A stretch of DNA of 39,675 nucleotides. Origin: an uncultured Oscillospiraceae bacterium. Its GTDB lineage: Bacteria > Bacillota > Clostridia > Oscillospirales > Oscillospiraceae. Position numbers and translations under genes: made by a program. A model generated the notes under the pieces. It saw nothing but the letters and a program-made list of their open reading frames with translations, searched no databases and was not told the origin of the DNA. The stretch is from NCBI GenBank assembly GCA_947629795.1, contig CANRFC010000028.1:1-39675 (forward strand), read 5' to 3'. Shown piece by piece: positions 1-39,675 of the stretch (position 1 is the stretch's first letter; every line of letters starts with the position of its first letter).

Positions 1-248
1 AACAGGCAGGCGATGTAGGCCCGGTTGATGTTCATCACACTCATGTAGTGGCGGACCTGAAGCTCGTAGTGACGCGGAATTGCGCCGTTGGCCCAGAGAT
101 ACTGCATATCGTAATGGCTGGTTTTACACTCCAGGATAGAGATATCCCCCTTATGACTCATTGCGGATTCTGTTTCGGATTCGGAATGATCCTTGCGGTG
201 AACACCGCACCCTGCCACCGCAATCAGCGACGTGCGCCAAATGTACCT
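1..248 (-). pseudogene. YqaJ-type phage recombinase, C-terminal part (partial at window edge)
   Basis: Read on the minus strand, the frame from 248 down to the window edge stays open. It contains GDISILECKTSHYD, then WANGAIPRHYELQVRHYM and NRAYIACL. This order (ILE-x-KT, a Trp and IP segment, then Q-V-x-HYM) is the catalytic core and C-terminal half of YqaJ/lambda-exonuclease-type 5'-3' exonucleases used in phage recombination. A TAA at 249-251 closes the frame upstream, and I found no N-terminal half in the AT-rich DNA beyond. The nearest ATG is at 161. The segment is therefore either a truncated prophage or mobile-element remnant, or a gene whose start was lost. Its C terminus lies outside the window. 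The family call is by motif only. Confidence 0.6.
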
Positions 249-657
249 TTATATAGTTTACAAGAGGAATTATGCGCGTATATATCCTTTCAGTGAAGTC
301 ATGGATCATATGGGCCTAAACAAATCTCTAGCATTTGGAAGTTTTAACGGGCTGATTGGGAACGCCAAAAACAAATCTATAACCTCATTTCAACCACGAA
401 TCAAGTGTTATGCTAACTGTCTTGGGGAATATTGCATCCGGAACATGAGGATTTTGAAAATTTATGGAACAAAATTGATTTCCGTGGTTTTGACCGGCCT
501 GTGAGGACTTTACTTAAACTCCTAAATGCTACCAAATGATGGCCTTGCCAACTTTTACTTGACACATACTCGATTTTCCTTTCCCTTTATTTTCTCTTGG
601 TTGTGTGCTATACTGGTTATAGGAAAGCGATAGATTGGAAGTTGCAGAGGTGACAAT
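249..657. other. AT-richer stretch without a convincing gene
   Basis: About 400 bp of clearly lower GC than the rest of the window. The two small plus-strand frames crossing it (48-296 and 232-504) have no recognisable motif and no good ribosome binding site. The first runs antisense to the YqaJ remnant. The region probably is decayed mobile-element DNA plus the promoter of the next small gene. Confidence 0.4.
603..617 (+). promoter_or_regulatory. Extended -10 promoter of the 75-aa gene
   Basis: GTGTGCTATACTGGT contains TATACT (609-614) preceded by TG one base upstream, an extended -10 element. No good -35 lies 17 bp upstream. The same 15-mer recurs in front of the flavodoxin at 1023-1037. 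Confidence 0.5.
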
Positions 658-885
658 ATGAGAAATGTTATGGTATATCAAGAATACTCCGCGGACAGAG
701 AATTCCGATTTGAGGTATATCGCAATCAAAACTCCTATGAGATTTGGGTCCAACGAAAGATAACAGATGAGTATATGGGTCCAGAGTGGTTTGATTACCA
801 TGACATTTCAGATTATATGCACCGTGCGGATACCCTTGAGAGGGCAATCGAAATTGGCAAAGAGTGCTTAAAGTGTTTGCTATGA
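658..885 (+). CDS. Small hypothetical protein (75 aa)
   Basis: A 75-residue soluble protein rich in acidic and aromatic residues (WFDYHDISDYMH near the middle), with no signal peptide or membrane segment. A ribosome binding site (AGAGGTGA, 647-654) lies just before the ATG, and an extended -10 lies about 45 bp upstream. It is followed by a clear terminator. These signals support a real monocistronic gene, but I do not recognise the family and no function can be assigned. Base composition is lower in GC than the neighbouring core genes, in keeping with the accessory look of the first kilobase. Confidence 0.55.
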   Translation: MRNVMVYQEYSADREFRFEVYRNQNSYEIWVQRKITDEYMGPEWFDYHDISDYMHRADTLERAIEIGKECLKCLL

Positions 886-968
886 CAATTCCAGTTTGTC
901 GCTCGTATGTTTGCTATTGCTGTACAACGGCTTTCGTTGAAAAAGTCTTTTTATAGCATGGAGCCAGC

Positions 969-1008
969 AATCGGCAAGTCCCGCAAGGGGGTTGCCGATT
1001 TTCTTTTT
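969..1008 (+). terminator. Rho-independent terminator after the 75-aa gene
   Basis: A perfect 9-bp stem, AATCGGCAA (969-977) with TTGCCGATT (992-1000), is followed by a T-rich run to 1008. Confidence 0.8.
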
Positions 1009-1022
1009 ACTTTCTCCCCGCG

Positions 1023-1037
1023 GTGTGCTATACTGGT
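1023..1037 (+). promoter_or_regulatory. Extended -10 promoter of the flavodoxin gene
   Basis: TG-C-TATACT, with TATACT at 1029-1034, lies 26 bp before the ATG at 1060. A weak -35 (TTTACT, 1006-1011) is 17 bp upstream, at the end of the preceding terminator. Confidence 0.55.
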
Positions 1038-1059
1038 CACAGAAAGGGGGACAAGTAAC

Positions 1060-1536
1060 ATGAACGTCTTAGTGGCCTATTTCTCCGCCAGCGGTGAAAC
1101 CAAAAAGCTGGCAGAGACCTTGGCGGCCGTGGTGGGCGGCGACCTCTTTGAGATCAGGCCGGAGGTCCCCTACACCACCGCCGACCTGGACTGGCGTGAC
1201 AAGACCAGCCGCTCTACCTTGGAGATGAACGACACCGCCTGCCGGCCTCCCGTCGCAGGCACGGTGGAGGACATGGACCGGTATGACACCATCTATATCG
1301 GCTTTCCCATCTGGTGGTATGAGGCGCCCCGGATCATCCACACCTTCCTGGAGCGCTACGACCTGACCGGCAAAACGGTGATCCCCTTCGCCACCTCCGG
1401 CGGCAGCGGGATGGGCAACACCGACGCCATTCTCCGGCAGACTGCCAAGACTGCCGCCTGGAAGCCGGGCAAGCGGCTGCCCGCCGGCGCCTCCGCGCAG
1501 GAGGTCGCCGCCTGGGTGAAGAGCCTGAACGCCTGA
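1060..1536 (+). CDS. Flavodoxin (158 aa)
   Basis: A short-chain flavodoxin-fold electron carrier expected to bind FMN. The N terminus MNVLVAYFSASGETKKLAE carries the phosphate-binding loop (SASGET) after strand 1. The middle has IYIGFPIWWYEAP, and the C-terminal part has VIPFATSGGSGMG, the layout of the flavodoxin-like family common in gut Firmicutes. The frame is open upstream to 907, but that extension crosses a terminator and the promoter. The ATG at 1060 has a purine-rich ribosome binding site (AAAGGGGGA) and gives the normal length. It is monocistronic, and its redox partner is unknown. Confidence 0.88.
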   Translation: MNVLVAYFSASGETKKLAETLAAVVGGDLFEIRPEVPYTTADLDWRDKTSRSTLEMNDTACRPPVAGTVEDMDRYDTIYIGFPIWWYEAPRIIHTFLERYDLTGKTVIPFATSGGSGMGNTDAILRQTAKTAAWKPGKRLPAGASAQEVAAWVKSLNA

Positions 1537-1624
1537 CCCCCGCGGTCCGGCCGATGTCTGTCTTTTGCCCCGTCACGGCCGGGCTTCCCCCGTTTTTCCG
1601 TCTTCCGGACTGATATCAAAGGGC

Positions 1625-1660
1625 AGAGAGAGGCGGCTCCTTCGGGAGCCGCCTCTCTCT
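1625..1660. terminator. Strong hairpin between convergent flavodoxin and asnB
   Basis: A 16-bp perfect stem (1625-1640 with 1645-1660) closes on a TTCG tetraloop. It lies between two converging genes and probably stops transcription from both. The T-run is weak. Confidence 0.7.
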
Positions 1661-1719
1661 GCATCGAGACCTCTACCATCCCTCTTCGGTCCTCATACAG
1701 TTCCTCTGCAAGGCGCCTG

Positions 1720-3555
1720 TCAGACCAGCTCCACACGGAACCGCTCCATCCACGCGTCCAGCATCACCAGCCACGCGAAGACCTGGGGCGTGCGCATGAG
1801 CTGCCCGTACCAGGGCTCCTTCAGGGCGTCGGGGCGGTCGGCCAGGTCCTTCAGCGCCGCCGCGTTGACCAGCTCGGGCAGCGCCCCGCCGGGGCGGGCC
1901 ATCCGCGCCCGGTACAGCTCCAGCACTCTCTTGAAATAGGCGGGGTGGAAGGTCTTGGGGTAGGGGCTCTTTTTCCGCCAGGCCACCTCCGGGGTCAGGA
2001 GGTCCTCAAAGGCCGAGCGCAGGATCCCCTTCTCCCGCCCGTCCGGGCTCTTCAGTTCCCAGGGCAGGTTGTAGGCGTACTCCACCACCCGCTCGTCGGC
2101 AAAGGGCACCCGCATCTCCAGGCCCCAGGCCATGCTCATGGTGTCCTTCCGGGCCAGGAGGGTCTGCATGAACCAGTCAAAGTTCAGGCGGAACATCTGC
2201 CGCATCCGGGCCGCATGGCGGTCCTCCCCGGGCAGCAGGTCGGTCCGGGCCACCGCCGCCCGGTAGGTCTCCCGCAGCCAGTCCTCTCCGTCCTCCCCCA
2301 CCGCGGCCGGGCTGAGGAGCCCCTCCCGCACCGCCGTGGTGCGGCTCCAGGGGAAGCACTCCTCAAAAAGGATCTCCTCCCGGTGATACCAGGGGTAGCC
2401 GCCGAAGAGCTCGTCGGCGCACTCGCCGCTGAGGCCCACGGTGAACTCCTCCCGGATGGCCCGGCAGAAGAGCAGAAGGCTGCTGTCCACGTCCGCCATC
2501 CCCGGCAGGCCCCGCTCCACCGCCGCCAGGGGCAGGGCGTCGGCCAGTTCCCCGTTGTCCAGGGTGACGGCGTGGTGGCGGCTGCCGATGCGCTCCACCA
2601 TCTGCGCTACGTAGGGGGCGTCCTCACTGGGGACGAACCGCCCGGCGTGGAAGTATTTGCTGTTGTCAGCATAGTCCACGCTCCAGGTGTGCAAAGTCTC
2701 TCCCCGCTTCCGGTACTCCGCCGCCGCCAGGGCGGAGAGGATGCTGCTGTCCAGTCCCCCGGAGAGCATGGCGCACAGGGGCACGTCGCTGACCAGTTGC
2801 CGCCCCACGGCGTCCTCCACCAGGAAGCGGGTGTGCTCCACGGTCTCCTGTCGGTCCTCCGTGTGGGGCCGGGCCCTCAGGTCCCAGTACCGGCGCACCC
2901 GCAGGCCGTTTTCGTCATACCACAGGCACTGTCCCGGCTCCAGCTCCCGGTAGCCCTTCAGCACGCCGCTGCCCGGCTTCCGCCCGGGACCCAGAAGGAA
3001 CAGCTCCCTTCTTCCCTCCCGGTCCAGCCGTGGCCGCAGGCCCTCGCACCAGGGGGCGGCAGCGATCAGGGTGGGGATGACGCTGCCGAACAGGAGCCGG
3101 TGCCCGTCCTCGTAGAAGAAAAAGGGCTTGACCCCCACCCGGTCCCGGGCGGCAAAGAGCCTTTGCCGCTTGGCGTCCCAGACGGCGAAGGCGTAGATGC
3201 CGCTGAGCTTTTCCAGGCACTCCTCCCCCCACTCCACAAAGGCCTTCAGCAGCACCTCCGTGTCCGAGTGGCCCCGGAAGGTCCACCCCCGGCCCAGCAG
3301 CTCGCTCCGGAGCTCCTCCGTGTTGTAGAGCTCCCCGTTGTAGACGATGGTGTACTCCCCCTCCGCCATGGGCTGTCTTCCGCCCTCGATGTCCACCACC
3401 GCCAGCCGCCGGTGGACCAGGCCGGCCTGCGGGGCAAGGCACATGCCCCCGTCGTCCGGCCCCCGGCGCTCCAGGGTGGCGCTCATGGCCTCCAGGGCCT
3501 CCCGCCGCTCCCGCACGTCCTCTTCCAGGCTGATCCATCCCGCAATGCCGCACAT
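1720..3555 (-). CDS. asnB: Asparagine synthase (glutamine-hydrolysing), 611 aa
   Basis: Makes asparagine from aspartate, ATP and glutamine-derived ammonia. The mature N terminus is MCGIAGWI, so Cys2 is the class II glutaminase nucleophile. RGPDDGG follows near residue 31 and YNGELYN near 72-78. The synthase half has the PP-loop SGGLDSS at 265-271 and GLSGECADELFGGYPWY further on. Length is usual for the family. The frame is open 50 codons further upstream, but ATG at 3555 has a strong ribosome binding site (GGGGAGGA) and yields the obligatory Met-Cys start. It is divergent from cysE. A TATACT box (3586-3591 on the complement) may be its -10. Confidence 0.95.
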   Translation of the reverse strand: MCGIAGWISLEEDVRERREALEAMSATLERRGPDDGGMCLAPQAGLVHRRLAVVDIEGGRQPMAEGEYTIVYNGELYNTEELRSELLGRGWTFRGHSDTEVLLKAFVEWGEECLEKLSGIYAFAVWDAKRQRLFAARDRVGVKPFFFYEDGHRLLFGSVIPTLIAAAPWCEGLRPRLDREGRRELFLLGPGRKPGSGVLKGYRELEPGQCLWYDENGLRVRRYWDLRARPHTEDRQETVEHTRFLVEDAVGRQLVSDVPLCAMLSGGLDSSILSALAAAEYRKRGETLHTWSVDYADNSKYFHAGRFVPSEDAPYVAQMVERIGSRHHAVTLDNGELADALPLAAVERGLPGMADVDSSLLLFCRAIREEFTVGLSGECADELFGGYPWYHREEILFEECFPWSRTTAVREGLLSPAAVGEDGEDWLRETYRAAVARTDLLPGEDRHAARMRQMFRLNFDWFMQTLLARKDTMSMAWGLEMRVPFADERVVEYAYNLPWELKSPDGREKGILRSAFEDLLTPEVAWRKKSPYPKTFHPAYFKRVLELYRARMARPGGALPELVNAAALKDLADRPDALKEPWYGQLMRTPQVFAWLVMLDAWMERFRVELV

Positions 3556-3698
3556 ACCTGTTCCTCCCCGCTGGTTTTTCTGCACCAGTATATGCTCCGG
3601 CAGAAAATCGGGAACAGCGGCACACCCAAAACCGGCTCCTTCCCGGCAGTTCCCTCCCCCTCCCCGCCAGCGGGACACTGCCCTCCTGCACAGAATGC

Positions 3699-3727
3699 TT
3701 GACAAATCTCCCCTCCCCCACTATAAT
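3699..3727 (+). promoter_or_regulatory. cysE promoter
   Basis: TTGACA (3699-3704), a 17-bp spacer and TATAAT (3722-3727) form a consensus sigma-A promoter. The cysK promoter has the same arrangement exactly 881 bp further on. Confidence 0.88.
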
Positions 3728-3756
3728 CCTATTAACCCATTAAGAGAGTAGGGAAT
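3724..3756 (+). promoter_or_regulatory. Conserved block (operator plus leader ribosome binding site) upstream of cysE
   Basis: This 33-bp block overlaps the -10 element and runs into the 5' leader. It matches the block before cysK (4605-4637) at 25 of 33 positions. It contains AATCCTATTAACC (3725-3737), which is repeated exactly in the iscR promoter, and ends with a ribosome-binding-like AGAGTAGG. Binding by the neighbouring Rrf2 regulator is inferred. Confidence 0.6.
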
Positions 3757-3760
3757 ATAG

Positions 3761-3943
3761 ATGTGTATTGACCTCTCATCTCTCCGGGCCCTCATGAGGG
3801 TCCCTCCCGGGACCCTGTCCGGGCGATGTCGGCGGTCTCCGCAGGCATATCAAACAACTAAATCTATCAGGAAGGGCTGTGATCTCAATGACTCAGCAAG
3901 CGGCCCGTTCAGGCGGACTGTTGGCCGCCTATCAGCGCCGTGA
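3761..3943 (+). CDS. Putative Cys-containing leader ORF of cysE
   Basis: An ORF whose ATG follows the conserved promoter block by exactly four bases, as in the cysK leader. It starts [11 protein letters not shown] and has Arg-Cys-Arg at codons 22-24 (CGA TGT CGG, 3824-3832), the same codons at the same register as in the cysK leader. The middle is not conserved. Unlike the cysK leader, this frame has no stop after Arg-Cys-Arg. It continues past the cysE start and ends 56 nt inside cysE. Short mutually exclusive hairpins are possible at 3785-3820 (CCCTCATGAGGG versus GGGTCCC-N4-GGGACCC). Its role may be cysteine-sensing attenuation, an inference from position and Cys codons. Confidence 0.4.
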
Positions 3944-4538
3944 CCCGGCGGCGCGCGGCAAACTGGAAATTTTTCTTCTCTATCCCGGCGTCCACGCCAT
4001 GATCTACCACCGCATCGCCCACTGGTTGTGGGTCCACCGTCTCCGGTTCCTGGGCCGGCTGGTCTCCCAGTGGGGCCGCTTCTGGACCGGGATCGAGATC
4101 CATCCCGGTGCGGTCATCGGCCGGCGGCTGGTCATCGACCACGGCATGGGCACCGTCATCGGCGAGACCGCCGAGATCGGCGACGACTGCCTTTTGTACC
4201 AGGGTGTGACCCTGGGCGGGACGGGAAAGGACAGCGGAAAACGGCATCCCACCCTGGGAAACAACGTGCTGGTGGGCTCCGGTGCCAAGGTGCTGGGCCC
4301 CTTCACCGTGGGGGACAACGCCCGCATCGCCTCCGGGGCGGTGGTCCTGGGGGAGGTACCTCCCGACTGCACCGCCGTGGGAGTCCCCGCCCGGATCGTC
4401 CGCTCCGGCGGACGCGCCCACTACGCCGACGACGTGGACCAGGTCCACGTGGCCGACCCGGTGGTGGACGAACTGCTGGCCCTGTCCCGCCGCCTGGAGA
4501 AGCTGGAAGCGGAAATGCAGCAGGAAAAGGGCCTGTGA
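3888..4538 (+). CDS. cysE: Serine O-acetyltransferase
   Basis: Transfers acetyl from acetyl-CoA to L-serine, giving O-acetylserine, the committed step of cysteine synthesis in the cytoplasm. It is a short-type SAT of 216 aa. The N-terminal helical part ends at [17 protein letters not shown]. The left-handed beta-helix then carries [20 protein letters not shown], the catalytic His/Asp loop, and [20 protein letters not shown], followed by [18 protein letters not shown] at 3879 is in frame, but it sits only 2 bp from AGGAAGGG, while ATG 3888 has 11-bp spacing, so I prefer 3888. It is followed by its partner gene cysK, which has its own promoter. Confidence 0.95.
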
Positions 4539-4579
4539 GCCCTTACGGAAAAGTTTTTTCTCTTTCTCCGCCGTTTTCC

Positions 4580-4608
4580 TTGACAAAGGGGCGCATTTGG
4601 CCTATAAT
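4580..4608 (+). promoter_or_regulatory. cysK promoter
   Basis: TTGACA (4580-4585), 17 bp, TATAAT (4603-4608). It keeps the same spacing and downstream block as the cysE promoter. Confidence 0.88.
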
Positions 4609-4637
4609 CCCATTAACCTATTTGAAAGGTAGGTAAT
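4605..4637 (+). promoter_or_regulatory. Conserved block (operator plus leader ribosome binding site) upstream of cysK
   Basis: Second copy of the 33-bp block found before cysE, identical at 25 of 33 positions. It includes AATCCCATTAACC (4606-4618, one mismatch to the cysE and iscR copies) and the ribosome-binding-like AAGGTAGG. The leader ATG at 4642 follows by four bases. Confidence 0.6.
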
Positions 4638-4641
4638 TTCT

Positions 4642-4716
4642 ATGGGTCTCCTTTCCCTTCCCCCGCGGCGCTCCGCAGCGGTCCTCCATCCTCTGTGCCT
4701 GCGGCGATGTCGGTGA
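4642..4716 (+). CDS. Putative 24-aa Cys leader peptide of cysK
   Basis: A 24-codon ORF with its own ribosome binding site. It ends Leu-Cys-Leu-Arg-Arg-Cys-Arg and then a TGA stop. The last three sense codons (CGA TGT CGG, 4705-4713) are identical in sequence and register to those of the cysE leader. Two Cys codons lie within the last six. A stem GTGCC (4697-4701) with GGCAC (4719-4723) embraces the end of the ORF, so ribosome position could affect folding upstream of cysK. The peptide and its role as a cysteine sensor are inferred. Confidence 0.5.
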   Translation: MGLLSLPPRRSAAVLHPLCLRRCR

Positions 4717-4766
4717 CCGGCACCCCCGTACGCGCACAAAATCAATTTTGGATGGAGGAATGAATC

Positions 4767-5699
4767 ATGGGTAAGATCTACACATCCGCCGAGGAACTCA
4801 TCGGCCGCACCCCGTTGCTGGAGCTGAAACGCATCGGGAAGGAGCTGGGCCTGGAGGCCCGGCTGGTGGCCAAGCTGGAGTACCTCAACCCCGCCGGCAG
4901 CGTGAAGGACCGCATCGCCAAGGCCATGCTGGACGACGCCGAGGATAGGGGCCTGCTGAAGCCCGGCTCGGTCCTCATCGAGCCCACCTCGGGCAACACG
5001 GGCATCGGCCTGGCCTCGGTGGCCGCCGCCCGGGGCTACCGCATCATCATCGTCATGCCCGAGACCATGAGCGTGGAGCGCCGGCAGCTGATGAAGGCCT
5101 ACGGCGCCGAGCTGGTGCTCACCGAGGGGGCCAAGGGCATGAAGGGAGCCATCGCCAGAGCCGAGGAGCTGGCCAAGGAGATCCCGGACAGCTTTATCCC
5201 CGGCCAGTTCGTCAATCCCGCCAACCCCGCCGCCCACTACGCCGCCACCGGCCCGGAGATCTGGGAGGATACCGACGGCAAGGTGGACTGGTTCGTGGCC
5301 GGCGTGGGCACCGGCGGCACCGTCACCGGCGTGGGAAAGTACCTCAAGGAGAAAAACCCGGCGGTGAAGGTGGCGGCGGTGGAGCCCAAGGACTCCCCGG
5401 TGCTCTCCGAGGGCCGCTCCGGCGCCCACAAGATCCAGGGCATCGGCGCGGGCTTCGTCCCCGACACCCTGGACACCTCGGTCTATGACGAGGTCATCCC
5501 CGTGACCAATGAGGACGCCTTCGCCCTGGGCAGGCTGGTGGGCAGGAAGGAGGGGGTGCTGGTGGGCATCTCCTCGGGAGCCGCCCTGTGGGCGGCGGTG
5601 GAGATCGCCAGGCGGCCCGAGAGCAAGGGCAAGACCATCGTGGTCCTGCTCCCCGACACCGGGGACCGCTACCTCTCCACTCCCCTCTTTTCCGAGTGA
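4767..5699 (+). CDS. cysK: Cysteine synthase (O-acetylserine sulfhydrylase)
   Basis: PLP enzyme that makes cysteine from O-acetylserine and sulfide, the product of the Asr sulfite reductase encoded further on. It has 310 aa, the usual length. The PLP lysine is K47 in [11 protein letters not shown], the substrate loop is TSGNTG, the PLP phosphate loop is [12 protein letters not shown], and GISSGAA lies near the C terminus. The start is preceded by TGGAGGAA. It lies 228 bp after cysE, with its own promoter, leader and terminator. Confidence 0.95.
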
Positions 5700-5714
5700 T
5701 ATCCTACACATCTG

Positions 5715-5744
5715 AAAGGGCCGCCGCGGCTGCGGCGGCCCTTT
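5715..5744 (+). terminator. Terminator between cysK and mnmA
   Basis: A 13-bp perfect stem (AAAGGGCCGCCGC, 5715-5727, with 5732-5744) around a 4-base loop, ending in TTT. No separate mnmA promoter is obvious, so some readthrough from cysK is likely. Confidence 0.8.
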
Positions 5745-5765
5745 GCTGTTGAGAGGAGGTACGCT

Positions 5766-6851
5766 ATGGCCCAAAGAGCGCTGATCGCCATGAGCGGCGG
5801 GGTGGACAGCTCGGTGGCCGCCTACCTGATGCTCGCCCGGGGCTTTTCCTGCGCCGGGGTCACCCTGCGGCAGTTCCGCAACGGCGACATTTCCTGGGCA
5901 GGGGAGCGCTCCTGCTGCTCCTGGCGGGACATGGAGGACGCGGCCCGGGTGGCTTACCGCCTGGGCATCCCCCACACCGTGCTGGACCTCACGGAGGAAT
6001 TCCGCCGGGAGGTCATGGACAAATTTGTCCGGGTCTACGAACAGGGCGGCACCCCCAACCCCTGTCTGGACTGCAACCGCTGCATCCGGGCCGGGCATCT
6101 GCTGGACTACGCCCGGCGGATGGGCTTTGACTATGTGGTCACCGGGCACTACGCCCGCATCGTGTACGACGAGGGCCTGGGCCGCTGGCTGCTGAAGCGG
6201 GGCCTGGATGAGAGCAAGGACCAGAGCTACGTCCACTACGCCATGACCCAGACCCAGCTGGCCCATACCCGGTTCCCCCTGGGAGAGCTGCGCAAAACGG
6301 AGGTGCGGGCTCTGGCGGAGGACCTGGGCTTCTGCAACGCCCGCAAGCGGGACAGCCAGGACATCTGCTTCGTCCCCGACGGGGACTACGCCGCCTTTTT
6401 GGAGCGGCACACCGGGAGGACCTACCCCCCCGGGGACTTTATCGACCTGGAGGGGAGGGTCATCGGCCGGCACCGGGGGGCGGTGCGGTACACCGTGGGC
6501 CAGCGGCGGGGGCTGGGGCTTCCCCTGGGGGAGCGGGTCTACGTCTGCGGCAAGGACATGGCGAAAAACACCGTCACCGTGGGGCCGGAGAGCGCCCTGT
6601 ACGCCCCGGCGCTTATTGCGGGAGACGTGAACTGGATCGCCTTCGACACCCTGACCGGGCCGATGGAGGTCACCGTCCAGACCCGCTACCGCCAGCAGGA
6701 CCGCCCCGCCACAGTGATCCCCCGGCCGGACGGCACCCTCCGGGTGGAGTTCGACGCGCCCCAGCGGGCCGTGGCTCCGGGGCAGGCGGCGGTGTTCTAC
6801 CGCGGCGATACCGTCCTGGGCGGCGGAACGATCCTGCACGCAGCTCCGTAA
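5766..6851 (+). CDS. mnmA: tRNA-specific 2-thiouridylase
   Basis: Adenylates and thiolates U34 of tRNA(Lys/Glu/Gln), using sulfur that originates from a cysteine desulfurase such as the IscS encoded nearby. It has 361 aa. The PP-loop SGGVDSS is at 10-16, the first catalytic cysteine is C100 in TPNPCLDCNR, and the second is C201 in DSQDICFVPDG. YTVGQRRGLG follows in the linker, and a C-terminal beta-barrel completes the family architecture. The first active-site segment reads C-L-D-C-N-R-C (C100, C103, C106), richer in Cys than the common form. The ribosome binding site GAGAGGAGG is good. It lies between cysteine synthesis and Fe-S genes, which fits its sulfur need. Confidence 0.93.
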   Translation: MAQRALIAMSGGVDSSVAAYLMLARGFSCAGVTLRQFRNGDISWAGERSCCSWRDMEDAARVAYRLGIPHTVLDLTEEFRREVMDKFVRVYEQGGTPNPCLDCNRCIRAGHLLDYARRMGFDYVVTGHYARIVYDEGLGRWLLKRGLDESKDQSYVHYAMTQTQLAHTRFPLGELRKTEVRALAEDLGFCNARKRDSQDICFVPDGDYAAFLERHTGRTYPPGDFIDLEGRVIGRHRGAVRYTVGQRRGLGLPLGERVYVCGKDMAKNTVTVGPESALYAPALIAGDVNWIAFDTLTGPMEVTVQTRYRQQDRPATVIPRPDGTLRVEFDAPQRAVAPGQAAVFYRGDTVLGGGTILHAAP

Positions 6852-6854
6852 AAA

Positions 6855-6885
6855 GCGCCATGGGACGGTCTCTGTCCCATGGCGC
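6855..6885. terminator. Bidirectional hairpin between convergent mnmA and iscR
   Basis: A 12-bp perfect stem (GCGCCATGGGAC, 6855-6866, with 6874-6885) lies between the two stop codons. Confidence 0.7.
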
Positions 6886-6890
6886 CCGAT

Positions 6891-7313
6891 TCAGATCATA
6901 TCGCTGGTCCCCTGTTCCATCAGATCGGCGATGGTGATGCCGTCAAAGTAGTCATTCACCAGCCTGTTCAGCTTCTCCCACATGGGAAGGGTGCGGCACC
7001 GCCCGGCCCGGGGGCATTGGTTCTCCGCCTCCGCCAGACAGGCCACGGGGGCCAGAGAGTCCTCGGTGCAGCGCAGGATCTCACCCACCCTGTACTCCTC
7101 CGGCGCCCGGCTCAGCCGGTAGCCGCCCCCCTTGCCCCGGAGGCCCACCACCAGCTTCTCCCCCACCAGCATCTTCAAAATGATCTCCAGATACTTTTCC
7201 GAGATCTCCTGCCGCCCCGCGATCTCCCGCAGGGGGATGTAGCCCTCCGTGGGGTGCTCGGCCAGATCCACCATCACCCGCAGAGCATAGCGGCCCTTGG
7301 TTGAAACGATCAT
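6891..7313 (-). CDS. iscR: Rrf2/IscR-family regulator with three-Cys cluster motif (140 aa)
   Basis: Winged-helix repressor of the Rrf2 family. The N terminus MIVSTKGRYALRVMVDLA is typical, with the recognition helix around residues 35-55 (ISEKYLEIILKML) and the wing GLRGKGGGYRL. It keeps C92, C100 and C106 (Cys-X7-Cys-X5-Cys), the position where IscR/NsrR proteins bind an Fe-S cluster and which CymR lacks. That implies sensing of Fe-S or sulfur status. It is divergent from iscS-iscU and separate from cysE-cysK, yet shares a 13-bp promoter motif with them. It therefore plausibly links cysteine supply and cluster assembly. The precise ligand is unproven, and the symbol is by analogy. Confidence 0.85.
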   Translation of the reverse strand: MIVSTKGRYALRVMVDLAEHPTEGYIPLREIAGRQEISEKYLEIILKMLVGEKLVVGLRGKGGGYRLSRAPEEYRVGEILRCTEDSLAPVACLAEAENQCPRAGRCRTLPMWEKLNRLVNDYFDGITIADLMEQGTSDMI

Positions 7314-7340
7314 AAGTTCCCTCCTCCGCTAATCAAACCT

Positions 7341-7369
7341 ATTATACAACACGGTTAATAGGATTTCAA
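7341..7369 (-). promoter_or_regulatory. iscR promoter with operator in the spacer
   Basis: On the minus strand TTGAAA (7364-7369), 17 bp, TATAAT (7341-7346). AATCCTATTAACC (complement of 7353-7365) occupies the spacer, so a bound regulator would block polymerase. This suggests autorepression. Confidence 0.75.
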
Positions 7370-7399
7370 TCCGTCGGGCAAAAAATTTTCCAGACCCTC

Positions 7400-7428
7400 T
7401 TGAAATCATATAAACATAGTGGTATTAT
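7400..7428 (+). promoter_or_regulatory. iscS-iscU promoter with degenerate operator in the spacer
   Basis: TTGAAA (7400-7405), 17 bp, TATTAT (7423-7428). AATCATATAAACA (7404-7416) is a weaker match to the 13-bp motif, at the same place relative to -35 as in the iscR promoter. Confidence 0.65.
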
Positions 7429-7461
7429 GGGTTTATCGAGATCCGGAAAGGAAGTGCGATT

Positions 7462-8634
7462 ATGATCTATGCAGACAACGCCGCCACCACCAAGCTCTCC
7501 CCCACGGCTCTGGCGGCTATGATGCCCTATTTCACCCAGGAATACGGCAACCCCTCCTCCCTCTACGACTTCGCCGGGCAGGCCAAGGCCGGCCTGGAGC
7601 AGGCCCGCTCGGACGTGGCCCGGTGCCTGAACGCCCAGCCGGGAGAGATCTTCTTCACCTCCGGGGGCACCGAGAGCGACAACTGGGCCCTCCGGGGGGT
7701 GGCGGAGGCCCTGGGGAAAAAGGGAAAACACATTCTGATCTCCGCCGTGGAGCACCACGCCATCCTCCACACCGGCGACTGGCTCCGCAAGCAGGGCTTC
7801 GAGGTGGAGGTCCTGCCGGTGGACGAATATGGGGTCGTCCGGCCCGGGACCCTGGAGAAGGCCCTGCGCCCTGACACCATCCTGGTCTCGGTGATGCTGG
7901 CCAACAACGAGATCGGCACCATCCAGCCCATTCAGGAGCTGGCGGCCCTGGCCCACGCCAACAAGACCCTCTTCCACACCGATGCCGTCCAGGCCGCGGG
8001 GCACATCCCGGTGGACGTGCAGGAATTGGGAGTAGACCTGCTCAGCCTCTCCGGCCACAAGTTCCACGGCCCCCGGGGCACCGGGGTGCTCTATATCAGG
8101 CAGCGCACCCCCATCCTGCCTCTCATCCTCGGCGGCGGGCAGGAGCATAACCGCCGCTCGGGCACGGAAAACGTGGCCGGGGCCGTGGGCCTGGCCGCCG
8201 CCCTCACCGAGCGCTGTGCCACCCTGGAGGAGGACATGGCGCGCATCTCCGCCCTGCGGAACCGGCTGGTCTCCGCCATTCTGCGGCTCCCCCGGACCCG
8301 GCTCACCGGCCATCCCCTGAACCGTCTGCCCTCCATCGCCTCCTTCACCTTCGAGGCCATCGAGGGGGAGTCCATCCTGCTCCAGCTGGACGCCCGGGGC
8401 ATCTGCGCCTCCAGCGGCTCGGCCTGCTCCTCCACCTCCCTGGAGCCCTCCCACGTGCTCCTGGCCATCGGCCTGCCCCACGAGGTGGCCCACGGCTCGG
8501 TGCGCCTGAGCCTGGGAGACGATGTGACGGAGGAGGACGTGGACCATATCATCCAAAGTCTCACCGAGGTCGTGAACGATCTGCGGGCCATGTCCCCGGT
8601 GTGGGACGCTGTGGCCCAGAAACCCACTTGGTAA
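7462..8634 (+). CDS. iscS: Cysteine desulfurase
   Basis: PLP enzyme converting cysteine to alanine and enzyme-bound persulfide, the sulfur source for Fe-S clusters and for tRNA thiolation by MnmA. It has 390 aa. TSGGTESDN is at 66-74, HTDAVQAAG at 172-180, the PLP lysine is K200 in LSGHKFHGPRG, and RRSGTENV lies near 231-238. The persulfide cysteine is C322 in SSGSACSS, on the short loop of the IscS/NifS class. The ribosome binding site is GGAAAGGA. It forms an operon with iscU, 13 bp downstream, and is divergent from the Rrf2 regulator. Confidence 0.95.
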   Translation: MIYADNAATTKLSPTALAAMMPYFTQEYGNPSSLYDFAGQAKAGLEQARSDVARCLNAQPGEIFFTSGGTESDNWALRGVAEALGKKGKHILISAVEHHAILHTGDWLRKQGFEVEVLPVDEYGVVRPGTLEKALRPDTILVSVMLANNEIGTIQPIQELAALAHANKTLFHTDAVQAAGHIPVDVQELGVDLLSLSGHKFHGPRGTGVLYIRQRTPILPLILGGGQEHNRRSGTENVAGAVGLAAALTERCATLEEDMARISALRNRLVSAILRLPRTRLTGHPLNRLPSIASFTFEAIEGESILLQLDARGICASSGSACSSTSLEPSHVLLAIGLPHEVAHGSVRLSLGDDVTEEDVDHIIQSLTEVVNDLRAMSPVWDAVAQKPTW

Positions 8635-8647
8635 AGGAGAAAATGCT

Positions 8648-9076
8648 ATGCTGTATTCTGAAAAAGTGATGGACCACTTCAACCACCCCCGGAACGTGGG
8701 GGAGCTCCCCGACGCCGACGGCGTGGGCCAGGTGGGCAACCCGGTGTGCGGGGACATTATGAAGATGTACCTGAAGATCGAGGACGGGGTCATCGTGGAC
8801 GTGAAGTTCAAGACCTTCGGCTGCGGCTCGGCCATCGCCACCTCCTCCATGGCCACCGAGATGATCAAGGGCAAGACCATCGGTGAGGCCCTGAAGCTCA
8901 CCAACGCCGCCGTGGCCGAGGCTCTGGACGGCCTGCCCGCCCACAAGATGCACTGCTCGGTGCTGGCCGAGGAGGCGGTGAAGGCCGCCCTGGCCGACTA
9001 CTACACCCGCCGGGGGGAGCCCGTTCCCCCGGAGTGCGTCATCGACCCCGAGGACGCCTGTCCCCTGTGCGGCTGA
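8648..9076 (+). CDS. iscU: Fe-S cluster assembly scaffold IscU/NifU-N type (142 aa)
   Basis: Scaffold on which IscS-derived sulfur and iron form a 2Fe-2S cluster before transfer. The ligand set is visible: C34 with D36 (NPVCGD), C59 (KTFGCGSAIATSS) and C103 (HCSVLAEEA). The N terminus MLYSEKVMDHFNHPRNVG is classic. Compared with short IscU it has an added C-terminal tail with three more cysteines (C130, and C138-x2-C141 at the very end). Its function is unknown, though such tails occur in clostridial NifU-like scaffolds. It is the last gene of the iscSU operon, with a terminator directly after. Confidence 0.93.
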   Translation: MLYSEKVMDHFNHPRNVGELPDADGVGQVGNPVCGDIMKMYLKIEDGVIVDVKFKTFGCGSAIATSSMATEMIKGKTIGEALKLTNAAVAEALDGLPAHKMHCSVLAEEAVKAALADYYTRRGEPVPPECVIDPEDACPLCG

Positions 9077-9092
9077 ACCCCTGTGCGCTGAG

Positions 9093-9126
9093 AGCCCCCA
9101 CCGCCCCCCGGGCGGCGGGGGCTTTT
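9093..9126 (+). terminator. Terminator of iscS-iscU
   Basis: A GC-rich stem with AGCCCCC (9093-9099) pairing GGGGGCT (9117-9123), inner CCGCC/GGCGG pairing, then TTT. Confidence 0.8.
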
Positions 9127-9138
9127 GCCGTCCCGCCC

Positions 9139-9167
9139 TTGAGCCCTGTTCCAAAATCTGCTATAAT
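9139..9167 (+). promoter_or_regulatory. uvrA2 promoter
   Basis: TTGAGC (9139-9144), 17 bp, TATAAT (9162-9167), 38 bp before the ATG at 9206. Confidence 0.7.
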
Positions 9168-9205
9168 CTCCCTGACCAAACAACACGGAAAGGGGAGCGA
9201 CCTCC

Positions 9206-11728
9206 ATGGACAGCTCCGTCAAGCCCGCCCCCGACCACATCGAGCTCCGGGGAGCCCGGGTCCACAACCTGAAAAACATCGACCTGGACATCCCCCTGGG
9301 GAAGCTGGTGGGGGTAGCTGGGGTCTCCGGCTCGGGCAAATCCTCCCTGGCCCTGGGGGTCCTTTACGCCGAGGGCTCCCGCCGGTATCTGGACGCCCTG
9401 TCCGCCTACACCAGGCGGCGGATGACCCAGGCCGCCGAGGCCAAGCTGGACTCCATCGAGTACGTCCCCGCCGCCCTGGCCCTCCACCAGCGCCCCGCCC
9501 TCCCCGGCATCCGCTCCACCTTCGGCACCATGACCGAGCTATTGAACCCCTTGCGGCTCATGTTCTCCCGCCTGGCGTCCCACCGCTGCCCCAACGGCCA
9601 CTCTGTGCCCCCCACCCTGGCGGTGGCGGCGGGGAAATCTCTCGTGTGCCCGGTGTGCGGCGCGGAATTCTTTGCCCCCTCGGCGGAGGAATTGTCCTTC
9701 AACTCCCAGGGGGCCTGCCCCACCTGCTCGGGCACCGGGACCGTCCGGGCGGTGGACGAGACCGCCCTGGTCCCCGACGAATCCCTGACCATCGACGGCG
9801 GCGCCGTGGCCCCCTGGAACAGTCTCATGTGGTCCCTGATGACCGACGTGTGCCGGGCCATGGGAGTCCGCACCGACGTGCCCTTCTCCGAACTTACCCC
9901 GGAGGAGCGGGAGATCGTCTTCCACGGCCCGGCGGAGAAAAAGCACATCCTCTACAAGTCCAAAAAGGGGGACGACTTCGCCGAGCTGGACTTCACCTAC
10001 TATAACGCGGTCTACACCGTGGAGAACGCCCTGTCCAAGGTCAAGGACGAAAAGGGCATGAAGCGGGTGGAGAAGTTCCTGAAGGTGGGCCCCTGCCCCG
10101 CCTGCGGCGGCACCCGGCTCTCCGATGCCGCCCGGGCCCCCAGGCTCCTGGGCCTCACCCTCCCCCAGGTCTGCCAAATGACCCTCACCGAGCTGGTGGA
10201 CTGGGTGGCCGCCGTCCCCGACGGCCTTCCCACGGAAATGGGGGAGATGGCCCGGAGCATCTGCGCCCAGTTCCAGAACACCGCCCGGCGGCTGCTGGAG
10301 CTGGGCCTGGGCTACCTCACCCTGGACCGGGCGGGGGACACCCTCTCCACCGGGGAGCGCCAGCGGGTCCAGCTTGCGAGAGCCGTAAGAAGCAGGGCCA
10401 CCGGGGTCCTGTACGTGCTGGACGAGCCCTCCATCGGCCTCCACCCCGCCAACGTGGACGGCCTTCTGGGGGTGGTGGACGACCTCACCGGCCACGGCAA
10501 TTCCGTGGTCCTGGTGGACCACGACGTCCGGGTCCTCCGGCACGCCCACTGGCTCATCGAGATGGGCCCCGGCGCCGGAGAGCAGGGCGGCCGGGTCCTG
10601 GCCCAGGGCACGGTGGAGCAGGTGTCGGAAACCCCCGGCTCCCTCATCGCCGGCTTCCTGAACGGCCGGGAAAGCTCCGTCATCCGGGACCGCGCCCCGG
10701 CGGACGCCATGTTCGCCCGGGGGACCATCCGGCTCTCCACCTCCCCCCTCCACACCGTCCACGCCCTGGACCTGGCCCTCCCCAAGGGCCGGCTCACCGC
10801 CGTCACCGGGGTCTCGGGCTCGGGGAAGACCACCCTCATCCTGGAGAGCCTCATCCCCGCCCTCCGCGCCGCCATTGACGGCGCCCCCCTTCCCGCCCAC
10901 GTAAAGGCCATCGACGCCCCCGGCATCCGCCGGGTGGGGCTCATGGACGCCACCCCCATCGGGGTCAACGTCCGCTCCACCGTGGCCACCTACAGCGGGG
11001 TGCTGGACGACCTGCGGCGGCTCTACGCCGCCACCCCCGCCGCCAAAGAGCATGGGTACAAGCTGGGGGACTTCTCCTACAACACCGGCTCCCTCCGCTG
11101 CCCCGGCTGCGACGGCACCGGGCAGATCACCCTGGACGTGCAGTTCCTCCCCGACGTGGACATCCTCTGCCCCGACTGCGGCGGCTCCCGGTATTCCAAG
11201 GGGGCAAAGGATATCCGTTACCGCCCCAAAAAGGCCCCGGCGGATGACCCCGGCGTCTCCCTGCCCGACCTGCTGACCCTCACGGTGGACCGGGCCATGG
11301 AGGTCCTGAAAGACGTGAAGAAGGTCCGGGAGCAGCTCAGCCTCCTCTCCGGCCTGGGCCTGGGCTACCTCACCCTGGGGGAGGCCACCCCCGCCCTCTC
11401 CGGCGGCGAGGCCCAACGGCTGAAGCTCTGTGCCGAGATGGGCCGGGCCCAGGACGACGCGGTCTTCGTCTTTGACGAGCCCACCATCGGCCTGCACCCC
11501 CTGGACGTGCGCACCCTCCTCGGGGTCTTCCAGCGGCTCCTGGACGCCGGGGCCACCGTCATCGTCATCGAGCACGACCTGGACATGATCGCCAACGCCG
11601 ACTATCTCATCGACATGGGCCCCGGCGGCGGGGAACAGGGCGGCCGCATCGTGGCCCGGGGCACCCCCGAAGAGGTGGCCGCCTGCCCCCAGAGCCTCAC
11701 CGGCCAATACCTCAGGCCCTTGCTGTAA
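9206..11728 (+). CDS. uvrA2: UvrA paralogue, class II (UvrA2), 840 aa
   Basis: ABC-type DNA damage-recognition ATPase related to excinuclease subunit A. The first half has Walker A GVSGSGKSS, signature LSTGERQRVQLARA and Walker B VLYVLDEPSIGLHP. The second half has GVSGSGKTT, LSGGEAQRLKLCAEM and VFVFDEPTIGLHP. Cys pairs mark zinc modules (CPVCG ... CPTCSGTG, and CPGCDGTG ... CPDCGGSRY). Between FSRLASHRCPNGHS and the first zinc module only about 20 residues remain, so the UvrB-binding domain of housekeeping UvrA (about 940 aa) is missing. The length and this deletion fit UvrA2, linked elsewhere to tolerance of DNA-binding drugs rather than core excision repair. No uvrB or uvrC is nearby. Confidence 0.87.
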   Translation: MDSSVKPAPDHIELRGARVHNLKNIDLDIPLGKLVGVAGVSGSGKSSLALGVLYAEGSRRYLDALSAYTRRRMTQAAEAKLDSIEYVPAALALHQRPALPGIRSTFGTMTELLNPLRLMFSRLASHRCPNGHSVPPTLAVAAGKSLVCPVCGAEFFAPSAEELSFNSQGACPTCSGTGTVRAVDETALVPDESLTIDGGAVAPWNSLMWSLMTDVCRAMGVRTDVPFSELTPEEREIVFHGPAEKKHILYKSKKGDDFAELDFTYYNAVYTVENALSKVKDEKGMKRVEKFLKVGPCPACGGTRLSDAARAPRLLGLTLPQVCQMTLTELVDWVAAVPDGLPTEMGEMARSICAQFQNTARRLLELGLGYLTLDRAGDTLSTGERQRVQLARAVRSRATGVLYVLDEPSIGLHPANVDGLLGVVDDLTGHGNSVVLVDHDVRVLRHAHWLIEMGPGAGEQGGRVLAQGTVEQVSETPGSLIAGFLNGRESSVIRDRAPADAMFARGTIRLSTSPLHTVHALDLALPKGRLTAVTGVSGSGKTTLILESLIPALRAAIDGAPLPAHVKAIDAPGIRRVGLMDATPIGVNVRSTVATYSGVLDDLRRLYAATPAAKEHGYKLGDFSYNTGSLRCPGCDGTGQITLDVQFLPDVDILCPDCGGSRYSKGAKDIRYRPKKAPADDPGVSLPDLLTLTVDRAMEVLKDVKKVREQLSLLSGLGLGYLTLGEATPALSGGEAQRLKLCAEMGRAQDDAVFVFDEPTIGLHPLDVRTLLGVFQRLLDAGATVIVIEHDLDMIANADYLIDMGPGGGEQGGRIVARGTPEEVAACPQSLTGQYLRPLL

Positions 11729-11753
11729 GCGCCGAAAAGCCATCTGAAACAAG

Positions 11754-11783
11754 AAAAAACCTCCGAACTTTCGGAGGTTTTTT
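11754..11783. terminator. Bidirectional terminator between uvrA2 and APC permease
   Basis: A 13-bp perfect stem (11754-11766 with 11771-11783), loop ACTT, with A6 and T6 arms that serve as U-tracts in both directions. Confidence 0.9.
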
Positions 11784-11800
11784 CTCTTCTGCCTGCCCTT

Positions 11801-13135
11801 TCAAGCGTCCTCTTCCCGCTCCACCAGGATGTCCACATGGGTCTTGCCGCCCCGGTAGCGCCGGCAGGCGTACACCGCCAGCACCGCCACCAGGACCAGG
11901 TTCCCCACGAACACCGGCACCGACGTGGCCCGCACGCTGGCCGCCAGGATGCCCACCTCGGTCAGGCCGCTGAGGGCCGTCAGCAGGTAGTACACCCCCT
12001 TGGGCATGTGGAGCCAGGACGCCTCCCACTCCCCGGGGAAGCGGTCAGGGACCCGGAAGGCCACCGCCAGCAGCAGAAGGCCGCAGATGCGCTGGGTCAT
12101 CACCGTGTAGCCGATGAAGGTCTTCAGGCTCACCCCCAGGATCAGGGGCACCGTGCAGATCAGCCACATCACGGTGTAGACGATCCAGGGGCTGCCGTAG
12201 CGGTTGGTCCGGCCCACCTCCCGGGGGATCCAGCCGTCCCGGATGGCCCCCAGCACCGGGGCGGAAAAGGAGGACATGGTGCCGTTGAGACTGGCCAGCA
12301 GGGCCAGCACCGGGCCAAAAATCATGAACACCGGGAAGAGCGCTCCCGGCAGCAGCCGCTGGGCGGCGTAGGTGATGGGCTTGCCCGCCATCTCCTCCAT
12401 GGGGATGGCATTGGAGGCCACGAAGGACACCCCCACGAAGAGGACCAGAACCAGGCCCGAGCCCACCAAAATGGCCCTTGGGATGTCCCGCTTGGGGTCC
12501 TTGGCCTCCCAGCTGAAGCCGCACAGCAAGGCCGGCGCCGAGGTGGGCTGGATGACCAGGGTGACCGCCATCAGCAGCCCCACGCCGCCGGCGGAGTAGT
12601 ATTCCGGGGAGGTCACGGCGAAGGCGCCCGGCTGGAGCTGAAACAGGCCAAAGCCGGTGAACACCAGCAAGGCCAGCACCGTCAGGGCGGTCAGGGGCCG
12701 CTGGAGCCGGCTCATGGCCTTGAGCCCGAAGAGATTGACCACAAAGACCAGGGTGGTCAGGGCCACGCCGGTCCACTTGGCCGAGACCTGGGGGAACACC
12801 GAGTTGATATACAGCCCCAGGGCGCTGGCCGCCGAGCCCCGGGCCAGGAACATGGGCGTCCACCACATGGCGTAAATGCCCCCGGCCAGAGGCCCCAGGG
12901 TCAGGGCCGCCATGGCGTAATTGCCGCCCTTGTAGCGGAACATGCTGGTGAAGACGGTGGTGGGAACGGCCCGCAAAAAGCCCCCGATGAGCACCGCCAG
13001 GACATAGGCGATCCAGGCGGAGCGGCCGGTCTGGCCGGTGGCCAGGCCGATGCTGGAGAAAATGCCGGAGACCGCGCCGGAGGCGGCAATGGCCACCAGA
13101 GTGGCAAACCCGAGGCCTTCGTTCTTTTCTTTCAT
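11801..13135 (-). CDS. APC-superfamily amino acid permease (444 aa)
   Basis: Polytopic inner-membrane transporter with about 12 predicted hydrophobic segments. The N-terminal GFATLVAIAASGAVSGIFSSIG matches the unwound first helix of APC amino acid/polyamine transporters, and CGFSWEAKDPKRDIPRAI is the conserved loop after helix 6. The substrate cannot be read from sequence. The start at ATG 13135 has AAAGGAGG eight bases upstream. A further in-frame ATG at 13165 lacks such a site. It is preceded by a hairpin-terminator and a tandem repeat array, so it is probably transcribed separately from the gene upstream. Confidence 0.82.
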   Translation of the reverse strand: MKEKNEGLGFATLVAIAASGAVSGIFSSIGLATGQTGRSAWIAYVLAVLIGGFLRAVPTTVFTSMFRYKGGNYAMAALTLGPLAGGIYAMWWTPMFLARGSAASALGLYINSVFPQVSAKWTGVALTTLVFVVNLFGLKAMSRLQRPLTALTVLALLVFTGFGLFQLQPGAFAVTSPEYYSAGGVGLLMAVTLVIQPTSAPALLCGFSWEAKDPKRDIPRAILVGSGLVLVLFVGVSFVASNAIPMEEMAGKPITYAAQRLLPGALFPVFMIFGPVLALLASLNGTMSSFSAPVLGAIRDGWIPREVGRTNRYGSPWIVYTVMWLICTVPLILGVSLKTFIGYTVMTQRICGLLLLAVAFRVPDRFPGEWEASWLHMPKGVYYLLTALSGLTEVGILAASVRATSVPVFVGNLVLVAVLAVYACRRYRGGKTHVDILVEREEDA

Positions 13136-13215
13136 GGGGACCTCCTTTGGGAATAAAATGGGCATAATTTGCGGAAAACTGCCCGTTTTGTGGAAAAATC
13201 GGCCCTTTTGGCATA

Positions 13216-13253
13216 AAAACGGCCCCGGCCCGCGGTTGGGCCGGGGTCGTTTT
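13216..13253 (-). terminator. Terminator or attenuator upstream of APC permease
   Basis: A 16-bp stem with one G-T pair (13216-13231 with 13238-13253). It is followed on the minus strand by TTTTT. It could end the upstream flavodoxin-ferredoxin transcript or act as an attenuator in the permease leader. Confidence 0.65.
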
Positions 13254-13288
13254 GCAAAAAGCGGTCTGTCTGAAAGCGAGCGAAAATC

Positions 13289-13348
13289 GAAAAAAGTTTA
13301 TGAAATTAGAAAAAAGTTTATAAAAGCAGAAATAAGTTTGCAAAAAGC
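13289..13348. repeat. Three tandem 20-bp A-tract repeats
   Basis: Units at 13289, 13309 and 13329 of the form GAAAAAAGTTTATNAAANNA. The first two are near identical and the third is diverged. The 20-bp period puts the A-tracts on the same helix face every two turns, as expected for a bent region or a repeated protein-binding site upstream of the permease. Confidence 0.75.
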
Positions 13349-13483
13349 GGATATATCACCGGAAAATGTGAGCAAAGAGAAGGGAGATGGCCCGGGGCGG
13401 GAGAGGGAGGGCCCCCGGCCCGGGCCAGGGGAAAATCAGAACTTTTTGCTGGAAAACAGCCCGCTTTTCAGCACGTTATGGGG

Positions 13484-14272
13484 TCAAATGAACAGTTCCG
13501 GCTGCTTGGGCTTGGAGGCGGTCATCTTCAGCATGCCCTCCACGGCCAAAAGCATGGTTTTGGGCAGAGAACGGGCATTTTCGGGGCAAATTTTGACACA
13601 TCGGCCACAATTTATGCACTTTTGGGGGTCGGTCTGGCTGGGGTCCTCCGGGGGGATGGCGGAAACAGGGCAACTATTGGCGCAAAGGCCACATTTTATG
13701 CAGGTTTCAGCCGCCGAGGGGTGGGCCCCGGAACCGCCTTTTTTCTTGTCCCGATAGCCGGGATTTCCAGGAATTGGGAGCTTTTTGGCCGTCTCTACCC
13801 CCCCTGTCTGGGACTCCATCCCGGCTTTTTTGGACACCATGGCCCCGAATTCCGACGCCAAGGCCAGGTCCTTTTGGTCCGGTCTTCCGGCGGCGATGGA
13901 GCGGACGATGGAGTGCTCGGCGATGAAGGCGGCGGCTGCCAAAACCTGGAAGCCATTTTCCTCCAGCGCATCGCTGAGCTCCAGGAGGGCGTCGTCATAG
14001 GCCCGGTTGCCATAGACCACCACGGCCACGGCCTTCTGGCCGCTGCCCCTGAGCTGGGCCAGGCGCTCCAGGGCCACGGCGGGGACCCGGCCGCCGAAGA
14101 CGGGCATGGCGGCCAGGAGGACCTCGTCAGGGCCCACGGTCTGGGCCTCCACGGGGGCGGAGAGGTCCACCTCCCGGGCGGTCCAGGGGGCGCCCTGGGC
14201 GATGGCGCGGGCCACCTTCACGGTGGTGCCGGTGGGGCTGAAATGGGCGATGAGCCAACTGTGATTTGCCAT
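13484..14272 (-). CDS. EFR1-type flavodoxin-ferredoxin fusion protein (262 aa)
   Basis: Two electron-transfer domains in one chain. Residues 1 to about 150 are a flavodoxin-like fold, with the FMN phosphate loop FSPTGTTVKVA at the N terminus and MPVFGGRVP in the middle. The C-terminal part carries two 4Fe-4S motifs, CIKCGLCANSCP and CINCGRCVKICP, the bacterial 2x4Fe-4S ferredoxin pattern. A basic linker (DKKKGG) joins them. The start at ATG 14272 has GAAGGAA upstream. It follows the APC permease by 15 bp, so it is the last gene of the C-S lyase/permease operon. It may pass electrons for an anaerobic step, but its partner is unknown. Confidence 0.85.
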   Translation of the reverse strand: MANHSWLIAHFSPTGTTVKVARAIAQGAPWTAREVDLSAPVEAQTVGPDEVLLAAMPVFGGRVPAVALERLAQLRGSGQKAVAVVVYGNRAYDDALLELSDALEENGFQVLAAAAFIAEHSIVRSIAAGRPDQKDLALASEFGAMVSKKAGMESQTGGVETAKKLPIPGNPGYRDKKKGGSGAHPSAAETCIKCGLCANSCPVSAIPPEDPSQTDPQKCINCGRCVKICPENARSLPKTMLLAVEGMLKMTASKPKQPELFI

Positions 14273-14287
14273 GGAAACATTCCTTCT

Positions 14288-15613
14288 TTACACGGATTTG
14301 CTCTCAATATACTCCTTCTTGGCGGCGATTTCAATATGGCCGAACTTGCTGCGCAGGAACCCGTAGAGGAACAGGCAGATGGTGATGATGGTAACAGCCA
14401 CCTTGAAGTCATTGGATATGAAGCAGTAAGTCACCAGGATGGCGGACGCCGCGATGGCAAGGATCAGAAGCACCCGGTAAATCGTGACAGGCAGTTTGAT
14501 GCCGCTCTCCTTCCACTCTTTGGCAAAGCGCTCCGGGGTGTTCAGCGCGCAGACATTAGTCAGGGCGATCACAATACCCAACGGCACCAGCTGCATGGTG
14601 ACCAGGTCGTCCAGATCCAAGCCCAGCAAAACAGGAACAATGCCCACAACGTAAAGGAACGCCAGAACATAGGGAGTCCCCTTTTTCGTGGTCTTGCCAA
14701 AGAAGGCGGGGAGCCAGCCGTCCTTGGCAGATGCCATCAGGGGCCGGTAGCTGGCAGACAGACCACCCACCAGAGAGGTACCCAGGGCAAAGATGGCACC
14801 GCCCACCAGGAAGAACATATAGAGACCGTGGGGCATCATCAGTTTGGCCAGGTCACCCAGATTGGCACCGGCGGTGTCGGCATAAGAGAAGGCATGGGTG
14901 GCAGCAAAGCCAATGAGGGCATAGAGTCCGGCGGCAATAAGAGCAGCCAGGAAGAAACCCAGGGGCAGGTCCCGCTTGGGGTTCTTGGCAGCCTTGCCCA
15001 TACTGATGACGTACTGGAAACCATTGCAGGTGTAGGACATGAGGGCCGCGGCCATCATCAGGCCGGGCACGCCGTTGATAAGCATGGGTTCCTCGGCGTA
15101 GGCGGCAGGATCCATGTGGGTAAAGCCATAGACCACAAACAGGGCCAGAGCGAGGTACATCATGACGCACATGACGTTCTGGACCCGGGCGGCAAACTTG
15201 GTACCCACCAGTACGCAGACAAAGGTCAGCGTAAGTACCACGACGGCCACCAACTTACGGTAGGGCTGGAGCCCGGGGAACAGGATCTCCAGATACATAG
15301 CCAGGGAAATGACCGTCACAGATTGGGTACCCAACTTGAAAAACACATCGTTGGCCGCTGAAAAGCCCAAAATCACCGTGGGAGAGGTCAGAGAGTCGAT
15401 GGCATACATACCGCCGTCCAGTTCAAACACACTTGCCAGGATGGGATAGCGGATGGACTGCAGGACCACCAGGAGCATGGCCAGAAACAGGGCGATCGTA
15501 ATGCCCCGGCCCGTGTAGGCGATGCCGTAGCCCATCATGGAGAAAACACCCGCGCCAATAACAGTACCCACACCGATGGAAGTCAGGTCAAACAAACTCA
15601 ATTTCTTTTCCAC
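14288..15613 (-). CDS. APC-superfamily amino acid permease (441 aa)
   Basis: Polytopic transporter with about 12 hydrophobic helices. LSLFDLTSIGVGTVIGAGVFSM is the conserved first-helix motif of the APC family, and GKAAKNPKRDLPLGFFLA is the loop after helix 6. The frame is open further upstream, but the GTG at 15613 has AAAGGAGAG seven bases away and avoids overlap with the lyase gene, which ends 20 bp before. Being second in an operon led by a MalY/PatB C-S lyase, it probably imports that enzyme's sulfur amino acid substrate (cystine, cystathionine or a Cys conjugate). The substrate is inferred. Confidence 0.82.
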   Translation of the reverse strand: MEKKLSLFDLTSIGVGTVIGAGVFSMMGYGIAYTGRGITIALFLAMLLVVLQSIRYPILASVFELDGGMYAIDSLTSPTVILGFSAANDVFFKLGTQSVTVISLAMYLEILFPGLQPYRKLVAVVVLTLTFVCVLVGTKFAARVQNVMCVMMYLALALFVVYGFTHMDPAAYAEEPMLINGVPGLMMAAALMSYTCNGFQYVISMGKAAKNPKRDLPLGFFLAALIAAGLYALIGFAATHAFSYADTAGANLGDLAKLMMPHGLYMFFLVGGAIFALGTSLVGGLSASYRPLMASAKDGWLPAFFGKTTKKGTPYVLAFLYVVGIVPVLLGLDLDDLVTMQLVPLGIVIALTNVCALNTPERFAKEWKESGIKLPVTIYRVLLILAIAASAILVTYCFISNDFKVAVTIITICLFLYGFLRSKFGHIEIAAKKEYIESKSV

Positions 15614-15632
15614 AAAAATCTCTCCTTTCTCG

Positions 15633-16850
15633 TTATGCCTGTCCGCGCTCGCTCTCATAGGCGGCGAAGGCGGCGCCCATGCGGTCGATGGCCTCCAGGA
15701 TCACTGCCTTGGGACTGGTCAGACACATGCGCATATACTGCCCGCCCTGCTCAGGGTCGTGGGCCAAACCGCCCTGGACGGCCACGTTGGCCTTGTGGTT
15801 GACCACAAGCTGGAGCTCGTCCGGGGAACAGCCGTAATCGGAAAAGTCCACCCAAAGGATGTAGGTCCCCTGGGGGACATAGGCCTTTGCCCTGGGCAGC
15901 TTTTCCTTGATCCGCGCCACCGCCAGCTCCATGGACTCATCCAGATACTGGTTGAGGGCGTCCACCCAGTCCTCGCACTCGGTATACGCGGCGATCATTC
16001 CCGCCATGGCGAAGGGGGTGGGCATCCCGACCTCGTAGTCCTCCTGGAACTGCCGGCGCAAGGCCTCGTCGGGGATGACCGAGTAGGCGCAGTGGAGCCC
16101 CATGAGGTTGAAGGTCTTGTTCACGCCGGAGACCATGATGATGTTGCTCAGGTCGTCCACGGCGTCAATGATGGGGGTGTGCTTGACCCCCTTGCGGACG
16201 ATGTCGGAGTGGATCTCGTCGGAGACCACCACCACCCCGTTCTTCCGGCAGATGTCGGCCATGCGGCGCAGCTCCTCCGCGGTCCAGACCCGGCCGATGG
16301 GGTTTTCCGGGGAACAGAGGATGAAGACCTTGTTCTCGGGCCGGGCACAGACCTGTTCAAAGCCCTCCCAATCCATGCGGTAGTCCCCCACCGCGGGCTG
16401 GAGGAGATGACAGGGCGCCACCTTCCGGCCCATACGGCCGATGACGCCGGTGAAGTTGCTGTACACGGGGTGGCACAGGATGACCCCGTCCCCCGGCCGG
16501 GAAAAAGCCTGAACGGTCTGCCCCACCCCATCCAGGGCCCCGTTGGAGTAGATGATCCAGTCCCGCTCCAGCTTCAGGCCATAACGGCGGTCGTACCAAT
16601 GGATGATGGAATCCTTATAGGCGGGCGTGGAGTCGGCCGTGGTGTACCCAAAGGTCCCGAAGTCGGCCACCCGGTGCATGGCGGCAGTGATGGGGGGTGC
16701 GCAAGGGAAGTCCGTGTCGGCCAGAAGGAGACGGATGGTGTCCTCATCCAGCCGAATTCCCGGCGCCAAACGGCGGAAATAGCCGGGGTCGTCATATTTC
16801 AGAGTGTAGGTGTTCCGACGGTCCAATGCGTGGTCAAAGTCGTACTGCAA
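15633..16850 (-). CDS. patB: MalY/PatB-type cystathionine beta-lyase/aminotransferase (405 aa)
   Basis: Fold-type I PLP enzyme that likely cleaves C-S bonds of cystathionine or cysteine conjugates, releasing a thiol, pyruvate and ammonia. Early motif FPCAPPITAAM and then FGYTTADSTPAY. YSNGALDGVGQTV follows in the large domain, then CSPENPIGRVWT, VVVSDEIHSDI and the PLP lysine K245 in SGVNKTFNLMG. The length matches the family. The frame runs up to an ATG at 16892, but the TTG at 16850 lies eight bases after a perfect AAAGGAGG, so I take TTG. It is first gene of a three-gene operon with a permease and an electron carrier, behind a MarR gene and MarR-like operators. Confidence 0.88.
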   Translation of the reverse strand: MQYDFDHALDRRNTYTLKYDDPGYFRRLAPGIRLDEDTIRLLLADTDFPCAPPITAAMHRVADFGTFGYTTADSTPAYKDSIIHWYDRRYGLKLERDWIIYSNGALDGVGQTVQAFSRPGDGVILCHPVYSNFTGVIGRMGRKVAPCHLLQPAVGDYRMDWEGFEQVCARPENKVFILCSPENPIGRVWTAEELRRMADICRKNGVVVVSDEIHSDIVRKGVKHTPIIDAVDDLSNIIMVSGVNKTFNLMGLHCAYSVIPDEALRRQFQEDYEVGMPTPFAMAGMIAAYTECEDWVDALNQYLDESMELAVARIKEKLPRAKAYVPQGTYILWVDFSDYGCSPDELQLVVNHKANVAVQGGLAHDPEQGGQYMRMCLTSPKAVILEAIDRMGAAFAAYESERGQA

Positions 16851-16939
16851 AATCGGTTCCTCCTTTGTTTTTTGACATAAGTCGATTCCCATCCCCGGAC
16901 GGCCGCCTCTCTCGCCCCTCTCATCCTCTCGGTGGAGTT

Positions 16940-16968
16940 AATTTAGCTGCTAAAGGACATACTGTAAA
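16940..16968 (-). promoter_or_regulatory. Promoter of the C-S lyase operon
   Basis: On the minus strand TTTACA (16963-16968), 17 bp, TAAATT (16940-16945). The -10 overlaps the operator at 16942-16954, so a bound repressor would exclude polymerase. Confidence 0.6.
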
Positions 16969-16994
16969 AAACCGCAACTGCTTTAGTTGCTAAA
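16942..16994. promoter_or_regulatory. Twin MarR-type operators
   Basis: TTTAGCTGCTAAA (16942-16954) and TTTAGTTGCTAAA (16982-16994) share the inverted repeat TTTAG-N3-CTAAA, with centres 40 bp (about four helical turns) apart. They lie between the MarR gene and patB and flank the lyase promoter. Confidence 0.7.
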
Positions 16995-17007
16995 ATAATT
17001 TATACAC

Positions 17008-17044
17008 AAAAATCTCCCACCTGTCAAGACAGAGGGGAGATTTT
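17008..17044 (-). terminator. Terminator after the MarR gene
   Basis: AAAATCTCCC (17009-17018) pairs with GGGAGATTTT (17035-17044), and inner CTGTC/GACAG pairs as well. T-tracts follow on both sides. It separates marR from the lyase operon. Confidence 0.75.
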
Positions 17045-17064
17045 CTGCAATTTCGACAAAAATG

Positions 17065-17520
17065 CTATATCGGTTTTATGAATATTTCCCGAACGAGCTG
17101 CTCGTAATGGATGAGCCGCTCCAGGTCGGCGTCGGAAAATTCCGAGAGGGTCTCGCCGGCGGCAGTGTACTGTCTCCGGTCATAGAGGATGTGCCGGGCG
17201 CACAGCTCCTCCCCTTTGGGGGTGAGGGTAACTGTGGTGACCCGCTTATCCCGGGCGTCCTTGGCCCGGGAGAGGTAGCCCTTCTTCTCCAGGCGGGTGA
17301 CCATCTGGGTCACAGCCCCCTGGGTGACATTGAGCTGCTGGGCCATCTCGCTCATGGAGGGACTGCGGCCGGGGCCCACGGCCACCACAAAGTGGACCTC
17401 CCGCATGTAGAGGTCGTCGGCCTCGGCGTACCTTCTGGGCTTTTCCAGATAGCTGTTCACCACCGCGGCGGAAAGGGTACATTCATACAACAGCCTCTCG
17501 GCCAATTCAACACGGTCCAA
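17065..17520 (-). CDS. MarR-family transcriptional regulator (151 aa)
   Basis: Winged-helix dimeric regulator. The core PSMSEMAQQLNVTQGAVTQMVTRLEKKGYLSR (helices 3-4 and start of wing) and DARDKRVTTVTLTPKGEEL (wing) is diagnostic. The long open frame reaches 17637, but no ATG fits a ribosome binding site. TTG at 17520 follows GGAAAGGAGG by ten bases and gives normal MarR length. A promoter (TTGACG, 18 bp, TATAAT on the complement of 17557-17586) lies just upstream, divergent from lysR. It probably represses the downstream lyase operon through the TTTAG-N3-CTAAA sites. The ligand is unknown; a thiol or Cys derivative would fit the context. Confidence 0.85.
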   Translation of the reverse strand: MDRVELAERLLYECTLSAAVVNSYLEKPRRYAEADDLYMREVHFVVAVGPGRSPSMSEMAQQLNVTQGAVTQMVTRLEKKGYLSRAKDARDKRVTTVTLTPKGEELCARHILYDRRQYTAAGETLSEFSDADLERLIHYEQLVREIFIKPI

Positions 17521-17556
17521 TCCATTTCTCCCTCCTTTCCGGGCAGGTATTGAATG

Positions 17557-17586
17557 ATTATACCCCCTTTCCCCGGGAATCGTCAA
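17557..17586 (-). promoter_or_regulatory. marR promoter
   Basis: TTGACG (complement of 17581-17586), 18-bp spacer, TATAAT (complement of 17557-17562). Confidence 0.65.
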
Positions 17587-17619
17587 GGCCGGACGGAAAG
17601 AAATGCCCCTCCCCCGCCC

Positions 17620-17648
17620 TTGACATTTTTCAGGCAAGACCTTATGAT
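17620..17648 (+). promoter_or_regulatory. lysR promoter
   Basis: TTGACA (17620-17625), 17 bp, TATGAT (17643-17648). It is divergent from the marR promoter. Confidence 0.7.
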
Positions 17649-17664
17649 GGTCCTGAAAGTCCGT

Positions 17665-17677
17665 GGAAAAAACTTAT
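17665..17677 (+). promoter_or_regulatory. Putative LysR site in its own leader
   Basis: GGAAAAAACTTAT lies just downstream of the lysR -10, where binding would repress. The identical 13-mer is found upstream of asrA at 18702-18714. Confidence 0.5.
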
Positions 17678-17698
17678 CCTTCGACAGGAGGCGGGGAC

Positions 17699-18589
17699 AT
17701 GACGACCAGAGAGCTGGAGATCTTCTCGGCGGTGGTGGAGTGCGGGTCCATGAGCGCCGCGGCCCGGAAACTGCGCATCAGCCAATCCTCGGTGAGCCAG
17801 GTGGTGGTGGACCTGGAGCGGAAGTACGACGTGCTGCTCTTCGAGCGCTACGCCCACTCCCTCCACCTCACCGACGTGGGCCGGACCCTGTCGGAGTACG
17901 CCCGGCAGGCGCTGAGCCTGGCCAGGGAGACCGAGTCCTTCCTTCAGGGCTCCACCCAGCGGCCCCACCTGCGGGTGGGCGCCAGCGTCACTGTGGGGTG
18001 CAGCCTGCTGTGCCCGCTGCTGGAGCGGCTGCGGCAGGAGCTGCCCCAGATCACCCTGGAGACGGTGGTCTCCAACACCCAGAGCGTGGAGGACCGGCTG
18101 CTCCGCTATGAGCTGGATGTGGGCCTGGTGGAGGGGCAGGTCACCCACCGGGACCTGGTGAAGGAGCGCGTGGTGGAGGACCGGCTGGCTCTCATCTGCG
18201 GCCGGGGACATCCCTTCTTCGGCCGGGAGACCGTCTCCCCCCGGGAGCTGAGCGGGCAGACCTTCCTCCTCCGGGAGGAGGGCAGCGGCACCCGGGCCCA
18301 GCTGGAGCGGGAGCTTCAGCGGCTCAAGCTCCACTACCACGTGGGCTGGGTGTCCAGCAACCCGGAGGTCATCCGCCAGGCCGTCATCCACAACTTCGGC
18401 CTGTCCGCCCTGTCCCCCCGCATCCTCCGGGACAGCCTGCGCCAGGGGGAGCTGTGGGCCTTCCGGGTGCGGGAGCTGGACCTGTCCCGGCAGTTCGCCC
18501 TGGTCTACCACCGGGACAAGTTCCCCGGCGAGGCCTTCTCCCGCTTCCGCCGCATCTGCGCCGAGCTGGGCAGCAGCGACGAGCTCTGA
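17699..18589 (+). CDS. LysR-family regulator, CysL-like (296 aa)
   Basis: The N-terminal helix-turn-helix (MTTRELEIFSAVVECGSMSAAARKLRISQSSVSQVV) is followed by a two-lobed periplasmic-binding-like sensor domain from about residue 90. GVGLVEGQ-type strands and GVS/LSALSPRIL near residue 240 are typical. ATG 17699 is preceded by AGGAGGCGGGG; an in-frame ATG at 17663 lacks a site and overlaps the candidate operator. It sits directly before asrABC in the same direction, as CysL-type activators of sulfite reductase do in Bacillus. Activation of asrABC is inferred from position and the shared 13-mer. The inducer (for example O-acetylserine or sulfite) is not known. Confidence 0.87.
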   Translation: MTTRELEIFSAVVECGSMSAAARKLRISQSSVSQVVVDLERKYDVLLFERYAHSLHLTDVGRTLSEYARQALSLARETESFLQGSTQRPHLRVGASVTVGCSLLCPLLERLRQELPQITLETVVSNTQSVEDRLLRYELDVGLVEGQVTHRDLVKERVVEDRLALICGRGHPFFGRETVSPRELSGQTFLLREEGSGTRAQLERELQRLKLHYHVGWVSSNPEVIRQAVIHNFGLSALSPRILRDSLRQGELWAFRVRELDLSRQFALVYHRDKFPGEAFSRFRRICAELGSSDEL

Positions 18590-18701
18590 AAGGCGGACAG
18601 CCCCGGTCTTTTTATCCCCGAAGGGCCGTATATATAGGATAGGGCTTGGACAAGGGGGGAGGGGGTATAAGTCTTTTCGCCGGATTCGACAATAACTTAC
18701 A

Positions 18702-18714
18702 GGAAAAAACTTAT
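18702..18714 (+). promoter_or_regulatory. Putative LysR activation site upstream of asrA
   Basis: A second copy of GGAAAAAACTTAT, centred about 65 bp before the predicted asr transcription start, the usual place of a LysR recognition site. CTTATAGTCTTATA directly adjoins toward the -35 and could be the activation site. Confidence 0.5.
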
Positions 18715-18737
18715 AGTCTTATAAACCTCTTTCGTTC

Positions 18738-18766
18738 TTTACAAAATTGTCAAGGGCTGTTATAAT
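18738..18766 (+). promoter_or_regulatory. asrABC promoter
   Basis: TTTACA (18738-18743), 17 bp, TATAAT (18761-18766), 59 bp before the asrA ATG. Confidence 0.75.
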
Positions 18767-18824
18767 TTTAACTAAGATCCTTGGGCAAAAACACAATAAA
18801 AATTCCACAAGGAGGAGTGCTTGG

Positions 18825-19868
18825 ATGAGTTACATCCTGAACACCCAGCAGGCCGACAAGGTCCTGGGCGCGCTGGCGGAGAAGTACGGGGTCTACGCCC
18901 CCAAGCGGTTCGTCAATCAGGGGCGGTATTCTGCCACTGATTCCATCCGCTATGACAAGGTCTCCAGTGCCAGCGAGATCGTTTGGCAGGTCAAGTCGGA
19001 CTATCCTGCCAAGGAGGTCATCAACCCCATTCAGCAGGCCATTTTCTACTTCACCGAGGACGAGTACCGCGCCAGCAAGGCCAAGGAGCAGCCCGTACTC
19101 ATCTTCGCCCGGCCCTGCGACATCAACGCCCAGAAGATCCAGGCCAAGATCCTCGCCGGCAACGGCGGCTTCACCGACATGTACTACGAGCGCATGCGGG
19201 AGCGGGTCAAGTTCATCCTCATGGACTGCAACGGCGGGGACGACACCTGCTTCTGCGTGTCCATGGGCTCCAACACTGTGGATGAGAGCGATTATGCCGC
19301 CGCCGTGAAGTTCTCCGACCAGGGCATGGAGGTCAAGGTCATCGACCCCGAGCTGGAGCCCTTCTTCGCCGGGTGCGACACCTGCGGCTTCACCCCCGAG
19401 TTCGTCAAGGAGAACGAGCTGAAGGTCACCGTGCCCGACCTCAGCGACAAGGAAGTCCGGCTGGCTCTGAAGAAGCACCCCATGTGGCAGGAGTTCAACT
19501 CCCGCTGCGTCTCCTGCGGCGCCTGCACCGTGGCCTGCTCCACCTGCACCTGCTTCACCACCCGGGACGTCATCTACGGCGAGAACCCCGAGGTGGGCGA
19601 GCGCCGGAGGGTCACCGCCTCCTGCCAGATTGCCGGCTTTGACCAGATGGCCGGCCAGCGGGAGTTCCGCTCCACCGCCGGCGACCGGATGCGCTTCAAG
19701 GTCCTGCACAAGTTCCACGACTACAAGGCCCGCTTCGGCGACCGCCACATGTGCGTGGGCTGCGGCCGGTGCACCCACCGCTGCCCCGAGCTCATTTCCA
19801 TTTCCGCGACTGTCAACAAGGTCAATGCCGCCGTTGAGGAGATCAAGGCGAGCATGGGCAAAGCATAA
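18825..19868 (+). CDS. asrA: Anaerobic sulfite reductase subunit A
   Basis: Ferredoxin-like subunit that relays electrons to the AsrC catalytic subunit in the dissimilatory-type reduction of sulfite to sulfide. It has 347 aa. A mid-chain Cys-rich part (DCNGGDDTCFC, CDTCGF) is followed by two 4Fe-4S motifs, CVSCGACTVACSTCTCF near residues 228-245 and CVGCGRCTHRCPE near residue 310. The frame is open from 18747, but ATG 18825 has an AGGAGG site and the extension would overlap the promoter. Operon asrABC, with asrB 14 bp downstream. It supplies sulfide for CysK. Confidence 0.95.
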   Translation: MSYILNTQQADKVLGALAEKYGVYAPKRFVNQGRYSATDSIRYDKVSSASEIVWQVKSDYPAKEVINPIQQAIFYFTEDEYRASKAKEQPVLIFARPCDINAQKIQAKILAGNGGFTDMYYERMRERVKFILMDCNGGDDTCFCVSMGSNTVDESDYAAAVKFSDQGMEVKVIDPELEPFFAGCDTCGFTPEFVKENELKVTVPDLSDKEVRLALKKHPMWQEFNSRCVSCGACTVACSTCTCFTTRDVIYGENPEVGERRRVTASCQIAGFDQMAGQREFRSTAGDRMRFKVLHKFHDYKARFGDRHMCVGCGRCTHRCPELISISATVNKVNAAVEEIKASMGKA

Positions 19869-19882
19869 GGAGGTGGCCTGAG

Positions 19883-20674
19883 ATGATCAATCCTGTTCAG
19901 CCCAATCCCTGTAAGATCCTGAGCGTCAAGAAGGAGAGCCAGCACGAGTGGACCTACCGCGTGGCCACCGACGCCAAGCCCGAGCACGGCCAGTTCATGC
20001 AGCTTTCCATCCCCATGATCGGCGAGGCCCCCATCTCGGTCTCCGCCCAGGGGGACGGGTGGCTGGAGTTCACCATCCGCAATGTGGGCAAGGTCACCAA
20101 CGTGATCTTTGAGAAGACCGCCGGCGACACCCTGTTCCTCCGCGGGCCCTACGGCAAGGGCTGGCCTGTGGAGCAGTTCAAGGGCAAGCACATGGTGGTC
20201 ATCACCGGCGGCACCGGCCTGGCCCCTGTCCGCTCCATGCTCAACTTCTTCGCCGCCAACCCCGGCTACGTGAAGGACGTCACCCTCATCTGCGGCTTCA
20301 AGAACGAGGAGGGCATCGTCTTCCACTCCGAGCTGGAGACCTGGAAGAGCAAGTTCAAGACCATCTACGCCCTGGACAACGACACCAAGGAGGGCTGGCG
20401 CACCGGCATGGTCACCGCCTTCGTCAAGGAGATCCCCTTCGATCAGTGGGGCGACGATTACGCCGTTGTGGTGGTGGGTCCCCCGCCCATGATGAAGTTC
20501 ACCGGCCTGGAGCTCATCAAGTGCAACGCCAAGGCGGAGAACATCTGGATGAGCTTCGAGCGCAAGATGTCCTGCGCCGTGGGCAAGTGCGGCCACTGCC
20601 GCATCGACGAAGTCTATGTGTGCCTGGACGGGCCGGTGTTCCCCTACACTGTGGCCCGCGACCTGGTGGACTGA
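19883..20674 (+). CDS. asrB: Anaerobic sulfite reductase subunit B
   Basis: NAD(P)H-oxidising flavoprotein subunit of the Asr complex, homologous to dihydroorotate dehydrogenase electron-transfer subunits. It has 263 aa. The FAD domain includes LRGPYGKGWPV, the nicotinamide-binding part has ITGGTGLAPVRS and VGPPPMMKFT, and the C-terminal 2Fe-2S site is C-x4-C-x2-C (SCAVGKCGHC) with a last Cys in YVCLDGPVF. The start has the strong site AAGGAGGTGG. It lies between asrA and asrC with short spacers. Confidence 0.95.
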   Translation: MINPVQPNPCKILSVKKESQHEWTYRVATDAKPEHGQFMQLSIPMIGEAPISVSAQGDGWLEFTIRNVGKVTNVIFEKTAGDTLFLRGPYGKGWPVEQFKGKHMVVITGGTGLAPVRSMLNFFAANPGYVKDVTLICGFKNEEGIVFHSELETWKSKFKTIYALDNDTKEGWRTGMVTAFVKEIPFDQWGDDYAVVVVGPPPMMKFTGLELIKCNAKAENIWMSFERKMSCAVGKCGHCRIDEVYVCLDGPVFPYTVARDLVD

Positions 20675-20690
20675 GAGAGGAGCAAAGGAT

Positions 20691-21758
20691 ATGAACAGAG
20701 ACATTAACGTCAAGAAGGTACGCCTCAACTGCTTCCGCCAGTCCAAGGTCCCCGGGGTGTTCATGCTCCAGATGCGTGTTCCCGGCGGCACCGTGGCGGC
20801 CAAGTATCTCACCTACGTACAGCATATCGCCGAGACCTGGGGCGACGGCTCCTTCCACTTCGGCACCCGTCAGACCTTTGACATCCCCGGCATCCAGTAC
20901 GATGACATCCCCGCCGTCAACGAGTACCTGGAGACCTACATCCGCGAGGTGGACTCCGAGATGTGCGGCGCCGACATGAACACCGTGGCCCACGAGCCCC
21001 ATCCCTGGGACCCCAAGAGCGGCTACCCCACCATCGGCGCCCGGAACATCACCGGCTGTATCGGCAACTACCACTGCATCTGCGGCAACATCAACACCTT
21101 CGAGCTGGCCCGGAAGATCGAGTCCATCATCTTCCCCAGCCACTACCACATCAAGATCAATATCTCGGGCTGCCCCAATGACTGCAACAAGGCCCATATG
21201 TGCGACTTCGGCATCATCGGCACCTCCAAGATCGACTACCACCCCGAGCGCTGCCTGGGCTGCGCCCGTTGCGTGGAGCAGTGTGAGCATGCCGCCACCC
21301 GGGTCCTCTCCCTCAACGAGGCCACCGGTAAGATCGAGAAGGACCCCTGCTGCTGCGTGGGCTGCGCCGAGTGCGCCCGGGTCTGCCCCGCCAGCGCCTG
21401 GACCCGCCGGGAGAAGCCCCTGTACAAGGTCATCCTGGGCGGCCGTACCGGCCGTCAGACCCCCCGGGCCGGCAAGATGTTCCTGAACTGGGCCAGTGAG
21501 GACGTGATCCTGGGCGTGCTGAAGAACTGGCAGAAGTTCTCCGCCTGGGTCATGGACTACAAGCCCGAGTACCTCCACGGCGGCCACCTCATCGACCGGG
21601 CCGGCTACAAGAAGTTCAAGGAGATCATCCTGGAGGGCGTGGAGCTCAACCCCGAGTGCCTGGTGGCCGAGGATATCTTCTGGCACGAGACCGAGTACCG
21701 CTCCAACTTCAACGTAAAGCCCCTTTCCATGCACCACACCGCGGGCCCCAAGGCGTAA
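20691..21758 (+). CDS. asrC: Anaerobic sulfite reductase subunit C (siroheme)
   Basis: Catalytic siroheme/4Fe-4S subunit reducing sulfite by six electrons to sulfide. It has 355 aa. The siroheme-cluster ligands are visible in CIGNYHCICG and, about 40 residues on, ISGCPNDCNKAHMCD. Two ferredoxin motifs are inserted after that: CLGCARCVEQCEH and CVGCAECARVCP. The start at ATG 20691 follows GAGAGGAGC 16 bp after asrB. Siroheme made by the next two genes fits this subunit's need. Confidence 0.95.
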   Translation: MNRDINVKKVRLNCFRQSKVPGVFMLQMRVPGGTVAAKYLTYVQHIAETWGDGSFHFGTRQTFDIPGIQYDDIPAVNEYLETYIREVDSEMCGADMNTVAHEPHPWDPKSGYPTIGARNITGCIGNYHCICGNINTFELARKIESIIFPSHYHIKINISGCPNDCNKAHMCDFGIIGTSKIDYHPERCLGCARCVEQCEHAATRVLSLNEATGKIEKDPCCCVGCAECARVCPASAWTRREKPLYKVILGGRTGRQTPRAGKMFLNWASEDVILGVLKNWQKFSAWVMDYKPEYLHGGHLIDRAGYKKFKEIILEGVELNPECLVAEDIFWHETEYRSNFNVKPLSMHHTAGPKA

Positions 21759-21788
21759 AACCCCTCTGACCCGCCCCAAAAGCCTTTC

Positions 21789-21824
21789 CAAAGGGCTCCG
21801 ACGGGGGACCGTCGGAGCCCTTTG
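21789..21824 (+). terminator. Terminator after asrABC
   Basis: A 14-bp perfect stem (CAAAGGGCTCCGAC, 21789-21802, with 21811-21824). The T-run is short (TTT inside the stem), so partial readthrough into the siroheme genes is plausible. Confidence 0.75.
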
Positions 21825-21890
21825 ACTGTAAACGCGGCCCCGCGCTCCCCGCCGGGAGGGGGCCTTGCAAACCCCGAGAGGAGGCCCCCT

Positions 21891-22508
21891 ATGGCCTGGT
21901 TCCCCCTGTTTCTGGACCTCAGCGGTAAAAAATGTCTGGTTGCCGGCGGCGGCGCCGTGGCGCTGCGGAAGGTCAGATCCCTTCTGGAGTGCGGCGCCGA
22001 AGTGACGGTGGCCGCCCCGGAGGTCCTCCCCCAGCTGGCCGCCCTTCCCGCCCGGTTCCTCCCCCGGAAGGTGGAGGAGGCCGACCTGGCCGGCTGCGCC
22101 CTGGTGGTGGACGCCACCGGCGACCCCACCGTGGGCGAAGCCCTCTCCCGGCTGTGCGGGGAAAGGGGGCTCCCCCTCAACGTGGTGGACATGCCCCAGT
22201 ACTGCTCGGTGATCTTCCCCGCCGTCCTCCGCCGGGGAAAGCTCACCGCCGCCATCTCCACCGGCGGGGCCAGCCCCCTGGCCGCCGCCTGGGTCCGGGA
22301 CCGGCTCTCCGAGGCCCTTCCCGACTGCTTCGAGGCCATTCTGGACCAGATGGAGGCGCTGCGGCCCCTGGCCAAGTCCTCCCTCCCCCAACAGCCCCGG
22401 CGGGCGGCCTTCCTGCGCGCCTGTCTCGCCGCCGCCCTGGAGAAGGGCCGGCCTTTGACCGAGGCGGAGATCGGGGCATACTTATCCAAAGAGGAGGCGA
22501 GCCTATGA
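21891..22508 (+). CDS. Precorrin-2 dehydrogenase/sirohydrochlorin ferrochelatase (Met8/SirC type)
   Basis: Oxidises precorrin-2 to sirohydrochlorin with NAD, and may insert iron to give siroheme. It has 205 aa. The Rossmann loop is VAGGGAVALRK near the N terminus and AVTVAAPEV-like strands follow; ISTGGASPLAAAWVRDRL is the conserved C-terminal segment of this family. The open frame reaches 21822, but ATG 21891 follows GAGAGGAGG and the extension would cross the terminator. Its stop overlaps the next start (ATGA), so the two proteins are translationally coupled. Confidence 0.88.
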   Translation: MAWFPLFLDLSGKKCLVAGGGAVALRKVRSLLECGAEVTVAAPEVLPQLAALPARFLPRKVEEADLAGCALVVDATGDPTVGEALSRLCGERGLPLNVVDMPQYCSVIFPAVLRRGKLTAAISTGGASPLAAAWVRDRLSEALPDCFEAILDQMEALRPLAKSSLPQQPRRAAFLRACLAAALEKGRPLTEAEIGAYLSKEEASL

Positions 22509-23941
22509 CCGGTTTTGTCTTTCTGGTGGGCGCCGGCTGCGCCCGCCGGGAGCTGCTGACCCTGGCGGGCAAGGAGTGCCTGGAAAAGGCCGACGTGGTG
22601 GTCTATGACGACCTGCTCCCCGAGGGGCTGCTGGACTTTGCCCGCCCCGGCGCCGAGCTGCGCTACATGGGCAAGCGCCAGGGAAAACACAGCGCCCGCC
22701 AGGAGGAGATCAACCAGGCCCTCATCGACCTGGCCCGGGCGGGAAAGACCGTCTGCCGCCTGAAGGGGGGCGACCCCCTGGTCTTCGGCCGGGGAGGCGA
22801 GGAGGCCCTGGCCCTCCAGGCCGCGGGAGTGCCCTTCACCCTGGTCCCCGGAGTCACCTCCGCCGTGGCCGTCCCCGAGCTGTGGGGCATCCCGGCCACC
22901 CACCGGCAGATGAGCCGCTCCTTCCACGTGGTCACCGCCCACACCGCCGGCTCAGCCGACGGCCTTCCCGAGGACCTGGACAGGCTGGCCTGTCTCTCGG
23001 GCACTCTGGTGTTCCTCATGGGCCTTTCCCGGCTGGAGACCCTGGCCCGGCGGCTCATAGCCGCCGGCAAGGACCCCGCCACCCCCGCCGCCGTGGTGGG
23101 GGAGAAGGTGGTCCGGGGGGACCTGGCCCACATCGCAGCCCTGGCCGAGGGCTTCCCGCCCCCCGCCGTCATCGTGGTGGGGGACACCGCCGCTCTGGAC
23201 CTCACCGGCTCGGCCCGTCCCCTGGCCGGGGTGCGGGTGGGGCTCACCGGCACCCGGAGCTTCCAGGACAAGCTCCGCGCCGCTCTGCTCCCCTGGGGCG
23301 GGGAGGTCCTGTCCTTGCAAATGAGCGCCCTGGAGCCGGCCTGCTCCGCCGCGGACCTGGCCGCCGCCCTGGACCGGAGGCCCGCCTGGTTATCCTTCAC
23401 CAGTCCCAACGGCCCCCAGGTCTTCTTTGACCTTCTCGCCCAGGCCCGGCGGGACCTGCGGACCCTGGCCGGGGTGAAGCTGGCCGCCGTGGGCCCGGGC
23501 ACCGCCAAAGCCCTGGAGAAGTACGGCCTTTACGCCGACCTGGTCCCCTCCGCCCACGACACCGCCGCCCTGGGCCGCGCCCTGGCGGAGCGGGGGGAGG
23601 GCCCGGTGCTCCTGGCCGGGGCGGAGAACGCCTCTCCCGCCCCCGAAAAGGCCCTCACCGCCGCCGGCGTGGCCTGGGAGCGCCTGTCCCTCTACCGTCT
23701 CACTCCCGGACCCGTCCGGGACGAGGAGGTGGACTACCTCCTCTTCGGCTCGGCGGGCGGGGTGGAGAGCTACCTTGCCGGCGGCGGCAGGCCCCCCAGA
23801 AAGGGCTGCATCTGCATCGGCGGCCACACCGCCAAACGGGCCGAAGCGCTGGGGCTCACCGCCCTGGCCCAGAGCCTGGACACCACCGGCGAGGACATGG
23901 TCCGCGCCCTGCTGGACCTGAGAAAGGAGGACGCGCCGTGA
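22505..23941 (+). CDS. cobA-hemD: Uroporphyrinogen-III methyltransferase/synthase fusion (CobA-HemD)
   Basis: Bifunctional protein of 478 aa. Residues 1 to about 240 are SAM-dependent uroporphyrinogen-III C-methyltransferase, making precorrin-2. About 245-478 is uroporphyrinogen-III synthase, with GLTGTRSF at its start, FTSPNG near 296 and VGPGTAKAL. The methyltransferase has RLKGGDPLVFGRGGEE and VPGVTSAVA, but its first SAM loop reads VGAGCARRELLTL instead of the usual GAGPGDP form, so P, G and D are replaced. Start is the coupled ATG at 22505. It is followed by an overlapping transporter gene. Together with the previous gene it supplies siroheme for AsrC, and perhaps early corrin intermediates. 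Confidence 0.9.
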   Translation: MTGFVFLVGAGCARRELLTLAGKECLEKADVVVYDDLLPEGLLDFARPGAELRYMGKRQGKHSARQEEINQALIDLARAGKTVCRLKGGDPLVFGRGGEEALALQAAGVPFTLVPGVTSAVAVPELWGIPATHRQMSRSFHVVTAHTAGSADGLPEDLDRLACLSGTLVFLMGLSRLETLARRLIAAGKDPATPAAVVGEKVVRGDLAHIAALAEGFPPPAVIVVGDTAALDLTGSARPLAGVRVGLTGTRSFQDKLRAALLPWGGEVLSLQMSALEPACSAADLAAALDRRPAWLSFTSPNGPQVFFDLLAQARRDLRTLAGVKLAAVGPGTAKALEKYGLYADLVPSAHDTAALGRALAERGEGPVLLAGAENASPAPEKALTAAGVAWERLSLYRLTPGPVRDEEVDYLLFGSAGGVESYLAGGGRPPRKGCICIGGHTAKRAEALGLTALAQSLDTTGEDMVRALLDLRKEDAP

Positions 23942-24924
23942 AACCACCTGTCATCTTCCCTCTGCTCCTCTGCCTGACCCTGGCCGCCTGCGCCCCCAAG
24001 GAACCCGCCCAACCCACTTCCACCCCCGCCCAGACCGCCCCGGCGGAGTCCGCGCCTGCTGAGACCGCCCCCGCCGCCGAGAGCGTCACCTTCACCGACG
24101 ACCTGGGCCGGGAGGTCACCGTCCCGGTGGGCCCCCAGCGGGTGGCCCCCCTCATCGGCAGCTTCGCCCACGTGTGGAGCCTGGCCGGCGGCAGCATGGT
24201 GGCCACCGCCAACGACGCCTGGACCCAGTTCGACCTGGGCCTGGACGAGAGCGTGGTGGACCTGGGCAAGACCCGCGCCATCAGCCTGGAGCTGCTCCTG
24301 TCCACCGAGCCCGATTTCATCATCGCCAGCTCCAACACCGACATCGACGTGGAGCTCCTGCCCACCTTTGAGGAGATGGGCATCCCCACCGCCTACTTTG
24401 ACGTCAACGACTTCTCCGAGTACCTGCGGATGCTGGAGATCTGCACCCGGATCACCGGCCGGAGCGACCTCTACGAGCAAAACGGCCTGGTCCCCCGGGA
24501 CCAGATCGACGCCGTCCTGGAGCGGGCCGAGGCCCAGGACAAGCACCCCACCGTCCTCTACCTCCGGGCCAGCGCCTCCAGCGTGAAGGCCAAGGGGGGC
24601 GAGGGCACCGTCCTGGGCAATATGCTCACCGACCTGGGCTGTGTCAACATCGCCGACAGCGACACCTCCCTCCTGGAGGACCTGAGCCTGGAGCGGATCA
24701 TCGCCGACGACCCGGAGCTCATCTTCATCGTCCTCCAGGGCAATGACGAGGCGGCGGTGCGGGAAAAGCTCACCGCCGACCTCACCGGCAACCCCGCCTG
24801 GAACGGCCTCACCGCCGTGAAGGAGGGAAAGCTCTACTTCATGGACCAGACGCTCTATAACCTGAAACCCAATGACCGCTGGGGGGACGCCTATGAGGGA
24901 CTTGCCGACATCCTCTTCGGATAA
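23938..24924 (+). CDS. Iron/heme-type ABC transporter substrate-binding lipoprotein
   Basis: FecB/BtuF-like solute-binding protein of 328 aa. The signal peptide ends in LTLAAC (lipidated C18), then a low-complexity Pro/Ala/Thr-rich linker to about residue 48. The mature part starts VTFTDDLGREVTVPVGPQRV, the classic opening of this class, with LLSTEPDFIIAS and VDLGKTR further on and TAVKEGKLYFMD near the end. Start GTG 23938 overlaps the stop of cobA-hemD. The ligand (siderophore, heme, cobalamin or another tetrapyrrole) cannot be told from sequence. Its coupling to siroheme genes favours iron or a tetrapyrrole. Confidence 0.87.
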   Translation: MKPPVIFPLLLCLTLAACAPKEPAQPTSTPAQTAPAESAPAETAPAAESVTFTDDLGREVTVPVGPQRVAPLIGSFAHVWSLAGGSMVATANDAWTQFDLGLDESVVDLGKTRAISLELLLSTEPDFIIASSNTDIDVELLPTFEEMGIPTAYFDVNDFSEYLRMLEICTRITGRSDLYEQNGLVPRDQIDAVLERAEAQDKHPTVLYLRASASSVKAKGGEGTVLGNMLTDLGCVNIADSDTSLLEDLSLERIIADDPELIFIVLQGNDEAAVREKLTADLTGNPAWNGLTAVKEGKLYFMDQTLYNLKPNDRWGDAYEGLADILFG

Positions 24925-25915
24925 ACACCGGCGCTTGCTGGTCATCGCCGCTCTGCTCTGCCTCCTCCTGGCCGCCCTGCTCAGCGTGGCCCTGGGGGCG
25001 GTGCCGCTGTCCCCCGCCCAGATTTGGGAGAGCCTGCTCACCGGGGACAGGACCTCGGCGGCGGGGCGCATCTTCTGGTACTCCCGGCTCCCCCGGACCG
25101 CCGCCTGCCTGGCGGCGGGGGCGGGGCTGGCAGTGTCCGGGTGCATCCTCCAGGCGGTGCTCTCCAACCCCCTGGCCGCCCCCAACATCATCGGGGTCAA
25201 CGCCGGGGCGGGGCTGGCCGTCACCGTCTGCTGCGTCTTTTCCGCCGCCGGCTGGGTGGTGTCCGGAGCCGCCTTCCTGGGGGCCCTGGCCGCCGTGGCC
25301 CTGGTGTCCTGCCTGGCCCGGCTCACCGGCGCCTCCAAGCTCACCGTAGTCCTCTCCGGCGTGGCGGTGAACGCCCTGCTCAACGCCGCCAGCGAGACCT
25401 TGCGGGCCTTCTTCCCCGACACTGCCATGAGCAGCGTAGACTTCCGGGTGGGGGGCTTCTCCGGGGTCACGGGCACCGGCGGCCGGCTCTGGCCCGCCGT
25501 GATCATCATCGTCCTTGGGGTCCTGCTGGCCCTGCTCCTCTCCAACGAGCTGGACGTCCTCTCCATGGGGGAGACCACCGCCCACGGCCTGGGCCTGCCG
25601 GTGCGCCAGTGTAGGGCCCTCCTGCTGGCCCTGGCCGCCCTCCTGGCGGGGGCCAGCGTCAGCTTCTGCGGCCTGCTGGGCTTTGTGGGGCTCATCGTCC
25701 CCCACCTCAGCCGTTCCCTCATCGGGGCGGACTCCCGGTGGCTCATCCCCATGTCCGCCCTGTGCGGCGGGGCCCTGGTGGCCCTGTGCGACCTGGCCGC
25801 CCGGCTCCTCTTCGCCCCCTACGAGCTCCCCGCCGGCATCTTCCTGGCCTTCCTGGGGGCCCCCTTCTTCCTGGCGCTGCTCATCCATCAGAGAGGGGGC
25901 CGCACCCATGCTTGA
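24893..25915 (+). CDS. FecCD-family ABC transporter permease
   Basis: Integral membrane permease of 340 aa with about ten helices. SRLPRTAACLAAGAGLAVSGCILQAVLSNPLAAPNIIGVNAGAG is the hallmark FecCD segment (split here for reading), and GLLGFVGLIVPHLSR is the conserved cytoplasmic coupling region. The start at ATG 24893 overlaps the binding-protein gene by 32 bp. It ends overlapping the ATPase start (ATGCTTGA). One permease gene only, so it acts as a homodimer. Confidence 0.9.
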   Translation: MRDLPTSSSDKHRRLLVIAALLCLLLAALLSVALGAVPLSPAQIWESLLTGDRTSAAGRIFWYSRLPRTAACLAAGAGLAVSGCILQAVLSNPLAAPNIIGVNAGAGLAVTVCCVFSAAGWVVSGAAFLGALAAVALVSCLARLTGASKLTVVLSGVAVNALLNAASETLRAFFPDTAMSSVDFRVGGFSGVTGTGGRLWPAVIIIVLGVLLALLLSNELDVLSMGETTAHGLGLPVRQCRALLLALAALLAGASVSFCGLLGFVGLIVPHLSRSLIGADSRWLIPMSALCGGALVALCDLAARLLFAPYELPAGIFLAFLGAPFFLALLIHQRGGRTHA

Positions 25916-26681
25916 ATTCCGCCACCTCACCGCGGGGTACGGCAAGCGCCCCGTCCTCCGGGACCTGGACCTCACCCTGAACCCCGGGGAGATCACGGTC
26001 ATCGGCGGCCTCAACGGCTGCGGCAAGAGCACGCTGCTCAAGACCGCCTCGGGCCTGCTTCCCCCCCTGGGGGGCCAGGTCCTCCTGGAGGGCAGGCCCC
26101 TCTCCGAGCTCTCTCCCCAGCAGCGGGCCCGGCAGATGGCCTACCTCCCCCAGGGCCGCAACGTCCCTGAGCTCACCGCCTTCCGCATGGTCCTCCACGG
26201 CCGCTTCGCCTACCTCTCCTTCCCCCGGCAGTACCGGCGGGAGGACTTCGACGCCGCCCGCGCGGCCCTGGCGTGGGTAGGGGGGGAGCATCTCTCAGAG
26301 CGGAGCATGTCCTCCCTGTCCGGGGGGGAGCGGCAGAAGGTCTACATCGCCATGGCCCTGGCCCAGGACACCGGCGTCATCCTCATGGACGAGCCCACCA
26401 CCTACCTGGACATCCGCGCCCGGTTCGAGGTCATGGAGCTCGCCCGGCGCCTGGCGGGCATGGGCAAGACGGTGGTCATGGTCCTCCACGACCTGGACCT
26501 CACCCTCCGCTTCGCCCAGCGGGTCGTCCTCCTCGCGGAGGGCGGCGTGGCCGCCGACGGCCCTCCGGCCAGGCTGTGTGACGACGGCAGCGTGGAGCGG
26601 GTCTTCGGCGTGGCGGCGGTGAAGGTCCCCCTGGACCGGGGAGAGGACTACCTCTTCCGCCCCCTCCCCAAGGCCCCCTGA
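25908..26681 (+). CDS. ABC transporter ATP-binding protein (FecE/BtuD-like)
   Basis: Cytoplasmic ATPase of 257 aa that drives the importer. Walker A is GLNGCGKST (a variant of GPNGCGKST), signature LSGGERQKVYIAMALAQ, Walker B VILMDEPTTYLD, and the switch His is in VMVLHDLDL. It overlaps the permease by 8 bp. It completes the three-gene importer, and a hairpin follows at 26745. Confidence 0.92.
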   Translation: MLEFRHLTAGYGKRPVLRDLDLTLNPGEITVIGGLNGCGKSTLLKTASGLLPPLGGQVLLEGRPLSELSPQQRARQMAYLPQGRNVPELTAFRMVLHGRFAYLSFPRQYRREDFDAARAALAWVGGEHLSERSMSSLSGGERQKVYIAMALAQDTGVILMDEPTTYLDIRARFEVMELARRLAGMGKTVVMVLHDLDLTLRFAQRVVLLAEGGVAADGPPARLCDDGSVERVFGVAAVKVPLDRGEDYLFRPLPKAP

Positions 26682-26744
26682 CAGGGCCCACGCCCCGCCG
26701 GCCCGCTCCGGGGGGACGCACAACGTCAGACCTGCACTGTCACA

Positions 26745-26770
26745 AGGGGCGGCTGCGGACAGCCGCCCCT
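26745..26770 (+). terminator. Hairpin after the importer operon
   Basis: An 11-bp perfect stem (AGGGGCGGCTG, 26745-26755, with 26760-26770), loop CGGA. T-run absent, so it may be a weak terminator or processing hairpin. Confidence 0.55.
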
Positions 26771-26805
26771 CATTGCGGCGCCTGCGCCGCGAAGGAGGAA
26801 ACGCC

Positions 26806-27894
26806 ATGGAACTCCACAAGCCCAGCTATTACAAGCACTTCCGCTGTCTGGCGGGAGAGTGTCCCGACACCTGCTGCGCCTGGTGGGAGGTGCCGGTGGA
26901 CGGGGAGAGCGCCCGGCGCTACGCCGTCCTCCCCGGGGACCTGGGGGAGGCCCTCCGCGCCGCCCTCACCGCAGACGAGGAGGGGGAACCCTGTCTGAAG
27001 CTCACCGGGGGAAAGTGCCCGCTCCTTACGCCGGAGGGGCTTTGCGCCCTTCAGCTCCGGGAGGGGGAGGGGGCCATTCCCGCGGTGTGCCGGGAGCATC
27101 CCCGGTTCTCCTACGACTACGGGGCGGTCCGGGAAATGGGACTTTGCGCCTCCTGCCCGGAGGCGGCGCGGCTGATCCTGGCCGAAAACCACCGTCTGGA
27201 CCCCCCTGAGATCGGCGCCGACCCCCCGCTTTCAGACCCCGACCCCCTCCTTTTTCCCCTCCTGGATGCCCGCCAGGTCGCCATAGATCTTCTGGACGCC
27301 CCCGCTCCCCTGTCCGCCCGGCTCCGGGCCGTGCTCCTCTTCGCCGACGCCCTCCAGGCGCTTCTGGACGAGGAGGACCTGACCGCCATCCCCGGCCTGT
27401 GCCGGGAGTGGCGGGCGCGCTTCCCCACCTCAAAGGGGGGACAGGACGCTTTTGCGCCGGAGACCGGGGAGGCGCTGCCGCCCCGGCGGGCCGTGCTGGA
27501 GAAATGTCTGGCCGCCCTGGCGGGGCTGGAACATCTCCGGGAGGATTGGCATACACTGGTAACGGACCGGCGCGCCCTCTCGGCCCCGCCCCCGGAGGAG
27601 ACCATGGGGGCCCGGGCCGCGGCCTACTTCCTCTACCGCCACTGGCTGCGGGCCCTGAACGACGGCGATGTGCTGAGCTGGGTCCAGTTCAGCGTTCTGG
27701 GGACGGCGGCGGCCGCCGCCCTGGCCCCCCTGTGCGGCGGGTTCGCCGAAGCCTTCCGCCGGTTCTGCCTGGAGGTGGAGCACAGCCAGGAAAACCTGGA
27801 CGCACTCCAGGACTTCTTCTGGGATGACCTCTCCCTCCCCGAAGCCCTCTCCCTGGCCGGCGCGCCGGAGGAGGACGGGCCCGCCGGAGGCTGA
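26806..27894 (+). CDS. FliB-like protein (flagellin lysine N-methylase family)
   Basis: A 362-aa Cys-rich protein with N-terminal PSYYKHFRCLAGECPDTCCAWWEVPVD. That Cys set (C-x4-C-x3-CC-x2-W) is the opening motif of FliB, the putative lysine N-methylase of flagellin. More clustered cysteines follow in CPLLTPEGLC, VCREHPRFSYD and CASCPEA, suggesting a metal or Fe-S site. The C-terminal half is helical. ATG 26806 has AAGGAGG upstream. No flagellar genes are present in the window, and many clostridia have several FliB paralogues of unknown target, so the true substrate is uncertain. Confidence 0.82.
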   Translation: MELHKPSYYKHFRCLAGECPDTCCAWWEVPVDGESARRYAVLPGDLGEALRAALTADEEGEPCLKLTGGKCPLLTPEGLCALQLREGEGAIPAVCREHPRFSYDYGAVREMGLCASCPEAARLILAENHRLDPPEIGADPPLSDPDPLLFPLLDARQVAIDLLDAPAPLSARLRAVLLFADALQALLDEEDLTAIPGLCREWRARFPTSKGGQDAFAPETGEALPPRRAVLEKCLAALAGLEHLREDWHTLVTDRRALSAPPPEETMGARAAAYFLYRHWLRALNDGDVLSWVQFSVLGTAAAAALAPLCGGFAEAFRRFCLEVEHSQENLDALQDFFWDDLSLPEALSLAGAPEEDGPAGG

Positions 27895-28245
27895 GCTTTT
27901 CCCCCTCACCGCCGGAAAAAGGCCGGTGCGCCCGGGGCCGCAAACACCTCCACGGCCTTCGGTTTTGGGGAAGGTTTCCCTCCCCTGTGGGGCCGATTGC
28001 TTATTCCCTACGAAATTTAGGGTTTGTCAAGAGAAATGTTTCACAAAGTTTTCACCAAATTTTCTCTGTATTATCCAAAGTTTTCCGTCAAAATAGATAA
28101 TGGCTTGTATTTTTTCATGGTGTGAATTATAATGTCTTTGAACTCGGAAGGGTGTTTGCGATGGAGCTTGCGCCCGCCTCCGGCGGCCGCGCTGCTCCAT
28201 TGGATCCGCCCCCCGAAAAATAAATCAATAACGGGGTGAAAGTCA
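27895..28245. other. Intergenic region and structured leader before cyuA-like gene
   Basis: 351 bp. It holds a small stem at 28003-28020, an AT-rich stretch, the promoter at 28105-28133 and a leader. The leader can fold into a hairpin (GATGGAGC near 28159 with GCTCCATT near 28194, with inner CCGCC/GGCGG). A short ORF from ATG 28160 to 28222 (20 codons, no Cys) follows GGAAGGG and may be a leader peptide, but this is weak. No RNA gene was recognised. Confidence 0.4.
28105..28133 (+). promoter_or_regulatory. Promoter of the cyuA-DAACS pair
   Basis: TTGTAT (28105-28110), 17 bp, TATAAT (28128-28133). Confidence 0.7.
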
Positions 28246-29562
28246 ATGGAGAAATCAAAATTTATCCGCATCTTGGAAAGTGAAATGGAACTGGCCGCAG
28301 GGTGTACGGAGCCTGGAGCCATCGCCTTGACCGCCGCCTATGCAGGCGCGGAGCTCAAGAAGTTGGGCGACGAGGTCAAGACGGTTCGGGTCCAGGCGTC
28401 TGTGAACATTATCAAAAACGCGATGGCCGCCGGTATCCCCGGCACGCCCTATATCGGCATCCCCTACGTGGCTGCCCTGGGCTCTCTGGCCGCCGCGCCG
28501 GAAAAGCAGCTTGAGGTCGCCAACGGCCTTCCTGCCGAGATGTATGAACAGGCCAACACCATGGCCCAGTCCGGTAAGGTCACTCTGGAGCTGTCCAAGG
28601 CTCCCAACAAGCTGTACATCGACGTGGTCCTGGAGGGCGCCCAGCACACTGCCCACGCGGTGATCGCCGATCTGCACACCAACCTGATCCTCCTGGAGGT
28701 GGACGGCAAGGTGGTCAGCGAGGGCGGCGGGAGTGCCGGCGGTAATTCTGACAAGATCACCCCTGAACAGATCGCGGAATTCCTCACGGTGAAGAAGATC
28801 TTCGACTACTGCGATAAAGAGCTCGACCCCGTACATGACCCCATTGACATCATCCGCCAGGCTGTGGCGGTGAACTCCAACATCTGCGCCGAGGGCCTGA
28901 AGAAGCCCTACGGCCTGGGCATCGGCCCCGGCCTGGACAAGAACTGCCGGGAGGGCCTGATGACCCGGGACATGGTGACCAACTCCATGATCGTCACCAC
29001 CGCCGGCGCCGATGCCCGGATGGCGGGCGCCCCCTTCTCGGTGGTGGCCAACACCGGCAGCGGCAACCAGGGCATCACCGCCACCATGCCCGTGGTGTCC
29101 CTGGCCAAATGGAAGGATATCCCCGAGGAGAAGATGCTCCGGGCCGTGACCCTGAGCAACCTCATCGTCATTCGCATCAAGAGCAAGTTCGGCCGCCTGT
29201 CCGCCCTGTGCGGCGCCACGGTGGCCGGCACCGGCGCCGCCTGCGGGATCACCTACCTGCTGGGCGGCGGGTATGAGGAGATCTGCCGCGCCATCCACAA
29301 CATGGTGGGCGACGTGGTGGGCATGGTGTGCGACGGCGCCAAGGCCGACTGTGCCCTGAAGATCTCCAGCTGCGTCAACGCCGCCTTCCAGGCCGCCTTT
29401 ATGGCCATGCGGGGGGTGCGCGTGATGGAGACTGACGGCATCGTGGAGCGGGATGTGGAGAAGACTCTCGACAATTTCGCTACCCTGGGCAATAAGAGTT
29501 CCGGACCCATGGACGCGGCCATCCTGGACATGATGCTGAACAAAGAGAGGGAGGGAGCTTAA
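28246..29562 (+). CDS. cyuA: L-cysteine desulfidase, CyuA/UPF0597 family (438 aa)
   Basis: The family converts L-cysteine to sulfide, pyruvate and ammonia using a 4Fe-4S cluster and no PLP. The N-terminal motif AGCTEPGAIALTAAYAG contains C20, the putative catalytic base region. Later cysteines cluster at C322, C333, C362, C369 and C376 (LCGATVAGTGAACG, VCDGAKADCALKISSCV), as expected for cluster ligands. GGSAGGNSDK and VANTGSGNQG are also family-typical. ATG 28246 follows GGGGTGA. It pairs with a DAACS transporter downstream. A serine dehydratase-like activity is possible because the family is related to the alpha chain of that enzyme. Confidence 0.87.
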   Translation: MEKSKFIRILESEMELAAGCTEPGAIALTAAYAGAELKKLGDEVKTVRVQASVNIIKNAMAAGIPGTPYIGIPYVAALGSLAAAPEKQLEVANGLPAEMYEQANTMAQSGKVTLELSKAPNKLYIDVVLEGAQHTAHAVIADLHTNLILLEVDGKVVSEGGGSAGGNSDKITPEQIAEFLTVKKIFDYCDKELDPVHDPIDIIRQAVAVNSNICAEGLKKPYGLGIGPGLDKNCREGLMTRDMVTNSMIVTTAGADARMAGAPFSVVANTGSGNQGITATMPVVSLAKWKDIPEEKMLRAVTLSNLIVIRIKSKFGRLSALCGATVAGTGAACGITYLLGGGYEEICRAIHNMVGDVVGMVCDGAKADCALKISSCVNAAFQAAFMAMRGVRVMETDGIVERDVEKTLDNFATLGNKSSGPMDAAILDMMLNKEREGA

Positions 29563-29659
29563 AGAGAGTAAGCAAATTGGGGAAATTTGTATCAAACCGG
29601 AAACGAAGTGTGCAAATGTGAACAAAAAACTACTGTTTTTGTAGGGAGGAGAATTTCAC

Positions 29660-30859
29660 ATGGCTACTGAGAAAAAAGGTATGAGCCTGCCCCTGAAGCT
29701 TCTGATCGGCATTGCCGTCGGCATTATCTTCGGTCTGTTCCTGCCTGAGAAGGCCATGGTGGTCGTGGTCACCTTGAAGTACGTGATCAACCAGCTCATC
29801 ATGTTCTGCGTGCCCCTGATCGTCATCGGCTTCATCGCCCCGTCCATCACCAAGATGGGCTCCAACGCCACCAAGATGCTGGTGGTCGCCATCGCCATCG
29901 CCTACATCAGCACCGTGCTGGCCACCACCATGTCCATGATCGCCGGCTTCATCCTGGTGCCCCATCTGCCCATCGCTTCTTCCATGGAGGGCCTGCGGGA
30001 ACTGCCTGGCGTGGCCTTCCAGCTGGACATTCCCCAGATCATGCCTGTGATGAGCGCCCTGGTCTTCTCCGTGCTCATCGGCCTGGCCGCTGTCTGGTGC
30101 AAGGCCAAGACCATCACCAACGTCCTCATCGAGTTCCAGGCCATCGTCCTCAGCGTGGTCAAGAAGGTCGTCATTCCCATTCTCCCCTTCTTCATCGCCC
30201 TGACCTTCTGCGGCCTGAGCTATGACGGCACCATCACCAAGCAGTTCCCGGCCTTCATCCTGGCCATCGTCATCGTTATGGCTGGCCACTACATCTGGAT
30301 GGCCATTCTGTATGGCTTCGCCGGCGCTTACTCCGGCAAGAACGCCATCGAGGTCGTCAAGCACTACGGCCCCGCCTACCTCACCGCCGTGGGCACCATG
30401 TCCTCCGCCGCCACCCTGGCTGTGGCCCTGGAGTGCGCCCGCAAGAGCTCTGTGCTCCGCTCTGACATGGTGGAGTTCGGCATCCCCCTGTTCGCCAACA
30501 TCCATCTGTGCGGCTCCGCTCTGACCGAGACCTTCTTCGTGATGATCGTCTCCAAGGTCCTCTATGGCCAGCTTCCCAATGTGGGCAACATGATCCTGTT
30601 CATCCTGCTCCTGGGCATCTTCGCCATCGGCGCCCCCGGCGTCCCCGGCGGCACCGTCATGGCCTCCCTGGGCCTGATCACCGGCGTTCTGGGCTTCGAC
30701 GGCGACGGCCCCGCTCTGATGCTGGCCATCTTCGCCCTCCAGGATTCCTTCGGCACCGCCTGCAACGTCACCGGCGACGGCGCCCTGACCCTGATCCTCA
30801 CCGGCTATGCCGAGAAGCACGGCATCAAGGAAGAGAAGATCGCAACCATCGATCTCTGA
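29660..30859 (+). CDS. DAACS-family sodium:amino acid/dicarboxylate symporter (399 aa)
   Basis: Inner-membrane transporter with eight to ten hydrophobic helices and two re-entrant loops. MSSAATLAVALECARKSS corresponds to the first loop (the serine-rich motif), and GAPGVPGGTVMAS is the second-loop signature of the DAACS (GltP/SstT) fold. It starts ATG 29660 with GGGAGGAG upstream, 97 bp after the desulfidase gene. The neighbour suggests import of serine or cysteine as substrate (SstT-like), though a dicarboxylate cannot be excluded from sequence alone. Confidence 0.85.
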   Translation: MATEKKGMSLPLKLLIGIAVGIIFGLFLPEKAMVVVVTLKYVINQLIMFCVPLIVIGFIAPSITKMGSNATKMLVVAIAIAYISTVLATTMSMIAGFILVPHLPIASSMEGLRELPGVAFQLDIPQIMPVMSALVFSVLIGLAAVWCKAKTITNVLIEFQAIVLSVVKKVVIPILPFFIALTFCGLSYDGTITKQFPAFILAIVIVMAGHYIWMAILYGFAGAYSGKNAIEVVKHYGPAYLTAVGTMSSAATLAVALECARKSSVLRSDMVEFGIPLFANIHLCGSALTETFFVMIVSKVLYGQLPNVGNMILFILLLGIFAIGAPGVPGGTVMASLGLITGVLGFDGDGPALMLAIFALQDSFGTACNVTGDGALTLILTGYAEKHGIKEEKIATIDL

Positions 30860-30898
30860 TCGATACAGCCTTTTGAGAGAGATTTCCCCAATCCCTCC

Positions 30899-30930
30899 AA
30901 AGCCCCCGGCGCTCTCGCGCCGGGGGCTTT
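30899..30930 (+). terminator. Terminator after the DAACS gene
   Basis: A 14-bp perfect stem (30899-30912 with 30917-30930), loop TCTC, with TTT at the 3' side and a T-rich stretch beyond. Confidence 0.85.
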
Positions 30931-31001
30931 CCTTTTTCCGCCGGCTGTGCTACAATATTCCCATGAAACCCTTGAATCGACACTGCGAAGGAGCCCTGAC
31001 C

Positions 31002-31922
31002 ATGACTCCCACCCTCCTGCTGCTCACGGCGGCCCTGGCTCTGAATACGGGCTGCGCCGCCCTGGCCCCTCTCCTTCCCCAGGCCACCGAACCCCCGGTG
31101 ACCCTGGAGGACCTGCCCGCCTACGACGGCGCCGCCGCCGTGGAGCTCAGCGCCCCGCCGGATTTCCCCCTGGAGGATATCCAGGCCGGGGCCTTTGAGA
31201 CATACAGCTCCCTGGACTACCTGGGCCGGCCGGGGACGGCCTATGCCAAGGTGGGTGCGGAGACCATGCCCACCCAGGAGCGGGGGGCCATCGGCATGGT
31301 GAAGCCCGCCGGGTGGCACACGGTGCGCTATGGCTTCATCGACGGCAAGTACCTCTACAACCGCTGCCACCTCATCGGCTATCAGCTCACCGGGGAGAAC
31401 GCCAACGAGGAAAACCTCATCACCGGCACCCGGTACCTCAACACCCAGGGGATGCTGCCCTACGAGGACCGGGTAGCGGACTATGTGAAGGAGACCGGCA
31501 ACCACGTGCTCTACCGCGCCACCCCCCTCTACGACGGAACGGACCTGCTCTGCCGTGGCATCGAGCTGGAGGCCCTGTCGGTGGAGGACGGGGGCCAGGG
31601 AGTGTGCTTCCACGTCTTCGCCTACAATGTCCAGCCGGGGGTGGTCATCGACTACGCCACCGGGGAGAGTTGGGCGGAGGGGGAGAACTCCCCCACCCCG
31701 GAGCCCACGCCCAGCCCCAGTCCGGAGCCCACACCCACGCCGGAGCCTACGCCCGCGCCGGCGGCGGGGACCTATGTGGTCAATGAGAAGAGCAAGCGCT
31801 TCCACCTCCCCGACTGCCAGGGGGTGGCCACCATGAGCCAGAAGAACCGCCGGGACACCGACGAGAGCCGGGAGGCCCTGATCGAGCAGGGCTACATCCC
31901 CTGCGGGACCTGCAAGCCGTAA
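31002..31922 (+). CDS. Secreted DNA/RNA non-specific endonuclease lipoprotein (306 aa)
   Basis: Lipoprotein signal peptide MTPTLLLLTAALALNTGC (lipidated C18). The central domain carries LYNRCHLIGYQLTGENANEENLITG, with the catalytic (D/N)-R-x-H motif (R-C-H) and the metal Asn of the EndA/NucA beta-beta-alpha-metal nuclease family. A proline-rich linker of PTPEP/PSPSP repeats (about 228-255) leads to a C-terminal Cys-pair domain (FHLPDCQGV ... YIPCGTCKP), probably a metal-binding module. An in-frame ATG at 30963 would destroy the signal peptide; ATG 31002 has AAGGAG eight bases upstream. It is likely anchored on the cell surface to degrade nucleic acid. Confidence 0.87.
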   Translation: MTPTLLLLTAALALNTGCAALAPLLPQATEPPVTLEDLPAYDGAAAVELSAPPDFPLEDIQAGAFETYSSLDYLGRPGTAYAKVGAETMPTQERGAIGMVKPAGWHTVRYGFIDGKYLYNRCHLIGYQLTGENANEENLITGTRYLNTQGMLPYEDRVADYVKETGNHVLYRATPLYDGTDLLCRGIELEALSVEDGGQGVCFHVFAYNVQPGVVIDYATGESWAEGENSPTPEPTPSPSPEPTPTPEPTPAPAAGTYVVNEKSKRFHLPDCQGVATMSQKNRRDTDESREALIEQGYIPCGTCKP

Positions 31923-31934
31923 AAAGACGCACGA

Positions 31935-31963
31935 AAAGGGCCGACCCGGCGGGTCGGCCCTTT
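31935..31963. terminator. Bidirectional terminator between nuclease and anti-sigma genes
   Basis: A 13-bp perfect stem (AAAGGGCCGACCC, 31935-31947, with 31951-31963) between converging genes. Confidence 0.85.
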
Positions 31964-31981
31964 CTGCACGCTGTGTGGGAT

Positions 31982-33682
31982 TCAGTCGTGATGGCTCTCG
32001 TGATGCTCCTCGCTGTGGTGGGTGCTCTCCGGCGCCAAGGGCAGGCTGCAGACCTCTGCCGAAGGCTCCGCCGGCACCGCCGTGTCGTGGTGGACGTCGG
32101 GATGGTGGGTGACGGTGACGGTGCCCCATTCGACGGTGGTGGCAGACAGGGTGGGCTCCACCAGGGACCAGACGTACTCGGCGCTGACGCCGGAGCAGTC
32201 ATAGCCCACCACCGTGCCGCCCGCGTGGAGGACCCAGAACCGGCAGCTCTGGCCCCCGGTGTCCTTGTCGTTCATCCGGGCCTTCACCACCTCCAGGGAC
32301 ATGTCCTGGGCCCGGAAGGCGGGCTTATAGAAGTCGGCCTGGTATTCCTGGGGTACGGTGTCCGAGATGGACCCATCATAGAGCCGCCAGTCGTAGCTTG
32401 CCGGGACGGCCACGTCCACCGGATCGGGGAAGACCTCTCCCCCCTCGGGAAGATGGGCCTCCACCTCCACATCGTCATAGCCCTTGGTCCAGCGCAGCCA
32501 GAAGCGGTCATAAAGGCCCTCCTGGTAGCTGTGGTGGCCGTAGAACTCCCCGTAGCCCTGGGGGCCGGCGGTGGGCAGGAAGTGGGCAAAGTCCCCGTAG
32601 CAGGCATGGCTCTGGGCCTGGGCCAGGGTGTCAAAGCCCTCCTCTTCCCAGTCGGGGATGTCGTCACAGTGGGCGAACTGGTCCAGGTAGAACCCGTCGG
32701 CGTGGCAGAGCTGGGTGACCACCATCTGGTTGAACTGCTTGGCGCCCCCCAGGGCGGTGGCCTCGCCGGTCCCGGCCGTCATGCCGCCGGAGCCCACATT
32801 CTCAAAGCGGAAGCCCACACCGTTGGCGATGAATTCGCTGGTGCAGATGTGCTCGATGACGTCGTCGCCGTCGTTGTCATAGCTCCGGTACCAGCCGGAG
32901 ACCTCCACCCCCAGCACGTCGGTGGTGACGGCGCCGCCCTCCACCACGCAGGTGGGGGGAACGTGGCCGGGGGCGCAGCGCAGGGAGAAGGCGTCCTCCC
33001 CCTTCTCGCCCCAGACCCGCAGCTCCCAGAGGTCGCCGTTTCCGTCATAGACGGCCTCGCCGGTGATCGTATACCCCGCCCAGTTCATGAGCAGGATGGG
33101 GAAGTCCCCGGGGTCGGTCTTGGGGTTATCCACGGCGGGCTTGCCCTCCGGGCCCCAGAAGAGCTTCTGGATATCCTCCTTGGTCAGGTCCACGGTGAAG
33201 GACCCGGGGTTGTAAGCCAGACTGGCGGACACCTCCGGCTGTCCCGTCACGTCGGCATAGTCCACCCCCGCGATCATGGGGAATATGAGCTTGCTGCCGT
33301 CGGCGGGACCGGCGACGGTGAAGCCCTGGAACCGGAAGTCGGCGGCGTCTGTGTCGTCCAAGGCAGCCTGGGAGGGCTCCAGGCTGGCGGCGGTCCCGCC
33401 GGGGCCGTTGGCCCAGAAGTCCTCGTCGCCCCCCTCTGCCCCCTGGCTCGACTCCGGGGCGCCGGGGGTGGGCATGGGCTCCACGCCGGGGCCCGAGGAG
33501 AGCCAGCGCCCTCCCAGGCCCACCACCAGGGCGGCGCAGGCCGCCAGTGCCGCAAACTTCATCACCCGGCCCCCTCTTTGGGGTCCGGAACGGACGGCCC
33601 TCCCCTCCTCCAGCTCCACCAGGTCCCGGTGGGCCTGGGGGGAGAGCTTCTGCCGGTCAAAATAGCTTTGATAGCCCTTCAT
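31982..33682 (-). CDS. Anti-sigma factor-like membrane protein with His-rich tail (566 aa)
   Basis: The first 40 residues are short, soluble and charged (MKGYQSYFDRQKLS), then one hydrophobic segment follows at about 41-59, and a large predicted extracellular domain of about 500 residues. This is the topology of a membrane anti-sigma factor. The ATG overlaps the end of the sigma factor gene by 4 bp, so the two are co-translated. The outer domain is rich in Gly, Asp and aromatic residues and I do not recognise it. The C terminus ends with HHSEEHHESHHD, a metal-binding-like stretch. No cleavage site is evident. Confidence 0.68.
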   Translation of the reverse strand: MKGYQSYFDRQKLSPQAHRDLVELEEGRAVRSGPQRGGRVMKFAALAACAALVVGLGGRWLSSGPGVEPMPTPGAPESSQGAEGGDEDFWANGPGGTAASLEPSQAALDDTDAADFRFQGFTVAGPADGSKLIFPMIAGVDYADVTGQPEVSASLAYNPGSFTVDLTKEDIQKLFWGPEGKPAVDNPKTDPGDFPILLMNWAGYTITGEAVYDGNGDLWELRVWGEKGEDAFSLRCAPGHVPPTCVVEGGAVTTDVLGVEVSGWYRSYDNDGDDVIEHICTSEFIANGVGFRFENVGSGGMTAGTGEATALGGAKQFNQMVVTQLCHADGFYLDQFAHCDDIPDWEEEGFDTLAQAQSHACYGDFAHFLPTAGPQGYGEFYGHHSYQEGLYDRFWLRWTKGYDDVEVEAHLPEGGEVFPDPVDVAVPASYDWRLYDGSISDTVPQEYQADFYKPAFRAQDMSLEVVKARMNDKDTGGQSCRFWVLHAGGTVVGYDCSGVSAEYVWSLVEPTLSATTVEWGTVTVTHHPDVHHDTAVPAEPSAEVCSLPLAPESTHHSEEHHESHHD

Positions 33683-34161
33683 AGTTCGCTCCTTTCCGCG
33701 TCGGAGAGCAATTCCCGCAGCCGCCCCCTGGCCCGGCTGAGCCGGGAGCGCACCGTGCCGGGCCGGATGTGCAGCATCCCGGCGATCTCGTCGGTGGAAT
33801 AGCCCTCATAGTAAAAGAGATGGATCACCGCCCGGTCCGCCGGGGAGAGCTGCCAGAGCTCCTCCAGCTCCTCCCGCTGGCCCTCGTCGGGGGCGGGAAG
33901 GGTGTCCGGAAGGGGCCCCACCAGCCGCCACTTCAGGCGCAGGCGGCTCTTGCAGCCGTTGATGAGCACCCGCATGAGCCAGGCCGGGGGATTTTCCAAA
34001 TCGTCCGGCGCCTTCTCCAAAAAGCGGAGAAAGGCGTCCTGCACGGCGTCCTCGGCCTCCTGGGGGTCCCCCAGGAGGGCCAGGGCCGCCCGGTAGAGCT
34101 TGTTTTCGTTGGCTGTGACCAGCTTCTCCCAGTCCACCGGCCGGTTGGACCTATGGGACAT
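33679..34161 (-). CDS. ECF-type RNA polymerase sigma factor (160 aa)
   Basis: Group 4 sigma factor. Region 2 is around YRAALALLGDPQEAEDAVQDAFLRFLE, with PPAWLMRVLINGCKSRLR to its end. Region 4 is near residues 105-150 (LSPADRAVIHLFYYEGYSTDEIAGML, then RPGTVRSRLSRARGRLREL, its recognition helix). No sigma region 3 and no long extension. ATG 34161 has GAGGGAGG upstream. It is followed by its overlapping anti-sigma gene. Possible autoregulation: GCAACC and CGTCATA motifs sit within 40 bp upstream, which is weak. Confidence 0.9.
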   Translation of the reverse strand: MSHRSNRPVDWEKLVTANENKLYRAALALLGDPQEAEDAVQDAFLRFLEKAPDDLENPPAWLMRVLINGCKSRLRLKWRLVGPLPDTLPAPDEGQREELEELWQLSPADRAVIHLFYYEGYSTDEIAGMLHIRPGTVRSRLSRARGRLRELLSDAERSEL

Positions 34162-34275
34162 GCTCTCACCTCCCTCTGCACCTATGACGTTTCACCTCCC
34201 CCGGTTGCTGCAAAGGGAAGAAAATTTTTTCTCCATCTTACCGCCAAGGGCCGCCCTCTGTCAACGCCGGGGCCC

Positions 34276-34304
34276 TTGACAGGGGGAAAAAAGCCTTGTA
34301 TGAT
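34276..34304 (+). promoter_or_regulatory. Promoter of the DUF815 gene
   Basis: TTGACA (34276-34281), 17 bp, TATGAT (34299-34304). It shows the first codons of the longer open frame from 34296 are not translated. Confidence 0.75.
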
Positions 34305-34334
34305 AAGGAAAACCCGCGTTTGGAGGAATTTTCC

Positions 34335-35528
34335 GTGGAACTGGACACCCTGTATTACCGGCTGAAAAGCCTGACTGTCTTCCGCCCCCTGCTCTCCGAC
34401 CCGGTGCTTGCGGAAGCCCTGGAGCTCCTTCGCTCCCTCCGGAAGGAGAAGGGCAAGGCCGCCCTGGAGCACTGGGCGGAGCTGGTCTCCCTCCTGCAGC
34501 GCGCCGGCGCCCTTGCCCTGGGCCCCTGGCTGTGGGAGGCCCTTCTGGCCCTGGACAACCCCTGGGGCCGGCTGGCCGAGGAGGGCAGGACCGACCCCGC
34601 CCTGGCGTCCGCCGCCCGCCGGGACTACGAGGCCCTTGCCGCCCTGGCCGGGGACTTTGACGCCCGGGAGGCCCTGGGCGCCCTTCTCGGCGATGCGTGG
34701 GGGGAGGTCCTCCGGGACCTGCCCGCCTGGCAGGGGGAGCCTCTGCCCCCCTTCGAGACCTTGGGGGAGGAATACCGCAAAGAGGGCTGCGGCCCCTTCG
34801 CCCGGTGCCAGGCCTTCCTCTGGGCGGGGCGGAAGCTGGTGCCCGTCCCCCACCCCGACGCCCCCGGGGCCAAGGAGCTCATGGGCTACCGCCGCCAGCG
34901 CCGGCAGGTGGAGGACAACACCCGGGCCCTCCTGGCGGGGAAGCGGGTGAACAACATCCTCCTCTTCGGGGACAGCGGCACAGGGAAGTCGGCCACGGTG
35001 AAGTCCCTCCTCTCCCTGCCCAGGACCGGGGACCTGCGGCTCATCGAGGTGGAGAAGACCGGGGTGGCCTCCATGCCCGAGCTCATGCGCACCCTCTCCG
35101 GCCGGCGGCAGAAGTTCATCCTCTTCCTGGACGACCTCTCCTTTGACAAGGACGACCTCAATTACAGCGTCCTAAAGACCATCCTGGAGGGCGGCCTGGA
35201 GCCCCGCCCCGACAACACCGCCATCTACGCCACCTCCAACCGCCGGAACCTGGTGCGCCAGACCATCTCGGACCGTCAGGGGGACGAGATGGACCTCTCC
35301 GAGACCATTCAGGAGAAGACCGCCCTGGCCGACCGCTTCGGCCTGCGCATCCCCTACCTCAGCCTCACCAAGGCCGAGTACCTGGAGCTGGTGGACGCCC
35401 TGGCCAAGAAGGCCAGGGTGAAGATGGGACCGGAGGAGCTCCACGCCGCCGCCATGGCCTGGGACGTGCGCCACCCCGGCCGCTCCCCCCGCTCGGCCCA
35501 CCAGTTTATCGCCAGTCTGGGCCTTTGA
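34335..35528 (+). CDS. DUF815-family AAA+ ATP-binding protein (397 aa)
   Basis: A helical N-terminal half of unknown role and a C-terminal AAA+ ATPase. Walker A LLFGDSGTGKSATVK spans about 212-219 for the core GDSGTGKS, and Walker B FILFLDDLSFDKDD is near 265. YATSNRRNLV and GLRIPYLSLTKAEYLELVD (sensor and lid region) follow, with HPGRSPRSAHQFI near the end. This is the domain order of DUF815 proteins, common in Clostridia and of unknown function. I chose GTG 34335 because GGAGGA lies 7 bp before it, and the promoter -10 covers the first codons of the longer frame. Target and role are not known. Confidence 0.85.
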   Translation: MELDTLYYRLKSLTVFRPLLSDPVLAEALELLRSLRKEKGKAALEHWAELVSLLQRAGALALGPWLWEALLALDNPWGRLAEEGRTDPALASAARRDYEALAALAGDFDAREALGALLGDAWGEVLRDLPAWQGEPLPPFETLGEEYRKEGCGPFARCQAFLWAGRKLVPVPHPDAPGAKELMGYRRQRRQVEDNTRALLAGKRVNNILLFGDSGTGKSATVKSLLSLPRTGDLRLIEVEKTGVASMPELMRTLSGRRQKFILFLDDLSFDKDDLNYSVLKTILEGGLEPRPDNTAIYATSNRRNLVRQTISDRQGDEMDLSETIQEKTALADRFGLRIPYLSLTKAEYLELVDALAKKARVKMGPEELHAAAMAWDVRHPGRSPRSAHQFIASLGL

Positions 35529-35535
35529 GCCCTCT

Positions 35536-35567
35536 GTCCCCCGGTCCAGGCGCCGGGGGACTTTTTT
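35536..35567 (+). terminator. Terminator after DUF815 gene
   Basis: Stem GTCCCCCGG (35536-35544) with CCGGGGGAC (35553-35561) and T6 (35562-35567). Confidence 0.88.
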
Positions 35568-35579
35568 GCCGCTGTGCCG

Positions 35580-35608
35580 TTGCCAACCGGCCCCGTTTGT
35601 GATATCAT
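35580..35608 (+). promoter_or_regulatory. Promoter of the CoA-transferase gene
   Basis: TTGCCA (35580-35585), 17 bp, TATCAT (35603-35608). The -10 lies in the middle of the Rex-like palindrome. Confidence 0.6.
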
Positions 35609-35614
35609 TCACAA
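35597..35614. promoter_or_regulatory. Rex-like operator
   Basis: TTGTGATATCATTCACAA is a perfect TTGTGA-N6-TCACAA dyad, close to the NADH-sensing Rex consensus of Gram-positive bacteria. It sits across the -10 of a fermentation gene, so NAD+-bound Rex would block transcription. A CRP-type regulator would read a similar core. Confidence 0.7.
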
Positions 35615-35668
35615 TATAGGAAATTTCGGCCGCGCGCCGCGCTCAACTTATCAAAGGGGGTCCCATCT

Positions 35669-37006
35669 ATGGATTGGAAAAAGCTCTACGCAGAAAAGCT
35701 CACCACCGCCGAGGAGGCGGTGAAGGTGGTCCAGTCGGGAGACTGGGTGGACTACGGCTGGTGCACCAACCACCCGGTGGCTCTGGACCGGGCCCTGGCC
35801 GCCCGGAAGGACCAGCTCCGGGACGTGAAGGTCCGGGGCGGCGTGACCATGTGGATGCCCGAGATCGCCAAGGCCGACGACGCCGGGGACCACTTCACCT
35901 GGAACTCCTGGCACTGCTCGGGCATCGACCGGAAGATCATCGCCAAGGGCATGGGGTACTTCGCCCCCATCCGGTACTCCGAGCTGCCCCGGTACTACCG
36001 GGACAACGTGAGCGTGGACGTGGCCATGATCCAGGTCACCCCCATGGACGCTCACGGCAACTTCAGCTTCGCCCTGGCCGCCTCCCACCTGGCCGATATG
36101 CTGGATAAGGCCAAGACCGTCATCGTGGAGGTCAACAAAAACCTGCCCTGGGTCTTCGGCCTCACCGGCAGCGAGATCAACATCCAGGACGTGGACTACG
36201 TGGTGGAGGGGGATAACCCCCCCGTGGCCCAGTTGGGCGGGGGCGGCGAGCCCTCTGAGGTGGACAAAAAGGTGGCCGAGCTCATTGTGAAGGAGATCCC
36301 CGACGGGGCCTGTCTCCAGTTGGGCATCGGCGGCATGCCCAACGCCGTGGGGAGCATGATCGCCCAGTCCGACCTGAAGGACTTGGGGGTCCACACCGAG
36401 ATGTACGTAGACGGCTTCGTGGACATGGCCCTGGCCGGGAAGCTCACCGGTAAGCGCAAGACCTTGGACAAGGGCCGCCAGGTCTACGCCTTCGCCGCCG
36501 GCAGCCAGAAGCTCTATGATTATGTAAACCGAAACCCCGCCGTCATGGTCGCCCCGGTGGACTACACCAACGACGTGCGGGTCCTGGCCCAGCTGGACAA
36601 CTTCATCTCCATCAACAATGCCATCGACATGGACCTCTTCGGCCAGGTCAACGCCGAGTCGGCGGGGCTCAAGCACATCTCGGGCACCGGCGGCCAGCTG
36701 GACTTCGTCATGGGGGCCTACCTCTCCAAGGGGGGCAAGAGCTTTATCTGCATGTCCTCCACCGTCACCGGCAAGGACGGCACGGTGAAGAGCCGCATCC
36801 TCCCCACCCTCACCCCGGGGAGCATCGCCACCGACCCCCGCTCCTGCGTGCAGTACATCGTCACCGAGTACGGCCTGGTGAACCTCAAGGGCCTGAGCAC
36901 CTGGGAGCGGGCCGAGGCCCTCATCGGCATCGCCCACCCCGACTTCCGGGACGAGCTCATCCAGTCCGCCGAAAAAATGGGCATCTGGAGACGGAGCAAC
37001 AAGTAA
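35669..37006 (+). CDS. Butyryl-CoA:acetate/4-hydroxybutyrate CoA-transferase family
   Basis: Class I CoA-transferase of 445 aa, probably moving CoA from butyryl-CoA to acetate as the last step of butyrate formation. The conserved segment [17 protein letters not shown] is at about 217-232, and [14 protein letters not shown] at 240-253 contains E244, the residue expected to form the glutamyl-CoA intermediate. [12 protein letters not shown] and [12 protein letters not shown] follow later. ATG 35669 has AAGGGGG upstream. It has its own promoter with a Rex-like site and a strong terminator. Substrate choice between butyryl- and 4-hydroxybutyryl-CoA needs comparison to named relatives. Confidence 0.87.
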
Positions 37007-37021
37007 ATTCCCCTCAAACAG

Positions 37022-37059
37022 CGGACCGGGAGCCCCTTGGGCTCCCGGTCCGTTTTTTT
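37022..37059. terminator. Terminator between CoA-transferase and spoIIE
   Basis: A 14-bp perfect stem (37022-37035 with 37039-37052) with T7 (37053-37059) on the plus strand. It lies between converging genes. Confidence 0.9.
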
Positions 37060-37062
37060 CGT

Positions 37063-39420
37063 TCAGTCCTCCCGCCGCTCCATCTTCACCACGATGGCGG
37101 TGCGGTCGTCCCCGGCGCCCACCCGCTTTTCGCTCTCCTCCATGAGCTGCCGGGCCAGGTCCTTGGGGCTCTTGCCATCAAAAGTGAGCAGGGCATCCTT
37201 CACCCACTGGTCGTCCTCGGGGGCGGTGAGCCCGTCGCTGAGGAGCACGGCGCAGTCCCCGGGAGAGAGCCGGAAGGGGGTCACGTCGGGCTCGGCGCGG
37301 TCGCCGTCGGCCAGCCCCGCCGGCAGCGACGTCCCCGAGACCTTGCCCACCATGGTCCCCCGCCGGAGATAGGTGGGGGCGGCGCCGTACTTGCAGACCT
37401 CTCCCTCTCCGGTGAACAGGTCCAGCCGCAGCAGGTCCACGGTGGTAAAGGCCCCGGTCTCCTGGTTTTTCAGGGCCAGGGCGGCGTTCACCGTGCGTAG
37501 GGCGGCCGGGGCGGTGAGCCCCGAGCGGAGGAAGTTTTCCAGCAGGCGCACCGCCAGGGCGCTCTCCCGCCGGGCCGCCTCTCCGGAGCCCATGCCGTCG
37601 CACAGCAGCACGAACAGGCTGCCGTCGGAGCGCTTGAACCAGGCCCCGGTGTCCCCGCTCTCGGTCTGGCCCTCCCGGCGGCGGGCGGCCACCCCGGCCA
37701 CCGCCAGGTAGGGCTCGGCCTGCCGGAAGACCACCCGGCCCGGCCCCTCGTCCTCCGGCTCCCGACGCAGGGGGATGCCCAACAGCTGGGACAGGGCCTT
37801 CTCCTCCTCCGGGGCCCGCAGCGGCTCCAGGGCCTGGGGGTCCTCCCCCGTCACCTCGGCCCGGAGCCGGCCCGCGGCGTCGTAGTAGACCGCCGCCTCC
37901 CCCTCCAGCTCCAGGGCGGTGAGGTGCCCCCGCAGCCGCCTCTCCCGCACCGGGTCGGGGGTGAGCTCGGCGGAGAGCTCTGCCGAGGCCGAGGAGAGGA
38001 TGTCGGCCAGGGTGCCGTACTCCCGGCACACCGCCCCCCGGTTCTCCTCCACCCGGGCGCGGTACTCCCGGCGGTAGAACAGGGCGGTGAGCTCCTCGTT
38101 GGCCACCTTCAGGAAGGCCGGGAAGTGCAGGCACTTGGCGGCAAACCAGCCGGGGAAGTCGGTGGGCTCCCCCCGCCCCCGCTCCAGCATGGCGGCCAGG
38201 GCGTCGTTGAGGGCGGTGAAGGTGGTGGCGTAGGAACGCTCCCAGCACTCGTCCCGGAGGGCGCAGCGGCGGCAAACCCGCTCCGCCGTGCGGTCGAAGA
38301 CCATGGCGGGGTCGCCGTCATTGGCTCCCAGACGGGGCGGAAGGGCGGAAATCAGGGTCTGATAGAGCCCCCGAAAGGCTCTGGAGCAGGTCTCTAACCG
38401 CCTGGAAACGATCTCTACCCCCCGTTTTACGGCGCCGTCATTCTGCGCCCTGGTACAACTCTTCTCCAATTTGTGCAACCAGGCCGCCGGCAGAAGGAGG
38501 AAGGCCACCGAGGCGATGAAGACCTCATAGAGGCTGGAAATTTTTGGGTTCCCGTCCCAGGTCCAGAGGACGGCGGCGGCGTTGCTGACGATGTAGCTCA
38601 GAACGGCGAAGAGCCGGCCCTGCTTCCACCCCGCCCCGGTGAGCAGGCCGGAGAAGCCGTAGGCCATGGTGTAGAAGGGGCTGCCCCCGGCGGCCAGGTC
38701 CAGGCACACCCCGGCGGCCACCCCGGAGGCCGCCCCCAGGCCGGGACCCCCGGCGTAGGCCAGGGCCATGACCAGCAGGGCCCCCAGCACCCGCCCCGCC
38801 GACAGGTCCCGGAGGAAGGTGACCCCCGCCAGGGCGATGAGAAGGGTGCCCAGGAGGTAGGCAGCGCCCCCCTTCTGGAGGGCGGTGCGGGGCGCGTCCT
38901 CCCGGGTGCGCCAGGCGGAGAGGGCCTGGCGGTAAAGCCAGGCCGACACCCCGGCCAGGAGGACCTCGGTGGCGAAGTACACCGCCTGAGACACCCGCCA
39001 GGCGGTGCCGCTGAGGTAGACAAAGCCGGTGAGGGCGTCCATCCCCGCCGCCGTCAGGGGGAGGAACCAGGGGCGCCTGCTCAGCCGCCCGTCCCAGAAG
39101 GCGAAGGCCACCGAGTAGACCAGCAGGCAGGCGGCGGCGCAGCGCAGGCCCTGGCGGAAGCCCCGGAAGAGCAGGCTCCCCAGGACGGCCCCCAAAAGGG
39201 CGCACAGGCCCCCCGCTCCCGCCCCCGACGCCGCCGTGAACCCCACGGCGAAGGGGGACCAGCCCCCGAAGATCTCTCCCCCGGCCAGGATGGCCCCCAG
39301 CAGGAAGCGGATGCAGCCCTCCGCCCCCCGCTCCAGGGCCGACGAGGACAAAATGACCCGGCCGGTCCGCCGGGCCTCCTCCTCCAGCCGCTGGGCCCGC
39401 GAGCGCCACTTCACCGCCAT
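37063..39420 (-). CDS. spoIIE: Stage II sporulation protein E (PP2C phosphatase), 785 aa
   Basis: Membrane-bound phosphatase that dephosphorylates SpoIIAA and activates sigma-F in the forespore. The first about 310 residues are hydrophobic with roughly ten helices. A central part (about 320-560) has Cys-rich FDRTAERVCRRCALRDECWERSY. The C-terminal PP2C domain (about 570-785) has VLLCDGMGSGEAARRES, LLSDGLTAPEDD and GAGDDRTAIVV, with its metal-binding Asp residues. The length is near the family norm. ATG 39420 has GAGGAGAG upstream. Its presence indicates an endospore-forming lineage. Confidence 0.95.
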   Translation of the reverse strand: MAVKWRSRAQRLEEEARRTGRVILSSSALERGAEGCIRFLLGAILAGGEIFGGWSPFAVGFTAASGAGAGGLCALLGAVLGSLLFRGFRQGLRCAAACLLVYSVAFAFWDGRLSRRPWFLPLTAAGMDALTGFVYLSGTAWRVSQAVYFATEVLLAGVSAWLYRQALSAWRTREDAPRTALQKGGAAYLLGTLLIALAGVTFLRDLSAGRVLGALLVMALAYAGGPGLGAASGVAAGVCLDLAAGGSPFYTMAYGFSGLLTGAGWKQGRLFAVLSYIVSNAAAVLWTWDGNPKISSLYEVFIASVAFLLLPAAWLHKLEKSCTRAQNDGAVKRGVEIVSRRLETCSRAFRGLYQTLISALPPRLGANDGDPAMVFDRTAERVCRRCALRDECWERSYATTFTALNDALAAMLERGRGEPTDFPGWFAAKCLHFPAFLKVANEELTALFYRREYRARVEENRGAVCREYGTLADILSSASAELSAELTPDPVRERRLRGHLTALELEGEAAVYYDAAGRLRAEVTGEDPQALEPLRAPEEEKALSQLLGIPLRREPEDEGPGRVVFRQAEPYLAVAGVAARRREGQTESGDTGAWFKRSDGSLFVLLCDGMGSGEAARRESALAVRLLENFLRSGLTAPAALRTVNAALALKNQETGAFTTVDLLRLDLFTGEGEVCKYGAAPTYLRRGTMVGKVSGTSLPAGLADGDRAEPDVTPFRLSPGDCAVLLSDGLTAPEDDQWVKDALLTFDGKSPKDLARQLMEESEKRVGAGDDRTAIVVKMERRED

Positions 39421-39675
39421 AGCTCTCTCCTCCTCTGTTTTGGATCAATGGGTAAATTACCATTTATATCCAGTTCCAGGTCAGTATAGACCACCGGGGA
39501 GAAAATCTTTGCTGAAAACAGGCGAGAGGGGGAGAGATTCCCTTTGGACGGAAACGGAGCGAAATCAGGCCCGGGGCGCAAAAAATTCCCGGCGGGGGAA
39601 AGGCCGCTGCTCGTAAAACAGTATTTGCGTAAAATAGCAAAAGTCCAGTGTTTTCAAGGGGTACGGCGTGACTTC
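39421..39675. other. Region upstream of spoIIE
   Basis: 255 bp with no ORF or RNA gene recognised. On the minus strand a TATACT lies about 50 bp before the start codon, but its -35 is poor. I see no clear Spo0A box. The remainder holds AT-rich tracts without repeats. Confidence 0.4.

Follow-up and report, generated by a model that had tools for sequence, protein, structure and literature searches.

The cysE–cysK Locus

The window analyzed in this study, a stretch of 39,675 nucleotides from an uncultured Oscillospiraceae bacterium, contains genes encoding serine O-acetyltransferase (cysE) and cysteine synthase A (cysK) on the same strand (Table 1). The start of cysE was picked by homology, and an alternative GTG lies at 3879. 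Between positions 3888 and 9073, cysE, cysK, mnmA, an Rrf2 regulator gene on the opposite strand, a nifS-type desulfurase gene and nifU make up one neighborhood that runs from cysteine to Fe–S and tRNA thiolation. A perfect 13-bp inverted repeat with a 4-nt loop (5715–5744), a possible terminator or processing hairpin, is located between cysK and mnmA. A search of the whole window against Rfam at the gathering score gave 0 matches, hence no T-box match.

A sequence-only reading of this DNA had described a pair of identically built promoters, each followed by a repeated block and a small upstream ORF (uORF) with an Arg-Cys-Arg motif, and had proposed that both ORFs are translated leaders sensing cysteine. 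The elements themselves are present as described. Both promoters have the TTGACA-17-TATAAT structure, and the 33-bp blocks of cysE and cysK agree in 25 of 33 bases at an offset of 881 bp (best alignment 3721–3753 through 3724–3756). An ATG follows downstream of each copy, at 3761 and 4642, and CGA TGT CGG forms codons 22–24 of both ORFs (3824–3832 and 4705–4713). The −10 box falls within the block, which also includes AACCTATTTGAAAGGTAGGTA. The block is mostly promoter plus a probable Rrf2 operator, whose site overlaps the leader Shine–Dalgarno sequence (SD).

TABLE 1. Features of the cysE–cysK region and the nearby regulator gene in the window.
Feature	Position	Strand	Remarks
cysE promoter	3699–3727	+	TTGACA, 17-nt spacer, TATAAT; read from sequence
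Operator-like block, cysE copy	3734–3754	+	AACCCATTAAGAGAGTAGGGA; overlaps weak SD of uORF; putative operator
Putative cysE leader uORF	3761–3943	+	60 codons, CGA TGT at 3824–3829; weak SD
cysE, serine O-acetyltransferase	3888–4538	+	NCBIfam TIGR01172, 233.7 bits (cutoff 210.65); NF041874, 236.3 bits
cysK promoter	4580–4608	+	TTGACA, 17-nt spacer, TATAAT; read from sequence
Operator-like element, cysK copy	4615–4635	+	AACCTATTTGAAAGGTAGGTA; holds uORF SD; similar sites upstream of cysK in relatives; predicted
cysK leader uORF	4642–4716	+	MGLLSLPPRRSAAVLHPLCLRRCR, then stop; 24 codons; supported by relatives
Anti-Shine–Dalgarno in cysK uORF	4682–4691	+	TCCTCCATCC; perfect 10-bp complement of 4750–4759, −17.8 kcal/mol
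cysK ribosome-binding site region	4750–4759	+	GGATGGAGGA; complement of the anti-SD
cysK, cysteine synthase A	4767–5699	+	NCBIfam TIGR01139, 454.3 bits (cutoff 350.95)
Rrf2-family regulator (IscR/CymR-like)	6891–7313	−	TIGR00738, 124.8 bits (cutoff 73.3); candidate for the operator

The cysK uORF begins 33 nt behind the −10 box, with its SD (GAAAGG) in between and inside the operator-like element. As the earlier reading stated, the ORF stops at once and has two Cys codons among its last six: Cys19 is TGC (4696–4698), CGA (4705–4707) is followed by the TGT of Cys23 (4708–4710), and TGA (4714–4716) comes directly after CGG. An NCBIfam search with four leader ORFs at E-values up to 10 returned no match.

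The ORF upstream of cysE is built differently. It has no early stop, overlaps the start of cysE by 56 nt and fails the SD test. Within the window, CGATGT at the same frame and offset is the sole evidence for a leader at this gene, a weaker case than that for cysK, and a cysE copy of the leader is best regarded as possible but weak.

Distribution of the Leader in Relatives

Searches for cysK covered 60 relatives as well as 395 genomes of the order, which is taken from its named relatives to be Oscillospirales, and 316 of the 395 yielded a match at a strict cutoff. The 160 cysK upstream regions compared (159 distinct) represent the best-scoring part of these matches plus two further loci, not all cysK genes of the order. 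A short ORF with an in-frame Arg-Cys pair was identified in 31 of these 160 upstreams and is absent from 129. CGATGT was found within 200 nt in 37 upstreams, six of which were dropped: L036, where the motif falls within the cysE gene; L170, at 42 nt and lacking an SD start; and L172, L177, L215 and L300, at 181–194 nt with no in-frame start and apparently within the upstream gene. Four loci with weak or GTG starts (L174, L224, L232 and L302) fail the SD test and were kept among the 31 leaders.

According to their family labels, the leader-bearing genomes span nine families within the order. The 88 cysK upstreams taken from outside it (87 new) contained three leaders (L365, L405 and L416), and L394 from this class set was dropped at a distance of 192 nt. 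The 31 and three cysK leaders, together with six cysE leaders (the window's included), constitute a set of 40 leaders selected by CGATGT, in which the first base of the Arg-Cys pair lies 55–107 nt upstream of the gene (62 nt for cysK in the window). A conserved ORF length, which the sequence-only reading had named as a mark to look for, is not seen, as both length and sequence of the leader vary among relatives. Examples, each closed by a stop codon, are MKRTTYSKRC (L049), MKYDLSLRCRRC (L160), MRSHLPYFRCRRYC (L164), MRPISLWARC (L313) and MRNCVCCCEYRCCRRISA (L136).

The 16 leader-bearing members of a tree of 60 cysK proteins are scattered, requiring 13 changes, of which at least four are forced by well supported branches. 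Leader clustering on this tree is no clearer than with shuffled labels (144 of 500 shuffles were as low), and the bootstrap is not fully settled. Since the leader is scattered and the codon pair described below is fixed, the pair is kept while the leader comes and goes. Grouped by simple motif rules, leaders mostly precede cysK genes with promoter-like sequence of their own (26 of 78), against 3 of 47 cysK genes that belong to a metY-like operon and 2 of 34 in other settings.

We also looked for the leader elsewhere in the genomes. The promoter/operator-like block pattern, allowing up to three mismatches, gave two sites in the 2.86-Mb genome, namely those at cysE and cysK, and none with a reversed-pattern control. 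A strict Arg-Cys-stop pattern was run over 394 genomes, and 57 of the 60 matches listed were checked, three nested duplicates being left out. Eight of them are in frame. Four are the known cysK leaders of G043, G067, G066 and G158, three look by sequence like chance matches inside or antisense to other genes, and one is a further in-frame match in G185. This pattern is strict, and other target genes with weaker SDs or different endings would escape it. Loose uORF patterns, applied to the genome of the window and 29 leader genomes, were too unspecific for use.

A Fixed CGA-TGT Codon Pair

The part of the leader shared by relatives is a pair of codons. Among the 159 distinct cysK upstreams of the order set, to which the hexamer analysis refers, CGATGT occurs in 32 windows spanning 45–120 nt upstream of the gene against 2.4 expected (z 19.1). 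It ranks second among all hexamers behind TTGACA, the −35 box (z 22.0), and GATGTC, the most frequent permutation of its bases, occurs in 14. Where CGATGT lies 40–125 nt upstream (33 cysK upstreams), an SD-started open frame runs in the CGA/TGT frame in 27 cases and in the two other frames in 0 and 1. All three occurrences outside the order are likewise in an SD-started frame.

A scan blind to CGATGT was performed on the cysK, class and cysE sets, accepting any ATG with an SD match of at least 4, a start 60–150 nt upstream and a stop at least 20 nt before the gene. It returned 93 uORFs, 34 of which contain Arg-Cys (32 loci). In the SD-started uORFs, the end-product codon is retained within an Arg-Cys pair, for which Arg before Cys is CGA in 36 of 36 and Cys after Arg is TGT in 36 of 36; L267 and L270 are counted twice here, and the figure is 34 of 34 without double counts. 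Elsewhere in these leaders, 5 of 66 Arg codons are CGA, and the remaining Cys codons are divided between TGT (10) and TGC (10). As background, in long ORFs of the fetched loci CGA makes up 6.0% of Arg codons and CGA-TGT accounts for 6 of 206 Arg-Cys pairs. Nine Cys-containing uORFs from the scan lack Arg-Cys, one being the polycysteine ORF of L011 and the rest having no clear pattern.

The constraint extends by one base. The nucleotide after CGATGT is a pyrimidine in all 40 leaders, compared with 208 of 482 occurrences in the loci at large, a control that includes the leaders. The residue after Cys in the 36 pairs is Arg in 11, Cys in nine, a stop in 12 and another residue in four. Arg-Cys-Arg, proposed before as the conserved unit, thus gives way to CGA-TGT plus a pyrimidine. 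Judged from the relatives, the cysK leader in the window exceeds chance; comparison at this level makes it very likely that it is translated and likely that it senses cysteine. The proposal of a translated cysteine-sensing leader is strongly supported for cysK, by relatives in nine families and three genomes outside the order, and more weakly for cysE in the window.

A Probable Rrf2 Operator Layer

An unlikely alternative is that conservation here reflects promoter and operator DNA alone, bound by an Rrf2 protein (CymR/IscR-like), and that the ORF behind it is accidental. The repeated block overlaps the −10 box and the start region, and similar sites were identified in 11 of 20 chosen genomes (the window's own included), all 12 sites being located upstream of cysK. 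Some of them, at L161, L163 and L166, occur with no leader. A looser operator pattern matched in 11 of 60 genomes and had no match in the genome of the window. An Rrf2 gene similar to that of the window, where it lies on the strand opposite to cysK, is divergent to cysK in five of the six loci looked at (L158, L160, L163, L170 and L035); at the sixth, L037, no divergent Rrf2 gene was recognized by pattern. The window protein scored below the equivalog cutoffs for IscR (113.5 of 207.55 bits) and CymR (91.5 of 195 bits).

DNA-binding control, however, leaves the uORF unexplained, together with its in-frame CGA-TGT, the frame bias and the fixed codons, and CGA-TGT is also present in leaders with a different, stronger SD (L044, L049 and L313). 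Operators of the CymR/IscR type are probably a second layer on the same promoters, in which the Rrf2 regulator would control the promoter above the leader.

Decoding Context of CGA-UGU-Y

The best reading of these data, to which we assign a probability of roughly 0.7, is that the translated cysK leader senses the supply of cysteinyl-tRNA at a poorly decoded Cys codon and, in the window, acts by translational attenuation. Among the 30 of 39 tRNA loci examined in the genome of the window, tRNA-Arg genes have the anticodons ACG, CCG, CCT and TCT, with no TCG seen, and one tRNA-Cys was found, with anticodon GCA. Given this set, I34 probably decodes CGA by pairing with its A, and UGU is probably decoded through a G-U wobble. 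A pyrimidine 3′ of a codon weakens decoding, as known from classical suppressor-context work. A P-site CGA, an A-site UGU and a 3′ pyrimidine would together make a poorly decoded Cys codon, so that the pause would come early as the Cys-tRNA supply falls. In our interpretation, selection has favored CGA-UGU-Y as a weak context for the cysteine codon. A fixed codon pair on scattered branches within a drifting peptide points to selection on decoding kinetics, not on the peptide or the RNA fold.

In the Salmonella his leader, ribosomes stalled strongly at CGA, which was the slowest partner in Arg-Arg pairs except with AGG (PMC4046918). P-site CGA causes +1 shifts in yeast without frame-keeping factors, and the wobble pair of this codon is considered to destabilize elongation (PMC6301793). 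In Bacillus subtilis, translation was not impeded by four consecutive CGA codons (PMC10454642).

The same conservation could in principle belong to an RNA motif, CGATGTY(G), serving as a protein or structure site without being translated. Conservation at the nucleotide level, with CGA, TGT and the next pyrimidine all fixed, is what such a site would have, and in L136 the stretch CGATGTTGCCG can pair with the 5′ arm of the terminator. An RNA site needs no frame, yet the frame counts are 27:0:1; the extra Cys codons point to translation, and folding gave no common pairing partner of the SD. We consider this explanation highly improbable.

About equally improbable is that CGA-UGU-Y is a starvation-triggered +1 frameshift site, at which, with CGA in the P site and UGU starved, Val-tRNA would read GUY in the +1 frame and the ribosome would continue toward cysK. 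The invariant Y would be accounted for as part of GUY, and P-site CGA shifts to +1 in mutant yeast (PMC6301793). In 24 of 40 leaders the +1 frame stays open until less than 20 nt from the gene or further, against 16.8 ± 2.9 in shuffles (4 of 300 as high); two alternative frames were examined in this way, alongside other tests. In the other 16 of 40, the +1 frame closes more than 20 nt before the gene (e.g., after VDTV or VNF), and no conserved peptide follows the site. A broader version, which we rate a shade higher and still very unlikely, is that CGA-UGU-Y is a purpose-built decoding weak spot that would convert slight drops in Cys-tRNA into a ribosome event, which in some leaders would be a programmed +1 frameshift past the leader stop to the cysK start. 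If true, +1 frameshifting at this site would be an amino-acid sensor that reads starvation via frameshifting. A second ORF starting from the ATG inside CGATGT was considered and rejected, its frame being open to the gene in 19 of 40 leaders against 16.9 in shuffles (93 of 300 as high). Least probable of all is an arrest peptide whose nascent Arg-Cys chain senses free cysteine or another ligand: a stop comes directly after Cys in 12 of the 36 pairs, or in 10 of 34 once double counts are removed, but the rest of the peptide is variable and the constraint is on codons, not residues.

A Possible Translational Switch Upstream of cysK

Under the attenuation reading, scarce Cys-tRNA would cause the ribosome to pause at a leader Cys codon. 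Translational attenuation is probable in the window because a perfect 10-nt anti-SD is located just before the Cys codons, its complement ending four nt upstream of Cys19. A match of this length was reached by 22 of 20,000 shuffled leaders. A ribosome paused at Cys19 or Cys23 would sit on or just past this anti-SD, which would otherwise pair with the ribosome-binding site of cysK, and its occupation would turn cysK translation on.

Overall, the exact switch in the window is moderately supported. In folding predictions, SD access rises only from 0.02 to 0.12 when Cys19 is blocked, and blocking codons 10–18 is about as good; with Cys23 blocked it is 0.02. The rise is small because the SD can find other partners within the leader. 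When only the RNA downstream of the ribosome is allowed to fold, access is about 0.5. Over the 40 leaders, the footprint of a stalled ribosome increases SD access by 0.07 on average relative to the free fold (p 0.004); seven gain more than 0.15 and none loses as much. The gain over these 40 leaders is not clearly above that of shuffled leaders (0.013, p 0.07). In L051, L158, L160 and L214, the SD is predicted to pair with bases 3–9 nt upstream of UGU and would be freed by the stalled ribosome. Release of the SD by a stalled ribosome is likely, on these models, in the window and a few relatives.

As a universal mechanism, SD release was rejected: besides the seven of 40 leaders in the footprint model, the downstream-RNA-only model gives a mean gain of 0.015, with one leader of 40 above 0.2. 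Intrinsic terminators were likewise rejected as a general mechanism, being flagged in five of 40 leaders, with L136 as the sole convincing case. In L136, a strong intrinsic terminator comes after a cysK leader with six Cys codons, the layout of a classical transcription attenuator. With SD release in some leaders and a terminator in L136, attenuation may be built in a lineage-specific manner around one sensor.

Leaders and T-Boxes Upstream of cysE

In the 110 cysE upstreams (109 distinct), CGATGT occurs at 40–125 nt in six, of which five are in frame after an SD start. The T-box core motif is present in 66 of the 110. A T-box reads uncharged tRNA directly, not via the ribosome. A CGA-TGT uORF is located behind the T-box motif upstream of cysE in L089, L096, L103 (Oscillibacter valericigenes Sjm18-20) and L117, which may thus carry two tRNA-Cys-dependent sensors in series. 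A leader with four Cys codons and without the CGA-TGT pair, MKCPCHCCRPILNRNPA, lies behind the T-box motif at cysE of L011. At the cysE promoters of L008 and L010, the start region carries another palindrome-like element, CATAAACATAGTATNTTAGTATG, which may be a different Rrf2 site; in both loci cysK is close behind cysE on the same strand.

Comparison With Known Systems

An SD and start codon upstream of a pathway gene, as in leader-peptide attenuators, are found in the cysK leaders and in the cysE leaders of relatives; the SD of the cysE ORF in the window is too weak for the SD test. A cysteine T-box upstream of cysE in relatives would control the same gene; the window has no T-box match. Histidine leader peptides have been reported in bacilli in a study which states that, with the exception of the ermC leader, such systems had been demonstrated solely in Proteobacteria and Actinobacteria (PMC2965389). 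Among the sources covered here, cysteine attenuation leaders have so far been described from Actinobacteria and Alphaproteobacteria. No clostridial cysK or cysE cysteine leader was found among the best matches listed from the open-access literature, which is weak evidence since most subscription papers fall outside its scope. In a group of gut Clostridia, the leader would be one more small gene that no NCBIfam model covers, and it raises a general, testable question, namely whether such sensors put their critical codon in a badly decoded context.

Three known systems are closest. In Rhodobacterales, uORFC-8-2 upstream of cysS is also a Cys uORF with predicted ribosome-mediated attenuation; unlike the leaders described here, it has two tandem Cys codons, mostly UGC, placed in a stem that is followed by a terminator (PMC8632094). 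Candidate cys leader peptides of Actinobacteria are similar in having Cys codons near the stop and no conserved terminator, but they belong to another phylum and other operons and have runs of Cys codons, and the text available from that source names no Arg-Cys signature (PMC1262725). Mycobacterial cys operons have polycysteine leader ORFs with cysteine-responsive attenuation (Canestrari et al., 2020, as cited in PMC13236596) and share with the present locus a short Cys-coding ORF upstream of cysteine genes. Those ORFs are, by the title of that work, leaderless and polycysteine, whereas the ORFs found here start from an SD, often have one or two Cys codons and contain an invariant CGA-UGU; in the cysK uORF of the window, an SD is present and Cys19 and Cys23 do not form a run. 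On this comparison of sequences, the cysteine leader of cysK is real and conserved. It is a variant of the cysteine attenuation leaders already known, and its codon-pair signature was unexpected.
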